From Pseudoduganella dura (GTDB lineage Bacteria; Pseudomonadota; Gammaproteobacteria; Burkholderiales; Burkholderiaceae_D), in NCBI RefSeq assembly GCF_009727155.1, contig NZ_WNWM01000002.1:2728001-2792000 (forward strand): a stretch of DNA of 64,000 nt. The letters run 5' to 3'. Under the pieces are notes generated by a model. The model was not told where the DNA came from, did not search any database, and saw nothing but the letters and a program-made list of their open reading frames with translations. Below are positions 1-64,000 of this stretch, in pieces. A program made the translations under genes and the position numbers. Positions within the stretch are counted from its first letter, which is position 1. Every line of letters starts with the position of its first letter.

Positions 1-2050
<2,050 letters not shown>

Positions 2051-2052
2051 GT

Positions 2053-2070
2053 ATCACTCCAGGTAGTGAT
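2053..2070 (-). promoter_or_regulatory. Small hairpin overlapping the rpoC ribosome-binding site
   Basis: Perfect 6-bp inverted repeat (ATCACT/AGTGAT, 6-nt loop) just 5' of the rpoC ATG. The GGAG Shine-Dalgarno sequence is split between loop and 3' arm. In mRNA it could limit ribosome access to rpoC. The pairing is visible; the regulatory role is inference. Confidence 0.4.
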
Positions 2071-2084
2071 GAATTCTTGAAGTT

Positions 2085-2113
2085 GCCCGGCCGGCGTTCT
2101 GCGCCGGCCGGGC
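2085..2113 (-). promoter_or_regulatory. GC-rich hairpin in the rpoB-rpoC spacer
   Basis: Inverted repeat with 12-bp arms (GCCCGGCCGGCG and its complement, 5-nt apex) directly after the rpoB stop. No U-tract follows on the minus strand, so an intrinsic terminator is unlikely. An mRNA-stabilising or processing structure is more likely. Confidence 0.5.
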
Positions 2114-2123
2114 TGCGTGCGGC

Positions 2124-6239
<4,116 letters not shown>

Positions 6240-6474
6240 TCCGTGAGTGACAGGAAAGGGTAGAAAATTCAGGTTTCGGCTTGTATGCTTGCAATCAGTG
6301 GAACTGGACTGGGCTTACAGGCGAAACCTCAAGGCACTACCTTCTCTCCGTCGGGACTAGGGGTACGGCGGACGGGTACGGCTTGGGTACAACGGCATTA
6401 CTGGTACAACTTACCTGCATACAAACATGCTGTTTGCAAACTGGTACTGCTTAAATACTCCGGAGACGACAAAG

Positions 6475-6525
6475 GAGCCAAAGCCGGCCCTCCCCCTTCG
6501 AGAGGGAGGGCCAGTGCTTTGGCTC
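6475..6525 (-). promoter_or_regulatory. Long two-part hairpin between rplL and rpoB (attenuator or RNase III site candidate)
   Basis: In the 318-nt spacer an outer 10-bp stem (GAGCCAAAGC/GCTTTGGCTC, 6475-6484 with 6516-6525) encloses an inner 9-bp stem (GGCCCTCCC/GGGAGGGCC, 6486-6494 with 6504-6512). Only a short U-run follows on the minus strand. In E. coli the rplL-rpoB spacer holds an attenuator and an RNase III processing site, and this structure sits at the equivalent place. The pairing is visible; the function is by analogy. No gene is seen elsewhere in 6240-6558. Confidence 0.65.
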
Positions 6526-6558
6526 AGGCGCTAAATGATACCGGCGCCAATAATACTA

Positions 6559-6933
6559 TTACTTCAGCTCGGCCTTGGCGCCTGCATCTTCCAGCTTTTT
6601 CTTGCCGGCTTCAGCGTCAGCTTTCGACAGGGCTTCCTTGACGGTCTTCGGTGCGCCATCGACCACGTCTTTGGCTTCTTTCAGGCCCAGACCGGTGATT
6701 TCACGAACAGCCTTGATGACGCCGACTTTGTTCGCGCCGATTTCGGTCAGCACCAGGTTGAATTCGGTCTGTTCTTCAACAGCAGCTGCAGCAGCGCCGC
6801 CGCCAGCAGCTGGAGCCGACAGAGCAGCTGCCGACACGCCGAATTTCTCTTCGAATGCCTTGACCAGTTCATTCAGTTCCAGGACGGTCAGATTGCCAAC
6901 CGCTTCCAGGATGTCGTCTTTGCTAATTGCCAT
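6559..6933 (-). CDS. rplL: 50S ribosomal protein L7/L12
   Basis: 124-residue stalk protein that recruits elongation factors to the ribosome. The N-terminal dimerisation domain ([20 protein letters not shown]) is followed by an Ala/Gly/Pro-rich hinge (about residues 39-52) and the globular C-terminal domain with [16 protein letters not shown]. It lies 65 nt downstream of rplJ in the rplJL unit. The length and all landmark segments are typical. Confidence 0.99.
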
Positions 6934-6998
6934 TTGAAACTCCTAATAGATTTGTATGCTTACAGATTGATTACTTGACTAAGAACAGCTGGCTGCTA

Positions 6999-7544
6999 TT
7001 AAGCGGCTGGAGCTTCTTCGGCTGCGGGAGCAGCTTCGGCAGCTGGGGCTTCGGTGCCCTCGCTGTTCTTGGCTGCCAGGGCAGCCAGACCACGTGCAAA
7101 GCCGGAAACCGGTGCCAGCCAGACGCCTGCCAGCTGGGCCAGCAGAACTTCACGGCTAGGAATATTCGCCAGTGCGGACACGCCAGCTACGTCGAGCTGC
7201 TTGCCTGCAAAGTTACCTGCCTTGACAACCAGTTTGTCGTTGGTTTTCGCGAAGTCGGAAATGACTTTCGCGGCGGCCACGGCATCATCCGAGATCGAGT
7301 AGATCAGCGGACCGGTCATTGCGTCGGACAGGTTGGCGAACGGCGTGCCTTCGACAGCGCGGCGAGCCAGCGTGTTCTTCAGAACACGCAGGTACACGCC
7401 CTGGGCACGTGCGGTTGCACGGAGTTTCGTCAAGTGAGCAACCTGGATGCCACGGTACTCAGCCACGACGATCGTTTGCGCAGATGCTACTTTTGCGGAA
7501 ACTTCGGCGACGACGGCCTTTTTGTCATTCAGATTGAGACCCAC
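6999..7544 (-). CDS. rplJ: 50S ribosomal protein L10 (GTG start)
   Basis: 181-residue L10, the stalk base that binds L7/L12 dimers and 23S rRNA. The start is taken as GTG at 7542-7544 because AAGGAG lies 8 nt upstream and the protein then begins [19 protein letters not shown], the conserved L10 N-terminus. An in-frame ATG 51 nt further upstream would add a non-conserved extension and lies inside the leader. The C-terminal Ala/Glu-rich tail is usual. The upstream 252-nt leader is where L10-L12 feedback on translation is expected. Confidence 0.97.
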
Positions 7545-7551
7545 GGTCAAT

Positions 7552-7720
7552 CTCCTTAAAAGATGCGGAAAAATTTCCACATCGGTTTCGAACAACGGCG
7601 TCCGAGGTTAGGAGTCCAATGGACTGCAAAACTTGTTCGGGTACACCATCTGCGTTGGGGACCATCGCTGATCATTAACCGGAAACCTGCCTGCTGCTCC
7701 CGGCCCAACGGTCTTTGATT
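7552..7720 (-). promoter_or_regulatory. Probable L10 leader (autoregulatory 5' region of rplJL)
   Basis: The 252-nt gap between rplA and rplJ has no gene. The part next to rplJ is rich in short complementary segments and ends in the AAGGAG used by the GTG start. In many bacteria the L10(L12)4 complex binds an rRNA-like fold here and represses rplJL translation. Placement is certain; the exact fold and limits were not derived. Confidence 0.45.
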
Positions 7721-7796
7721 GCCTGCCAGGCACGTTCGTACCTGACAGCCCAAAGATGCGCCTCATGCCCGTTTGACGAGCACGAGGACTTGATTC

Positions 7797-8492
7797 TTAA
7801 GCAGCCAGCGTGCCGTGATCGACGCGCAGGCCTGCGCCCATCGTCGACGACAGCGAGACCTTGCGCAGGTACACGCCTTTCGACGAGGCCGGCTTGGCCT
7901 TGTTCAGGGCTTCGATCAGGGCAACCAGGTTGCTCTTCAGATCGGCATCGCTGAACGATTTACGGCCGATAGTGGCGTGGATGATACCTGCCTTGTCGGT
8001 ACGGTACTGGACCTGGCCGGCTTTCGCGTTTTTCACGGCGGTAGCGACGTCAGGGGTAACAGTGCCGACCTTCGGGTTAGGCATCAGGCCGCGCGGGCCC
8101 AGGATCTGGCCCAGTGTACCGACGATACGCATGGTGTCAGGCGAAGCGATCACGATGTCGAACGGCATGTCGCCGGCCTTCACGCGTTCCGCCAGGTCTT
8201 CCATGCCGACCACGTCGGCGCCGGCTGCCTTGGCAGCTTCAGCCTTTTCGCCAGAAGCGAACACGGCCACGCGAACGGTCTTGCCGGTGCCTGCTGGCAG
8301 CACGACGGAACCGCGAACGACCTGGTCCGACTTCTTCGGATCCACGCCCAGCTGAACCGACACGTCGATCGATTCGTTGAACTTGGCCGTGGCCAGTTCC
8401 TTGACCAGCGATACGGCGTTGTCGAACGGGTACACTTTGGTACGGTCTACTTTAGCCTTGATGGCTTGTGCGCGCTTGGACAGTTTTGCCAT
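7797..8492 (-). CDS. rplA: 50S ribosomal protein L1
   Basis: 231-residue L1 of the mobile L1 stalk. It starts [17 protein letters not shown] and includes the conserved [17 protein letters not shown] segment (seen as [15 protein letters not shown]) and [13 protein letters not shown]. The ATG is 2 nt after the rplK stop, indicating translational coupling. L1 represses rplKA translation in many bacteria; no L1-binding structure was delineated here. Confidence 0.99.
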
Positions 8493-8494
8493 GA

Positions 8495-8926
8495 TCAGAT
8501 GCCCTCAACGGTGATGCCCATCGAACGTGCCGAGCCAGCGATGGTGCGCACAGCGGCTTCCATGTCGGCGGCGGTCAGGTCCGGGGTTTTCAGTTTTGCG
8601 ATTTCTTCCGCTTGGGCACGGGTCAGCGTGCCGACCTTGTCGGTATGCGGCTTCGGCGAACCTTTTTGCACGCCAGCGTGCTTCTTGATCAGGAACGTTG
8701 CCGGCGGGGTCTTCATCACGAAGGTGAACGACTTGTCCGCGAAGGCGGTGATCACCACCGGAATCGGCATGCCTGGCTCGAGGCCTTGCGTCTGGGCGTT
8801 GAACGCCTTGCAGAATTCCATGATGTTCAGGCCGCGCTGACCCAGTGCCGGGCCGATCGGAGGAGACGGGTTTGCCTTACCAGCTGGTACTTGCAGCTTG
8901 ATAAAGCCAATGATTTTCTTTGCCAT
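8495..8926 (-). CDS. rplK: 50S ribosomal protein L11
   Basis: 143-residue L11 of the GTPase-associated centre. The N-terminal domain begins [20 protein letters not shown] and has the Pro-rich [15 protein letters not shown] stretch. The C-terminal rRNA-binding domain includes [13 protein letters not shown]. First gene of the rplKA pair, about 100 nt after nusG. Length is as expected. Confidence 0.99.
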
Positions 8927-9027
8927 GATGGCTTCCTATCGTTGGATTTGAGTGGTAGCGCCCCGCCGGTACTTCATGGCAGGGCTCCTCGTACGGATTG
9001 AACGCTCCGTTGGGCGTGGTGAACAGG

Positions 9028-9651
9028 TCAGACCTTCTCGACCTGCCCGAATTCGAGTTCGACGGGGGTGGCGCGACCGAAGATGGTGACGGAGACGCGC
9101 ACTTTGGACTTCTCGTAATTGACTTCTTCGACATTGCCGTTGAAATCGGTGAACGGACCATCCTTGATGCGGACCTGTTCGCCCACTTCGTACAGCACTT
9201 TCGGCCGTGGCTTCTCGACACCTTCCTGCATCTGCGTCATGATCTTTTCGATCTCGCGTGCGGGAATCGGCGTCGGCTTGTTCGACTTGCCGCCGATGAA
9301 GCCGGTGACCTTGGCGGTATTCTTCACCAGGTGCCACGTTTCGTCCGTCATTTCCATTTCAACCAGCACATAGCCCGGGAAGAAACGGCGTTCGGTCACG
9401 GATTTCTGACCGTTCTTTACTTCGACAACTTCTTCGGTCGGCACCAGGATCTGGCCGAACTGTTCCTGCATGCCGGCGCGTTCGACGCGCTCAGTCAGTG
9501 CACGCTGCACGCTCTTTTCCATGCCGGAATAAGCATGCACAACGTACCAGCGCTTGTTGCTGACTGGCACGCTGACTGGAGCAGCCGTCTCTCCTGCCGG
9601 AGCATCTGGCGCCGGAGCGCCAGTTACGTCGTCTTGCACGTTATCGCTCAT
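9028..9651 (-). CDS. nusG: Transcription termination/antitermination protein NusG
   Basis: 207 residues: a short acidic/Pro-Ala extension (about 1-30), then the NGN domain ([20 protein letters not shown]) and a C-terminal KOW domain ([19 protein letters not shown]). It couples RNA polymerase to Rho or ribosomal S10. Its ATG immediately follows the secE stop with no gap. Slightly longer than E. coli NusG (181) because of the N-terminal tail, a feature often seen in Burkholderiales. Confidence 0.98.
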
Positions 9652-10035
9652 TTAATTTTTCCAGCCCAGAATCAAGTCGTACAACAGGAACTCAAGCAGC
9701 TTATCCGTTCCCCAGAGGAACATCGCCATCACCACGACAAACGCAAACACGATCAGCGTGATCTGCGTGGCTTCCTTGCGCGTAGGCCAGACGACTTTCT
9801 TCGTTTCGCGAACAGCTTCTTTCGAGAAATTGATGAAGTCACGGCCGGTGGCGGAGGTGTAGGCAATGCCGACGGAAATAAGCAAACCAACCACAAGCGC
9901 GGATGCCCGCACCAGGGTTGGTTGACCTGCCAGGTAGAAGAACCCGACTACGCCTGCAATCGCTGCAACCACCGCCAGCACGACTTTCAGCTTGTCGCCG
10001 CTCGTGCCAACGGTTTGCACGGATTGATTAGACAT
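9652..10035 (-). CDS. secE: Preprotein translocase subunit SecE
   Basis: 127-residue inner-membrane subunit of SecYEG. Three hydrophobic segments are visible (about residues 17-36, 43-60 and 92-112). The conserved amphipathic helix FSKEAVRETKKVVWPTRKEA lies before the last segment. The secE-nusG pairing is standard, and it directly follows tRNA-Trp in the transcript. Confidence 0.98.
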   Translation of the reverse strand: MSNQSVQTVGTSGDKLKVVLAVVAAIAGVVGFFYLAGQPTLVRASALVVGLLISVGIAYTSATGRDFINFSKEAVRETKKVVWPTRKEATQITLIVFAFVVVMAMFLWGTDKLLEFLLYDLILGWKN

Positions 10036-10071
10036 TCGTTTTTACTTTCGGTGCCCTGCACCAGAATTCGG

Positions 10072-10147
10072 TGGCAGGGGCGGAGGGCATCGAACCCCCA
10101 ACCTTCGGTTTTGGAGACCGACGCTCTGCCAATTGAGCTACGCCCCT
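10072..10147 (-). tRNA. trnW: tRNA-Trp (CCA anticodon)
   Basis: 76 nt including an encoded CCA end. The acceptor stem AGGGGCG/CGCCCCT pairs fully, the anticodon loop carries CCA, and the T-loop GGTTCGATGCC is canonical. It lies between tuf and secE, the conserved place for tRNA-Trp in proteobacteria. Confidence 0.97.
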
Positions 10148-10179
10148 ACGTAAAACTTACAGTGGAATCCGTAATTCTA

Positions 10180-10200
10180 GCACCCAACGTTGTTGGGTGC
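10180..10200 (-). promoter_or_regulatory. Hairpin and extended -10-like site between tuf and tRNA-Trp
   Basis: 8-bp inverted repeat (GCACCCAA/TTGGGTGC, 5-nt loop) with no U-tract. Its 3' edge on the minus strand continues into TGCTAGAAT, resembling an extended -10 element, but no good -35 is seen. It could be a tuf 3' processing hairpin, a secondary secE promoter, or both. Confidence 0.3.
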
Positions 10201-10240
10201 CAGTATTACTTGGCGGACTCTTTACTACTATTTACTGCTA

Positions 10241-11431
10241 TTAAGCGATGATCTTTGCAACGACACCGGCGCCGACGGTACGGCCGCCTTCACGGATTGC
10301 AAAGCGCAGGCCTTCTTCCATCGCGATCGGGGAGATCAGCTTGACGGTGATCGACACGTTGTCGCCCGGCATGACCATCTCTTTGTCCGCTGGCAGCTCG
10401 ATCGAGCCGGTCACGTCCGTCGTACGGAAGTAGAACTGTGGGCGATAGTTGTTGAAGAACGGGGTGTGACGGCCGCCTTCGTCTTTCGACAGAACATAGA
10501 TCTCGCCGGTGAAGTGGTTGTGCGGCTTGATCGAGCCTGGCTTGGCCAGAACCTGACCGCGCTGCACGTCTTCACGCTTGGTGCCGCGCAGCAGCAGGCC
10601 AACGTTGTCGCCGGCTTGACCCTGGTCCAGCAGCTTGCGGAACATTTCCACGCCGGTGCAGGTGGTCTTGACGGTGTCGATGATGCCGACGATTTCGATT
10701 TCTTCGCCGACTTTCACCACGCCGCGCTCGACACGACCGGTCACCACGGTACCGCGGCCGGAGATCGAGAACACGTCTTCCACAGGCATCAGGAAGGCGC
10801 CGTCCACAGCGCGCTCAGGCGTCGGGATGTAGGTGTCCAGGGCATCGGCCAGGCGGATGATGCACTCTTCGCCCATTTCGCCAGGCTGGCCTTCCAGGGC
10901 CATACGTGCCGAACCTTTGATGATCGGCAGGTCGTCGCCAGGGAACTCGTACTTCGACAGCAGCTCGCGCACTTCCATTTCGACCAGTTCCAGCAGTTCT
11001 GCATCGTCGACCAGGTCGCACTTATTCAGGAACACGATGATGTAAGGAACGCCAACCTGACGCGCCAGCAGGATGTGCTCGCGGGTCTGTGGCATCGGGC
11101 CGTCGGCCGCGGAGCACACCAGGATCGCGCCGTCCATCTGCGCAGCACCGGTAATCATGTTCTTGATGTAGTCGGCGTGGCCTGGGCAGTCAACGTGCGC
11201 GTAGTGACGGGCAGCGGTTTCGTACTCGACGTGCGCGGTGTTGATCGTGATGCCGCGTGCTTTTTCTTCCGGAGCAGCGTCGATCTGGTCGTAGGCTTTG
11301 GCTTCGCCGCCGAATTTCTTCGACAGTACGGTTGCGATTGCAGCGGTCAGGGTCGTCTTGCCATGGTCAACGTGACCGATGGTGCCGACGTTGACGTGCG
11401 GTTTGGTCCGCTCAAACTTACCTTTTGCCAT
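10241..11431 (-). CDS. tuf: Elongation factor Tu
   Basis: 396-residue GTPase that delivers aminoacyl-tRNA to the ribosome. G1 [10 protein letters not shown], the switch-II region [13 protein letters not shown] and NKCD are intact, followed by beta-barrel domains 2 and 3 ending [10 protein letters not shown]. It is preceded by tRNA-Tyr, -Gly and -Thr in the same transcript. A second tuf copy near rpsL/fusA is common in this group but lies outside the window. Confidence 0.99.
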
Positions 11432-11516
11432 TTTAGACTCCTAACAATTTTTAAGATATTGCTGGGCACGCGCCCGACTGTCAGATTGGGTACTGATACT
11501 GCTGTCTGATGCTACC

Positions 11517-11534
11517 GCGCGGTGATCACCGCGC
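11517..11534. repeat. 18-bp perfect palindrome between tRNA-Thr and tuf
   Basis: GCGCGGTGATCACCGCGC is exactly self-complementary with no loop. It lies 9 nt beyond the encoded CCA of tRNA-Thr in the transcribed spacer. It may form the 3' trailer hairpin used in tRNA processing, or pair between strands as a protein site. Confidence 0.6.
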
Positions 11535-11543
11535 AGCGAATTC

Positions 11544-11618
<75 letters not shown>

Positions 11619-11662
11619 TTTTGTACTGCGATAGACTGTACTGCGACTGCAGCAAGGAAAAC

Positions 11663-11736
11663 TGGAGCGGGTGAAGGGAATCGAACCCTCGTCATAAGCT
11701 TGGAAGGCTTCAGCTCTACCATTGAGCTACACCCGC
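11663..11736 (-). tRNA. trnG: tRNA-Gly (UCC anticodon)
   Basis: 74 nt with encoded CCA. Acceptor GCGGGTG/CACCCGC pairs fully. The anticodon loop CTTCCAA gives UCC, and the T-arm contains GTTCGATTC. Second tRNA in the cluster. Confidence 0.96.
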
Positions 11737-11782
11737 GAGGTTCCGTTTCACTACATTGTCACTCAGCTTCCTTGCGAAAACT

Positions 11783-11868
11783 TGGTGGAGGGGACTGGAT
11801 TCGAACCAGTGTACTCATAAGAGGGCAGATTTACAGTCTGCTGCCTTTAACCACTCGGCCACCCCTCC
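11783..11868 (-). tRNA. trnY: tRNA-Tyr (GUA anticodon)
   Basis: 86 nt with encoded CCA and a long class II variable arm. The acceptor GGAGGGG/CCCCTCC pairs, and the anticodon loop CTGTAAA gives GUA. First gene after the promoter at 11883-11911. Confidence 0.97.
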
Positions 11869-11882
11869 GCGAGGAACCGCAG

Positions 11883-11911
11883 AGTATGAAGCATAAAATC
11901 AAAACTGTCAA
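11883..11911 (-). promoter_or_regulatory. Strong sigma70-type promoter of the tRNA-tuf operon
   Basis: On the minus strand a consensus -35 TTGACA (11906-11911) is separated by exactly 17 nt from a -10 CATACT (11883-11888). A GC-rich discriminator (CTGCGG) follows, typical of stringently controlled stable-RNA promoters. The inferred start lies about 10 nt before tRNA-Tyr. Confidence 0.82.
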
Positions 11912-11998
11912 CGCCTCGACACAAACACTTTGTATCGCGCAGCTAACTGCCTGCTTCGGGGCGAGATTGTAGCGGCTACCCGGAACAAAATGCAAGTG

Positions 11999-12028
11999 TT
12001 GTTTTTACGTTGCATGCTTTGCTATAGA
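11999..12028 (+). promoter_or_regulatory. Possible promoter for the GGDEF/EAL gene
   Basis: TATAGA (12023-12028) with a poor -35 TTGTTT (11999-12004) at 18-nt spacing, about 45 nt before the TTG start at 12075. It is divergent from the tRNA-tuf promoter. Weak evidence. Confidence 0.35.
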
Positions 12029-12074
12029 ATCTGCAAGTCAGCCGTTAGCCGGCCCACCCTGGAGCACCCCGATC

Positions 12075-15000
12075 TTGACTCTCCTTCAGCACCGCCTGCC
12101 GGCCAATCTGCTGCTGGCGGCTGCCTATGCCGCCACGGGCTGCGTGGGCCTGGAGCTGGCCGGCTCTCCCGGTTTCGCCACCCCGCTGTTCCTGCCCGCC
12201 GGCCTGGCGCTGGCCATGCTCGTCAGCGGCGGCCCGCGTCTGCTCCCCGGCGTGGTGCTCGGCGTACTGATCCTGAACCTTTATGCATTGCCGCGCGCGA
12301 CCGCGCTGCCGTCCACCACGCTGGCCACCGCCGTGCTGATACTGGTTGCCGCCGCCACGCTGCAAGCCTATGCCGGCATGCACGCGTTTGCCCGCTGGGT
12401 GCACCCCGCCGTCGGCGCCGGCCGCGATGTGCTGCGCTTTCTTACCCTGCCGCCGGCACTGGCGCTGATCAGCAGCACGCTGTCGCTGTGCGCCCTCGCC
12501 TTGCTGGGCGTGCTGCCGGTCGATGGCCTGGTGGCGAACTGGTTTACATGGTGGCTGGGCGATGCGCTGGGCATCCTGCTGGGCGCGCCGCTGGCCTGGA
12601 TCGCCTGCGGCCAGCCGCGCGCACTGTGGCGGCGGCGGCGGTGGACCGTCGGCGCGCCGCTGCTGGTCCTGGTGGCGCTGTTCCTGCTGATCTTCCTGCA
12701 GGTGCGCCGCTGGGAATCGCATCAGCAGATGCAGCAGGTGCAGCTGAAGGCGCAGCAGGCGTCGGACCTGCTGCAGGCAAAGCTGTCGGAACACGAGCGT
12801 TACCTGTTCGCCACTGCCAGCGGCATGAGCGGCTACAGTGACCATATCCGTCCAGAAATTTTCCGCAATATCGCGCAGGGCTACCGCGCGCGCCATCCCG
12901 AAATCCTCACGATGGGCTGGTTGAAGCCGCTGGCCGGGGCCGGCCGCGACGCCTTCGAGGCGTGGGCCCGGAAAACGGTCGATCCGACCTTCGCGATCCG
13001 CGCGCCGGACGCCGACGGTACGCTGCGGCCATCGCCGCAGCGGGACCGGTACGTGGTGGCCACTTATGCCGAGCCGCGCGGCAACCGCATCTACCTGGGG
13101 CTCGACATGCTGTCCGATTCCGTGCGCGCCGCGGCGGTATGGCAGGCGCTCGCGACCGGCGAGCCGACCGCCAGCGCGCCCATCAAGCTGACGCAGCCGC
13201 ACGAGAACCCGGGCGTCGTACTGCTGCAGGCGGTGCCTTCGGGCGGCAGCGCACCGCCGGGAGCCATCATGCTGCTCGCACTCGAACCGAGCGCTTACCT
13301 GGACAGCGTAATGCGCCAGGTCGGCTTCCCTCACCTGCTGGCCGACTTGCGCGACGAAGCCACCGGCCGTCCCCTGTCGCCGGCCTTCGTCGGCGCCGCG
13401 AACGAGCCGGCGCTCGAACGGTCGCTGAGCTTCGGCGGCCGCCAGTACCGGTTGACGCTGCGGCCCACGGCCGAGTACGTGGCCGGCCAGCGCATCTGGC
13501 AGAGCTGGACCGTGCTGGCCGCGGGCCTGACCCTGACCAGCCTGCTGGGCGGGCTGCTGCTGCTGACCAGCGGCGAACAGGCGGCGGGGCGTGCCCAGGT
13601 CGAGGCCGGCACTGCCCGGCTGCAGGAGCGCGAAGCACGGCTGCAGGCCATCCTGGAAAAGGCGGCGGACGCGATCCTGACGATTTCCACCGGCGGCACC
13701 CTGACCAGCGCCAACGTCGCCGCGGGCCGGCTGTTCGGCTATGCGCCGGACCTGATGTCCGGGCTGCCGCTGGCGCGGCTGCTGCCGGTCGCGGACGGCG
13801 ACACGCCGGCCGACCTGCTGCGCCGGATCGCCGCCGGCAACACGCGCGAACACGAAGCGACCGGCCTGCGCAGCGATGGCGCGGCCTTTCCGCTGGCCGT
13901 GTCGGTCAGCGAAGTGGAGCTGCCCGGCGAACACCTGTTCGTGGCCATCCTGCACGACCTGACGGAGCAGCGGCGCGCCCAGGCGCGGATCCATCGGCTG
14001 GCCCACCACGATCCGTTGACGGGCCTGGTCAACCGGCTGTCGCTGAACCTGCGCCTGGAGCAGGCGCTGGCACGGGCGCGCCGCCTGCAGGGCACGGTGG
14101 CAGTGATGTTCCTCGACCTGGATCATTTCAAGAAAATCAACGACACCCACGGCCACGAGACCGGCGACCAGTTGCTGCTGGCCGTGGCGGACCGGTTGCG
14201 CGAGCTGCTGGCGGACGTGGACACGATCGCCCGGCTGGGCGGCGACGAATTCATCGTCATCACCGGCTGCATGACACCGGACGACGCCGGCCACATGGCC
14301 GCCCGCATCGTCGACACGCTGGCGCGGCCGTATCCGCTGCAGGGCAAGGCGCTGCACAGCGGCACCAGTGTCGGCATCGCGATGTTCCCGGGCGACGGCG
14401 AGGATCCCGGCACGCTGCTGCGCCATGCGGACACCGCGATGTATGCCGCGAAAGGGAGCGGCCGCGGCCAGTTCCAGTTCTTCTCGCGCGAGATGAATGC
14501 CGCCACGCACGAGCGGTTGCTGCTGGAAAGCCGCCTGTGGCAGGCGTTGGAGCAGCAGGAGTTCGAGCTGTACCTGCAGCCGCAGATCGACCTGGCGAGC
14601 GGCGCCGTCATCGGCGCCGAGGCGCTGCTGCGCTGGCACCATCCCGAGCTGGGCACCGTGGGGCCGGACCGCTTCATTCCGATCGCCGAGGAATCCGGCC
14701 TGATCCTGCCGCTGGGCGAATGGGTGCTGCAACGGGCGATCGGGCTGCTCGGCCATTGGCAAACCATCGGCCTCGGCCACCTGCGGCTGGCCGTCAACCT
14801 CTCCGCCCGGCAGTGCCAGGGCCACGCGCTGCCGGCGCAGCTCGACCGGCTGCTGGCCGCCACCGGCGCCGATCCGGAGTTGCTGGAACTGGAGATCACC
14901 GAATCGGCCGCGATGCAGGACCCGGAGCACAGCCGCGCGTTGCTGCAGCAGTTGCGCGCGCGCGGCATCAGCGTGGCGATCGACGATTTCGGCACCGGCT

Positions 15001-15314
15001 ATTCGTCGCTGTCGTACCTGAAACTGTTCGAGCTGGACCGGATCAAGATCGACCGCGGCTTCGTCAAGGATATCGAGACCGATCCGAACGACGCGGCGAT
15101 CGTCAGCGCCACCATCGGGCTGGCCCATGCGCTGGGGCTGGAGGTGATCGCCGAGGGCGTGGAGACGGCGGCGCAGGCCGATTTCCTGCGCGCCCACCGC
15201 TGCGACGAAGCGCAGGGCTACCTGTTCGCGCGGCCGATGCCGGCGGCCGATTTCGAGCGCGCCGCCGGCGCCACGCTGGACGGGCCGGCGCGCGAATGCC
15301 TGGTGTTGTCCTGA
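12075..15314 (+). CDS. MASE1-CHASE-PAS-GGDEF-EAL membrane c-di-GMP enzyme
   Basis: 1079-residue inner-membrane signalling protein predicted to make and/or degrade c-di-GMP. Order: a multi-helix MASE1-like sensor (about 8-185), a further membrane helix (about 190-210), an extracytoplasmic CHASE-like region (about 220-440), a membrane helix (about 478-500), PAS (about 515-625), GGDEF (about 640-800) and EAL (about 815-1065). GGDEF at residues 722-726 is intact, but the RxxD product-inhibition site is absent (ADVD at that place). EAL at 849-851 and the downstream NLSARQ, EITES, DDFGTGYSSL, KIDR, EGVET and QGYLF motifs are intact, so phosphodiesterase activity is likely. The TTG start has GGAG 10 nt upstream. 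The convergent neighbour is a TPR response regulator. Dominant activity cannot be told from sequence. Confidence 0.93.
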   Translation: MTLLQHRLPANLLLAAAYAATGCVGLELAGSPGFATPLFLPAGLALAMLVSGGPRLLPGVVLGVLILNLYALPRATALPSTTLATAVLILVAAATLQAYAGMHAFARWVHPAVGAGRDVLRFLTLPPALALISSTLSLCALALLGVLPVDGLVANWFTWWLGDALGILLGAPLAWIACGQPRALWRRRRWTVGAPLLVLVALFLLIFLQVRRWESHQQMQQVQLKAQQASDLLQAKLSEHERYLFATASGMSGYSDHIRPEIFRNIAQGYRARHPEILTMGWLKPLAGAGRDAFEAWARKTVDPTFAIRAPDADGTLRPSPQRDRYVVATYAEPRGNRIYLGLDMLSDSVRAAAVWQALATGEPTASAPIKLTQPHENPGVVLLQAVPSGGSAPPGAIMLLALEPSAYLDSVMRQVGFPHLLADLRDEATGRPLSPAFVGAANEPALERSLSFGGRQYRLTLRPTAEYVAGQRIWQSWTVLAAGLTLTSLLGGLLLLTSGEQAAGRAQVEAGTARLQEREARLQAILEKAADAILTISTGGTLTSANVAAGRLFGYAPDLMSGLPLARLLPVADGDTPADLLRRIAAGNTREHEATGLRSDGAAFPLAVSVSEVELPGEHLFVAILHDLTEQRRAQARIHRLAHHDPLTGLVNRLSLNLRLEQALARARRLQGTVAVMFLDLDHFKKINDTHGHETGDQLLLAVADRLRELLADVDTIARLGGDEFIVITGCMTPDDAGHMAARIVDTLARPYPLQGKALHSGTSVGIAMFPGDGEDPGTLLRHADTAMYAAKGSGRGQFQFFSREMNAATHERLLLESRLWQALEQQEFELYLQPQIDLASGAVIGAEALLRWHHPELGTVGPDRFIPIAEESGLILPLGEWVLQRAIGLLGHWQTIGLGHLRLAVNLSARQCQGHALPAQLDRLLAATGADPELLELEITESAAMQDPEHSRALLQQLRARGISVAIDDFGTGYSSLSYLKLFELDRIKIDRGFVKDIETDPNDAAIVSATIGLAHALGLEVIAEGVETAAQADFLRAHRCDEAQGYLFARPMPAADFERAAGATLDGPARECLVLS

Positions 15315-15318
15315 CCGG

Positions 15319-16968
15319 TCAGGCGCGCTGCCGCACGGTGACGGTGCGCCGGCCGGGACGCACGTTGTATTTCTTCAGCAGTTCTTCCTGCAGGCCGCCC
15401 AGCGCGGCCAGCCGCGCATTGGCGGGGTCCAGGCGGCGCAGGTGCGCCACCAGTTCGATGCCCTTGGTGCCCAGCTTCTCGTCCCAGCCGGTGCGCTCCA
15501 GGTATTTCAGCACGGCCACGGCGGCGTTGAACACCACTTGCGGATTGTCCGGCAGCTTCTGCACCGCATCGAGCATCGTGTCCACGGCGCCGCGGTAGTC
15601 GCCGGCCCTGGCCTGCGACGCGCCCTGCGCCACCATTTCCGCCACCGCATGCCGGCTTTCCCTGGCGAGCCGGTTGGCCATCTCGCCCTTGCCCGACTGC
15701 TCCAGCAGGCGCATCGCCTTCGCCATCGGCGTGCCGCCGCCGGCGCTGGCCATCACGTTGCGCATCACTTCGGCGGCCTGCTGCTCGCGCCCGGCCGCGA
15801 GACAGGTGCGCGCCAGTTCGAGCTTCATGCCGGCGGACAGGTTCGGCGCCTCGCGCGCGCCGGCCAGCGCACTGTCGAGCGCGGCGCCCAGGCGCGCCGT
15901 GTCGCCGGTGGCCTCGAACAGCATCGCGGTGGCGATTGCCGCGCACACGGGCGTGTTCTCGCGATGCGCCAGCGAGCGTTCCATATCGCGGATCACCAGC
16001 TCGGCCTGCGCCGCATCGCCCTTCTTCAGCAGCGACTGGGCCAGCCGGGCATGGTCTTCGGGGTCGCGGAACTCGGAGAAGCGGGCACGCTGCAGCACCT
16101 GCTTGAGCGCCCGCTCGGCCGAATCGGCATCGCCCGCCTCCAGTGCCACCTCGCCCAGCCGGCGCAGGCGCCCCACCGCGTGCGGCGACAACGTGGCGGC
16201 ATCGGCCAGCACCGCCTGCGCCTCGGCCAGCTGGCCGGCTTCCTCGTGCACGCGGGCCAGCCAGTCATAGGCGGCCAGATAGCGCTCGTTATGGCCCAGC
16301 AGCTCGGCCAGCATGTCGCGCGCTTCCTCCATCTTGCCGCGCAGGGCCAGCGTTTTTGCCTGCCCCAGGCGTGCCCACGGCGCGCTGCGCTCCTGCCACA
16401 CGGCGGCATACACGTGCTCGGCCTGTTCCGGCTCGCCCAGCAGCAGGTGCGTTTCGGCACGCAGCCGCATGAAATCGGTCCGGTAGCGCGGCTGCGCCGT
16501 TTCCTGCCCGGCGCAGGCGGCAATCGCGCCGCGGTGCTCGCCCTCGTCCAGCAGGTGCTGCACGGATGCCAGGGCCGCGCGCCGGTCCAGCGCGCGCTCG
16601 ATGCGCGCCAGCAGCGTATCGGCCTTGAACGGCTTGAGGATGTAATCGTCCGGCATCAGCTCGGCCACGCTGGTGACCTTGCTGCTTTGCCCCTCCGCCG
16701 TGACCATGAAGAACAGCGTGGCCGGCGCGATCAGTTCCTGCTGGCGCAGGTCCTCCAGCAGCTGCTGGCCGTCCTGCCCGCCTTCGAGTTCGTATTCGCA
16801 CAGGATCAGGTCGAACTGCCGGGCCGCCAGCACGCGCAGCGCTCCCTGGGCGTTGGTCGCCACGTCCACCCTGGTCAGGCCCAGCGTGGTCAGCATGTTC
16901 TGCAGGTTGGCCCGCATGCCGGAGTGCGGCTCGATGAGCAGTGCCGTTAAGCCGTTCAGTTGCGCCAT
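15319..16968 (-). CDS. Receiver-TPR response regulator with Asp-to-Glu at the phospho-site
   Basis: 549 residues: an N-terminal CheY-like receiver (about 5-130) and then a long array of TPR-like helical pairs (about 140-535), with no DNA-binding or enzymatic output domain. The usual phospho-acceptor Asp is replaced by Glu58 (LILCEYEL), and the acidic pair is reduced to Glu13-Pro14. Thr90 and the switch Lys112 (LKPF) remain. Such a receiver may act unphosphorylated or as a constitutive mimic, with the TPRs binding a partner. The ATG lies in a 14-bp tandem duplication, and no good Shine-Dalgarno is seen. It ends 4 nt from the convergent GGDEF/EAL gene. Confidence 0.88.
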   Translation of the reverse strand: MAQLNGLTALLIEPHSGMRANLQNMLTTLGLTRVDVATNAQGALRVLAARQFDLILCEYELEGGQDGQQLLEDLRQQELIAPATLFFMVTAEGQSSKVTSVAELMPDDYILKPFKADTLLARIERALDRRAALASVQHLLDEGEHRGAIAACAGQETAQPRYRTDFMRLRAETHLLLGEPEQAEHVYAAVWQERSAPWARLGQAKTLALRGKMEEARDMLAELLGHNERYLAAYDWLARVHEEAGQLAEAQAVLADAATLSPHAVGRLRRLGEVALEAGDADSAERALKQVLQRARFSEFRDPEDHARLAQSLLKKGDAAQAELVIRDMERSLAHRENTPVCAAIATAMLFEATGDTARLGAALDSALAGAREAPNLSAGMKLELARTCLAAGREQQAAEVMRNVMASAGGGTPMAKAMRLLEQSGKGEMANRLARESRHAVAEMVAQGASQARAGDYRGAVDTMLDAVQKLPDNPQVVFNAAVAVLKYLERTGWDEKLGTKGIELVAHLRRLDPANARLAALGGLQEELLKKYNVRPGRRTVTVRQRA

Positions 16969-16982
16969 TTCGGTTGCGCCAT
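16955..16982 (-). repeat. 14-bp tandem duplication spanning a start codon
   Basis: Two 14-bp units (16955-16968 and 16969-16982) read ATGGCGCAAC(C/T)GAA on the minus strand with one mismatch. The upstream copy creates an out-of-frame ATG opening an 8-codon reading frame (MAQPKWRN) that stops 12 nt after the true ATG begins. Confidence 0.85.
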
Positions 16983-17165
16983 GATAGGAGGTGAATGGAG
17001 TTTCTCAACGCATAGGATATGCGCCAGGCCGGGGTCGCGTCGCGCGCGACGACGCTTTTCCGGCGGGACGATGACGCCAGCGCAACAGCGGCCGCTGCGA
17101 TGCCCGTTGCAATGGCAGGCACGATGCCCGCCGCGATGGCCACCGTGATGGCCCCTGCGGCCTTG

Positions 17166-18119
17166 CTATCCGCGCCCCTTGCGCACGCAGCGGTTCTTGC
17201 CTGCCAGGTCGATGTTCTGGTACCGGATTTCGTACTTGCCGCTGGCTAGCTGGTCGACGACGAATTTATCCTGCGCCTGCACGAACACGTAGCGCACGTT
17301 CGAGCGGCGCTCCAGGTCATAGACCTTGATGAACACCGGGAAGGCGTTGTCGCTGTTATCCAGCGTCAGCTGGGTATCGGCGCCCTTGTTCATCAGGGGA
17401 AAGCCGTTCACGTAGCCGGACTGCGTGGGCCAGGGCTCGCCGTTCGGCGCCACCAGCGCGGGCGTCTCGTTTTCGCAATCGCCGGCGTAGCCCGGCAGGA
17501 TCACCTGCGAAAGCGCCACCACCTTGATCGGCGGCGGCTGCATGTCCCCTTCCGGCGAGTACGGGCGCGGCGCCGTTTCCCAGCCATCGGCGGTGTCGGC
17601 GTGGCCGGCGGCGCGGGGGTAAGGCGTGGCGGTGGCCGTCACTTCGCCGGCAGGCTTGCCGCCCCAGGCGGCCGCCAGTACCGTCGACACCTGCCGCGGT
17701 TCGGTAACCGTCAGCACGCCGCCCACCCACCCGGCGCCCAGGCACGTGATGGCGGTGAGCCACCAGCGCCAGCTGGCGAGCAGCCGGCGGCGGCGGCGAA
17801 CGGGCACCACCGGGTCGGACCATGCCTGGGCCGGCCCGTCCCCCTTGCGGTACGGATCGTCCTGGCGGGTGCTTTCCACCAGTTCGATCTCGTATTCCTC
17901 CTGGGCGATCCAGTCGTCATGTTCCTTGCGCCGCTGCGGATCGGCCAGCGTGCCATAGGCGGTATTGACGATCGCCATGATGCGGGCGGCGCGTTCATCG
18001 CCGGGATTCTTGTCAGGATGGTATTTCTGGCTCAGCGCCTTGTAGGCGGCACGTACGACTTCCTGCGGCGCGCCACGGGCCACTTTCAGGTTGTCATAGT
18101 GAGTATGGATCTTTCCCAT
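17166..18119 (-). CDS. Membrane-anchored J-domain protein
   Basis: 317 residues. An N-terminal J-domain (about 5-70) has the Hsp70-stimulating HPD motif at 34-36 and the helix-IV RRKEHD segment. A basic stretch RRRRRLL is followed by one membrane helix (about 114-137). The remainder (about 138-317) has no recognised fold, with a Pro-rich linker and a Cys-containing C-terminal domain (DCENETP and NRCVRKG). Topology would put the J-domain in the cytosol, recruiting DnaK, and the C-terminus in the periplasm. It is not DnaJ or CbpA, since zinc-finger and client-binding domains are absent. Function unknown; the J-domain is certain. Confidence 0.85.
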   Translation of the reverse strand: MGKIHTHYDNLKVARGAPQEVVRAAYKALSQKYHPDKNPGDERAARIMAIVNTAYGTLADPQRRKEHDDWIAQEEYEIELVESTRQDDPYRKGDGPAQAWSDPVVPVRRRRRLLASWRWWLTAITCLGAGWVGGVLTVTEPRQVSTVLAAAWGGKPAGEVTATATPYPRAAGHADTADGWETAPRPYSPEGDMQPPPIKVVALSQVILPGYAGDCENETPALVAPNGEPWPTQSGYVNGFPLMNKGADTQLTLDNSDNAFPVFIKVYDLERRSNVRYVFVQAQDKFVVDQLASGKYEIRYQNIDLAGKNRCVRKGRG

Positions 18120-18260
18120 CGTTCCAGTATTGTCAGCCGCGCGTCACGACGGGTTTCGCGCCAGGTCAACCATAATAGCTGAACTTATAACTATTTTTGC
18201 ACAGAAACAGGCGGGTACGGCGGAGGTTCGACATCATGCGCCGGCGCCTTCCGGTCCCGG

Positions 18261-19409
18261 CTACAGGCGATGCGCCCGGTCGCTCGCCACCAGCACGGGC
18301 GGCAGCGCAACATCCTTGCCGATGACCAGCACCTTGAACAGCTCCCCCATTTCCGCCGGCGACAGCAGCCTGTGGACCGCATTGGCCTGTGGCAGGTAGG
18401 CTTTCGTATCGGCCGGATCGGTGCGCAGCAGCAGGTCGCCGATGCCGGCGCCGAGCAGGAAGGATGCCTGGCTCATGTAGGCAAGCACTTCGACCCCGGC
18501 GGCATGGGCGGCCAGCGCCATGGCGGTGAAGTCCACGTGCGCGGTGATGTCCTGCAGGCCGGGCAGGAAGAACGGATCGGGATGCGCATGGTGGCGATAG
18601 TGGCACATCAGCGTGCCGGCCGACCGGTCCGCGTGATAGAACTCGTGCGCGGGAAAGCCGTAGTCGACCAGGATCGCCGCGCCGCGGCCCTTCGCCAGCA
18701 GCGCGCCCAGCGTGCGCATGAAACCGCAGGCGGTGCCGTGCACTTCCGTCACATAGCCTTCCGGCAGGCTGTCGTGTTCCGGGATCTGCCGCGCGATCTG
18801 TTCGAGCAGTTCGGCGGACGGCGCGGCGGGCACGTAGTCGAAGCGCCCTTCCGTCACCGTCACGCATTGCTCGCGCCAGCCGTCCGCCGTTTTCGTTACC
18901 AGGTGGACCGGCATCGCATCGAGCACCTCGTTGCCGAGCACCACGCCATCGAAGGCTTCCGGGAAGCCTTCGAGCCACACCACCTGGGGGAAATCGCGCA
19001 GCGCCTCCTGCTGCCGCACGCGCAGTTCGCCGGACAGTTCGACGATCGCATAGCGCTCCACCGCCACGCCCATGCCGGCCAGCTCGGTCAGCACGTCGCG
19101 CGCCAGTTTGCCGGTGCCGGCACCGAATTCGAGGATGGACGGTGCGCTTTGGGCGATAATGTCGGCGGCGACGCGCGCCAGCGCGGCGCCGAACAGCGGC
19201 GACATCTCCGGCGCGGTTGTAAAATCGCCATCCTTGCCCAGCTTGGCGGCGCCGCCCGTGTAATAGCCGAGGCGGGGCGCATACAGCGCCGTTTCCATGA
19301 AACTGGCAAAGGACAGCGCGCCATCGTGCCGCGCCACGTCGGCGGCGATCTGCTGCTGCAGGGAGTGCGACGCGGCCAGCGCGTCCGGAGAAGGTGCGGG
19401 AAGAGACAT
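18261..19409 (-). CDS. MidA/NDUFAF7-family SAM-dependent methyltransferase
   Basis: About 382 residues from MSLPAPSPDALAAS. The SAM-binding loop is LEFGAGTGKLARD, preceded by the family hallmark GYYTGGAAKLGKDGDFTT. The C-terminal half has GYGFP-type features seen here as VDYGFPAHEFY. Mitochondrial NDUFAF7 methylates an arginine of complex I; bacterial substrates are mostly unknown. The ATG at 19407-19409 is preferred over an upstream in-frame ATG (19451), which would overlap the divergent SDR gene start. Neither has a strong ribosome-binding site. Confidence 0.88.
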   Translation of the reverse strand: MSLPAPSPDALAASHSLQQQIAADVARHDGALSFASFMETALYAPRLGYYTGGAAKLGKDGDFTTAPEMSPLFGAALARVAADIIAQSAPSILEFGAGTGKLARDVLTELAGMGVAVERYAIVELSGELRVRQQEALRDFPQVVWLEGFPEAFDGVVLGNEVLDAMPVHLVTKTADGWREQCVTVTEGRFDYVPAAPSAELLEQIARQIPEHDSLPEGYVTEVHGTACGFMRTLGALLAKGRGAAILVDYGFPAHEFYHADRSAGTLMCHYRHHAHPDPFFLPGLQDITAHVDFTAMALAAHAAGVEVLAYMSQASFLLGAGIGDLLLRTDPADTKAYLPQANAVHRLLSPAEMGELFKVLVIGKDVALPPVLVASDRAHRL

Positions 19410-19449
19410 CCCCGCATTGTAGCGAATCGGGCATCGGACGACGAATGAC

Positions 19450-20226
19450 ATGACGACAACAGACCAATCCAGGGCGCCGGTGGCGCTCGTGACGGGCGCC
19501 GGGCGCCGGCTCGGCCGCGCGATCGCGCTGGCGCTGGCACGCGCCGGCTGGGACGTGGCCGTGCATTACCGCGCTTCGCGCCGCGATGCCGAGGAAGTGG
19601 TGCGCGACATCGTCGCACTGGGCCGCCGCGCGGTACCGCTGCATGCCGAGCTGTCCGACGAGGCGGCCGTCCGCCGGCTGCTGCCCGCCGCGGTCGACGC
19701 GCTGGGCCCGGTTACTTGCGTGGTCAACAATGCCTCGCTGTTCGATTACGACAGCGCCGCCGACTTCACGGCGGCAAAGCTCGATGCGCACATGCGCGCC
19801 AATGTGGCGGCGCCGGTGCTGCTGGCGCAGGCGCTGCACGAGCACACCGCCGAAGGGGCGCAATCCGTCGTGATCAATCTGCTGGACCAGAAGCTGTACA
19901 ATCCCAATCCCGATTTCCTGTCGTACACGCTGTCGAAGGCGGCGCTGCACACGGCCACCACGCTGCTGGCGCAGGCGCTGGCGCCGAAGGTGCGCGTGGT
20001 CGGCGTCGCGCCGGGCATCACGATGGTGTCCGGCGACCAGAGCGCCGCAAGCTTCGAGAAAGCCCACACGCAAACGCCGCTGGGCCGCTCCAGCACTCCC
20101 GAGGACATCGCGGCCGCGGTGCTGTACGCGGCCACCGCGCGCGCCGTAACGGGCACCACGCTGCTGGTCGATGGTGGCCAGCACCTGCTGCCGCTGCCGC
20201 GCGATGTGATGTTCCTCGCCAAATAA
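19450..20226 (+). CDS. folM: Pteridine reductase-like SDR (FolM/PTR1 type)
   Basis: 258-residue short-chain dehydrogenase. The cofactor loop TGAGRRLGRAIA carries the Arg typical of NADPH-dependent pteridine reductases rather than the usual TGxxxGxG. NNAS is present and the catalytic YxxxK is SYTLSK. It is followed 25 nt later by folB, supporting a role reducing dihydromonapterin or dihydrofolate. The start lies next to the divergent methyltransferase gene. The symbol is by family and context, so the specific substrate remains inferred. Confidence 0.8.
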   Translation: MTTTDQSRAPVALVTGAGRRLGRAIALALARAGWDVAVHYRASRRDAEEVVRDIVALGRRAVPLHAELSDEAAVRRLLPAAVDALGPVTCVVNNASLFDYDSAADFTAAKLDAHMRANVAAPVLLAQALHEHTAEGAQSVVINLLDQKLYNPNPDFLSYTLSKAALHTATTLLAQALAPKVRVVGVAPGITMVSGDQSAASFEKAHTQTPLGRSSTPEDIAAAVLYAATARAVTGTTLLVDGGQHLLPLPRDVMFLAK

Positions 20227-20251
20227 CCTTTTTATAGTCACTGATCCCATC

Positions 20252-20650
20252 ATGCTGTCCGCCCTCACCCATCCCCGCCTGCAAGACTGCCGCCGGCTGT
20301 TCCTGCGCAACTACGAAGTGCTCATCAATATCGGCGTGCACGAATTCGAGAAGAAGGGCGAACAGCGCGTCCTGTTCAATGTCGACCTGTACATCCCGCT
20401 GGCAGTGTCCACGCCGAAGGCGGACGAGCTGCATGAAGTGGTCGACTACGACTTCATGCGCGACACGATCGCCGCCCGCATGGCCCAGGGCCACGTGCAC
20501 CTGCAGGAAACGCTGTGCGACGACCTGGTCGATGCGCTGCTGGCCCATCCGCGCGTACGCGCGGTGCGCCTGTCCACGATGAAGCCGGACGTGTATCCGG
20601 ATTGCGAAGGCGTGGGTGTCGAAGTGTTCCGGATCAAGGATGAAGCATGA
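20252..20650 (+). CDS. folB: Dihydroneopterin aldolase
   Basis: 132 residues. FolB converts 7,8-dihydroneopterin to 6-hydroxymethyl-dihydropterin and glycolaldehyde in folate synthesis. The family pattern is visible: [20 protein letters not shown], the glutamate of [14 protein letters not shown] and the catalytic lysine in STMKPDVYP. Its TGA overlaps the ttcA ATG by 4 nt (ATGA), so the two are translationally coupled. Confidence 0.93.
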
Positions 20651-21573
20651 ACGCCGTCGTGGACAACATCGCAGACAAGGCCGCCGACAAATCGGCCGAG
20701 AAGGTCGCGTACGAGAACAACAAGCTGCACAAGCGCCTGTGCCGCCTGGTGGGCCAGGCGATCGGCGACTTCAACATGATCGAGGACGGCGACAAGGTGA
20801 TGGTCTGCCTGTCCGGCGGCAAGGACAGCTACGCGCTGCTCGACATCCTGCTGACCCTGCGCGAGCGCGCGCCGATCCACTTCGACATCGTGGCCGTCAA
20901 CCTCGACCAGAAGCAGCCGAACTTCCCGGCCGACGTGCTGCCCCGCTACCTGACGGCGCTGGGCGTGCCGTTCCACATCGAGAACCAGGACACCTACTCG
21001 ATCGTCACGCGCCTGATCCCGGAGGGCAAGACCACCTGCTCGCTGTGCTCGCGCCTGCGCCGCGGTATCCTGTACCGCGTGGCCGATGAGCTGGGCTGCA
21101 ACAAGATCGCGCTGGGCCACCACCGCGACGACATCCTCGAGACCTTCTTCCTCAACATGTTCTTCGGCGGCAAGCTCAAGGGCATGCCGGCCAAGCTGGT
21201 GTCGGACGACGGCAAGCACATGGTGATCCGCCCGCTGGCCTACGTGAAGGAAGAAGACACCGAACGCTATGCGGCGGTGAAGGGCTTCCCGATCATTCCG
21301 TGCGACCTGTGCGGCTCGCAGGAGAACCTGCAGCGCAAGCAGATCAAGGCAATGCTGCGCGACTGGGAGAAGAAAACCCCGGGGCGGGTGGAGAGCGTGT
21401 TCTCGGCGCTGTCCACCGTGGTGCCGTCGCACCTGATGGATCGGGACCTGTTTGGCTTCAAGGACCTGAAGACGGACGGCGTGGCCAATCCGCTGGGCGA
21501 CATCGCGTTCGACGAGGAGCCATGCTCGACGCCGGCCGCGGTGCCGGGGATTATTCCGCTGCAGCCGCGGTAA
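20647..21573 (+). CDS. ttcA: tRNA 2-thiocytidine(32) synthetase TtcA
   Basis: 308 residues. TtcA thiolates C32 of certain tRNAs using ATP and a [4Fe-4S] cluster. The PP-loop [11 protein letters not shown] and cluster-type cysteines in [12 protein letters not shown] and [11 protein letters not shown] are present, as is the family motif [14 protein letters not shown]. The short N-terminal Ala/Lys/Asp-rich extension is common in betaproteobacteria. Last gene of the SDR-folB-ttcA unit. The palindrome at 21647-21698 with a T-run lies 3' and may terminate it. Confidence 0.96.
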
Positions 21574-21646
21574 GCTGGCAATGGTGCCGGTCCGCCGCGG
21601 CGGTCCGGCCGGTTTTCGTCAACGCCGTAACCAGATCCGCAAATCC

Positions 21647-21698
21647 GGGACGGACCCTGTTTTCCAGGAAAATTTTCCTGCAAAACAGGGTCCGTCCC
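21647..21698. repeat. 52-bp intergenic palindromic element, copy A
   Basis: Outer arms GGGACGGACCCTGTTTT and complement (17 bp, perfect) enclose a 14-bp perfect inner palindrome AGGAAAATTTTCCT. Exact layout is 13+7+12+7+13. It is followed by TATTTTTT on the plus strand and lies between convergent ttcA and the M14 peptidase, so it can serve as a terminator. It shares architecture with copies at 34601 and 37547. Confidence 0.9.
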
Positions 21699-21744
21699 TA
21701 TTTTTTATGCCTGATACCTCAGCGGTGCCGGGCACGGTTTTCCT

Positions 21745-23502
21745 TCAGAATTTCTGCGCCGTGCGGTACACCGGATACAGGTTGAGCCGTTCGTCCCAGG
21801 AAGCATGGCGCCGGGCGAAGAAGTCCAGCCGGGCACGCGGGCTTTTCGCGAAATCGGCATCGTTGTCCAGCCGGTCCCTGAACGCGGCGGCCACGGCCGG
21901 GTCCTTCAGCTGTTCGCGGGCCACTTCTTCGGCCACGTATTCTTCCATGTACTCCTTGCGTTCGAACGCCGGGGTGAACATGCCCCATGCCAGCAGCGAG
22001 TCGACACTTCGCGGTTCCAGCATCGTCATCACGAGGCGCGCCTTCGGCTGGGCGATCGGCACGAACAGCGCGCCCTTCCCCACTTCGCGTGCCTCGGCGC
22101 TCCATGCGCCATCCACCGCCAGCATCTGGTGCCCTTCGAACGATTGCGGGGTCAGCTTCGTCTTCGTGGCACGGAACGCTTCCACCTCCACCTTGCCGGG
22201 TGCGGCGGCCAGCACCTTGAACGACACGCCGTGCTGCGTGAGCTTCGCGCCGACGATGGCCGCCTGCGCGGCGGGCACGATGTAGCCGCCGCCCGGCGCC
22301 TTGATGGTCAGGTCGGGCACGATCTCTTCGCGCAGCGGCACCTGCCACAGCTGCGGTTTCGTTTCATCGTATTGCGTCCAGGTGCCGCCCGACACATCGG
22401 AAGGCACGCGCTTGTATTCGTAGCCGCGGAAATCGATCGTCTGCACCTTGTCGGTGGTCTTGTAGCTCAGCGGGAAATCCTGCCCGGCGAGCGCCGCCGC
22501 GCGCGCATCGGCGGCCAGCGCGGTCTTGCGCCACCCGGCGCCATGCGTTGCAACCTGGTCCATCAGCGACACGATCGTGTTGTACGTGATTTTTACACGC
22601 GTGGGGTAATCCTTCCACGAATGCGTTTCGACCAGCATGCCGAAGCGGTTGCGCAGGTAGAAATAGCCGGTCGAAAAGCGCGCCGTGGACATCTCGTCCA
22701 CGAAGCCCGATTGCGGCTCATCCGTCTTCGCGAACGAAATGTAGAAGTGCTTGGGGTCCGATCCCTGCTTCCTCAGGTCGCCGATCACGTTGTCGCGCAG
22801 CGCGGTGCCGGCTTCGCGCAGGGCAGCGTCGCCGCCATGCACCGGTTCCACCTGGATCGACACATCCGGCTCGAACTTGGCGCCGTCGGTCACGTGCAGG
22901 TCGATGTAGGCCAGCGGATCCCACCCGTTCACCAGTGCCAGCATGGCCTGCATCTCGGGCGCGTCGGCCTTCACGTAATCGCGGTTCAGGTTGTAGTTCT
23001 GCGCCGTGACGCGCCAGCCCATCTCCACCGGGCCGCGCTGGTTCGGCCGGTTGTTCGGGCCGAAGCGCTCGTGGCCATCCACGTTGAACACGGGGACGAA
23101 CAGCAGCACCTGCCTGTCGAGTGCACCGGGCAGTATCTTGCCTTCCAGTGCCCGGCGCAGCGCCAGGAAGCCGGCATCCTTGCCGTCGATCTCGCCGGCG
23201 TGGATGCCGCCCTGCACCAGCAGCACCGGGATGTTCTTCTTCTTCGCACCTTCGGCCGTCAGCGCGCCGCTCTTCGACACGGCCAGCGCCAGCATCGGCC
23301 GCCCTTCCGGCGTGCGGCCGAACTCGAAGCAGCGCACCGCCTTCGGGTAAGCCTTCTGGAAGTCCGCGCACAGCCTGATCACTTCGTCGTAGCGGCCGGT
23401 GGCCTGGAAGCCGGAACGCTCCGAGACAGTGGTGAGATCGGGCGCGGCATGGGCCAGGGGAACAGCGGCGAGCAAGGCAAGCGACAGTGCGGTGCGAATC
23501 AT
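21745..23502 (-). CDS. Secreted M14-family zinc carboxypeptidase
   Basis: 585 residues with a clear Sec signal peptide (MIRTALSLALLAAVPLAHA, cleavage near 19-20). The M14 zinc site is seen as HAGE (GGIHAGEIDGK) and a downstream His in IDLHVTDGAKFEPD; the NYNLNRDY segment matches the substrate-binding Asn-Arg region. It probably acts in the periplasm or outside the cell. Monocistronic: flanked by a terminator upstream (23536-23580) and a palindrome downstream. Exact substrate unknown. Confidence 0.9.
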   Translation of the reverse strand: MIRTALSLALLAAVPLAHAAPDLTTVSERSGFQATGRYDEVIRLCADFQKAYPKAVRCFEFGRTPEGRPMLALAVSKSGALTAEGAKKKNIPVLLVQGGIHAGEIDGKDAGFLALRRALEGKILPGALDRQVLLFVPVFNVDGHERFGPNNRPNQRGPVEMGWRVTAQNYNLNRDYVKADAPEMQAMLALVNGWDPLAYIDLHVTDGAKFEPDVSIQVEPVHGGDAALREAGTALRDNVIGDLRKQGSDPKHFYISFAKTDEPQSGFVDEMSTARFSTGYFYLRNRFGMLVETHSWKDYPTRVKITYNTIVSLMDQVATHGAGWRKTALAADARAAALAGQDFPLSYKTTDKVQTIDFRGYEYKRVPSDVSGGTWTQYDETKPQLWQVPLREEIVPDLTIKAPGGGYIVPAAQAAIVGAKLTQHGVSFKVLAAAPGKVEVEAFRATKTKLTPQSFEGHQMLAVDGAWSAEAREVGKGALFVPIAQPKARLVMTMLEPRSVDSLLAWGMFTPAFERKEYMEEYVAEEVAREQLKDPAVAAAFRDRLDNDADFAKSPRARLDFFARRHASWDERLNLYPVYRTAQKF

Positions 23503-23535
23503 CTACAGGGCTCCGGAAAGGGTCGGTGGACCGAT

Positions 23536-23580
23536 AAAAAAATAGCGGAACCCGGCACGGATCGCGTGCCGGGTTCCGCT
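23536..23580 (-). terminator. Intrinsic terminator downstream of the indolepyruvate oxidoreductase gene
   Basis: A perfect 16-bp stem (AGCGGAACCCGGCACG and complement, 5-nt loop) is followed on the minus strand by seven U residues. It ends the transcript of the gene finishing at 23808 and insulates the M14 peptidase. Apart from this structure no gene is seen in 23503-23807. Confidence 0.88.
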
Positions 23581-23807
23581 ACGGCTGAAGCATTATAGAC
23601 TTGCAGCCTGCCCTTCGCGCCCGGCCGGGCCGGAAACATTGGCATGGGAGGTCCTTGTGGGAACCGAACCATACCAAGCGTGTTGTCTTTTTTGAACGAA
23701 GGCTTTCGCAGCTGCTTATGCAAGCTTTGCCGACGCATGAGCCGGCTGAATGGCTTGCATTTTGTCAGCCACGCGGAGATGCCGGAACGGCATCCCCTGC
23801 CGGTGAA

Positions 23808-26800
23808 TCAGGCCGCGTGCGGCGTGACGGCCGATGGGCGTGCAATACCGGGCCCGGTGGCTTGCCCAGTGCCGTGATACGCCGCCAGCAGCGAGGCCTC
23901 CTTCTGCTTCGCCGCCTTCAGGTGCCGCTCCTTCACATGCCCATAGCCGCGGATGTCTTCCGGGATACGGGCGATCGCCACTGCCGTGTCCAGGTTCTCC
24001 TTCGTGAGCTTCGGCAGCAGCGCCAGCACGGTCTCGCGGTAGCTGCCGATCAGCGCACGCTCCATTTTCCGCTCGGCCGTATGGCCGAACACGTCGAGCG
24101 GCGTGCCGCGCAAGCCCTTCAGCCTGGCCAGAAAGCCGAACACCTGCCGCATCCACGGGCCGAACTGCTGCTTGACCAGGTGGCCGTCCTTGTCCTTCTT
24201 CGCCAGCAGCGGCGGCGCGAGGTGGTACTTCACCTCGTAGTCGCCCTCGAACATGCCTTCGATCTTCTGCCGGAACGCGGGATCGGCGTGCAGGCGCGCA
24301 ACCTCGTACTCGTCCTTGTACGCCATCAGCTTGTACAGGTAGCGTGCCACTGCTTCGGTCAGTTTCTTCGTGCCCAACGGCTCCTCGGCGCGGCGCACCT
24401 GGGCGATGAAGTCCGTGTACTGGCGGGCATAGGCGGCGTTCTGGTACGCCGTCAGCAGCTCGACGCGCCGGGTCATCATCTCGTCCAGCGTTTGCGTGCG
24501 CTTGAATTCGATGACCTGCGCCGGCGCCGCCAGCTTCGTCACCGCGGCGAGGTCGTGCGCCGCATAGCGGCCCCAGTTGAACGCAGCCTTGTTGAACGCG
24601 ACGGACACGCCGTTCAGTTCGATCGCCTTCACCAGCGCCGCTTCCGACAGCGGTACATGGCCCTTCTGGAAGCAGTAGCCCAGCATGAACATGTTGGTGG
24701 CGATCGCGTCGCCCATCAGCGCGGTGGCGATGCGGCCCGCATCGATGAAGTCCACCCGGTCGTTGCCGCACGCACGCACGATTTCCGCCTGCGAGCCCAC
24801 GCCGGGGAACTGCCAGTCCGGGTTCTTCACGAACGCCGCCGTGGTGGCGCCGGTGGAATTGATCGCGGCCCAGCTGCGGCCTTCGCCCATCCGGCTCAAC
24901 GCATCGCGGCTGGCGGTCACGATCTGGTCGCAGCCGATCACCAGGTCGGCGCTGCCGGTGCCCACGCGCGTGGAATGCAGATCCGCCTGACGGTCGGCCA
25001 GCCGCACGTGCGACATTACCGGCCCGCCCTTCTGTGCCAGCCCGCTCATGTCCAGCACCACGGCGCCCTTGTTCTCCACGTGTGCCGCCACCGCCAGGAT
25101 CTGGCCGACCGTGACGACGCCGGTGCCGCCGATGCCGGTGATCAGGATGCCATACGGCTGCGCGGTCGATGGCAGCGCCGGCGCGGGCAGTGCCGGCACT
25201 TCGCCGCCTGCCGCGGCCTTCTTCGGCTTCTTCAGCGTGCCGCCTTCGACGGTGACGAAACTGGGGCAAAAGCCCGACACGCACGAATAATCCTTGTTGC
25301 AGCTGGACTGGTTGATCTGGCGCTTGCGGCCCAGCTCCGTTTCCAGCGGCTCCACGGACAGGCAGTTCGACTGCACCGAGCAGTCGCCGCAGCCTTCGCA
25401 CACGGCCTCGTTGATGACCACGCGCCTGGCCGGGTCCGGGTACTCGTTGCGTTTCCGGCGGCGCCGTTTCTCGGAGGCGCAGGTCTGGTCGTAGATCATC
25501 GCCGACACGCCGGGCATGTCGCGCAGTTCCTTCTGCACATCCATCAGTTCCGAACGGTGGCGCACCGTCACGCCCGGCGCCCAGGCGTAATCGTCCGGGT
25601 ATTTCCCCGGATCGTCGGTGACGACGATGATCGGCGCGACGCCCTCGGCGGCGATCTGCCGCGAGATCATGCCGGGGTCCAGCGGGCCGTCGAATGCCTG
25701 ACCGCCCGTCATCGCCACCGCGTCGTTGAACAGGATCTTGTAGGTGATGTTGACCTTGGCGGCCACGGCGGCGCGGATCGCCAGGATTCCGGAGTGGAAG
25801 TAGGTGCCGTCGCCGAGGTTGGTGAACACGTGCTTTTCGTTGGTGAACGGCGCCTGGCCCACCCACGTGACGCCTTCCGCGCCCATGTGCGTGAAGGTCG
25901 ACGTTTCGCGGTCCATCCACAGCACCATGTAGTGGCAGCCGATGCCGGCCAGCGCGCGCGAACCTTCCGGCACCTTGGTCGACGTGTTGTGCGGGCAGCC
26001 CGAGCAGAAATACGGCGTGCGGTCGGTTTCCGGATTGGCTTTCAGCGGCACGTTCTTCAGCACCAGTTCCTTCGCTTCCAGGAAGGCGATGCGTTCCTGC
26101 ACGCGCTTCGCGACCGGGTGGCCGGCGCAGTAGTGCGAGATGCGGCTGGCGATGGCGCGGGCGATCTGCGCCGGGTTCAGCTCATACGTGGCCGGCAGCA
26201 GCCAGTCGCCGTGGCCGCTGCGGTGCTGGTTCGACCATTCGCCGGTGTCGTCGAACTTGCCGACCACGCGGGGGCGCTGGCCATCCGGCAGGTTGTACAG
26301 CTCTTCCTTCAGCGCGTATTCGAGGATCTGGCGCTTTTCCTCCACCACCAGGATCTCGTCGAGCCCGCGCGCGAATTCATGCACGCCGTCCGCTTCCAGC
26401 GGCCACGTCATGCCGATCTTGTACAGGCGGATACCGATGTCGGCGGCGGCCTGCTCGTCGATGCCCAGGTCGGCCAGCGCCTGGCGCGTGTCGAGGTACG
26501 ACTTGCCGGCGGTGATGATACCGATCTTCGGCGTCGGGCTGTCCCAGATAATCTTGTTGAGCTTGTTGGCGCGGCAGTACGCCAGCGCGGCGTACCACTT
26601 GTAACTGTTCATCCGCACTTCCTGGTCGAGCACCGCGTCGGGCCAGCGGATGTTCAGGCCGCCCGGCGGCAGCTCGAAGTCGTCCGGCATGGCGATCTGC
26701 ACGCGGTCGGGGTCGAAGTCGATCACGGCGCCCGATTCGATGATGTCCGTCACGCACTTCATCGCCACCCACAGGCCGGTGTAGCGGCTCATCGCCCAGC

Positions 26801-27383
26801 CGTGCAGGCCGTAGTCGATGTATTCCTGCACCGACGACGGATACAGCACCGGAATGCCGCAGGCGGCCAGGATGTGATCGGACTGGTGCGCGGTGGAAGA
26901 GGACTTTGCCGCGTGGTCGTCGCCGGCCAGCACCAGCACGCCGCCGTGCCGGGCGGTGCCGGCGTTGTTGGCGTGCTTGAACACGTCGCCGCAGCGGTCC
27001 ACGCCGGGGCCCTTGCCGTACCACATCGAGAAGACGCCGTCGTACTTCGCGTCGGGGAACAGGTTGGTTTGCTGCGTGCCCCAGACGGACGTGGCGGCCA
27101 GGTCTTCGTTCATGCCGGGGTGGAACTTGACGTGATGCGCGTCGAGGTATTTTTTCGCCTTCACTGCCGTCATGTCGATGGAGGTGACGGGCGAGCCCCG
27201 GTAGCCGGTGATGAAGCCGGCCGTGTTCAGCCCGGCCTGCAGGTCGCGTTCGCGCTGCAGCATCGGCAGGCGGATCAGCGCCTGGGTGCCGGTGAGGAAC
27301 GCGCGGCCGCGTTCCAGGGTCCATTTGTCGTCGAGGGTGATGTCCTCTTTGCCTAGCTCCGTACCCTTGTGAGGTGCGTTCAT
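23808..27383 (-). CDS. iorAB: Indolepyruvate ferredoxin oxidoreductase, fused alpha-gamma type
   Basis: 1191-residue fusion that decarboxylates aryl-2-oxoacids to aryl-acetyl-CoA with ferredoxin as acceptor. The N-terminal pyrimidine/core region is followed by the TPP-binding CSGCPHN segment, ferredoxin-type clusters (CEGCGDCSVQSNC and a later C-x4-C-x4-C) and the gamma domain beginning ITGIGGTGVVTVGQ. The start ATG at 27381-27383 is chosen for GGAG 7 nt upstream and the conserved MNAPHKG start; an upstream in-frame codon adds non-homologous sequence. It lies 101 nt after hppD and likely shares control with it. Confidence 0.93.
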   Translation of the reverse strand: MNAPHKGTELGKEDITLDDKWTLERGRAFLTGTQALIRLPMLQRERDLQAGLNTAGFITGYRGSPVTSIDMTAVKAKKYLDAHHVKFHPGMNEDLAATSVWGTQQTNLFPDAKYDGVFSMWYGKGPGVDRCGDVFKHANNAGTARHGGVLVLAGDDHAAKSSSTAHQSDHILAACGIPVLYPSSVQEYIDYGLHGWAMSRYTGLWVAMKCVTDIIESGAVIDFDPDRVQIAMPDDFELPPGGLNIRWPDAVLDQEVRMNSYKWYAALAYCRANKLNKIIWDSPTPKIGIITAGKSYLDTRQALADLGIDEQAAADIGIRLYKIGMTWPLEADGVHEFARGLDEILVVEEKRQILEYALKEELYNLPDGQRPRVVGKFDDTGEWSNQHRSGHGDWLLPATYELNPAQIARAIASRISHYCAGHPVAKRVQERIAFLEAKELVLKNVPLKANPETDRTPYFCSGCPHNTSTKVPEGSRALAGIGCHYMVLWMDRETSTFTHMGAEGVTWVGQAPFTNEKHVFTNLGDGTYFHSGILAIRAAVAAKVNITYKILFNDAVAMTGGQAFDGPLDPGMISRQIAAEGVAPIIVVTDDPGKYPDDYAWAPGVTVRHRSELMDVQKELRDMPGVSAMIYDQTCASEKRRRRKRNEYPDPARRVVINEAVCEGCGDCSVQSNCLSVEPLETELGRKRQINQSSCNKDYSCVSGFCPSFVTVEGGTLKKPKKAAAGGEVPALPAPALPSTAQPYGILITGIGGTGVVTVGQILAVAAHVENKGAVVLDMSGLAQKGGPVMSHVRLADRQADLHSTRVGTGSADLVIGCDQIVTASRDALSRMGEGRSWAAINSTGATTAAFVKNPDWQFPGVGSQAEIVRACGNDRVDFIDAGRIATALMGDAIATNMFMLGYCFQKGHVPLSEAALVKAIELNGVSVAFNKAAFNWGRYAAHDLAAVTKLAAPAQVIEFKRTQTLDEMMTRRVELLTAYQNAAYARQYTDFIAQVRRAEEPLGTKKLTEAVARYLYKLMAYKDEYEVARLHADPAFRQKIEGMFEGDYEVKYHLAPPLLAKKDKDGHLVKQQFGPWMRQVFGFLARLKGLRGTPLDVFGHTAERKMERALIGSYRETVLALLPKLTKENLDTAVAIARIPEDIRGYGHVKERHLKAAKQKEASLLAAYHGTGQATGPGIARPSAVTPHAA

Positions 27384-27414
27384 GGGTTGTCTCCAATATT
27401 CTTCGAAAAGCTTC

Positions 27415-27450
27415 AAGCCGGCGCGCCCTCTGACGGGGCGCTGCCGGCTT
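27415..27450 (-). promoter_or_regulatory. Hairpin between hppD and iorAB
   Basis: Bulged stem of AAGCCGGC plus GCGCCC pairing with GGGCGC plus GCCGGCTT (14 bp, one bulged A, 7-nt loop). Only TTTTC follows further on, so it would be a weak terminator or attenuator at most. It may set the hppD:iorAB expression ratio. Confidence 0.5.
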
Positions 27451-27484
27451 TGCATTGTGTCGCCGAACTGATCTGTGCCTGTGC

Positions 27485-28615
<1,131 letters not shown>

Positions 28616-28703
28616 TGCTTGTCTCCTTGTTCGAATAGCGAAAAGTATAGGCTTCGAGGCGGAGAATTAAATTGCCAACCTGTCCCGACCTTGCGGATTT
28701 TGA

Positions 28704-28716
28704 GCAATAATATTGC
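28704..28716. promoter_or_regulatory. Candidate Lrp/AsnC operator in the hppD-lrp intergenic region
   Basis: GCAATAATATTGC is an inverted repeat with 5-bp arms and an AT-rich centre in the divergent promoter region, about 27 nt before the regulator ATG. Lrp-family sites are usually AT-rich dyads in this position. Inference from form and place only. Confidence 0.4.
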
Positions 28717-28742
28717 GTCGACAGGACATTTATGGAGATTTG

Positions 28743-29270
28743 ATGACGAAGATCGCGCTGGACAAGACAGACCGGAAAATTCTTTCCATCCTGCAGGAGG
28801 ATGGCCGCCTGTCGAACCAGGACGTGGCCGAGCAGGTCAGCCTGTCGCCGTCGCCATGCCTGCGCCGCATCAAGCGACTGGAAGAGGAAGGCGTGATCCG
28901 CCAGTACGTGGCCCTGCTCGATCCGGACAAGATCGGCCTGGGCCTGCTGGCCTATGTCAACGTGCGGCTGGAAAAGCACAGCGACGCCGCCGCCGTGGCG
29001 CACAGCACGGCCAGGGCCCTGGGCGCCTTGCCGGGCACGGTATCGCCGCGCGAGGATTTCGCCGTGGCGGTCGAGGGCTGGCCGGAAGTGGTCGCCTGCT
29101 ATGCGATGACGGGCGAGATGGATTACCTGCTGCGCGTGCACGTGGAAGACATGGACCACTTCTCGCGCTTCATGATGGCCACGCTGCTGCGGCACCCGGC
29201 CGTGCTGGACGTGAAATCGAGCTTCGCGCTGCAGCGCATAAAAGATACGACGGCCCTGCCGCTCGTTTGA
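28743..29270 (+). CDS. Lrp/AsnC-family transcriptional regulator
   Basis: 175 residues from MTKIALDKTDRKILSILQED. The N-terminal winged HTH (about 5-62, SNQDVAEQVSLSPSPCLRRI) is followed by the RAM ligand-binding domain (about 70-150, with AMTGEMDYLLRVHVED). The start at 28743 has GGAG 6 nt upstream. Divergent from hppD, so it probably senses an aromatic amino acid or its keto acid and controls hppD/iorAB; this is inferred from position. Confidence 0.92.
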   Translation: MTKIALDKTDRKILSILQEDGRLSNQDVAEQVSLSPSPCLRRIKRLEEEGVIRQYVALLDPDKIGLGLLAYVNVRLEKHSDAAAVAHSTARALGALPGTVSPREDFAVAVEGWPEVVACYAMTGEMDYLLRVHVEDMDHFSRFMMATLLRHPAVLDVKSSFALQRIKDTTALPLV

Positions 29271-29276
29271 CTGATT

Positions 29277-29951
29277 TTACTTCTTTCGCCGCGGCAGCAG
29301 GTCGAGCAGCTTGACGGCGCGCCGCACATTGGCCTTCAAGGCGTAATCGATCGTGGCCAGCTGCTCCTGCATCGCTTCCTGCAGCACGCTGGAAGGATCG
29401 GCCGGGCCCAGCTTCAGGTAGGCATCCGCCTCGCCGTAGTCGCGGTGGATTTCCATCCCCGCCTTCTTCGCGATGTGCATCATGATCTGGTTCGACGACA
29501 GGCAGTGCATTGTCAGCGTGTCGACATCGTGGTTGCGGCACACGATCGCGGCGCGCTCGAACAGCTTCGAGCCGATGCCCAGCCCGCGCGCCGATTTCAA
29601 TACCGAGACGCCGAATTCTGCCACGCGGTCCTTCTCCGTCATGCCATCCTTTTCCGGCTGCCGCTCCGCGAATCCCAGGTGCCCCACGGCAACGAGGCGG
29701 AACACGCGGTTGTAGACGCCGAACACGATGTCGCGCCCGAAGTCGATGCTGTCGACGTATTTCGTCACCTGCTCGTCCGACAGGTGCGAGCCGAAGCGCA
29801 GCAGCCGGTCGCGCCCTTCGATCTGCAGGAAGTGGCGCACCATGCGGCGGCGGTCCCGTTCGCGCAGTTCCTTGATGGGAATCGTCGGCCGCGGCTCGGG
29901 GCGGCCCAGCCACTTGTGCAGCGGGTTGCGGAACAGGTTCAGGCGGGGCAT
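29277..29951 (-). CDS. GNAT-family acetyltransferase
   Basis: 224 residues. A GNAT core is visible about residues 50-170, with the acetyl-CoA loop ARGLGIGSKLFERA and the later HCLSSNQIMMHIAKKAGM helix. The N-terminal LNLFRNPLHKWLG and basic C-terminal RRKK tail are outside the core. Its ATG overlaps the cca stop by 1 nt (TGATG), so it is the last gene of a GST-cca-GNAT unit. Substrate not predictable. Confidence 0.85.
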   Translation of the reverse strand: MPRLNLFRNPLHKWLGRPEPRPTIPIKELRERDRRRMVRHFLQIEGRDRLLRFGSHLSDEQVTKYVDSIDFGRDIVFGVYNRVFRLVAVGHLGFAERQPEKDGMTEKDRVAEFGVSVLKSARGLGIGSKLFERAAIVCRNHDVDTLTMHCLSSNQIMMHIAKKAGMEIHRDYGEADAYLKLGPADPSSVLQEAMQEQLATIDYALKANVRRAVKLLDLLPRRKK

Positions 29952-31213
29952 CAGCCCTCCCCGCCCGGGTCGTCCGGTTCGTCGTGCCGGGCCAGTGCCT
30001 GGCGTACCGCGCGCACGCGGGCTTCGCGCACCATGTCCGGAATGCGCCCGGGCTGATCGCCACAGGCCAGCGCGATCTCGCCCGCATTGATGCCGCGCGC
30101 GGCGGCCAGCGCCCGCTCCAGGTAATCACGCTGCGGGAACGGCGCGTCGCGGAACGAGCGGGCGGCGCCCTCGCGGCCGCGGGCATCGCATTCCGACACC
30201 TGCAGCAGCTGGACGAAGCGCGCCGGCTTGCGGAAACCGTCGCTGCGTTCGAACAGCTTGACAATCGTGTTGCAGCGCAGCTCCAGCGCCCGGCTTACAT
30301 TGCCGTGTTCGCGCGCCGCCAGCACGGCCAGGTCGCGGCATTCGGTCGGCACCTTCAGCCGCGCGCAGACATCCTTGACCAGTGCGGCGCCGAGGCCTTC
30401 GTGGCCGTGATGGGCCGGCCACCTGTCGGGCGGCGTGGCGCCCTTGCCCAGGTCGTGCAGCAGCGCGGCGAAGCGCACCGGCAGGTCGTAGCCCTGTGCG
30501 GCCGCGTAGTCGGCCACTTGTTCCATGTGGATGCCGGTATCGATTTCCGGGTGCCACTGCTCCGGCTGCGGCACGCCCCACAGGCGGTCCAGTTCCGGCA
30601 CGATACGGGCCAGCGCGCCGCAATCGCGCAGCACCTGCAGCATGCGCGACGGCCGCCTTTCCATCAGGCCGCGCGACAGTTCCTGCCACACGCGCTCGGG
30701 CACCAGCGCATCGACTTCGCCCTCATCGACCATCCGGCGCATCAGCGCGTTGGTTTCGGGCGCCACCATGAAATCGGCATAGCGGGCGGCGAAGCGGGCC
30801 ACGCGCAGGATGCGCACCGGGTCTTCGGCAAACGCATCGGAAACGTGCCGGAACACGCGGCGGGCGATGTCGCCCTGGCCGTCGAACGGATCGGTCAGCG
30901 TGCCGTCTTCGGCGCGGGCGATGGCGTTGATCGTCAGGTCGCGGCGCACCAGGTCCTGCTCCAGCGTCACGTCGGGCGCCGTGTGGAACACGAAGCCCGT
31001 GTAGCCGGGCGCGGTCTTGCGCTCGGTGCGGGCCAGCGCGTATTCCTCGTGCGTGTCCGGGTGCAGGAATACCGGAAAATCCTTGCCCACGGCGCGAAAG
31101 CCCTGCCGCACCATCTGTTCCGGCGTGGCGCCGACGACCACGTGGTCATGGTCCTTGACGGGCAGTCCCAGCAGCGTGTCGCGGACGGCACCGCCAACGA
31201 CGAAAGTCTTCAT
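29951..31213 (-). CDS. cca: CCA-adding multifunctional tRNA nucleotidyltransferase
   Basis: 420 residues. Adds or repairs the 3' CCA of tRNA. The nucleotidyltransferase head shows VGGAVRD (residues 6-12) and the metal-binding pair Asp21/Asp23 (KDHDHV), followed by RRDLTINAIA. The C-terminal half contains the HD-type phosphohydrolase segment (FAALLHDLGKG), as in E. coli-type class II enzymes. The ATG overlaps the GST stop by 4 nt. An upstream in-frame extension would run into the GST gene, so 31213 is the start. Confidence 0.96.
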   Translation of the reverse strand: MKTFVVGGAVRDTLLGLPVKDHDHVVVGATPEQMVRQGFRAVGKDFPVFLHPDTHEEYALARTERKTAPGYTGFVFHTAPDVTLEQDLVRRDLTINAIARAEDGTLTDPFDGQGDIARRVFRHVSDAFAEDPVRILRVARFAARYADFMVAPETNALMRRMVDEGEVDALVPERVWQELSRGLMERRPSRMLQVLRDCGALARIVPELDRLWGVPQPEQWHPEIDTGIHMEQVADYAAAQGYDLPVRFAALLHDLGKGATPPDRWPAHHGHEGLGAALVKDVCARLKVPTECRDLAVLAAREHGNVSRALELRCNTIVKLFERSDGFRKPARFVQLLQVSECDARGREGAARSFRDAPFPQRDYLERALAAARGINAGEIALACGDQPGRIPDMVREARVRAVRQALARHDEPDDPGGEG

Positions 31214-31923
31214 TCGCCGTCCGCGCCTTCGTCCGCGCTGTTGCTCACTTCTGCATGCGCCTCCTCGATCCAGCGCGCCACGGCGGGATGCCGCGTGATC
31301 CGTTCGCAATAGGCCGACAATGCCGGCGGCAGCGCCACGCCATAGGTGTTGAAGCGCGTGACGACCGGCGCGAAGAACGCGTCCGCCAGCGAAAAGTCGC
31401 CGAACAGGTACTCGTTGTGGCCGAAGCGGCACAGGCACTCTTCCCAGATTTCGCTGACGCGGCCGATATCGGCCTGCGTGTCCGGGGTGCGGCCCTGGCC
31501 CGGCAGGCGGGCGGTGATGTTCATCGGCAGCGTGCTGCGCAGGCTCGCGAAGCTCGAGTGCATTTCGGCGCAAATGGAACGCGCCGTGGCGCGCGCCGCC
31601 ACGTCCTGCGGCCACAGGTGCTTGTCGGGGAACTGCTCGGCCAGGTATTCGCAGATCGCCAGGCTGTCCCAGATCGTCATGTCGCCGGCCAGCAGCACGG
31701 GCACGCGGCCGCTGTGCGTGTAGCGGGCGATATTGCCGGAAGTGCCCGGCAGGTCGAGCTTCACGCGCACCTCGGTGAACGGAATGCCGAAGGCGGTCAT
31801 TGCCACCCAGGGCCGCATCGACCAGGAAGAAAGATTCTTGTTGCCGATGACGAGGGTAAGGCCCGGCTCGCGGGCGGCGGCCAGGGTCTGGCTCAGGGTA
31901 GGGTCGAGATCGATCGTTTGCAT
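31210..31923 (-). CDS. Glutathione S-transferase family protein
   Basis: 237 residues. An N-terminal thioredoxin-like domain (about 22-100) has the NKNLSSWSMRPW stretch with the candidate catalytic Ser, cis-Pro in GRVPVLL and the glutathione-contact DSLAICEYL. An all-helical C-terminal domain follows, with FGDFSLADAFFAPV. Cytosolic. First gene of the GST-cca-GNAT unit; substrate unknown. Confidence 0.9.
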   Translation of the reverse strand: MQTIDLDPTLSQTLAAAREPGLTLVIGNKNLSSWSMRPWVAMTAFGIPFTEVRVKLDLPGTSGNIARYTHSGRVPVLLAGDMTIWDSLAICEYLAEQFPDKHLWPQDVAARATARSICAEMHSSFASLRSTLPMNITARLPGQGRTPDTQADIGRVSEIWEECLCRFGHNEYLFGDFSLADAFFAPVVTRFNTYGVALPPALSAYCERITRHPAVARWIEEAHAEVSNSADEGADGE

Positions 31924-31952
31924 GGGTGAAAAGGTAATGGGAGCGCGCCGGA

Positions 31953-33980
31953 TCAGCGGCTCGAGAAACTGGTCTGCTGCGGTGCCTGCTCGCGCGGCCC
32001 CTTCTCGCGCAATTCGCTGTCGGAATAGCCCTTCGGCGTGACGATGCCCAGGCGCGCCTTCATCGATTGCGGCCGGCCTTCGAACAGCGCCGCATAGTAG
32101 GTGGCGTTGGTCATCACGTTCTTCACGTAGCCGCGGGTTTCCGAATACGGAATCGACTCGATGAACACGGTGGCGTCCATCGGCTTGTTCAGCGCCGAGC
32201 GCCAGGCGCGCAGCCGGCCCGGGCCGGCGTTGTAGGCGGCGGTGGCCAGTACCTGCGAGCCATCCATGCTGCCCAGGACCATGTTCATGTAGTTGGCCCC
32301 CAGCAGGATGTTGGTGCGCACGTCCGTCAGCATGTCCTGCACGAAATTCGTCAGGCCGATCTTGTTGGCGACCCAGCGCCCGGTGGACGGCATCACCTGC
32401 ATCAGGCCGGACGCGCCGGCGCTCGACTGGGCGTTCATCACGAAGCGCGATTCCTGGCGAATCAGGCCATACACCCAGGCGCGGTCGAGGCCGAGGGTGC
32501 TGGTGGTGGGCCGCATGATTTCATCGTGCGGCGCCGGGTAGCGGTGGGTGTAGTCGGCCAGCGCGCGGGTGCGTTCGGACGTGTACACCATGCGATCGAG
32601 GATATGGTGCTGGCGCGCATATTCGGCCACGGCGATCAGTTCGCGGTCCGACAGGTGGCGCACTTCCCAGTTCCATTCGCGCATGCCTTCGAAGCGCAGC
32701 CGCATGTCGAAGAACTTCAACGCGCGGCGGATGCCCGGGTTGGCGGCGATCGCGGCGATTTCGGCCGCCGTCACCGGTGCGCCGGGCGCCGGAATGCTGA
32801 CCGTGCGGCCCAGTTCCTCGGCGGCCAGCAGGCCGTAGTAATCCTCGCGGTCGGCGATGCTCTGGTACAGGAACTGCGCTTCCGGCGTCATGCCGCCGGC
32901 CAGCGCGACCGCGGTGCGGGCCTGCCAGTACACCCAGGTGGGATCCTGCCGCAGTTGCGGCGGCATCGCGGCAATGTAGTCGCGCACCTGCTGCCAGTTG
33001 CCGTCGCGCAGCGCGTAGCGGGTGCGCCACTGGTGCTGGTCGATCGACAGGGGCGCGCCGTTGGCACGGCGCCAGTACTCGGACGTTTCCGGCGCCACCA
33101 CATAGGACGCGGGCAACGCGATGTTGGCCCAGCCGATCGCCTGTTCCTGCGCAGTGAGCTGCGGCAGCGCCTTCTGCAGCGCCAGCACCGACAGCTTGAT
33201 GCTGGTGCGCGCGGCGCGGCCCAATGCAACCAGGAACACTTCGCGGTCGGCCTTGGTGCCGCCGACGCCCTTGGCCAGCACCACGGCCGGCACGTCGATC
33301 GCCTGGGCGATTTTCTTGTCGGAGCCGTTGAGCAGCATGATCGTGCGGCGCGCCGGCCCGGTGGCATTCGTTTCGCCGGCCAGGCGCACCTGCGCCCACA
33401 GGTCATCCTGGGTGAACTGGCCGGTCTGCGCCAGCGACGCGACCAGCGCGGTGCAGCCATCGCCGTAATACGGCGGATAGATCAGCAACGCCCGCGCTTC
33501 GGCGGCCACGTTTTCGCCTTTCGACAGGCGCGACAGCAGGCCATAGCACTTGACCTGGGTATCGTCCTTCAGCACGAACAAGGGAAATTGCTGGTCGAAC
33601 ATCGCCCAGTCGCCCCTGCGGCCCAGTTCGAGCAGCCAGTCGTTGCGCAGGCGATCGGCGATCGCGCTGCCTTCGTGGCGCTGCAGGAAGCCCAGGATCT
33701 CCGCCGTGCTGGCGGCAGTGAAACGGGATTTGAGCCGATAATAGTCGACGTACGAAGGAATGGCGTAGTCGGCGAGGCGCGCGGCGTAGAACTCGGCCTT
33801 CGCGGCATCGTTGCGGCGCACGGAATCGCGCAGCAGCAGGAACGCATCGTCCTCCTTGCGGCTGTCGCCCAGGTCCTGCGGGATCGCGAGCGGCGTGATG
33901 GCGCAGGAAATCGCGAGCAGTGCGCCGGCTATCCATTTCGACGGGAAAATCAAGATGCGGCTCTCAGAAACGGCTCTCAA
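31953..33980 (-). CDS. Soluble-type lytic murein transglycosylase (Slt family)
   Basis: 675 residues. An N-terminal membrane or signal segment (WIAGALLAISCAITPLAI), a long alpha-superhelical U-domain (about 40-480) and a C-terminal goose-lysozyme-like SLT domain with the catalytic Glu in GLIRQESRFVMNAQSSAGA and GLMQVMPSTG, YNAGPGR and YVKNV motifs. It cleaves peptidoglycan to 1,6-anhydro products in the periplasm. The start is uncertain: TTG at 33980 lies in a 13-bp duplication only 8 nt from the divergent fthC ATG; TTG at 33953, with GAGAG 7 nt upstream, would give 666 residues and still keep the signal segment. Confidence 0.9.
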   Translation of the reverse strand: MRAVSESRILIFPSKWIAGALLAISCAITPLAIPQDLGDSRKEDDAFLLLRDSVRRNDAAKAEFYAARLADYAIPSYVDYYRLKSRFTAASTAEILGFLQRHEGSAIADRLRNDWLLELGRRGDWAMFDQQFPLFVLKDDTQVKCYGLLSRLSKGENVAAEARALLIYPPYYGDGCTALVASLAQTGQFTQDDLWAQVRLAGETNATGPARRTIMLLNGSDKKIAQAIDVPAVVLAKGVGGTKADREVFLVALGRAARTSIKLSVLALQKALPQLTAQEQAIGWANIALPASYVVAPETSEYWRRANGAPLSIDQHQWRTRYALRDGNWQQVRDYIAAMPPQLRQDPTWVYWQARTAVALAGGMTPEAQFLYQSIADREDYYGLLAAEELGRTVSIPAPGAPVTAAEIAAIAANPGIRRALKFFDMRLRFEGMREWNWEVRHLSDRELIAVAEYARQHHILDRMVYTSERTRALADYTHRYPAPHDEIMRPTTSTLGLDRAWVYGLIRQESRFVMNAQSSAGASGLMQVMPSTGRWVANKIGLTNFVQDMLTDVRTNILLGANYMNMVLGSMDGSQVLATAAYNAGPGRLRAWRSALNKPMDATVFIESIPYSETRGYVKNVMTNATYYAALFEGRPQSMKARLGIVTPKGYSDSELREKGPREQAPQQTSFSSR

Positions 33981-33983
33981 AAA
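33958..33983. repeat. 13-bp tandem duplication at the slt/fthC divergent starts
   Basis: Two 13-bp units (33958-33970 and 33971-33983) read CGGCTCTCA(G/A)AAA on the plus strand with one mismatch. The units contain GAGAG on the minus strand, a possible ribosome-binding site for slt, and lie just before the fthC ATG. Confidence 0.85.
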
Positions 33984-33988
33984 GTGAC

Positions 33989-34594
33989 ATGACCAGCGAT
34001 CCTAGAATAACACGCCTGACTGAAGGGCTACCACCCGCAAGCGTGCCGACGGCCGCGGCCGGCAAGGCCGCATTGCGCAAGCAACTGTTGGCGGCACGCC
34101 GCAACCTGCCGGCGGAAACGCGCGCGCAATGGGATGCCGGCATCTGCCGGCACATCGTCGAATGGTGGCACGACGCGCGGGTGGATGCGCTCGGCGTCTA
34201 CTGGCCGCTGCGCGACGAGCCGGACCTGCACCCCGCCTACGCCGAGCTGGCGCGGCTGGGCGTGCGGCTGCTGCTGCCGGTCGTGCTGCAGCGCGATGCG
34301 CCGCTCGACTTCGCCGCGTGGGCGATCGGCGAGCCGCTGGTCAAAGATGCGATGGGCATCGCCGTGCCCGCCGAACTGCGCATCGAGCCTTATCCGCCGG
34401 CACTGCTGGTGCCCTGCCTGGGCTTCAATGCCGCCGGCTACCGGCTGGGGTACGGCGGCGGCTTCTATGACCGCACGCTGGAAAAACAGCCGCGGCCGGC
34501 CACGGTGGGCATCGCCTACGCATGCCTTGCCGCCGAGTTCGGCAGCGACGGGCACGACATCGCGCTGGACCGGATCATTACCGAGGCGGGCTAG
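33989..34594 (+). CDS. fthC: 5-formyltetrahydrofolate cyclo-ligase
   Basis: 201 residues from MTSDPRITRLTEG. Converts 5-formyl-THF to 5,10-methenyl-THF with ATP. The N-terminal ALRKQLLAARRNL basic helix, the VPCLGFNAAGYRLGYGGG loop and FYDRTL phosphate-binding region are intact. Divergent from slt with almost no spacer. The palindromic element copy B begins at the base after its stop. It links functionally to metF on the other strand. Confidence 0.93.
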   Translation: MTSDPRITRLTEGLPPASVPTAAAGKAALRKQLLAARRNLPAETRAQWDAGICRHIVEWWHDARVDALGVYWPLRDEPDLHPAYAELARLGVRLLLPVVLQRDAPLDFAAWAIGEPLVKDAMGIAVPAELRIEPYPPALLVPCLGFNAAGYRLGYGGGFYDRTLEKQPRPATVGIAYACLAAEFGSDGHDIALDRIITEAG

Positions 34595-34658
34595 AAACCC
34601 GGGACAGACCCCTGTTTCCAGGAACTATTTCCTGAAACCCCAGGTCTGTCCCGGGTTT
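34595..34658. repeat. 52-bp intergenic palindromic element, copy B (16-bp perfect outer arms)
   Basis: Core 34601-34652 is exactly 52 bp. The perfect arms AAACCCGGGACAGACC and complement extend from 34595 to 34658. The inner segment AGGAACTATTTCCT keeps GGAA and TTCC at the same positions as copies A and C. It lies between convergent fthC and metF and could act as a bidirectional terminator. Confidence 0.9.
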
Positions 34659-34708
34659 TGTCACTTCTCCTGCTGCTGTCACAACGCTGCCGTGATCGCG
34701 GCTGATTC

Positions 34709-34726
34709 AAAAACAGGGACGGATTT
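34709..34726. repeat. Possible decayed fragment of the palindromic element
   Basis: AAAACAGGGACGGATTTTT shares the AAAACAGGG and GGGACGGA strings of copy A and ends in a T-run just before the metF stop. It looks like a collapsed or internally deleted relic, but 18 bp is too short to be sure. Confidence 0.35.
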
Positions 34727-35557
34727 TTACTTCACCAGCCGCTGCCACAGCGCCGTCGTGGCGGCCGCCTGGTTCATGCTGTAGAAGTGCAGGCCGGGGG
34801 CGCCGCCGTCGAGCAGGCGCTCGCCCAGACCGGTCACCACGTCGAGGCCGAACGCCTTGATTGACGCGGTGTCGTCGCCGAAGCTGGCCAGCTTGAGCCG
34901 CACCCAGCGCGGGATCTCGGCGCCGCACATGTCGGAAAAACGCATCAGCTGCGTGTAGTTCGTGATCGGCATGATGCCCGCCACGATCGGCACGGTAACG
35001 CCGGCTTTCTGCGCCGCGTCGACGAACTGGAAGTACGCGTCGGCATTGTAGAAATACTGCGTGATCGCGGCATCGGCGCCGGCGTTCACCTTGCGCACGA
35101 AGGCGTCCAGGTCCGACTGCGGCGATTTTGCCTGCGGATGCACTTCCGGGTAGGCGGCCACTTCGATGTGGAACCAGTCGCCCGTTTCGGCGCGGATGAA
35201 TTCCACCAGCTCGTTGGCATAGCGGAACTCGCCGGCCGCGCCGTAGCCGCTGGGCAGGTCGCCGCGCAGCGCGACGAGGCGCTTGATGCCGTGCGACTTG
35301 TATTCGCCCAGGATGGCGCGGATCGAGTCGCGCGTGCCGCCCACGCACGACAGGTGCGGCGCGGCTTCCTCACCGGCGGCCAGGATGTCGAGCACGGTAT
35401 CGAGCGTGCCGCGCTGGGTGGTGCCGCCGGCGCCGAACGTTACGGAAAAATACTTGGGATGCAGCTCGGACAGCTTGGCGCGCGTGGCACGCAGCTTTTC
35501 CGCGCCTTCCGCCGTTTTCGGCGGAAAGAATTCGATACTAAAATTATGGTCAGCCAT
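34727..35557 (-). CDS. metF: 5,10-methylenetetrahydrofolate reductase
   Basis: 276-residue FAD enzyme making 5-methyl-THF for methionine synthesis. It starts MADHNFSIEFFPPKT with the conserved EFFPPK, then VTFGAGGTT, LRGDLP and AITQYFYN. The length matches the short bacterial type. Its 5' end overlaps the upstream membrane protein gene by 8 nt, so it is in the ahcY-holin-metF unit, probably partly under the SAH riboswitch through read-through of a terminator after ahcY. Confidence 0.97.
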   Translation of the reverse strand: MADHNFSIEFFPPKTAEGAEKLRATRAKLSELHPKYFSVTFGAGGTTQRGTLDTVLDILAAGEEAAPHLSCVGGTRDSIRAILGEYKSHGIKRLVALRGDLPSGYGAAGEFRYANELVEFIRAETGDWFHIEVAAYPEVHPQAKSPQSDLDAFVRKVNAGADAAITQYFYNADAYFQFVDAAQKAGVTVPIVAGIMPITNYTQLMRFSDMCGAEIPRWVRLKLASFGDDTASIKAFGLDVVTGLGERLLDGGAPGLHFYSMNQAAATTALWQRLVK

Positions 35558-35900
35558 CGGCGTCTTTCAACAACAGGGAAGAGAGGGCCCAGGAGATCAC
35601 GCTGTACAGCAATGCGCCGCCGACCGCCGCCCAAAAACTCGTCACGTTGAACCCGCTCACCCACTGCGATACCAGCCAGAACGTGAAGCCGTTGACGATG
35701 AAAATGAACAGGCCCAGCGACAATACCGTTACCGGCAGGGTCAGCAGGAGCAGCAGTGGGCGGATCAGCGTATTCACCAGTCCCAGGACGAGCGCCGCGA
35801 TCAGGGCTGCGCCGACGCTCGTGACGTCGACGGAATGCATCAGGTAAGGCACTGCGAACAGGGCCGCGGCATTGATAATCCAGGTCAGGACCAAACGCAT
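35550..35900 (-). CDS. Small four-helix membrane protein (phage holin superfamily IV / YvlD-like)
   Basis: 116 residues with four hydrophobic segments (about 4-22, 28-50, 55-80 and 86-108). The pattern LINTLIRPLLLLLTLPV-like (seen as LVNTLIRPLLLLLTLPVT) is a hallmark of this family. These proteins are common in non-phage chromosomal settings and have no established function. It overlaps metF by 8 nt and follows ahcY by 73 nt with a terminator between. No other phage genes are near, so it is not a prophage marker. Confidence 0.85.
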   Translation of the reverse strand: MRLVLTWIINAAALFAVPYLMHSVDVTSVGAALIAALVLGLVNTLIRPLLLLLTLPVTVLSLGLFIFIVNGFTFWLVSQWVSGFNVTSFWAAVGGALLYSVISWALSSLLLKDADG

Positions 35901-35939
35901 GAATAAGCCTAAAAGCGAAATGAATTGAAAATGCGGTGC

Positions 35940-35965
35940 AAAAAAAGGCCGGCTGCGCCGGCCTT
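35940..35965 (-). terminator. Intrinsic terminator after ahcY
   Basis: 9-bp perfect stem AAGGCCGGC/GCCGGCCTT (3-nt loop) followed by seven U on the minus strand, starting 9 nt after the ahcY stop. It should reduce transcription into the downstream membrane protein and metF genes. Confidence 0.85.
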
Positions 35966-35973
35966 CGTACCGA

Positions 35974-37389
35974 TCAATAGCGGTAGTGTTCCGGCTTGTA
36001 CGGGCCTTCGACCTTCACGTTGATGTAGGCGGCCTGCTCTTCCGTCAGCTCGCTCAGCTGCGCGTTCAGCTTTTTCAGCTGCAGGCGGGCCACTTTCTCG
36101 TCCAGGTGCTTCGGCAGCGTGTAGACGCCGACCGGGTACTTGTCCTTGTGCTGGAACAGTTCGATCTGGGCGATGGTCTGGTTCGCGAACGACGAGCTCA
36201 TCACGTAGGACGGGTGGCCCGTGCCGCAACCCAAATTCACCAGGCGGCCTTCGGCCAGCAGGATGATGCGTTTGCCATCCGGGAAGATCACGTGATCGAC
36301 CTGCGGCTTGATGTTTTCCCACTGGTACTTCTTCAGTGCCGCGACATCGATCTCGTTGTCGAAGTGACCGATATTGCAGACGATCGCCTGGTCCTTCATC
36401 TTCAGCATGTGCTGTTCGGTGAGGATGTGGTAATTGCCGGTGCAGGTGACGAAGATGTCGCCGTGTTCTGCGGCGTAATCCATCGTCACGACGCGGTAGC
36501 CTTCCATCGCGGCCTGCAGCGCGCAGATCGGATCGATCTCGGTGACCCACACCTGGGCCGACAGCGCGCGCATCGCCTGCGCCGAGCCCTTGCCCACGTC
36601 GCCGTAGCCGGCGATCACGGCCACCTTACCGGCGATCATCACGTCGGTCGCGCGCTTGATGCCGTCGACCAGCGATTCGCGGCAGCCGTACAGGTTGTCG
36701 AACTTCGATTTCGTCACGGAATCGTTGACGTTGATTGCCGGGAAGGCCAGCTTGCCGTCCTTGTGCATCTGGTACAGGCGGTGCACGCCGGTGGTGGTTT
36801 CCTCGGTCACGCCCAGGATGGCCGGCAGGCGCTTCGAATACCACGTGGCATCCTTCGCCAGGCGGGCCTTGATCGCGTTGAACAGGCAGATTTCTTCTTC
36901 CGAGCCAGGATTGTCCAGCACCGACGCATCCTGCTCGGCGCGCGCGCCCAGGTGCAGCAACAGCGTGGCGTCGCCGCCATCGTCCAGGATCATGTTCGAG
37001 TACACGCCTTCGCCCGGCCATTCGAAGATGCGGTGGGTGTAGTCCCAGTATTCATCCAGCGTTTCGCCCTTGATGGCGAACACCGGAGTACCGGCCGCGG
37101 CGATCGCGGCGGCGGCGTGGTCCTGGGTCGAGTAGATGTTGCACGAAGCCCAGCGCACCTGCGCACCCAGTGCTTCCAGCGTGCGGATCAGCACGGCGGT
37201 CTGGATCGTCATGTGCAGCGAACCGGTGATGCGGGCGCCCTTGAGGGGCTGCGCGGCGGCGAATTCTTCCTGGATCGCCATCAGGCCAGGCATTTCCGTT
37301 TCCGCGATCTTGATTTCTTTTTCGCCCCATGCGGCCAGGCCGATGTCGGCAACGATGAAGTCTTGGGAGTCTTTGAGTACGGCGTTCAT
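35974..37389 (-). CDS. ahcY: S-adenosyl-L-homocysteine hydrolase
   Basis: 471 residues. Cleaves SAH to homocysteine and adenosine using tightly bound NAD. The NAD loop is [17 protein letters not shown], the catalytic region [13 protein letters not shown] holds the conserved Lys and Asp, and the C-terminus KPEHYRY is the family signature. The ATG at 37387-37389 has AAGGAGG 4-5 nt upstream and begins [16 protein letters not shown]. The 5' leader is an SAH riboswitch, giving product-of-methylation feedback. Confidence 0.99.
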
Positions 37390-37420
37390 CACGCCTCCTT
37401 TCAATGTTGAAAAAAGTTGA

Positions 37421-37488
37421 CGTGAGCGCGGTTGCAGAAGTTCCGAGCCTGGCGGATTCGAACGATCCGTCGCAACGCTCCTCGGAGA
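37421..37488 (-). promoter_or_regulatory. SAH riboswitch
   Basis: On the minus strand the leader runs CTCCGAGGAGCGTTGCGAC, later CCAGGCTCGG, then TGCAACCGCGCTCACG. CCGAG pairs with CTCGG (P1 type), GAGCG pairs with CGCTC, and the GCNNCG and GCAACCGCGC segments match the SAH-riboswitch pattern known from betaproteobacterial ahcY leaders. It ends 31 nt before the ahcY ATG. Binding of SAH is expected to turn ahcY on. A -10-like TATAGA at 37497-37502 lies just upstream. Confidence 0.92.
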
Positions 37489-37496
37489 ACAGGCAT

Positions 37497-37502
37497 TCTA
37501 TA
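37497..37502 (-). promoter_or_regulatory. Probable -10 element of the ahcY promoter
   Basis: TATAGA (TATAGAAT) sits between the metK terminator and the riboswitch, so transcription would start about at the first riboswitch base. The matching -35 position falls inside the terminator arm and is poor (GAAGCG). Confidence 0.45.
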
Positions 37503-37536
37503 ACAAAAAACCGAAGCATCGCTTCGGTTTTTTGTT
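37502..37536. terminator. Bidirectional hairpin terminator between metK and ahcY
   Basis: 16-bp perfect arms (AACAAAAAACCGAAGC and complement, 3-nt loop) give a GC-rich stem top and six U on either strand. It ends metK transcription coming from upstream on the minus strand. Confidence 0.9.
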
Positions 37537-37542
37537 GGCTAA

Positions 37543-37602
37543 AACCGGGGTCAGACCCCAGTTTTTGGAAATATTTCCTAAATTTGGGGTCTGACCCCGG
37601 TT
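37543..37602. repeat. 52-bp intergenic palindromic element, copy C (18-bp perfect outer arms)
   Basis: Core 37547-37598 is 52 bp. The outer arms AACCGGGGTCAGACCCCA and complement are perfect from 37543 to 37602, and the inner dodecamer GGAAATATTTCC is a perfect palindrome. The left arm itself contains GGGGTCAGACCCC, nearly palindromic, so alternative local hairpins are possible. It lies 14 nt after the metK stop. Confidence 0.93.
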
Positions 37603-37615
37603 CTAGAAAAGTTTT

Positions 37616-38785
37616 TCAGGACAGTCCGGCGGCGGCGCGCAGGGCGGCGGCCTTGTCGGTGCGCTCCCACGTGAATTCCGGCTCTTCGCGGCCGAAGTGG
37701 CCGTAGGCGGCCGTCTTGCGGTAGATCGGGCGGAGCAAGTCCAGCATCTGCACGATCCCTTTCGGGCGCAGGTCGAAGTGTTCCTGCACCAGTTCGGCGA
37801 TCTTCTCGTCCGGGATCACGCCGGTGCCTTCCGTGTACACGGTGATGTTGATCGGGCGGGCCACGCCGATCGCGTACGACACCTGCACCTGGCACTGGCG
37901 CGCCAGGCCGGCGGCCACCACGTTCTTGGCCACGTAGCGGGCGGCGTAGGCGGCCGAACGGTCGACCTTGGACGGGTCCTTGCCGGAGAATGCGCCGCCG
38001 CCGTGCGGCGCCGCGCCGCCGTACGTGTCGACGATGATCTTGCGGCCGGTCAGGCCGCAGTCGCCCTGCGGGCCGCCGATGACGAAGCGGCCGGTCGGGT
38101 TGACCAGGTATTTCGTATCCTTCAGCCACTCTTTCGGCAGCACCGGGCGGATGATCTCTTCGATCACCGCTTCCTCGATCTGCTTGTGCTGCATTTCCGG
38201 CGCGTGCTGGGTGGACAGCACGACGGTGTCCACGGCCACCGGGCGACCGTTGACGTAGCGCAGCGTGACTTGCGACTTGGCATCCGGACGCAGCCATGGC
38301 AGGCGGCCATCCTTGCGCAACTGCGATTGGCGCTCCACCAGGCGGTGCGAGTAGTAGATCGCGGCCGGCATCAGTTCCGGCGTTTCGTCGCAGGCATAAC
38401 CGAACATCAGGCCCTGGTCGCCGGCGCCCTGGTCCAGGTCGATGCCGGCGCCTTCGTCCACGCCCTGGGCGATGTCCGGCGACTGCTTGTCATAGGCCAC
38501 CAGCACGGCGCAGCCGCGGTAGTCTATGCCGTAGTCGGTGTTGTCGTAGCCGATGCTTTTGATGGTTTCGCGGGCAACCTGAATATAATCCACGTTCGCG
38601 AAGGTGGTGATCTCACCCGCCAGCACCACGAGGCCGGTGTTGCACAGCGTTTCAGCGGCGACACGCGCAGCGGGGTCCTGGGCCAGGATGGCATCGAGGA
38701 TGGCGTCGGAAATCTGGTCCGCAACCTTGTCGGGGTGGCCTTCGGAAACGGATTCGGATGTGAAGAGGTAATCGATGGAAGACAT
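37616..38785 (-). CDS. metK: S-adenosylmethionine synthetase
   Basis: 389 residues from [20 protein letters not shown]. Forms SAM from methionine and ATP. Hallmarks [30 protein letters not shown] and the phosphate loop [16 protein letters not shown] are intact. The upstream in-frame extension lacks homology and the chosen ATG fits the family start. It is separated from ahcY by the palindrome and terminator and is divergent from the acyltransferase pair. No SAM riboswitch was recognised in its 191-nt upstream region. Confidence 0.99.
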
Positions 38786-38830
38786 CGCAAGCTCCTGTAA
38801 AAGTTGTAGAGACTGAAATTGATAGAACTG

Positions 38831-38888
38831 TCGCAACAACCCATACGGCTTGCGACGCTTTAGCGATATTTTTATCCCGCCTCGCAAG
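38831..38888. promoter_or_regulatory. TCGCAA/TTGCGA repeats in the metK-acyltransferase divergent promoter region
   Basis: A 7-bp inverted repeat CTTGCGA (38849-38855) and TCGCAAG (38882-38888), plus a third TCGCAA at 38831-38836. Between them lies a small CGC-TTTA-GCG hairpin. This could be an operator cluster for metK, the divergent genes, or both. Regulator unknown. Confidence 0.3.
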
Positions 38889-38976
38889 TTGTCTGTTAAC
38901 TCGGCGGTTACTGCTGCGTGGTATTTTACGCTTCTTCAAAAATTTTTGCGCAGGTACACTTCTTTTTTGCGAGTTC

Positions 38977-39873
38977 ATGCTGTTACGAATCTTCCGTTTC
39001 TTTTCAATATTTCCACTGCCGGTGCTCCATGGATTGGGCAGCTTGCTGGGATGGGGCGTTTACCTTCTGTCGCCGTCGTACCGCCGCCGCATGCGCGAGA
39101 ACATGGCCCTCGCCGGCTATGACGGGCACCTGCGCCAGGCCATTGCCGAGGCCGGCAAGGCGGTGGCCGAATTGCCCTTTGTCTGGCTGGCCTCCGAACA
39201 GCGGATCGCACGGCGCGTCTTCCTGAAAAACTATGAGCTGGTCGAAGCGCACCTGCGCGCCGGCCGCGGTATCGTGTTCCTGACGCCACACCTGGGCTGT
39301 TTCGAGATCACCGCGCAGCGCGTGTCGCACGATACCGAACTGATGGTGATGTATCGCCCGCCGAAGCAGGCGGCCATGAAGCCGCTCGTCGAAGTGGCAC
39401 GGGCCCGCGGCCAGATGGTGCTGGCGCCGGCCAACCTGGCCGGCGTGCGGATGCTGGCCAAGTTCCTGAAATCGGGCAAGCCGGTCGGCATCCTGCCGGA
39501 CCAGGTGCCCCAGGAAGGCGAAGGCGTGTGGGCCGATTTCTTCGGCCGCCCCGCCTACACGATGACCTTGCCGGCCAAGATGGCCAGGCTGGGCGGCAAC
39601 GCACCGGTGGTGCTGACCTATGCCGAGCGGCTGCCGGGCGGGCGCGGCTTCCTGATCCACTTCGTGCCGTTCCCCGGCTCGCTGGAAGGCGACAACGCGC
39701 AGCAGGCGCGCGCGATCAACGCGGCGATGGAAGGGCTGATCGCCGGCTGCCCGGCGCAGTATTACTGGAGCTACAACCGCTACAAGGTACCGCCCGGCGT
39801 GGCGGCACCCGGCGCAGGCACCGGCAACAGCCCGGGCAACAGCGCCGGCAATGGCGCCGGGGAGGCCGCATGA
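38977..39873 (+). CDS. LpxL/HtrB-type lysophospholipid (lipid A) acyltransferase, first copy
   Basis: 298 residues. An N-terminal membrane-associated helix (about 4-30) precedes the acyltransferase fold. The catalytic motif reads PHLGCFE, that is His105-x4-Glu110, the variant used by LpxL-type late acyltransferases. [15 protein letters not shown] and YYWSYNRYK are further family motifs. The C-terminus is an odd Gly/Asn/Ala-rich tail (about 275-298). It overlaps the next acyltransferase by 4 nt. Probably adds a secondary acyl chain to lipid A at the inner membrane. Confidence 0.9.
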
Positions 39874-40766
39874 AGATCCTGCTTGGCTTCATGTGGCTGC
39901 TGCACTGGCTGCCGCTGCCGGTGCTGGGCCGCTTCGGCACTGCCGTCGGCAGCCTGCTGTTCATCATCATGGGCCCGCGCCGCGAGATCGCGCTGACCAA
40001 CCTGCGCCTGGCGATGCCCGAACTCACGGAAGACCAGCGCCGCGCCCTGGCCCGCCGGCATTTCCAGGCCTATTCGCGCAGCGTGTTCGACCGGGCGATC
40101 CTGTGGTGGGCATCGGAAAGACGCCTGCGCCGCCTGATCCGGATCGAAACCGGCGAAGGCATGCCGCCCGGCCAGATCCCGGTGGCCGCGATGACCGAGA
40201 AGCCGACTATCCTGCTGTGCCCGCATTTCGTGTGCCTGGACGTGGCCGGTGCCTCGATCGCGATGGAAGCGTCGGCGTCGTCGATGTACGTGCAGCAAAA
40301 GAACGCCGCGTTCGATGCCGTGCTGCGTGCCGGCCGGGCCCGGTTCAAGCCCGTCAAGCTGTTCACGCGGCAGGACGGCATCAAGCCGATCCTGCGTGCG
40401 CTGCGCGACCGCCTGCCCTACTTCATGCTGCCGGACATGGACTTCGGCGAGAAGGATGCCGAGTTCGTGCCGTTCTTCGGCACGCCGGCCGCCACCTTGA
40501 CGGCCACCGCGCGCATCGCCGCCACGACCGGTGCCCAGGTCATGCCGGTGATCGCGACCTTTTTGCCGAATTACCAAGGATGGCGCGTCAAGTTCTATCC
40601 GGTGTGGGACAATTATCCCGGTACCGACATGGTTGCCGCCACGCGCCGCATGAACGAGTTCATCGAGGAACGCGTGCGCGAGGCGCCGGCGGAATATTTC
40701 TGGACCCACAAGCGCTACAAGACCCGCCCGAACGGCGAACCGTCCTTCTATTCGAACAAGCGATGA
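39870..40766 (+). CDS. LpxL/HtrB-type lysophospholipid (lipid A) acyltransferase, second copy
   Basis: 298 residues from [18 protein letters not shown], overlapping the first copy by ATGA. The catalytic motif is PHFVCLD, His119-x4-Asp124, so it differs from the upstream paralogue at the acidic residue. The [18 protein letters not shown] loop and [11 protein letters not shown] end are typical. The two genes probably supply two different lipid A secondary acylations. Its stop overlaps the dapF start by 4 nt. Confidence 0.92.
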
Positions 40767-41626
40767 AACTCAAATTTACCAAGATGCATGGCGCCGGCAA
40801 CGACTTCATCGTCATCGACGCCATCAACCAGCAGATCGACTTCACCACCGCGCAGTGGAAAGCGCTGGCGGACCGCCGCTTCGGCATTGGCGCCGACCAG
40901 CTGCTGGTGGTCGAGAAACCGACCAATCCGGGCTGCGACTTCCGCTACCGCATCTTCAACAACGATGGCGGCGAAGTGGAACAGTGCGGCAACGGCGCCC
41001 GCGCGTTCGCCAGGTTCGTGGCCGAAAAAGGCCTTACGCAAAGCCGCAGCATCGCTGTCGAAACGATGTCGGGCATCATCGCGCCGCGCCTGGAAGATGA
41101 TGGCAGCGTCACGGTGGACATGGGTGCGCCCGTGTTCGATCCGGCCCTCGTGCCGTTCGACACCGAGGGCCTGGCGGGCCTGCCGGAAGGCGACGACACG
41201 CTGTGGCCGCTCGTGCTGGAACTGGCCGGCGAGAAGGAAACCGTGCCGGTGTCCGTGCTGTCGATGGGCAATCCGCACGCCGTGCAGGTGGTGGCCGATA
41301 CCGACACCGCGCCGGTCGAACTGACCGGCCCGCTGATCGAGCACCATGCCCACTTTCCGAAGCGCGTCAACGCCGGTTTCATGCAGGTGGTGAGCCGCCG
41401 GCACATCCGCCTGCGCGTGTTCGAACGCGGCGCCGGCGAGACGCTGGCCTGCGGTACGGGCGCCTGCGCGGCCGTCGTGGCGGGCATCCGCCGCGGCTTG
41501 CTCGATTCGCCGGTGCGCGTGGATGCGCGCGGCGGCGAACTGTCGATCGCGTGGGCCGGCGATGGCGAACCGGTGTACCTCACCGGCCCCGCCGTCACCG
41601 TGTTCGAAGGCGAAATCACCCTCTGA
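40763..41626 (+). CDS. dapF: Diaminopimelate epimerase
   Basis: 287 residues. Converts LL- to meso-diaminopimelate for lysine and peptidoglycan synthesis. Catalytic cysteines are Cys75 ([14 protein letters not shown]) and Cys230 ([14 protein letters not shown]). It starts [15 protein letters not shown], the standard N-terminus. Third gene of the acyltransferase-acyltransferase-dapF unit, coupling outer-membrane lipid and wall precursor synthesis. Confidence 0.98.
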
Positions 41627-41630
41627 AGCA

Positions 41631-43067
41631 TCAGGCGGCCAGCCGCGCCCGGCCGCCTTCGACCGATTGCAGCCATGTCTTGAAACGGTACAGGCGCTGC
41701 CGGTAATTGCCTTCCAGGTTGCCGTCGACATGGTCGAAAGCCCGCGCGATGCGGTCCAGCGCCTGGCGCTGGCGGGCCGTCTCCACCAGCACCAGCCGGC
41801 GCCGGCCCCGGCCGTAACTGGCGCGGATGTCGATCACCAGGCAATGGCCGTGATCGGCCGCCTTCACATCGAGCAACAGCGCCTCGGCGCGCGTCAGCCC
41901 GAACAGCGCGGCCAGTTCGATCCGCGCCGCCAGCAGCGGCTGGCTGCTGGCCAGTTCCCGCGTCAGCAACGGCAGCAATGCCACGGCCCAGCCGGATGCA
42001 TCCGGCGCCGGCACGATCCGCGCCAATACCTCGGCGGCTTGCGTGCAATGTTGCGCCGCCGCCTTCTGCAGCCAGTACAGCGCCTTGACGTCGTTGCTCT
42101 CATGACTGCGGCGCATCCGCCATGCCTGCAGTCCGCACTCGAGCTGCGCGGCGCCATGCCCCAGCGCCGCGGCTCGCTCCAGGCATGCCTGCGCTTCGCC
42201 CACGCAGCGCTGTGAAAACTCCGGTTTGACATAAATACGCGACAGCGCGAACCATGCCTCGGCCAGGCCCTGTTCGCCGGCCAGCGTCAGCCAGCGTACC
42301 GCGCGCTTGAAACTGGCCGGGCAGCCGTGCGGCAGCCGCACGCCTTCCGCATCGATGCGCGCCAGCTGCAACCCCATCGCCAGCTGGGCATGGCGGTCGC
42401 CCGCCGCGGCCGCCAGCTCGCGCATCCGCTGCGCCTCGCCGGTATCCCCCGCGGCGGCCAGCGCTTCGGCGCAGCGCGCCAGCAGACGGGCGTTGGCGGC
42501 GGACCCCGGCCAGGCTGCGGGATCGGCCGGCGCTTCCTCGAGCAGCGCGCGTGCCAGCGGCAGCGCTTCGGCAAGGGCAATGGCCGGTTCGGCACCGCCG
42601 CGCCCATCTGGCGCGACCGGATGCGGGGCCGGATGCAGCTCGGGTGCGGCCGGCTGTAGCCGCGCCAGCAGCGTGCCCGCCTCGGCGCAACCCGCATGCG
42701 CTGCCGCGTCGAGCGCACGGCGGGCGCGCTGGCGCAGGCCGGCCTGGGTCACGGCGGGTTCCTGCAACAACAACTGACCCAGGGTCAGCGTGGCCTGGAC
42801 GATCCCGGCATCGCTGGCGCGCGCATACCAGTCCAGCAGCGTGGCGCGGTGGTGGGTCGCATATTGCAAGGGAATGTGGCGACCGATCAGCAGCCACGCT
42901 TCGTCGATGCCTGCGGCTGCCGCGCGGGCCAGCCAGTGCAGCGCGGTGGGCGGGCTGCATGGCAGGCCGGCGCCGCCCGCCAGGTATAACTTGCCCAGTC
43001 TCAGCTGGCATGCGGCATCTCCCGTCCGCGCACCCCTGATCACTGCCAGCTCTTCACGATTGGCCAT
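41631..43067 (-). CDS. Sel1-like repeat protein of unknown function
   Basis: 478 residues from MANREELAVIRGARTGDAAC; the start has GGAG 6 nt upstream. Repeated helical pairs with A-x-G-x-x-x-A/AGxxxA patterns (HWLARAAAAGIDEAWLLIG, LTLAGEQGLAEAWFALSR, LERAAALGHGAAQLECG, LQKAAAQHCTQAAEVLAR) mark Sel1/TPR-like solenoids. No signal peptide. The C-terminal about 110 residues (from VALLPLLTRELASSQ) form a separate non-repeat domain with a basic GRGRRRLVLVETARQRQALDR segment. Convergent with dapF with a 4-nt gap. Function unknown; probably a scaffold. Confidence 0.75.
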   Translation of the reverse strand: MANREELAVIRGARTGDAACQLRLGKLYLAGGAGLPCSPPTALHWLARAAAAGIDEAWLLIGRHIPLQYATHHRATLLDWYARASDAGIVQATLTLGQLLLQEPAVTQAGLRQRARRALDAAAHAGCAEAGTLLARLQPAAPELHPAPHPVAPDGRGGAEPAIALAEALPLARALLEEAPADPAAWPGSAANARLLARCAEALAAAGDTGEAQRMRELAAAAGDRHAQLAMGLQLARIDAEGVRLPHGCPASFKRAVRWLTLAGEQGLAEAWFALSRIYVKPEFSQRCVGEAQACLERAAALGHGAAQLECGLQAWRMRRSHESNDVKALYWLQKAAAQHCTQAAEVLARIVPAPDASGWAVALLPLLTRELASSQPLLAARIELAALFGLTRAEALLLDVKAADHGHCLVIDIRASYGRGRRRLVLVETARQRQALDRIARAFDHVDGNLEGNYRQRLYRFKTWLQSVEGGRARLAA

Positions 43068-43175
43068 GTCGGTCTCCAGAAGCTGCGTTATCGCGGAACC
43101 GGCGGCAATGCAGTTTGCAGTTGCCGGCTTTCCACTATTCGCGCTTTTTTTCGTTATGCGGTATTGACGCAACTG

Positions 43176-43198
43176 AACAGTTTATTCTCGAAACTGTT
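43176..43198. promoter_or_regulatory. 8-bp inverted repeat upstream of the porin
   Basis: AACAGTTT and AAACTGTT with a 7-nt spacer, in the 441-nt intergenic region between the Sel1 gene and the porin. The spacing fits a dimeric repressor site or a short hairpin. Confidence 0.45.
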
Positions 43199-43213
43199 GC
43201 ATTGCCTGAACAA

Positions 43214-43251
43214 GGTTGAACTCGCTTGATCCAACGCAAACGAGTTCAACC
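43214..43251. promoter_or_regulatory. 11-bp inverted repeat upstream of the porin
   Basis: GGTTGAACTCG (43214-43224) and its exact complement (43241-43251) with a 16-nt spacer, 16 nt from the previous dyad. It has no U-tract. No gene is seen in 43068-43508; besides these dyads the region must hold the porin promoter and 5' leader. Confidence 0.5.
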
Positions 43252-43508
43252 AAAGGTCCGGCTACGCTGTTCATGGATACCTTACCAATGAAAGGATTAC
43301 GTGACGTGGATAAACAAATGGCACCGTAAAACTACCGTTTTATAAATACAACAAGATCCCGGTGTTTTTCCGCTTTCAACCAAGACTCGTGTCCGCAATC
43401 GACCAATACGCCGGCCTCGACGGCACCACGATTTAAGGTGCACCTGTCCAGTTTCACGAGCATCCGCTGGCTTCTTGCACAACCCATCCAGAACAGAGGG
43501 AACGACAA

Positions 43509-44564
43509 ATGAAGAAATCCTTGGTTGCCCTGGCCCTGACGGCCGCTTTCGGCGGCGCCGCCGCCCAGTCCTCCGTGACCATCTACGGCACGATCGACGC
43601 AGGCATTCAGCGCACCACGCATGCCCCCAACGATGCCACGCTGGTGTCCCGGCGCGATAACAACAAGCTCGGTTTCCGCGGTGTCGAAGATCTCGGCAAT
43701 GGCCTGAAAGCATTGTTTCAACTGGAAATTCGCTACGATCCCGATACCGGTGCCCTCGAAAACAATGTCCGCCCGCTGTTCCAGGGGCAGAGCCGGGTCG
43801 GCCTGCAGGGTGCGTTCGGTACCGTGCGCATCGGCCGCGGCCTGACCGCTTACCAGGAATCGTCGGTGGCGTTCGAACCATGGTCCGGCCTGCCCAACGT
43901 GGCCGGCTACCAGACCGACCTGCACGTGGCCGGCTATACCAGCGATCCGCTGAGCGTTGCCGGCAACTCGCTGAACCGCTTCTCGAACGCGGTGTTCTAT
44001 AACACGCCCGTCATCGCTGGCTTCCAGGTCAACGTCTCGGTGGCCACCAAGGAAGCCAACAACGGCCCGGCCGTGATCGGCAAGGGCACCGCCACGGCGC
44101 CGCAGTACGCGGCCAACTCGACGGCCTCCGCCAACCCGTACTCGGTCAGTGCCACGTACACCAATGGCCCGTTCGCGGCGATGCTGGGGGCCGAGCGCAA
44201 CGCCATCGAAACGAAGCTGTGGTCGGTGGCGGCTTCGTACAAACCCATCACGGACCTGAAACTGATGGCGTCGTACCAGCGCCAGGACCAGAGCCATACG
44301 CAGTTCTTCAACGAAGATACGAACGCGTGGGTGGTGGGTGCCAACTACACGGTCGGCGTGAACAAGTTCATCGTCGGTTACGGCCAGAAGGATCCGGATG
44401 GCGTCATCAAGACCAAGCAGGCCTCGGTCGGCTACGAATACAATATTTCTCCACGCACCTACCTGTATGTGGACCTGTCGGTGAAAAAGACCCCATTCGT
44501 GGTAACGGCCACCAACGACGTCACCCGCAAGCACTACGCGCTGGGCGTGCACCACAATTTCTGA
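43509..44564 (+). CDS. Outer-membrane general porin (GBP type)
   Basis: 351 residues with signal peptide (MKKSLVALALTAAFGGAAAQ, cleavage near 19-20). The mature start SSVTIYGTIDAGIQ and the next NNKLGFRGVEDLGNGLKALFQLE are signatures of betaproteobacterial trimeric porins. The C-terminus ends in Phe (HYALGVHHNF), the BAM recognition residue. It forms a beta-barrel for small solutes; specificity unknown. AACAGAGGGA provides a weak ribosome-binding site. It is monocistronic with a terminator after it. Confidence 0.94.
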   Translation: MKKSLVALALTAAFGGAAAQSSVTIYGTIDAGIQRTTHAPNDATLVSRRDNNKLGFRGVEDLGNGLKALFQLEIRYDPDTGALENNVRPLFQGQSRVGLQGAFGTVRIGRGLTAYQESSVAFEPWSGLPNVAGYQTDLHVAGYTSDPLSVAGNSLNRFSNAVFYNTPVIAGFQVNVSVATKEANNGPAVIGKGTATAPQYAANSTASANPYSVSATYTNGPFAAMLGAERNAIETKLWSVAASYKPITDLKLMASYQRQDQSHTQFFNEDTNAWVVGANYTVGVNKFIVGYGQKDPDGVIKTKQASVGYEYNISPRTYLYVDLSVKKTPFVVTATNDVTRKHYALGVHHNF

Positions 44565-44585
44565 AGCTTACCCGTTGGAAGACTG

Positions 44586-44617
44586 CGCCCCGGGCAGGTT
44601 TGCCGGGGCGTTTTTTT
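44586..44617 (+). terminator. Intrinsic terminator of the porin gene
   Basis: Stem CGCCCCGG/CCGGGGCG (8 bp, 9-nt loop) followed by seven T, about 20 nt after the porin stop. Confidence 0.88.
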
Positions 44618-44665
44618 GTCGGCGTGTCGGTTAGAATGTTGCTTGCATTTATTTAAAGTGACAAC

Positions 44666-45349
44666 ATGACCGCTATCCTGGATTCCTCGGCTGTCGCGCA
44701 ATACCTGACAGACCATCCCCATTTTTTTGAAGAACATGCGAACCTGTTGGGCGACGTCCGGCTGTCCAGTCCGCTGACAGGCCGTGCCGTGTCGCTGCAG
44801 GAACGGCAGATGGAAGTAATGCGCGAGCGGTACAAGGCCCTGGAACTGCGCTTGTCGGAACTGAACCGTAACGCCCAGGAAAACCAGGCGATCGCGAACC
44901 GCTTCCATGGCTGGAACCAGTCGCTGCTGCGCGAACGCGACGTGGCCGCCATGCCGCGTGCCATCACCGAAGGACTGAAGACGGGATTCAATGTGCCGGC
45001 CGCCACGCTGCGCCTGTTCGACGTCGCGCCGGAGTACACCGGCGAATGGTTCGCCGCCGGTGTCTCCGACGACGCGCGCCTGTTCGCCAACGGCTTGCTT
45101 GCCCCGTACTGCGGCAGCAACAACGATTTCGAAGCCGTGCGCTGGCTCGACGATGCCGGCTCGATCAGGTCCGCCGTCATCGTGGCGCTGCGCCAGCCCG
45201 GCTCGACGGGCGCGGCGTTCGGCCTGCTGATCATGGGCTCGCCGGATGCGGAACGCTTCACGTCGCTGATGGCCACCGATTTCCTGGTGCACATCGGCGA
45301 AACGGCCAGCGTCGCGCTGGCGCCGCTGCTGGCCCCACTGCCGGCCTGA
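44666..45349 (+). CDS. DUF484 family protein (GAF-like)
   Basis: 227 residues. The N-terminal SSAVAQYLTDHPHFFEEHANLLGDV is the family signature, followed by a coiled-coil (about 45-80) and a GAF-like region (about 95-220). Often encoded between dapF and xerC in proteobacteria and of unknown role. It precedes xerC by 2 nt, so the two are almost certainly coupled. Here a porin and the Sel1 gene have been inserted between it and dapF. Confidence 0.88.
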   Translation: MTAILDSSAVAQYLTDHPHFFEEHANLLGDVRLSSPLTGRAVSLQERQMEVMRERYKALELRLSELNRNAQENQAIANRFHGWNQSLLRERDVAAMPRAITEGLKTGFNVPAATLRLFDVAPEYTGEWFAAGVSDDARLFANGLLAPYCGSNNDFEAVRWLDDAGSIRSAVIVALRQPGSTGAAFGLLIMGSPDAERFTSLMATDFLVHIGETASVALAPLLAPLPA

Positions 45350-45351
45350 GC

Positions 45352-46323
45352 ATGACGGACGCGCACGGCAAGGCCGGCCCGGGCGCCGGCTGGGTCGATG
45401 CCTGGCTGCGCCACCTGGCCACGCAGCGCAAGCTGTCGCCGCGCACCGTGGAAGCCTATGGCCGCGACCTGGCCGAACTGGCCGCGCTGTCGGGCGATGC
45501 CGACTGGACCGCGGTCACGCACGCGGACATCCGCCGCTACACGGCAAGGCTGCACGCCGGCGGGCAGCAACCCCGGTCGATCGCCCGCAAGCTGTCGGGC
45601 TGGCGCAGTTTTTTCGGCTGGCTGGCCGAACACACCGCGCTGCCGGCCAACCCGGTCGAGGGCGTGCGCGCGCCGAAACGCACCAAACCGCTACCGAAGG
45701 CGCTGTCCGTCGACCACGCCGTGCAACTGGTGGCAACGCCGGCGCGCACGGCCGCCACGCCTACCCCGGCGGAACTGTGCAACAGCGCCATGTTCGAGCT
45801 GCTGTATTCCAGCGGCCTGCGGGTTTCCGAACTGTGCGGCCTCGACCTGCATTTTCACAAGGCGCAGGACGGCCTGGAGGCTTCGAGCGGCTGGCTGGAG
45901 CGCGATAACGCCGAGGTCGTCGTCACCGGCAAGGGCAACAAGATGCGCCGGGTGCCCGTCGGCCAGGCCGCGCTGGCGGCGATCGCGGCCTGGCTGCAGG
46001 CGCGCCCCGCCCCGGCCGACGGCAGCGGCGCATTGTTTGTAAGCGAACGCGGCGGAAGGATGTCGCCGCGCGTCGTGCAGATGCGGCTGAAACGGCATGC
46101 GATCGCCACCGGCGCGCCGGTGCACGTGCATCCGCACATGCTGCGGCACTCGTTCGCATCCCACGTGCTGCAATCGTCCGGCGACCTGCGCGCGGTGCAG
46201 GAAATGCTGGGGCACGCCAGCATCACGTCGACCCAGGTCTATACGGCGCTGGATTTCCAGCACCTGGCCGAGGTCTACGACAGGACCCATCCTCGTGCAA
46301 AAACCGGTAAAGGTACGAGCTGA
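45352..46323 (+). CDS. xerC: Site-specific tyrosine recombinase XerC
   Basis: 323 residues. With XerD it resolves chromosome dimers at dif. The N-terminal SAM-like DNA-binding domain (about 13-105) is followed by the catalytic domain with Arg157 (SSGLRVSEL), Lys194 (GKGNK), His262-x2-Arg265 (HMLRHSFASH), His288 (LGHAS) and nucleophile Tyr297 (STQVYTAL). All catalytic residues are present. The DUF484-xerC context supports XerC rather than a phage integrase. Confidence 0.95.
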   Translation: MTDAHGKAGPGAGWVDAWLRHLATQRKLSPRTVEAYGRDLAELAALSGDADWTAVTHADIRRYTARLHAGGQQPRSIARKLSGWRSFFGWLAEHTALPANPVEGVRAPKRTKPLPKALSVDHAVQLVATPARTAATPTPAELCNSAMFELLYSSGLRVSELCGLDLHFHKAQDGLEASSGWLERDNAEVVVTGKGNKMRRVPVGQAALAAIAAWLQARPAPADGSGALFVSERGGRMSPRVVQMRLKRHAIATGAPVHVHPHMLRHSFASHVLQSSGDLRAVQEMLGHASITSTQVYTALDFQHLAEVYDRTHPRAKTGKGTS

Positions 46324-46399
46324 TTTAAGTCAATTGTGCGATTGGACAGCATAATTGGAATTCCGGCATAATCGACCGATTCTGTTATCGACAACTGAC

Positions 46400-47452
46400 A
46401 TGGCATTGATCCCGACTACCATCCTGACCGGCTTTCTCGGCGCCGGCAAAACCACCCTGTTGAACCGCATCCTGCGCGAACAGCACGGCATGCGCATCGC
46501 CGTGATCGAAAACGAATTCGGCCAGGAGAATATCGATAACGAAATCCTGGTGCAGGAGAGCCGCGAACAGATCGTCGAGATGAATAACGGCTGCATCTGC
46601 TGCACGGTGCGGGGCGACCTGATCATCGGCCTGACGGACCTGGCGAAAAAGCGCGCCGCCGGCGAAATCGCATTCGACCGCGTCGTCATCGAAACCACCG
46701 GTCTGGCCAATCCCGGTCCCGTCGCGCAAACCTTCTTCATGGATGAGGAAGTGGGCAGCCATTACCTGCTCGATGCGATCGTCACCATCGTCGATGCGCG
46801 CCATGGGATGGGGCAGCTGGACGACAATGAGGAAGCGCAGCGCCAGGTGGGCTTCGCGGACAGGCTCCTGCTGTCGAAGACCGACCTGGTCGATGCCGCC
46901 GCGATCGAGACGCTGACCGCGCGCCTGAAGCGCATCAATCCGCGCGCGCCGATCGGCAAGTCCGATTTCGGCAACGCGCCGATCACCGAGGTGCTGGACC
47001 TGAAAGGGTTCAACCTGAACGAAAAGCTGGAAATCGATCCCGATTTCCTGGCTGCCGATGATCACGAGCATGAGCATGCGCACGAACATGAGCACCATGA
47101 CCACGAACATGGCGAGCATTGCGATCACCCGAGCCACCGCCATGCGCACCACACCGACGAGATTTCCGCGTTTGCCTTCAAGAGCGACCGTCCGTTCGAC
47201 TCCGCCAAGCTGGACGAATTCCTGGGCGGGCTCGTGAACGTCTACGGGCCTCGCATGTTGCGGTACAAAGGCGTATTGTGGATGCAGGGCGCTGAACGCA
47301 AGGTCGTCTTCCAGGGCGTGCACCAGCTGATGGGCAGCGACCTGGGCGCAAAATGGGGCGAGAACGACGTGCGCGGCAGCAAGATGGTGTTTATAGGCAA
47401 AAATCTGCCCAAAGACATCTTTATTCGCGGTTTGGAACAATGTCTGGTATAA
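46400..47452 (+). CDS. COG0523/CobW-family zinc-type metallochaperone GTPase
   Basis: 350 residues from MALIPTTILTGFLGAGKTT (Walker A 11-19). The metal-binding CxCC motif is Cys65-Ile-Cys67-Cys68 (NNGCICCTV), then TKTDLVD-type G4 seen as LLSKTDLVD. A His-rich loop at 222-251 has 15 His in 30 residues, typical of zinc delivery or storage. Its C-terminal CobW_C domain includes RMLRYKGVLWMQGA. No clear Zur box was found upstream. It is followed by an atypical single-cysteine dksA, a pairing known from zinc-starvation modules. Confidence 0.92.
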   Translation: MALIPTTILTGFLGAGKTTLLNRILREQHGMRIAVIENEFGQENIDNEILVQESREQIVEMNNGCICCTVRGDLIIGLTDLAKKRAAGEIAFDRVVIETTGLANPGPVAQTFFMDEEVGSHYLLDAIVTIVDARHGMGQLDDNEEAQRQVGFADRLLLSKTDLVDAAAIETLTARLKRINPRAPIGKSDFGNAPITEVLDLKGFNLNEKLEIDPDFLAADDHEHEHAHEHEHHDHEHGEHCDHPSHRHAHHTDEISAFAFKSDRPFDSAKLDEFLGGLVNVYGPRMLRYKGVLWMQGAERKVVFQGVHQLMGSDLGAKWGENDVRGSKMVFIGKNLPKDIFIRGLEQCLV

Positions 47453-47549
47453 ACTAACCCGGTTTTTATGGGGCCGCGTCCGGTCCAGGCCAAGGCGGCC
47501 ACCCGGCTGGAATTTGAAAAACTCTGTCGTATCGAAGGTAAGCGAAGTC

Positions 47550-47990
47550 ATGACCAAAACAAATAAGACCCCCGCGGAAGCGCCTATCCTCACCGATGAA
47601 GAAATCCTCGCGATGAGCGACAAGGACTACATGAATCCGGCACAACAGGCATTCTTCAAGGCCAAGCTGCAGGCGCTGGAAAAGGAACTGCTGAAAAACG
47701 CCGGCGAAACCACCGAACACCTGCGCGAAACCGTGCTCGTGCCCGATCCGGCCGACCGCGCCACGATCGAGGAAGAACATGCGCTGGAACTGCGCACCCG
47801 TGACCGCGAGCGCAAGCTGCTGAAGAAAGTGCAGCAATCGATCGTTGCCATCGACAACGGCGACTACGGCTGGTGCGAGGAAACGGGCGAGCCGATCGGC
47901 ATTCCCCGCCTGATCGCACGGCCGACCGCCACGCTATCGCTCGAAGCGCAACAGCGCCGCGAGCTGAAACAGAAACTGTACGGCGACTGA
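47550..47990 (+). CDS. dksA: DksA-type RNA polymerase factor with single-cysteine (zinc-independent-type) motif
   Basis: 146 residues from MTKTNKTPAEAPILTDEE. Binds the RNA polymerase secondary channel and works with ppGpp. The coiled-coil tip residues Asp66 and Asp69 (VPDPADRATIEEE) are intact. The zinc finger normally C-x2-C-x17-C-x2-C reads Cys109, Thr112, Ser130, Ala133, leaving one cysteine, as in zinc-independent DksA proteins. The start is placed at ATG 47550; a TTG upstream adds an unlikely extension. Terminator follows at 48006-48034. Confidence 0.95.
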   Translation: MTKTNKTPAEAPILTDEEILAMSDKDYMNPAQQAFFKAKLQALEKELLKNAGETTEHLRETVLVPDPADRATIEEEHALELRTRDRERKLLKKVQQSIVAIDNGDYGWCEETGEPIGIPRLIARPTATLSLEAQQRRELKQKLYGD

Positions 47991-48005
47991 ACCGTACGCC
48001 TCCCG

Positions 48006-48034
48006 AAAAAAGCATGCCGCGGCATGCTTTTTTT
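48006..48034 (+). terminator. Intrinsic terminator of dksA
   Basis: Palindromic stem AGCATGCCGCGGCATGCT flanked by A-run and seven T, 16 nt after the dksA stop. Confidence 0.9.
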
Positions 48035-48086
48035 GTGCCAGCCAGCCGTACCAGGCCGAAGCCTGCTCATCGGATAGACTATCAAG

Positions 48087-49421
48087 ATGGGACTCTTCTC
48101 CCTTTTCCGCAAAGATAAACCGGCCGACGACGACGACGCGGCCTACGCCCGCCTGGCCGCCGACAGCGAACTGCAGCGCGATGCGGCACAGCGCGACCCG
48201 CAGCACATCGCACAACTGCACAGGCAGCGCGACATCGCCCGTGCGACCGTGCTGAAGATCGATGCGATCGAGGCCGCCATGGCTGCCGACATGTTCGACG
48301 AACCGGCGTTCCGCCGGCCGCCGCGACCTGCCCCGCCCACGGCCGTTGCCGCTGCGCAGGCGCCGCCCAGTCCCGCACTGTTGCCCGATTGCGCCGTCAC
48401 CGAGCTGCTGGAAGACGACGACACCCCGGCGGAAGCCGTGGCCGCCGAAACCGCCCCGGCGGTCGAGGAAGCGGCGATCCTGTACGCCAACGGCCAGCCG
48501 GAGGAGGCATGCCGGCTGCTGGCCGGTGCCGTCGCCGGCCAGGCCGGCGCCGACCGCACCGCCTGGTGGATGCTGTTCGACCTGTACAGCGTGCTCGGGC
48601 GGCAGGAAGCCTTCGACAGCCTGTCGATCGACTACGCCAGCACCTTCGAAACATCGCCACCGCCATGGAATCCGGTACTGGCCGATGCCGGGAGCGCGGC
48701 GCTCCAGGGCGGCGGCGTCGTGTCCACGACGGTGCTCGCCGGCGTGCTGGATGCCGCCGCCGGTGCGCAGATCGCCCGGCTGGGCACGGTGGCCGACGGC
48801 GCCGCGGTGCTGCGGCTGGATTTTTCCCGCGTCGCCGGTGTCGAACCGGAAGGCTGCGCGCCGCTGCTCGACATGCTGCGACTCGTGCAGCGGGGCCGCG
48901 AACTGATCCTCGCCGGCGCCGAAGAACTGCTGGCTCACGTGCGCGGCATCGTCGACGTGGGACGGCGCGACGAAGGCGAGGCGCCATGGCTGCTGACGCT
49001 GGAACTGCTGCGCCTGTTGAACCGCGAAAAGGAATTCGAGGAAGCCAGCATGGATTACTGCGTGACGTTCGAAGTGTCGCCGCCACCGTTCACGCCACCG
49101 GGCAAGGTGGCCAGCACGCCGCGGCAGGTCGCGGCGCCGGCGGCGGACCGCTACCTGCTGCCACGCACGATCGAAGGCAATCCCGAAGGTACCTGGTCGA
49201 CCATCCGCGCCCATGCCGAGCACTGCGCCGTACTGGTATTCGACTGCTCGCGGCTGGCCCGGATCGACTACCCGGCGGCCGGGCACCTGCTGGCGTTGCT
49301 GCAGCAACTGGCCACCCCGGAACGGCGCATCGAATTTCGCGAGCTGAACCACCTGGTGGCGGCATTGCTGCGCTTGCTGGGGTATGGCGGCACGGCGCGG
49401 CTGTTCCCGCACCGGTACTGA
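48087..49421 (+). CDS. Duplicated STAS-like domain protein
   Basis: 444 residues, soluble. After a variable Asp/Ala/Pro-rich N-terminus (1-125), a helical segment ends in SIDYASTFETSPPP (180-193) and is followed by a STAS-like domain (about 210-290, VLRLDFSRVAGVEPEGCAPLL). The same arrangement repeats: helical segment ending SMDYCVTFEVSPPP (321-334), then a second STAS-like domain (about 355-442, VLVFDCSRLARIDYPAAGHLL). The internal duplication is plain. STAS domains act in anti-anti-sigma switches; the usual phosphorylatable Ser/Thr is not obvious (both have DxSR). Function unknown. It lies between dksA and hslV. Confidence 0.75.
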   Translation: MGLFSLFRKDKPADDDDAAYARLAADSELQRDAAQRDPQHIAQLHRQRDIARATVLKIDAIEAAMAADMFDEPAFRRPPRPAPPTAVAAAQAPPSPALLPDCAVTELLEDDDTPAEAVAAETAPAVEEAAILYANGQPEEACRLLAGAVAGQAGADRTAWWMLFDLYSVLGRQEAFDSLSIDYASTFETSPPPWNPVLADAGSAALQGGGVVSTTVLAGVLDAAAGAQIARLGTVADGAAVLRLDFSRVAGVEPEGCAPLLDMLRLVQRGRELILAGAEELLAHVRGIVDVGRRDEGEAPWLLTLELLRLLNREKEFEEASMDYCVTFEVSPPPFTPPGKVASTPRQVAAPAADRYLLPRTIEGNPEGTWSTIRAHAEHCAVLVFDCSRLARIDYPAAGHLLALLQQLATPERRIEFRELNHLVAALLRLLGYGGTARLFPHRY

Positions 49422-49619
49422 GTTCGCGCCGAATATGGCATGCATGCCCTTTGCCGCGGGTAGCCTCCCTGCGGATTCCATCTCCGCGCGAGCCAAGGCA
49501 TACTGGCGCTGCGTGACGACGCGGCGAAAAGGTCCGGCGTCGCGGCCCGTTTGCTGTCCGCCTTGCAATTTTTTGATCCAACCCCATTTGCGCGGCTGGC
49601 GTCATCACTTGAGGCAATT

Positions 49620-50156
49620 ATGGAACAATTTCACGGCACCACCATCCTCTCCGTCCGGCGCGGCAACCAGGTCGCACTGGGCGGCGATGGCCAGGTAACG
49701 CTGGGCAACATCGTCATGAAGGGCTCGGCCCGCAAGGTACGCAAGCTGTATCAGGGCAAGGTCCTGTGCGGCTTTGCCGGCGGCACCGCCGACGCCTTCA
49801 CGCTGCTGGACCGCTTCGAAGGCAAGCTGGAAAAACACCAGGGCAACCTGCTGCGCGCTTCCGTCGAGCTGGCGAAGGACTGGCGCACCGACCGCGTGCT
49901 GCGCCGGCTGGAAGCCATGCTGCTCGTCGCCGATGCGCAATCGACCCTGATCATCACCGGCAACGGCGACGTGCTGGAGCCCGAGGACGGCATCGGCGCG
50001 ATCGGCTCGGGCGGCGTGTATGCCCAGTCGGCGGCCAAGGCGCTGTTCGAGAATACCGAGCTGACGCCGGCCGAGGTCGTGAAGAAATCGCTGACGATCG
50101 CGGGCGAACTGTGTATTTATACGAACATGTCGCACATCATCGAAACGCTGGATTGA
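49620..50156 (+). CDS. hslV: ATP-dependent protease peptidase subunit HslV
   Basis: 178-residue proteasome-like peptidase. The mature N-terminal nucleophile is expected at Thr7 after a 6-residue MEQFHG propeptide, since TTILSVRRG matches the E. coli TTIVSVRR start. [15 protein letters not shown] and [13 protein letters not shown] are family motifs. ATG at 49620 chosen for this reason; an upstream in-frame start would add non-conserved sequence. Forms a complex with HslU, 62 nt downstream. Confidence 0.97.
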
Positions 50157-50218
50157 CGGCGCCGGACTGACCGCGCCACGAACCGACCCGCACAAACCGA
50201 ACAACCGCAGGAACACCT

Positions 50219-51556
50219 ATGAACATGACCCCGCAGGAAATCGTCGGCGAACTCGACAAGCATGTCGTCGGCCAGGGCAAGGCCAAGAAGGCTGTCGCGA
50301 TCGCCTTGCGCAACCGCTGGCGCCGGCAGCAGGTCGACGAACCGCTGCGCCACGAGATCACGCCGAAAAACATCCTGATGATCGGCCCGACCGGCGTCGG
50401 CAAGACCGAGATCGCGCGCCGCCTGGCCAAGCTGGCCGATGCGCCGTTCATCAAGGTGGAAGCCACCAAGTTCACCGAAGTGGGCTACGTGGGCCGCGAC
50501 GTGGAAACCATCATCCGCGACCTGATCGACATCGGCATCAAGCAGACGCGCCAGGCCGAAATGGCCAAGGTGCGCGCCCGCGCCGAGGATGCGGCGGAAG
50601 ACCGCGTGCTCGACATCCTGGTGCCGCCGCCGCGCGACTTCGGCTTCCGCGACAATGCCGCGCAAGAGCCGCAGGAGAAGGATTCCACGCGCCACACGTT
50701 CCGCAAGCGCCTGCGCCAGGGCGAGCTGGACGACAAGGAAATCGAGATCGAGGTGGCCGACCAGGCGCCGCAGATGGAAATCATGGCGCCGCCCGGCATG
50801 GAAGAAATGACCGAGCAGATCAAGTCGATGTTCGCCGGCGTGGGCGGCAACCGCAAGAAGGCCCGCAAGATCAAGATCCGCGAAGCGATGAAGCTGCTGG
50901 TGGACGAGGAAGCTGCCAAGCTCGTCAATGAAGACGAGATGAAGCAGAAGGCGATCCAGAACGTGGAGCAGAACGGCATCGTGTTCCTCGACGAGATCGA
51001 CAAGATCGCCTCGCGGTCCGAAACGGGCGGCGCCGACGTGTCGCGCGCCGGCGTGCAGCGCGACCTGCTGCCGCTGGTCGAAGGCACCACGGTGAACACG
51101 AAGTACGGCATGATCAAGACGGACCACATCCTGTTCATCGCCTCGGGTGCGTTCCACCTCGCCAAGCCGTCGGACCTGATCCCGGAACTGCAGGGCCGCT
51201 TCCCGATCCGCGTGGAACTGGAATCGCTGTCGATCGCCGATTTCGAACGCATCCTGACCAGCACCGACGCCTGCCTGACGCGCCAGTATGCCGCGCTGCT
51301 GGCCACCGAAGGCGTGGAACTGGACTTCGCGCCGGCCGGCATCACGCGGCTGGCCGAGATCGCGTTCCAGGTCAACGAACGCACCGAGAACATCGGCGCG
51401 CGCCGGCTGTACACGGTGATGGAAAAGCTGCTGGAAGAGGTATCGTTCTCGGCCACCGAGGCGGGCGACAAGCACATCGTCATCGATGCGGACTATGTCA
51501 ACGGGCGGCTCGAAGCGCTGTCCGTCAACGAGGATCTTTCCAGGTACGTCCTGTAA
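50219..51556 (+). CDS. hslU: ATP-dependent protease ATPase subunit HslU
   Basis: 445-residue AAA+ unfoldase. Walker A is [16 protein letters not shown], Walker [12 protein letters not shown], the pore loop GYVGRDVE and the C-terminal [11 protein letters not shown] tail that docks into HslV are all present. The I-domain (about 110-240) is present. Operon partner of hslV. Confidence 0.99.
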
Positions 51557-51561
51557 ATACT

Positions 51562-51765
51562 ATGGCGAACAAGGCCCTGGCAACCCGGCAGAAGATGCGC
51601 ATCCGCATCGAACCGTCGCAATCGTTCTCGAAACCGCGCAACCCGTTCGCCGCGCTGGCGAAGGCGCGCGCGGCCGGTCCCCACGAGCGCAGCAAATCGG
51701 CCGAGCGCCAGGCCGCCAGGCAAGCCATCGCAAAGGCCAGGCTGAAGCCGGACCCCGAGGACTGA
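51562..51765 (+). CDS. Small basic protein of unknown function after hslU
   Basis: 67 residues, rich in Lys, Arg and Ala, with the string ARAAGPHERSKSAERQAARQ and an acidic DPED end. It begins 5 nt after the hslU stop and is followed by an intrinsic terminator. A Shine-Dalgarno is weak, so translation might depend on coupling to hslU. No family recognised. It could be a chance frame in GC-rich DNA. Confidence 0.5.
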   Translation: MANKALATRQKMRIRIEPSQSFSKPRNPFAALAKARAAGPHERSKSAERQAARQAIAKARLKPDPED

Positions 51766-51784
51766 AACTGCTCGCCGAAATCTG

Positions 51785-51808
51785 AACCGGGGTCCTCCCG
51801 GTTTTTTT
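51785..51808. terminator. Intrinsic terminator after hslU/small ORF
   Basis: Stem AACCGGG/CCCGGTT (7 bp, 5-nt loop) followed by T-run on the plus strand to 51808. The T-run overlaps the gspC stop codon on the minus strand, so the two convergent transcription units share it. Confidence 0.8.
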
Positions 51809-52478
51809 ATTGGGTAATGACCCGCTGGACCGGGGCGGTCTGCACCGGCGCGGGCTGGCCAGGAGCGCCGACCGGCGTGCCGGCGGGCGGGGTGACCAGC
51901 GGCGCGCCTGGTTGCCCTTGCCCTTGCCCTTGCCCTTGCCCTTGCCCTTGCTGTGGCTGTGGCTGTGGCTGCGGCTGCGGCTGCGGCTGGGCCTGCACCG
52001 GCGGCGCGGCGCGGTTCACGGGCGGCAGCGGCGCGGCCGTCGTCGACGACATGCCGGCGTCCGCCAGCAGGTCGAGCCGCTTCTGCACACCGCCGTCGAG
52101 CAGCATCACGTGGCGCGGCTGCACATCCTGCACCGTGACCCCGGGTGCCAGTTCCTTGCCCACCGGGTAGGCCTTCGGCGTGTCGCCATTGGCCGCGATG
52201 ATCGCTACGCTGCCGCGGCCATTGCGGGCGGCCACCACGCCGCGCAGCTCGTACGAGCTGGCCGGCGCGGCCACGGCGGCCTGGCCGCCGAACAGGCCCA
52301 GCGCCGCGTCGACCGGCGGCGGCGGGGTTTCCTGTACCGGCACGACGGCGATCGGCCGCTGCGGCGGCTTGAACAGTTGCAGGGCCCAGTAGGCCGTGGA
52401 CGCGGTCAGCGCCACCACGGCGGCCAGGGTGGCAATGGAGTGGATGTGGGGCGGCAGACGGTTCATTGCAACTTTCAA
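51807..52478 (-). CDS. gspC: Type II secretion protein GspC with Gln-Pro/Gln-Gly repeat
   Basis: 223 residues, last gene of the gsp operon. One N-terminal membrane helix (about 16-36), then the periplasmic homology region (about 72-142, SYELRGVVAARNGRGSVAII and ELAPGVTVQDVQPRHVML) that contacts the GspD N0 domain. No PDZ domain. The C-terminal part is low complexity, with alternating Gln-Pro then Gln-Gly (about 163-191) from 12 DNA hexamers. GspC normally links the inner-membrane platform to the secretin. Confidence 0.88.
   Translation of the reverse strand: MKVAMNRLPPHIHSIATLAAVVALTASTAYWALQLFKPPQRPIAVVPVQETPPPPVDAALGLFGGQAAVAAPASSYELRGVVAARNGRGSVAIIAANGDTPKAYPVGKELAPGVTVQDVQPRHVMLLDGGVQKRLDLLADAGMSSTTAAPLPPVNRAAPPVQAQPQPQPQPQPQPQQGQGQGQGQGQGQPGAPLVTPPAGTPVGAPGQPAPVQTAPVQRVITQ
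51915..51986. repeat. Hexanucleotide tandem repeat inside gspC
   Basis: Twelve in-frame hexamers: CCCTTG x6 (51915-51950), CTGTGG x3 (51951-51968), CTGCGG x3 (51969-51986). They encode Gln-Gly then Gln-Pro dipeptides in GspC. Copy-number change would lengthen or shorten the protein without frameshift. Confidence 0.95.
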
Positions 52479-52493
52479 AAATTCGGCTCGGTT

Positions 52494-52517
52494 CTTCAGC
52501 TCGGGGCTTCAGCTCGG
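52494..52517. repeat. Short tandem repeat in the gspF-gspC spacer
   Basis: CTTCAGCTCGG occurs twice at 13-bp period (52494-52504 and 52507-52517), just upstream of the gspC start. Confidence 0.7.
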
Positions 52518-52543
52518 TTCAGCGGTTCAACGCAGTGGACGGC

Positions 52544-53764
52544 TCAGCGCACCAGCTGGTTGATCTCGATGATCGGCATCAGCACGGCCAGCACGATCAG
52601 CAGCACCACCACGCCCATCGCCAGGATCAGCGCCGGTTCGAGCAGCCCGGCGATCGTCAGCGTGCGGCGCTCCAGGTCCGCTTCCTGCGCGGCGGCGGCG
52701 CGTTCCAGCATCGCCGGCAGTTCGCCGGTGATCTCGCCGGCGCGGATCATGTGGATCAGCATCGGCGGGAAATGCTTTTGCGCCGACAGCGCGCGCGCCA
52801 GGCTTACCCCCTCGCGCACCGCATCGCTGGCCTCTTCCACCAGCTGGCGCATGGCCACGTTCGACAGCGTATCCCGGCTCGTTTCCAGCGCGCGCAGGAT
52901 CGGCACCCCGGAACCGGTGGTGATCGCCAGCGTGCTGGCGAAGCGCGACGTGTTCAGGCTGCGCTCGAACTTGCCGTACAGCGGCGCCGTGAGCAGCCAG
53001 GTATGCCAGCGCGTCTTGAGCGCGATATTCTGCAGCGCGCGGCGCCACGCGACCCAGGCGCCGATCAGCAGTACCAGCACGATCAGGCCGTAGTTGCGCA
53101 CGAAGTCCGATACGGCCAGCATGATCACCGTGAGCACAGGCAGCTTCTGCTTGGTGTTGGCGAATACCGACACGATCTGCGGCACCACGTACGTGAGCAG
53201 GAAGATCACGATCGAGAACGCCACCACGGTGACGATGGCCGGATACGTAAAGGCCAGCCGCACCTTCTGCACCAGCGCGTTGCGCCGCTCGATGTAGTCG
53301 GCAAGCCGGGACAGCACGCGCGACAACTGGCCGATCTGCTCGCCCGATGCCACCAGCGCGCGATAGATCTCGGCGAAGTCGCGCGGATGGCGCCCCAGCA
53401 CGTCGGACAGCGACGCGCCGCCGATCACCTCGGAACGGATCGAGGCGATCAGGTCGCGCAGGTACGGCCGTTCGGCCTGTTCCAGCAGCGCTGTGAAGGC
53501 CTGCTCCAGCGGCAGCCCCGCTTCCAGCAGGCTGGCCATCTGCCGCGTGAACAGCGCCAGCTCGGTGGTCGACAGCTTTTCGCCCAGGCCGCGCCGCCGC
53601 GCCGTGCCGCTCGCATCGACCTGCGCCGCGATGGTATCGACCTTGAGCGGTACGAGTCCCTTGGCGCGCAGGTCGGCGCGCGCCGCGCGCGGGCTGTCCG
53701 CGTTGACGACGCCCTTCTTGGTGGCGCCGCCGGCGTCGACGGCTTCATAACGGAATGCCGGCAT
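52544..53764 (-). CDS. gspF: Type II secretion inner-membrane platform protein GspF
   Basis: 406 residues. Two homologous cytoplasmic helical domains (about 70-170 and 270-375), each followed by membrane segments (about 168-195, 220-243 and 375-399). The N-terminal FRYEAVDAGGATKKGVVNAD is the family start, and PLEQAFTALLEQ and ILRALETSRDTLSN are typical. Interacts with GspE and GspL. Confidence 0.96.
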   Translation of the reverse strand: MPAFRYEAVDAGGATKKGVVNADSPRAARADLRAKGLVPLKVDTIAAQVDASGTARRRGLGEKLSTTELALFTRQMASLLEAGLPLEQAFTALLEQAERPYLRDLIASIRSEVIGGASLSDVLGRHPRDFAEIYRALVASGEQIGQLSRVLSRLADYIERRNALVQKVRLAFTYPAIVTVVAFSIVIFLLTYVVPQIVSVFANTKQKLPVLTVIMLAVSDFVRNYGLIVLVLLIGAWVAWRRALQNIALKTRWHTWLLTAPLYGKFERSLNTSRFASTLAITTGSGVPILRALETSRDTLSNVAMRQLVEEASDAVREGVSLARALSAQKHFPPMLIHMIRAGEITGELPAMLERAAAAQEADLERRTLTIAGLLEPALILAMGVVVLLIVLAVLMPIIEINQLVR

Positions 53765-53783
53765 TCAGTTCATCCTCAAGCTT

Positions 53784-55226
53784 CTAGTCCTTGGCCACGC
53801 GCAGCAATTCGGCCAGCGTCGTGGTGCCGTTGGCGAGCCAGCGCTCGCCGTCGTCGCGCATCGTCAGCATGCCGTCGGCCAGCGCCGTCTCCTTCACATC
53901 GGCCTCGGAAGCGCGCTCATGGATCTGGGCGCGGATCGTTTCCGTCGTCTGCAGCAGCTCGTAGATGCCCACGCGGCCCTGGTAGCCCGTCTGGCCGCAG
54001 GCCTCGCAGCCCACCGCGTGCCATACCCGGCCGCCCGGTGTTTCCTCGCTGCGCTTGCATTCGCCGCACAGCTTGCGTACCAGCCGCTGCGCAAGCACGC
54101 CGAGCAGCGACGACGACAGCAGGAACGGCTCGATGCCCATGTCCAGCAGCCGCGTCACGGCCGACGCCGAATCGTTGGTATGCAGGGTGGCCAGCACCAG
54201 GTGGCCCGTCAGCGAGGCCTGCACGGCGATCTGCGCCGTTTCCAGGTCGCGGATCTCGCCGATCATGATCACGTCCGGGTCTTGCCGCAGGATCGCCCGC
54301 AGCGCCTTGGCGAACGTCATGTCGATGCGCGCGTTCACCTGCGTCTGGCCCACGCCGGCCAGGTCGTATTCGATCGGGTCTTCGACGGTCAGGATGTTTG
54401 TCGTGGTCGAGTTCAGCAGCGACAGCGCCGCGTACAGCGTGGTCGTCTTGCCCGAGCCGGTCGGGCCGGTCACGAGCACGATGCCGTGCGGCTGCGCCAG
54501 CAGGCCGTTGAACTGCGCCAGCATCGGCTCGCTCATGCCCAGGTGCTGCAGGTCGAGGCGGCCGGCTTCCTTGTCGAGCAGGCGCAGCACGGCGCGTTCG
54601 CCGTGGCCGGTCGGCAGCGTGGAAACCCGCACGTCCACCGGCTTGCCGCCCACGCGCAGCGTGATGCGGCCATCCTGCGGCAGGCGCTTTTCGGCGATGT
54701 CGAGCTGCGCCATGATCTTGATCCGCGAGATCAGCGAGCCGTGGATCGCCTTGCGTGGCTTGACGATGTCGCGCAGCGCGCCGTCGACGCGAAAGCGCAC
54801 CACGGAAATCTGCTCGAACGGTTCCACGTGGATATCCGATGCACCGTCGCGCAATGCCTGCGTGAGCAGCGCGTTGATCATGCGGATCACCGGCGCGTCG
54901 TCGGAGGATTCGAGCAGGTCTTCGATGGCCGGCACATCCTGCAGCAGGCGGGTCAGGTCGAGATCGGCGTCGAACTCGTCCGCCACCTGCGACACATCGC
55001 CGCCGGTGCCGGCATAGGCCGCGGCGATCGCCGCCTCGAGCTCGGCGCGCGGCACCGGCTTGAGCTGCACGCGGCCGAAGCGCCGCGACACTTCGGCCAG
55101 CGCCGATGGCGCGGTGGCGTTCGACACCAGCACCTCGACCGTGCCGTCGCGCTCGCCGCCTTTCGCCAGCACGAGGAAGTCGCGGGCAAAAGCGTAGGGG
55201 AGAAGGTTATCCATGATGCGGGTCAT
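53784..55226 (-). CDS. gspE: Type II secretion ATPase GspE
   Basis: 480 residues. Powers pseudopilus assembly. Walker A GPTGSGKTT (254-262), Asp box VEDPIEY, Walker B-type MIGEIRDLET and the His box TGHLVLATLHTND are intact. A zinc-binding tetracysteine is present (Cys387-x2-Cys390 and Cys407-x2-Cys410). The start is ambiguous: ATG at 55226 (MTRIMDNLLPYAF) or ATG at 55214 (MDNLLPYAF). Both lie in a 16-bp tandem duplication that also covers the gspD stop, and the second reading resembles the likely ancestral start. Confidence 0.95.
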   Translation of the reverse strand: MTRIMDNLLPYAFARDFLVLAKGGERDGTVEVLVSNATAPSALAEVSRRFGRVQLKPVPRAELEAAIAAAYAGTGGDVSQVADEFDADLDLTRLLQDVPAIEDLLESSDDAPVIRMINALLTQALRDGASDIHVEPFEQISVVRFRVDGALRDIVKPRKAIHGSLISRIKIMAQLDIAEKRLPQDGRITLRVGGKPVDVRVSTLPTGHGERAVLRLLDKEAGRLDLQHLGMSEPMLAQFNGLLAQPHGIVLVTGPTGSGKTTTLYAALSLLNSTTTNILTVEDPIEYDLAGVGQTQVNARIDMTFAKALRAILRQDPDVIMIGEIRDLETAQIAVQASLTGHLVLATLHTNDSASAVTRLLDMGIEPFLLSSSLLGVLAQRLVRKLCGECKRSEETPGGRVWHAVGCEACGQTGYQGRVGIYELLQTTETIRAQIHERASEADVKETALADGMLTMRDDGERWLANGTTTLAELLRVAKD

Positions 55227-55240
55227 CCATGATGCGGATC
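55209..55240 (-). repeat. 16-bp tandem duplication across the gspD stop/gspE start
   Basis: Units 55209-55224 and 55225-55240 read ATCCATGATGCGG(G/A)TC on the plus strand with one mismatch. On the minus strand each has an ATG. The upstream ATG (55230) is out of frame and gives an 7-codon frame (MDDPHHG) that ends inside gspE. Confidence 0.9.
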
Positions 55241-57419
55241 ATTGCTGCGGGGGCGTCGGCTGCGCCGGCTCGGCGGCACCGGGCGACTGCGGCGGCACGG
55301 GCGCCGGCGGCACCGGCGCGGCCAGCGTCGGCGAGCCGACCGGCACGCCGTTGTTCAGCTGCGGCAGTTGCGGCTGGCCCAGCTGGCGCATCAGGATCGT
55401 GTCGCTCGGCTTGAACTCGGCGCCCGAGGCGCGCATGTAGTCGTAGCGGTCCGCGGCCAGGCTCATGCTCTGCTCCTTGTTGCGGATCACGACCGGGCGC
55501 AGGAACACCATCAGGTTGGTCTTCTTGCGGGCCCGCGTGTTGTACTTGAACAGGTTGCCCAGCACGGGAATGTCGCCCAGGCCGCGGATCTTCTCCACGC
55601 CGTCGGACGCGGTATCCTCGATCAGGCCGCCGAGCACGATGATCTGGCCGTCGTCGGCGATCACGTTGTTCTCGATCACGCGCGTGTTCAGCGTGATGCC
55701 GGCCGTGGCCGTCAGCGTCGACTGGTCCACCGACGACGATTCATTGTAGATCGCCAGCTTGATCGTGCCGCCTTCGGAAATCTGCGGCTTCACCTTCAGC
55801 GTCAGGCCCACGTCCTTGCGGTCGATGGTCTGGAACGGGTTGGTGTTCGTGCCGGACGTGGTGGTGAACTGGCCGGTCAGGATCGGCACGTTCTGGCCCA
55901 CGCGGATCGTGGCCACTTCGTTGTCCAGCGTGATCATGTTCGGCGTGGACAGGATATTGCCGTTGCCGGTAGTTTCCAGCGTGTGGGCCACGGCGCCCAG
56001 GCCGAACTTGCCGTCGGCGAGCTGCTTGAAGATGCCGATCGTCAGGCCGTTGGACGGGGTGCTGGCGCCGTTGTACACGTTCACCAGGTTGTTGCCGCCG
56101 CTGGAGAACGACTGCAGGCCGCCGATGCGGTAGGTGCTGTCGCTGTTGCCGGAGGCGCCCACCCACTGCACGCCGAACTCGGAAGCCTTGTCGAGCGACA
56201 CTTCGACGATCAGCGCCTCGATGTAGACCTGGGCGCGGCGCACGTCGAGCTGGTCGATCACGGCGCGCAGGTTGCGGTAGATCGCTTCGGGCGCCGTGAT
56301 GATCAGCGTGTTGGTCGACGCATCGGCCTGGATGTAGCCGGCCGAGCCGCCCGTGGCCGTGCCCTGCGTGCCGGTGCGGTTGGCGGACAGCGCCGGGTTC
56401 GACGGCCCCGAACCCTGCGACGACGTGCTGCCGGTCTGGCCGATCGTGTTGTTGGCGCCGGTCTGCATCGTGGCCTGGTTGTTCAGCGCGTTGCCGGACG
56501 TGCCGGAAGGAGCCGGCGCTTCGCCCGACATCACGGCGCGCAGCGTTTCGGCCAGCTGCGTGGCATCGGCGTTCTTCAAGTACACCACGTGCACGTTGCC
56601 AGATTGTGTCGTGGGCTGGTCCAGCTTGGCGACCAGCGAACGGGCCAGGTTGGCGCGCGCCACGGACGGCGCGCGCAGCACCAGCGAATTGGTGCGCGGG
56701 TCGGCCAGCACCGAGACGCGTCCGCCACCGTCGCCGCCGGCACCCGGTTCCATCAGCTTGTTGATCATCGACGCGATATCGCTGGCGATCGCGTTACGCA
56801 CCGGGATCACGTCCATGTCGGCCGCCGCCGGCGTATCCATCGCGGCGATGATCTTCGACAGGCGTTTCAGGTTGTCCGCGTAGTCGGTGATCACCAGCGT
56901 GTTGTTGCCGGGGTTCGCGTTGATCGTGTTATTGGTGGAAATCAGCGGGCGCAGCACGCCGACCATGTTGGCGGCCGATTCGTGATTGAGCTGGAATACC
57001 TGGGTGGCCACCTGGTCGCCCTTCGGCGCAGCCTGCCCCTTGACCACGGTGGGCGTGGCCTGCAGCTTGGCTTCCGCTTCCGGCACCACCTTCGCGAACC
57101 CGTCGCCGCTGACGATCGCGTAACCCTGCAGGCGCAGCGCGGAGGTCAGCAATGCGAAGGCCTGGGATTTGCTGATCGATTTTTCCGACACCAGCGTGAT
57201 CGTGCCTTTCACGCGCGGATCGATCAGGAACGTGATGTTGGTGTAGTGGCCCACCGCCTTGATGACGGATTCGATATCGGCACCGACGAAATTCAGCGCG
57301 GCTTCGTCCTGCGGCGCCGCCCATGCGGGGGCGACGGCAGACGACAGCATGCAGCACAGCAGCGCGGCAGCGGACAGGCGCCGCAGCGCAGGAGGTTGAA
57401 ATTTGCTTGCAGTTTTCAT
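55239..57419 (-). CDS. gspD: Type II secretion secretin GspD
   Basis: 726 residues. Long signal peptide (about 1-34, ending APAWA). N0 domain (about 37-110), N1-N3 (about 125-430, with a Gly/Ser/Thr/Asn-rich insert at about 300-355), secretin domain (about 450-655 including VPILTGQFTT and the VIVLGGLIEDT-like IIVLGGLIEDTASDG). The C-terminal Pro-rich tail (about 685-726) replaces a clear pilotin-binding S domain. Forms the outer-membrane channel. It overlaps gspN by 1 nt (TAATG). Confidence 0.96.
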   Translation of the reverse strand: MKTASKFQPPALRRLSAAALLCCMLSSAVAPAWAAPQDEAALNFVGADIESVIKAVGHYTNITFLIDPRVKGTITLVSEKSISKSQAFALLTSALRLQGYAIVSGDGFAKVVPEAEAKLQATPTVVKGQAAPKGDQVATQVFQLNHESAANMVGVLRPLISTNNTINANPGNNTLVITDYADNLKRLSKIIAAMDTPAAADMDVIPVRNAIASDIASMINKLMEPGAGGDGGGRVSVLADPRTNSLVLRAPSVARANLARSLVAKLDQPTTQSGNVHVVYLKNADATQLAETLRAVMSGEAPAPSGTSGNALNNQATMQTGANNTIGQTGSTSSQGSGPSNPALSANRTGTQGTATGGSAGYIQADASTNTLIITAPEAIYRNLRAVIDQLDVRRAQVYIEALIVEVSLDKASEFGVQWVGASGNSDSTYRIGGLQSFSSGGNNLVNVYNGASTPSNGLTIGIFKQLADGKFGLGAVAHTLETTGNGNILSTPNMITLDNEVATIRVGQNVPILTGQFTTTSGTNTNPFQTIDRKDVGLTLKVKPQISEGGTIKLAIYNESSSVDQSTLTATAGITLNTRVIENNVIADDGQIIVLGGLIEDTASDGVEKIRGLGDIPVLGNLFKYNTRARKKTNLMVFLRPVVIRNKEQSMSLAADRYDYMRASGAEFKPSDTILMRQLGQPQLPQLNNGVPVGSPTLAAPVPPAPVPPQSPGAAEPAQPTPPQQ

Positions 57420-58192
57420 TATCTGAACTCGAGTGCGATGATGTTTTTGCCGCCGACGTTGCGACGCTGGCCCAGCAGGTTGAGCAGGTTGCCCAGTGTG
57501 TCTTCATACCCGGCGGCCGCCTCGGCCTGCCCGGAAAATTGCAGCCGGCCATTGCGCAACTGGCCACTGCCGGACAGCAGCAACGGCCCCTTGATGGAAA
57601 TGAGCGCCACGCCGGCCTGCTGGCCTTTCCAGTCCAGCGCCAGCTGGTAGCTGCCCAGCGGCTTGATCGGCGCGAGGCGCGACGACACGTCGCCCATCTG
57701 CAGCGTGGTCACGCCGTTGACCAGGATGGCCTTGTTTTCCAGTGCCAGCGCCAGCGAGGTCCACGACAGCTGCAGCCGGCCGGACAGCGCCAGCGTGTTC
57801 AGCGGCGCGCCCAGGCCGGACAGGCCGTCCGCCGGCAGCTTCAATGCCGCCGGACTCAGTTGCCAGGCACGCCAGCTGCCGGTGAAGATCACAGGCTGCG
57901 TGAGGGCCTGCGGGTTGTCCAGTTCCATGCGCACGCTACCCAGCAGCGACAGCGGCGAAAGCTTCCAGCCGAAGCGGCCCGGCAGCAGCGGCGTGACGGC
58001 GCTGTTGCCGCTGGCGGCACCGCCGACGAACGCGGAGCCGCGCCACAGCGTGCCCTGCGGGTCGCCCAGCGCGAGCCGCCCGCCGGTCTGTTTTTCCACC
58101 AGCGCGGCGACCCACGCGGCGGGGAAGAACACCAGCAGCGTCAGCACGGCCGTGACGGCGATCGCCGCCAACCATAACACGGCGCGCTTCAC
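57419..58192 (-). CDS. gspN: Type II secretion protein GspN
   Basis: 257 residues with one N-terminal membrane anchor (about 5-27) and a periplasmic domain, ending GGKNIIALEFR. Conserved pieces include QGTLWRGSA and LLNLLGQRR. GspN is present only in some type II systems, and its role is poorly known. It is tightly coupled to gspM (4-nt overlap) and gspD (1 nt). Confidence 0.88.
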   Translation of the reverse strand: MKRAVLWLAAIAVTAVLTLLVFFPAAWVAALVEKQTGGRLALGDPQGTLWRGSAFVGGAASGNSAVTPLLPGRFGWKLSPLSLLGSVRMELDNPQALTQPVIFTGSWRAWQLSPAALKLPADGLSGLGAPLNTLALSGRLQLSWTSLALALENKAILVNGVTTLQMGDVSSRLAPIKPLGSYQLALDWKGQQAGVALISIKGPLLLSGSGQLRNGRLQFSGQAEAAAGYEDTLGNLLNLLGQRRNVGGKNIIALEFR

Positions 58193-58767
58193 CGGCCGCC
58201 CGTTTCACTGCCAGCTTCGCGGCGCAGCGTCAGCGTGGCATCCACCAGGCCGGCGCTGTCCGGCTTGCCGTCCTGCGCTGTGATCTTTGCTTCCTGCACC
58301 GCCAGCCGGCCATCGCGCCGCGCCGCATCGAGCCACGTGACGAGGCCGGCAAACTGCACGCCCTTGAATTCCGCCTTCACATACTCGCCCGTCACGGTCA
58401 GGTTTTGCACCGTCAGGCCGCGCTCCGCCAGCGTGGCGGCCAGCGCCTCGCGCGACAGCGGCGCCACCGGCGGCAGGGGCTGCGTGCCCAGCTGCGCCGC
58501 CTGCGCGGCCAGCGCCTGCATCTCGGCCGTTTCCTGGCGCAACTGCGGCAGTTCGCGGCGCAGCCGCTCGCGGCCCGTCAGTGCCGGATCGATGAAGATG
58601 GCATAGACCAGCGCAAGGCCGACGACGAAGCCGCCCACCGCCAGGAACCTGCGCTCCTGTTCGCTGCGGGCACTCCAGAACGCCGCGGCCGACGCGCGCA
58701 GGTTGCCCACTCCACCAGAAAATTTCCCTATGGATCTTCCTGCGGATTTTTCAACTTCGTCGTTCAT
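58189..58767 (-). CDS. gspM: Type II secretion protein GspM
   Basis: 192 residues. Cytoplasmic N-terminus, one membrane helix (about 44-63, FLAVGGFVVGLALVYAIFID) and a periplasmic ferredoxin-like region. The FWSARSEQERRFLA segment before the helix is typical. Partner of GspL, with 4-nt overlaps on both sides. Confidence 0.93.
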   Translation of the reverse strand: MNDEVEKSAGRSIGKFSGGVGNLRASAAAFWSARSEQERRFLAVGGFVVGLALVYAIFIDPALTGRERLRRELPQLRQETAEMQALAAQAAQLGTQPLPPVAPLSREALAATLAERGLTVQNLTVTGEYVKAEFKGVQFAGLVTWLDAARRDGRLAVQEAKITAQDGKPDSAGLVDATLTLRREAGSETGGR

Positions 58768-59993
58768 GACTTGCCTCCCGCGCGCACTTCCCAGATTCCG
58801 GCACCCGATTCCGTCAGCGCCAGCCCGCGCGCCGCCAGTTGCGCCTGCACCTGCGCCAGCGCGGCGCCATCGGCGCTGCCCGGCTTCAACCGCACGACCA
58901 GCGTGCGCTCGCGGTAATCGAGGCCGGCCACGATGTCGTGCCGCGGCAGCGCGCCCAGTGCCTCGCCGAACGCGGCGGCCAGCGCCGTGAAGTCATCCCT
59001 GGCCATGTCGCCGCTGCCGGCCCTGGCGCGGGCGAGATTGCCGCGCAACTGGGCGGCCGGATCGAGCACCACCTTCTCGTTCGGGTAGGCGGCGCGGAAA
59101 ATCTGCACCATCGACTGGCGCAGCGTCTGGGCCTCGCGCTTCATGCGCAGCCATTCCACGTTCATGCCCACGATATTGACCAGCACGGCCAGGATCGCCA
59201 GCCGCAGCGGCCAGCGCCAGCGGTGCCAGGCCTGCGCGCGCGCACCGTCCGTCGCGCCCAGGCCTGCCGCCAGGTCCAGCTGAACCGTCTTGCTGGCCGC
59301 GATCCGGTGCGCCCAATGCTCCTCTTCCAGCGCGATGCCCGTTACCGTGGCCAGCAGCGGTTCGTACTGCGCCCGCTGCACGGCCGGCACGTACAGCGTG
59401 ACGGGCGCCTCGCCGGCCAGCGCGCGCAGCACCTGCAGCGCACTCTCGGGCTGCGCCGGCAGTGCCAGGCCGATGCCTTCGTACTGCCCGGTGCGCAGCG
59501 TGAGCTCCATGCCGCCTTCGTCGTTGGCGAGCAGCGCCGACACGCCGCCCGGCGCCAGAGGCAGGCACAGTTGCGCCGGCAGTGCGGAGATTGCGCGCGC
59601 GCCCTGCTGCACCAATGCCTTCACCAGCACTTCCAGCCAGGCGCGCTGTACCACGGCCACCGTTCGTTCGGCGCTGCCGGCCTGCATGGGGCCGAGCGCG
59701 AGCACGCAGTCGGCCGGGTCGCCCAGCAGCTGTTCCTCGACGATGTTCGGCAAGGCCGCCTTCAGGCGGCTGCCGGACAGCGGCGGCACCGCCACGCGCA
59801 GCAGCGTCACATCGGCCGCCGCCAGCAGCAGCACCACCTTGCGGCTGGCCGCCACCAGGTCGCCCAGCTTGCCCAGCGCGCCCGCGCCCTGCTGCATCAC
59901 GTTGCCGCCGTCGCCCACCTGCGCATACGCGCAGGCGGCGCCGGCGTCGGACGCGGCGGCGCGGGCGGGGTAGCTTATATAGAGAGTCGTCAA
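58764..59993 (-). CDS. gspL: Type II secretion protein GspL (TTG start)
   Basis: 409 residues. Cytoplasmic actin-like domain (about 1-250), membrane helix (about 269-285, LRLAILAVLVNIVGMNV) and a C-terminal periplasmic domain (about 320-409). It recruits GspE to the platform. TTG start at 59991-59993 with AAGGAAAG about 8 nt upstream; no in-frame ATG fits better. Confidence 0.93.
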   Translation of the reverse strand: MTTLYISYPARAAASDAGAACAYAQVGDGGNVMQQGAGALGKLGDLVAASRKVVLLLAAADVTLLRVAVPPLSGSRLKAALPNIVEEQLLGDPADCVLALGPMQAGSAERTVAVVQRAWLEVLVKALVQQGARAISALPAQLCLPLAPGGVSALLANDEGGMELTLRTGQYEGIGLALPAQPESALQVLRALAGEAPVTLYVPAVQRAQYEPLLATVTGIALEEEHWAHRIAASKTVQLDLAAGLGATDGARAQAWHRWRWPLRLAILAVLVNIVGMNVEWLRMKREAQTLRQSMVQIFRAAYPNEKVVLDPAAQLRGNLARARAGSGDMARDDFTALAAAFGEALGALPRHDIVAGLDYRERTLVVRLKPGSADGAALAQVQAQLAARGLALTESGAGIWEVRAGGKS

Positions 59994-60006
59994 AACGTTG
60001 CTTTCC

Positions 60007-60966
60007 TTAGATTTCCCGGATCCACTGGACCGAGGTCCGCGAGGGCTGGGTCGAGGTCGGGGGTTCGCGCTTGATCAGGGCCCACGATTCCAGCGCGGCC
60101 CGGTCGAGCCGCACCTGGCTCAGCACCAGGAAGTAGTCGCTGCGCACGCCGACTCTTGCCAGCACCGTCCGGTTCCCCGCCTGCGCGAGCGCCGTGAACG
60201 CGGCCAGGTTCAGCGTCTTGCCCTTGCGCGACGCCACCATCGATTGCGCCTCCGACAGCGACATGCCCGCGACGGTCGCGGCAATGACCTCGGCCGGCGC
60301 CGTGTTCACGTTAACGTCCGTCGCCACCGGCAGCACGATCACGAAATCGCGCAGCTTTTCGATCGCCGCCTGCGAAAAACCCACGGCCAGCAAGTCTTCC
60401 ACCCGCTGGAAGGCGATCGGCGCGGTACCCGTGCTGCCCTGCGCCGCCTGCGCGGCCCGGATCGCGTATTGCGCGGCGGCCTGCGCCAGGTTCGCATCGA
60501 GCTGCAGCAGCGACAGCAATTGCGCGAACGCCTTCACTTCGTTGTCGTTGACGCTGCTGACCACGGCCAGATTTGCCAGATTGTAACGCGACTGTGCGTC
60601 ATAAACCTGGCCCTGCAGCGTGGCATCGTAATCTTCGCCTTCGACCCGTTCGCGCTCCACGTACTGGTCGAGCCGCGTTTCGGCCAGCGGCGTGGCCCAC
60701 ACGCCATCGGCGCGCGTGTCGTTCGGGTTGTCGATGCCGTCCTGGCGCAGGATCAGCCGGGCCCAGTCCAGCGCGCCGCGCAGGATCCAGCGCGTCTGCA
60801 GGTGCAGCCGCTGGTTTTCCAGCGAGCGCACCTGCACCTGCTGCTGCCAGAACAGGCTGGCGACGATCGTGACCGCCAGCGTCGTCAACAGCAGCGCGGT
60901 CACCACGGCAACACCCGCCTGCCGCTGCATGCTCCGCTGTATGTTCCGCTGTTTGCTTCGCTTCAT
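60007..60966 (-). CDS. gspK: Type II secretion minor pseudopilin GspK
   Basis: 319 residues from MKRSKQRNIQRSMQRQAG. The prepilin leader precedes GVAVVTALLLTTLAVTIVA; the +5 Glu usual in pilins is absent, as is normal for GspK. The large globular domain has SRYNLANL and VNVNTAPAEVIAA, the latter a family motif. It sits at the pseudopilus tip with GspI and GspJ. The start overlaps gspJ by 4 nt. Confidence 0.93.
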   Translation of the reverse strand: MKRSKQRNIQRSMQRQAGVAVVTALLLTTLAVTIVASLFWQQQVQVRSLENQRLHLQTRWILRGALDWARLILRQDGIDNPNDTRADGVWATPLAETRLDQYVERERVEGEDYDATLQGQVYDAQSRYNLANLAVVSSVNDNEVKAFAQLLSLLQLDANLAQAAAQYAIRAAQAAQGSTGTAPIAFQRVEDLLAVGFSQAAIEKLRDFVIVLPVATDVNVNTAPAEVIAATVAGMSLSEAQSMVASRKGKTLNLAAFTALAQAGNRTVLARVGVRSDYFLVLSQVRLDRAALESWALIKREPPTSTQPSRTSVQWIREI

Positions 60967-61577
60967 GTCGCCCCCAGCAGCAGCACCTTGACCATCGGAC
61001 TCGGCTCGTCCCGCAACTGCAGCGACATCTCCAGGCCGGCCGGGTCCAGGCGCGCCGCGCTGCTGGAGCTGGTCGTGGGCGCCTGCCATGCGCCGTTCAC
61101 CCACAGGCGTACGCCCATGCCCGCCACGCCGGCATGCAGGGCGACGCCGGGCACCGGGTCGCCGTCGGACGTGGCGACCTGCCACAATGCATCGAGCTGC
61201 ACCAGGTCGCGCGTGGCGGCCGATTCGCGGCGCGTCAGCACGCCGTCGCGCAGGCGGTAGCTGACCACTACCAGCTGCGTGGCGCCGTGGTCCGGCGCAT
61301 GGGTGCGCACGAAGATCAGGCGCAGGTTGTCCGCCACGAGGTTTTGCCGCGTGCCGATCACCGCCGTGCCGGCCAGCTGCTCCAGGTCGCTCTGCAGTTG
61401 CGCGAAGGCGAGCTGGATGCCGCGCGTGTGTTCCATCTGCTGCGTCAGCGACACGCGCGAGCGCAGGATGCTGTCCAGCCCGCGCCAGCCCAGCACGGCC
61501 ACGAGCGCCAGGATGCCGATCGCCACCAGCAGTTCGATCAGCGTGAAGCCGCGGGAACGGTGCGGGCGCCGCATCAT
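60963..61577 (-). CDS. gspJ: Type II secretion minor pseudopilin GspJ
   Basis: 204 residues. Class III prepilin signal RGFTLIELLVAIGILALVAV near residue 9; cleavage expected after Gly10, with Glu at +5. ATG at 61575-61577 is coupled to gspI by an ATGATGA overlap. The C-terminal globular domain contains WRGLDSI and WVNGAWQ. Confidence 0.94.
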   Translation of the reverse strand: MMRRPHRSRGFTLIELLVAIGILALVAVLGWRGLDSILRSRVSLTQQMEHTRGIQLAFAQLQSDLEQLAGTAVIGTRQNLVADNLRLIFVRTHAPDHGATQLVVVSYRLRDGVLTRRESAATRDLVQLDALWQVATSDGDPVPGVALHAGVAGMGVRLWVNGAWQAPTTSSSSAARLDPAGLEMSLQLRDEPSPMVKVLLLGAT

Positions 61578-61939
61578 TTCAGCACCAGCTGCACCAGCTT
61601 GATGATGCGGCGGTTCGGATTGGCGCTGTCGTAGACGGACACCTCCACCCGCCGCAGCAGCGGGTTCGGCGAGATGATCACTTCTTCCTCGCACTGCAGT
61701 TGCAGGTTGCCCTGCGGACACGCGAACGACGTTTTCCCCACTGCCGGGAACGCCCCCGCCAGGCGGATCTGCACCAGCCGGTTTTCCGCCGACCAGGTCG
61801 CCATCATCGTGGTGCGCAAGCCTTCGCTGTTGCGCGTGAGGCTGCCGATCGCCTGCAGCGCCGCGATCAGCGCGGTGCCGACGATGAACAGCGCCACCAG
61901 CACTTCGAGCAGCGTGAAACCCCGTTCGGCGCGCCTCAT
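61574..61939 (-). CDS. gspI: Type II secretion minor pseudopilin GspI
   Basis: 121 residues from MRRAERGFTLLEVLVALFI; prepilin peptidase cleavage after Gly7, Glu at +5. The family core ATWSAENRLVQIRL and C-terminal RRVEVSVYD are visible. It nucleates the tip complex with GspJ and GspK. Upstream in-frame sequence overlaps gspH in another frame and is not coding. Confidence 0.94.
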   Translation of the reverse strand: MRRAERGFTLLEVLVALFIVGTALIAALQAIGSLTRNSEGLRTTMMATWSAENRLVQIRLAGAFPAVGKTSFACPQGNLQLQCEEEVIISPNPLLRRVEVSVYDSANPNRRIIKLVQLVLK

Positions 61940-61947
61940 GTCACGCC

Positions 61948-62406
61948 TCACTCGACGACGAAGTGGCCGATGCCGTCGGCCCGCACGGCGGTGCGCACGT
62001 CGCCGTGGGCCAGCGTCAGCACGAACGGCTTGTCGACCGGTTCGCGGCCGAACACGATGCGCAGCGGCGCACCGGGGAGATTGGTCGGGGGATCGAGCAG
62101 CAGGGTCATCGGGGTGCGCTTGAACGCGCGTTCGCGCAGCATGTCGTCCTGCGGCAGGGTCTTCCACTCGCGCCCGTCGCGCACCAGGAAGCGGTAGCCC
62201 TCGGCGCCGGCTTCGAACGCGATCGGCCGGTTGCGCACGATCGCTTCATCGCGCGCCAGCTGCAGCAACAGGGCCACGCGCTGCGCTTCCTGCTGCATGG
62301 CCTGGCGCCCGCTGGGGGCCGCGTTCATCGTCACCAGGCCCAGCGTGATGCCGATGACGACCAGCACCACCAGCAGCTCGATCAGGGTGAAGCCGCGCTG
62401 GCGCAT
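61948..62406 (-). CDS. gspH: Type II secretion minor pseudopilin GspH
   Basis: 152 residues, MRQRGFTLIELLVVLVVIGI with cleavage after Gly5. The GspH/FimT segment LLLQLARDEAIVRNRPIAF is present, followed by the C-terminal beta domain. It lies between gspG (15 nt) and gspI (8 nt). Confidence 0.95.
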   Translation of the reverse strand: MRQRGFTLIELLVVLVVIGITLGLVTMNAAPSGRQAMQQEAQRVALLLQLARDEAIVRNRPIAFEAGAEGYRFLVRDGREWKTLPQDDMLRERAFKRTPMTLLLDPPTNLPGAPLRIVFGREPVDKPFVLTLAHGDVRTAVRADGIGHFVVE

Positions 62407-62421
62407 GCTGCGGGACAGGAC

Positions 62422-62865
62422 TCAGTTTTCCCAGGAGCCGACGTCGGCATCCTCGCCGGTGCCGCCAGGCTGGCCATCGGCGCCCTGCGAGAACACATCG
62501 ACTTCGCCCTTTATGCCGGGCGACAGGTACTGGTACTGGAAACCCCACGGGTCCTTCGGCATTTTTTCCAGGTAGCCGCCTTCCTTCCAGCCGTTGGCGG
62601 CCGGGCCGGAGGTCGGCTTCGTCAGCAGCGCCTGCAGGCCCTGCTCGGTGGTCGGATAGCGCGCATTGTCGAGCTTGTACAGCTTCAACGATTGCATGAT
62701 CGTGGCGATGTCGACCTTGGCCGCGGCGATCTTCGATTCGCCGGTGCGGGCCAGCAGCTTGGGCACCACGAGCGCGGCCAGCACGCCCATGATGACGACG
62801 ACCACCATGATTTCGATGAGGGTGAAACCACGCGCGCGGCGCTTGAAAGTGAGACCTTTTTTCAT
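62422..62865 (-). CDS. gspG: Type II secretion major pseudopilin GspG
   Basis: 147 residues. Leader MKKGLTFKRRARG then FTLIEIMVVVVIMGVLAALV. The conserved YKLDNARYPTTEQGLQALL, PKDPWGFQYQYLSPG and DVFSQGADGQPGGTGEDADVGSW (calcium-site) segments are present. First gene of the operon. A -10-like TATACT lies 37-42 nt upstream of the ATG (62902-62907) without a good -35. Confidence 0.97.
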   Translation of the reverse strand: MKKGLTFKRRARGFTLIEIMVVVVIMGVLAALVVPKLLARTGESKIAAAKVDIATIMQSLKLYKLDNARYPTTEQGLQALLTKPTSGPAANGWKEGGYLEKMPKDPWGFQYQYLSPGIKGEVDVFSQGADGQPGGTGEDADVGSWEN

Positions 62866-63007
62866 GAAGCTTCAGGGGAAGATGAAAAAGCAGAGTGCAG
62901 AAGTATAAGCCTGAATTGCTACGGGACGGTGAAAAAGGAGGTAAAGAGAAGTTACCGCAAACCGCCGGCAAGGACACCGGCTGCCCCGGTTTCCCCGCCT
63001 GCCCGGG

Positions 63008-63754
63008 CTACGTGCCGCACACCGGGCAGCCGGCATTGCGCCCCACCCCGATGCTGGTCCATTCCATGCGCAACCCGTCGAGCAGCAGCAGCCGGCCGGC
63101 CAGCGAGGTGCCCACGCCCATCACGATCTTCAGGGCCTCGGCCGCCTGCATGGCGCCAACCACGCCCACCAGCGGCGCGAACACGCCCATCGTCGAACAC
63201 GCCACGTCCTCGAAGGCCTGGTCCTGCGGAAACAGGCACGAGTAGCACGGCGCGTCTTCGCCGCGCGGGTCGAACACGCTGACCTGGCCGTCGAAACGAA
63301 TCACGGCGCCGGAGACGAGCGGCACGCGCGCTGCCACGCAGGCGCGGTTGACGGCGTGGCGGGTGGCGAAATTGTCGGTGCAGTCGAGGACGACGTCGCT
63401 GGCCGCGGCCAGTTCGGCGAGCCGCGCATCGTCCACGCGCTCGATCAGCGCGGTTACCCGCACATCCGGGTTGATCGCGGCGACCGCTTCGCTGGCCGAA
63501 AGCGCCTTCGGCCGGCCGACGCGCGCGGTGGTGTGGGCGATCTGGCGCTGCAGGTTCGTCAGGTCGACATCGTCGTCGTCGACGATCGTCAGGTGGCCGA
63601 CGCCGGCCGATGCCAGGTACAGCACGGCAGGCGAGCCGAGGCCGCCGGCGCCGATGACGAGCACGCGCGCCGCCAGCAGCTTCTGCTGGCCCTCGATGCC
63701 GATCTCGTCGAGCAGGATGTGCCGCGAATAGCGCAGCAGCTGTTCATCGTTCAT
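63008..63754 (-). CDS. moeB: MoeB/ThiF-family adenylyltransferase
   Basis: 248 residues. Adenylates the C-terminal Gly of a ubiquitin-like sulfur carrier (MoaD or ThiS). Nucleotide loop VLVIGAGGLGSP (32-42), DDDDVDLTNLQRQ, and LDCTDNFATRHAVN are hallmarks. Zinc cysteines appear as CYSC and GCPVCG near the C-terminus, and a candidate catalytic Cys in VACSTMGVFAPLVG. It starts 7 nt after the stop of a probable S41 protease gene, an arrangement frequent in Burkholderiales. MoeB versus ThiF cannot be settled without its partner. Confidence 0.88.
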   Translation of the reverse strand: MNDEQLLRYSRHILLDEIGIEGQQKLLAARVLVIGAGGLGSPAVLYLASAGVGHLTIVDDDDVDLTNLQRQIAHTTARVGRPKALSASEAVAAINPDVRVTALIERVDDARLAELAAASDVVLDCTDNFATRHAVNRACVAARVPLVSGAVIRFDGQVSVFDPRGEDAPCYSCLFPQDQAFEDVACSTMGVFAPLVGVVGAMQAAEALKIVMGVGTSLAGRLLLLDGLRMEWTSIGVGRNAGCPVCGT

Positions 63755-63760
63755 GCGTGG

Positions 63761-64000
63761 CTATTTGTCGAGCGAGGGCGGGGTGGACGACGGCGTGGTG
63801 GACGACGGCGTGGCCGGCGACGGCCTGGCGGGCATCGGCGCAACGTGCGACGGCGGCGCCTTCTTGTCTTCCGGCTTCACGGTATCGCTCTTCGTCTCGG
63901 GCTTGACCAGGATTTCCGCGGCCCCCTTTTCGGCCGGCGTATCGGCCTTCGCCAGCTTGACCGGCAGGCCCTTGAAGTGGTTCAGCGCCTGCGCCAGCTG
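63761..64000 (-). CDS. C-terminal end of a probable S41-family carboxyl-terminal protease (cut by window edge)
   Basis: The last 79 codons and a TAG stop are visible, reading in from the right edge. The start QLAQALNHFKGLPVKLAK matches the C-terminal helix of tail-specific proteases in this genomic place. After it come a Lys/Glu/Pro-rich stretch and a Ser/Thr/Pro tail with a 15-bp tandem repeat. Catalytic residues are outside the window, so the family call rests on this helix and on the moeB neighbour. Confidence 0.6.
   Translation of the reverse strand, partial: QLAQALNHFKGLPVKLAKADTPAEKGAAEILVKPETKSDTVKPEDKKAPPSHVAPMPARPSPATPSSTTPSSTPPSLDK
63782..63811. repeat. 15-bp tandem repeat in the protease tail
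   Basis: Two copies of GTGGACGACGGCGTG encode Thr-Pro-Ser-Ser-Thr repeats in the C-terminal tail. In frame, so copy changes would only alter tail length. Confidence 0.8.

Follow-up and report, generated by a model that had tools for sequence, protein, structure and literature searches.

What kind of element are the intergenic palindromes seen three times in one stretch of the Pseudoduganella dura genome (6.95 Mb), and how do the sequences of their arms come to differ from copy to copy? The stretch analysed here, which we call the window, is 64,000 nucleotides long and corresponds to C2:2728001-2792000. A sequence-only reading had placed the three palindromes at 21647-21698, 34601-34652 and 37547-37598, outside genes and at transcript ends. 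The three dyads are real and these coordinates are borne out; all of them rank in the top four inverted repeats listed for the window (I1, I3 and I4), and their folding as RNA lies 7.9 to 10 standard deviations above that of shuffled sequences. All three lie outside called genes and each is beside 3' ends: the 21647 and 34601 dyads stand between convergent 3' ends, and the 37547 dyad is just 3' of a minus-strand gene. Pfam identifies the neighbours as a PP-loop protein and an M14 peptidase (21647), 5-FTHF cyclo-ligase and MTHFR (34601), and SAM synthetase and SAH hydrolase (37547).

The three dyads represent different types of arm. The element at 21647..21698 is of type A and has GGGACGGACCCTG arms (type A arm GGGACGGACCC) around a GGAA/TTCC core; a TATTTTTT tract follows 3' of its right arm (21699..21706). 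The element at 34601..34652, flanked by convergent genes, has imperfect GGGACAGACCCC arms and is a close variant of type A, termed A'. At 37547..37598 an inverted pair of GGGGTCAGACCCC arms, the type B arm, encloses GGAAATATTTCC, with an outer half-core and spacer on the left (37534..37546, GTTGGC-TAAAACC) and an outer spacer and weak half-core on the right (37599..37611, GGTTCTA-GAAAAG). Other features were seen near these elements. A solitary half-arm, AAAACAGGGACGGATTTTT, adjoins the 34601 element at 34709-34730 and is perhaps a type A remnant, and a 24-bp palindrome, GCCGGTCCGCCGCGGCGGTCCGGC, lies at 21586-21609, close to the 21647 element; GGCGGTCCGGC stretches similar to this palindrome stand in for one arm at 3592458, 3750996 and 4782195. 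The sole Rfam match above gathering score between 20000 and 40000 was an SAH riboswitch (RF01057, 37417-37489, minus strand, 61.1 bits against a gathering score of 37), which is 5' of the SAH hydrolase gene and near the 37547 element. MicroRNA families were rejected for the hairpins, their Rfam scores being far under the gathering scores.

Further copies, for which a search had been suggested, were found across the genome. A strict pattern recovered 28 copies, and no match was found for its reversed form, which served as the control; the 34601 element is not one of the 28. Because a mixed alignment of types A and B fell out of register, a covariance model was built for each of these main arm types; at E 0.01 the two together gave at least 64 separate dyads, of which 16 came from the type B model alone, 26 from the type A model alone and 22 from both, a lower bound obtained from 150 first-look candidates scored per model. 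The fixed length of 52 bp proposed for the family does not hold. Measured from GGG to CCC, 25 of the 28 strict copies are 50 bp long, one is 51 bp and two are 52 bp; the 21647 element is one of those two, and the 37547 element reaches 52 bp only if one extra G/C pair is counted. Type A (GGGACGGACCCTG...CAGGGTCCGTCCC) is a near-perfect palindrome, mostly of 50 bp, bordered by A and T tracts that typically read AAAAATA / TATTTTT (31 arms). Across 46 type B arms the half-core comes back outside the arm, as TTgCCtAAAACC before it and GgTTTTtGGAAA after it. Type B thus has no boundary at 52 bp and belongs to an array that repeats about every 39 bp. By arm class the dyads comprise 22 B/B, 15 A/A, four D/D (GGGACGTACCC), three A'/A', one C/C, one of GTG type and five mixed, and 13 have at least one arm that cannot be classified.

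The suspected intergenic bias is borne out: 62 of the 64 dyads are intergenic in sequence that is 87% coding, as judged by gene calls from codon usage, with 27 long ORFs of the window as the training set. The family is thus dispersed, extragenic and palindromic in the manner of classical REPs, and it joins two inverted repeat units in one hairpin as REPINs do. At the foot of the palindrome, GT[AG]G is absent; the bases before the arm are AAAACC in type B (46 arms) and AAAATA-like in type A (31 arms), and we therefore do not file the family as a classical REP. The 62 intergenic dyads occupy 26 convergent, 27 tandem and nine divergent gaps, set against 36 convergent, 107 tandem and 44 divergent background gaps of at least 60 bp in the same sequence, the elements' own gaps included. 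The nearest gene end is a 3' end in 46 of these dyads and a 5' end in 16.

The sequence-only reading had called the palindromes REP/MITE-like and proposed a search for a linked RAYT gene, and such a link is present. Four Y1_Tnp genes occur in the genome (L016, L017, L018 and L019), all above the Pfam cut-off; with NCBIfam model NF047646 they score 52 to 75 bits, under the cut-off of 80. Type B arms lie to either side of the L017 RAYT (C2:5022146-5022478), and an IS interrupts one of them. The L016 and L018 genes are flanked by GTGCCAGGCAC and GTGTCCGACAC, respectively; at L019 no both-sided 11-bp arm was found. Type A arms stand at none of the four, and a search of this genome with the type A RAYT of sister species G003 returned a best match of 50% identity. 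In G003 itself, this RAYT (212 aa) lies between two complete type A elements. A Y1 transposase gene enclosed by inverted repeats is therefore found in this genome for type B and in G003 for type A. Among the copies of the family those of type A vary least, though this genome has no type A RAYT, and we infer that they are leftovers of a RAYT that was lost.

Other relatives extend the pairing of arm and gene. One RAYT of G032 is flanked by type B arms, is 65% identical to the L017 RAYT and groups with it on the tree; GGGACAGTCCC flanks RAYTs in G003, G020 and Pseudoduganella flava (L040), and GGGACGTACCC and GGGTACGACCC likewise flank RAYTs of relatives. On a tree of 73 RAYTs, 18 of which have a both-sided arm, those that share an arm tend to group together: arm class changes 10 times, against 13.1 with shuffled labels, and 3 of 2000 shuffles were as low, one arm (L224) having been labelled by hand because a longer gene start covers it. 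Three arm types are not single groups on this tree, the exceptions being L259 (GGGTCAGACCC), L194 (GGGTACGACCC) and L224 as against L255/L256 (GGGACGTACCC). Of 517 loci with relatives of the L017 RAYT, the nearest 80 were kept, and an inward GGGGACAGACC-like repeat is present upstream at 58 of these, downstream at 48 and on both sides at 38; at more than 700 bp from the genes, the background of this pattern is 30 occurrences in 113,090 bases. These relatives (L040-L119), from proteobacteria and Desulfobacterota, have a near-constant flank repeat, which reads GGGACAGACC at 63 of the 80 loci.

In translation, the HUH motif of the L017 RAYT reads HIH and its tyrosine lies in RYIELNP. A sequence search of the PDB with this protein returned no entry; the G003 RAYT gave a weak match (E 0.0026) to the E. 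coli TnpA-REP structure 4er8. Pfam finds no C-terminal HTH in L017, and L016 alone has a marginal HTH_28. The RAYT-like gene of L019 (1357-2118, plus strand) has relatives of 62-73% identity in several other genomes; its HUH motif reads QLH and so lacks the first histidine, and its protein is probably not catalytic.

Taken with the layout of the dyads, the arms at these genes make it very probable that these are RAYT-type (Y1/HUH) repeats, short and non-autonomous, either REPINs or TIR dimers. Each would consist of two inverted transposase end repeats around a GGAAA..TTTCC core. Each arm class would be paired with a RAYT lineage, type B with L017 (C2:5.02 Mb), type A with the RAYT of G003 and others with those of further relatives. 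The cognate RAYT would recognise the arm in single-stranded DNA, cut beside it and join copies into intergenic DNA, where they would persist mainly near the 3' ends of genes. Recognition, cutting and mobilisation by a RAYT, with movement aided by the cognate enzyme, are what the arrangement of arms and genes suggests.

The alternative that survives best, which we nevertheless consider unlikely, is that the palindromes are bidirectional intrinsic terminators or mRNA 3'-end stabilisers under selection for RNA structure, their link to transposases being incidental. The hairpins are very stable, A and T tracts border type A, and the preference for 3' ends and the 26 convergent gaps would suit such a role. 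Both strands of each arm were said to have changed together, and this is true of type A and fails for type B. In a type A set of 12 copies (10 distinct rows), covariation was 0.149 against 0.055 in shuffles, paired cells were 97.4% against 92.3%, and cells altered on both sides numbered 10 against 2.8, none of 500 shuffles being as high in any of the three, a level of chance that kinship of copies can also surpass. Slid controls reached 0.047 at most. In 13 type B copies covariation was 0.084 against 0.097, with 411 of 500 shuffles as high; arms and core are almost invariant and the spacers do not co-vary. The loss of pairing in type B spacers speaks against terminators, as does the presence of the same arms at either flank of RAYT genes. 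On the transcribed strand of A-like elements in tandem gaps we counted 19 G-U and 19 A-C pairs, small numbers that show no wobble excess, and a terminator scan, whose rules limit loop size and count up to 20 pairs, listed none of the whole dyads. A secondary role in termination is possible.

That the dyads are regulator binding sites is quite improbable. The arms and core do have the two-fold symmetry of operators, but only nine of the 62 dyads are in divergent gaps, only 16 have a 5' end nearest, one layout is common to several arm classes, and the arms are the flank repeats of RAYTs.

An insertion sequence is also associated with the arms. A 1.33-kb IS4-family element (NF033591, 275.5 bits) has 11 copies found by a search for its ends (C2:2622141-2623474 and others, L404-L425), and all 11 lie within a GGG-N5-CCC arm, which is duplicated exactly, as an 11-bp unit, at 10 of them. 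The target of IS231 is GGG(N)5CCC. The exclusive insertion into such arms could suggest that the palindromes are MITEs of this or another DDE element, but the IS ends (CTGAGCCTACCCC...) are unlike the arms, and the 11 bp duplicated as its target are the arm itself; the palindromes are therefore targets of the IS, and the MITE reading is scarcely tenable. The system also offers an IS4-family element that has these arms as its target in each of the 11 copies found. ISRm22 of Sinorhizobium meliloti, likewise of the IS4 family, is described as inserted in REPs (Tobes and Pareja 2006, PMC1525189) and resembles the present case in lying inside REP-type repeats; here, however, the duplicated target is the 11-bp arm GGG-N5-CCC, in several classes.

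A RAYT-type repeat family of this kind works like systems that are already published, namely TIRYTs, REPINs and orthoswitch seats. The palindromes had been thought to match no named family, and this stands in part. TIRYT/TIRtrons are described as RAYT-like genes with inverted GGGGWSAS flanks and dispersed, often dimeric families, the motif being common to some TIRs and not all (Di Nocera et al. 2013, PMC3733652). The family described here resembles them in having a Y1 gene with GTAG-less inverted flanks and dispersed copies that are often dimers, and the motif fits type B (GGGGTCAG) and type C (GGGGACAG) arms but not those of types A and D. TIRYT/TIRtrons have been linked to subclass 2.1, which is described with a C-terminal HTH (Quentin et al. 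2018, PMC6006769), whereas the L017 RAYT has none by Pfam. To the TIRYT picture as drawn in these sources we add cognate arm classes inside one genus and turnover at the level of single gaps. REPINs are given as inverted doublets, mainly extragenic, that are tied to RAYTs and whose spacer hairpin shows compensatory changes (Bertels and Rainey 2011, PMC3116915). RAYT-tied extragenic inverted doublets are common to both, and type A shares the compensatory changes; unlike the REPINs of that account, the present family lacks the GTAG/GTGG tag, its doublets are about 50 bp and type B continues as a 39-bp periodic array. In open-licence PMC papers, GGGGTCAGACCCC was absent as a literal string, nothing was found for Massilia with repetitive extragenic palindromic and transposase, and the matches listed for related strings seemed off topic by title.

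How do the arm classes come to differ? At E 1e-4 the type A model has matches in 17 of 61 genomes, this one included; five of these genomes have 42-75 strand hits, and 44 genomes have none. Comparison of orthologous loci, as had been proposed, was made at 30 of the 64 dyads by reading the homologous gap in at most three sister genomes each; the sites were 29 of 51 anchors outside the window, hand-picked before the sister sequence was seen, and the three window sites. The gaps are often occupied in sister species too, and often by another arm class. A sister-species dyad was present in 43 of 85 comparisons against 3 of 128 control gaps (homologous gaps, in 144 kb, where this genome has no element), on a first arm list drawn up after viewing sister sequences at these sites, which favours arm finds there. 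With a stricter list, limited to arms that flank a RAYT on both sides, the counts were 28 of 83 and 2 of 128. The contrast is strong in tandem gaps (20/33 vs 0/83 control) and weak in convergent (20/43 vs 1/11, p 0.036) and divergent gaps (3/9 vs 2/34, p 0.054). In the more distant relatives G004 and G011 the 34601 gap is short and has no palindrome.

Among pairs with a strict dyad on both sides, a count that left out eight occupied comparisons with a non-strict dyad in this genome, the class differs in 26 of 35 on the first arm list. As two elements share one gap, removal of the duplicate leaves 41 of 83 occupied, with 24 different-class and nine same-class pairs; the stricter list gives 11 different-class and 10 same-class pairs (11/21 differing). 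Occupied gaps therefore persist while their class turns over, and the extent of the turnover differs with the arm list. This shared occupancy among sister species, with a frequent change of arm class, is new here; no earlier report of gap-by-gap class turnover was found in the open-licence PMC literature.

RAYT genes themselves stand at fixed seats. The L018 RAYT is flanked by GreA/GreB-type and RelA/SpoT-type genes, and both flanks enclose RAYT loci in seven relatives (G003, G012, G013, G028, G032, G034 and G035), while five further relatives match on the RelA/SpoT side only. This genome has GTGTCCGACAC arms at this seat, G003 has type A arms, and two of the five have GGGTACGACCC. Another seat, next to the gene of a GDSL-type lipase, has type B arms in this genome and in G032 but GGGACAGTCCC in G003 and G020. 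Thus one genus holds GTAG-less pairs of RAYT and repeat whose arm class varies among close relatives, even at one seat. In the orthoswitch as described by Nunvar et al. (2013, PMC3686654), RAYTs that share a seat differ in repeat class between related strains, orphan classes stay where a RAYT was lost, and old copies decay in place. Seat RAYTs flanked by differing classes, and orphan classes, are points of likeness; in distinction from that account, the gaps of dispersed copies were compared here one by one, and often held another class.

The reading that we favour for the difference between species, with somewhat better than even confidence, is that permissive gaps were entered independently by different classes, with neither overwriting nor targeting. 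In gaps of up to 400 bp, eight of nine same-class pairs lay within 6 bp of each other inside the gap (3.8 expected), and 11 of 24 different-class pairs did so against 9.1 expected, a number equalled or exceeded in 252 of 1000 simulations. Different-class pairs are thus no nearer than chance, and exact in-place replacement is not supported as a general rule. Against independent entry stand the strongly shared occupancy relative to control gaps and a few sites with the look of exchange at a single point. At 1723072 this genome has a type A element, G003 has GTGACAGACAC and G020 has GGGACAGACCC; this site, 5532378 and 3886446 look like class exchange in place, and at 2404755 a new cluster lies within the old core in G032. 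A more tentative idea, to which we give about a quarter of our belief, is that resident palindromes act as landing pads, so that a change of RAYT or of its arm specificity re-types or overwrites old seats, both of dispersed elements and of RAYTs (for example, the greB-relA/spoT gap). If this were true, occupancy would be inherited while sequence is exchanged. The two causes first suggested for the paired changes, selection on structure or whole-unit replacement, accordingly fare differently: a paired-change signal is seen in type A only, and the shared gaps show class turnover, with exact in-place replacement suggested at single sites and without statistical support. Both the recognition of repeats by these transposases and the choice between turnover in place and re-entry of permissive gaps are now testable. 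In several of the compared gaps a further repeat was seen at L295 and other loci of G032, a GGGGTCAGACCC-GSC-GGGTCTGACCCC dyad within a longer conserved stretch.
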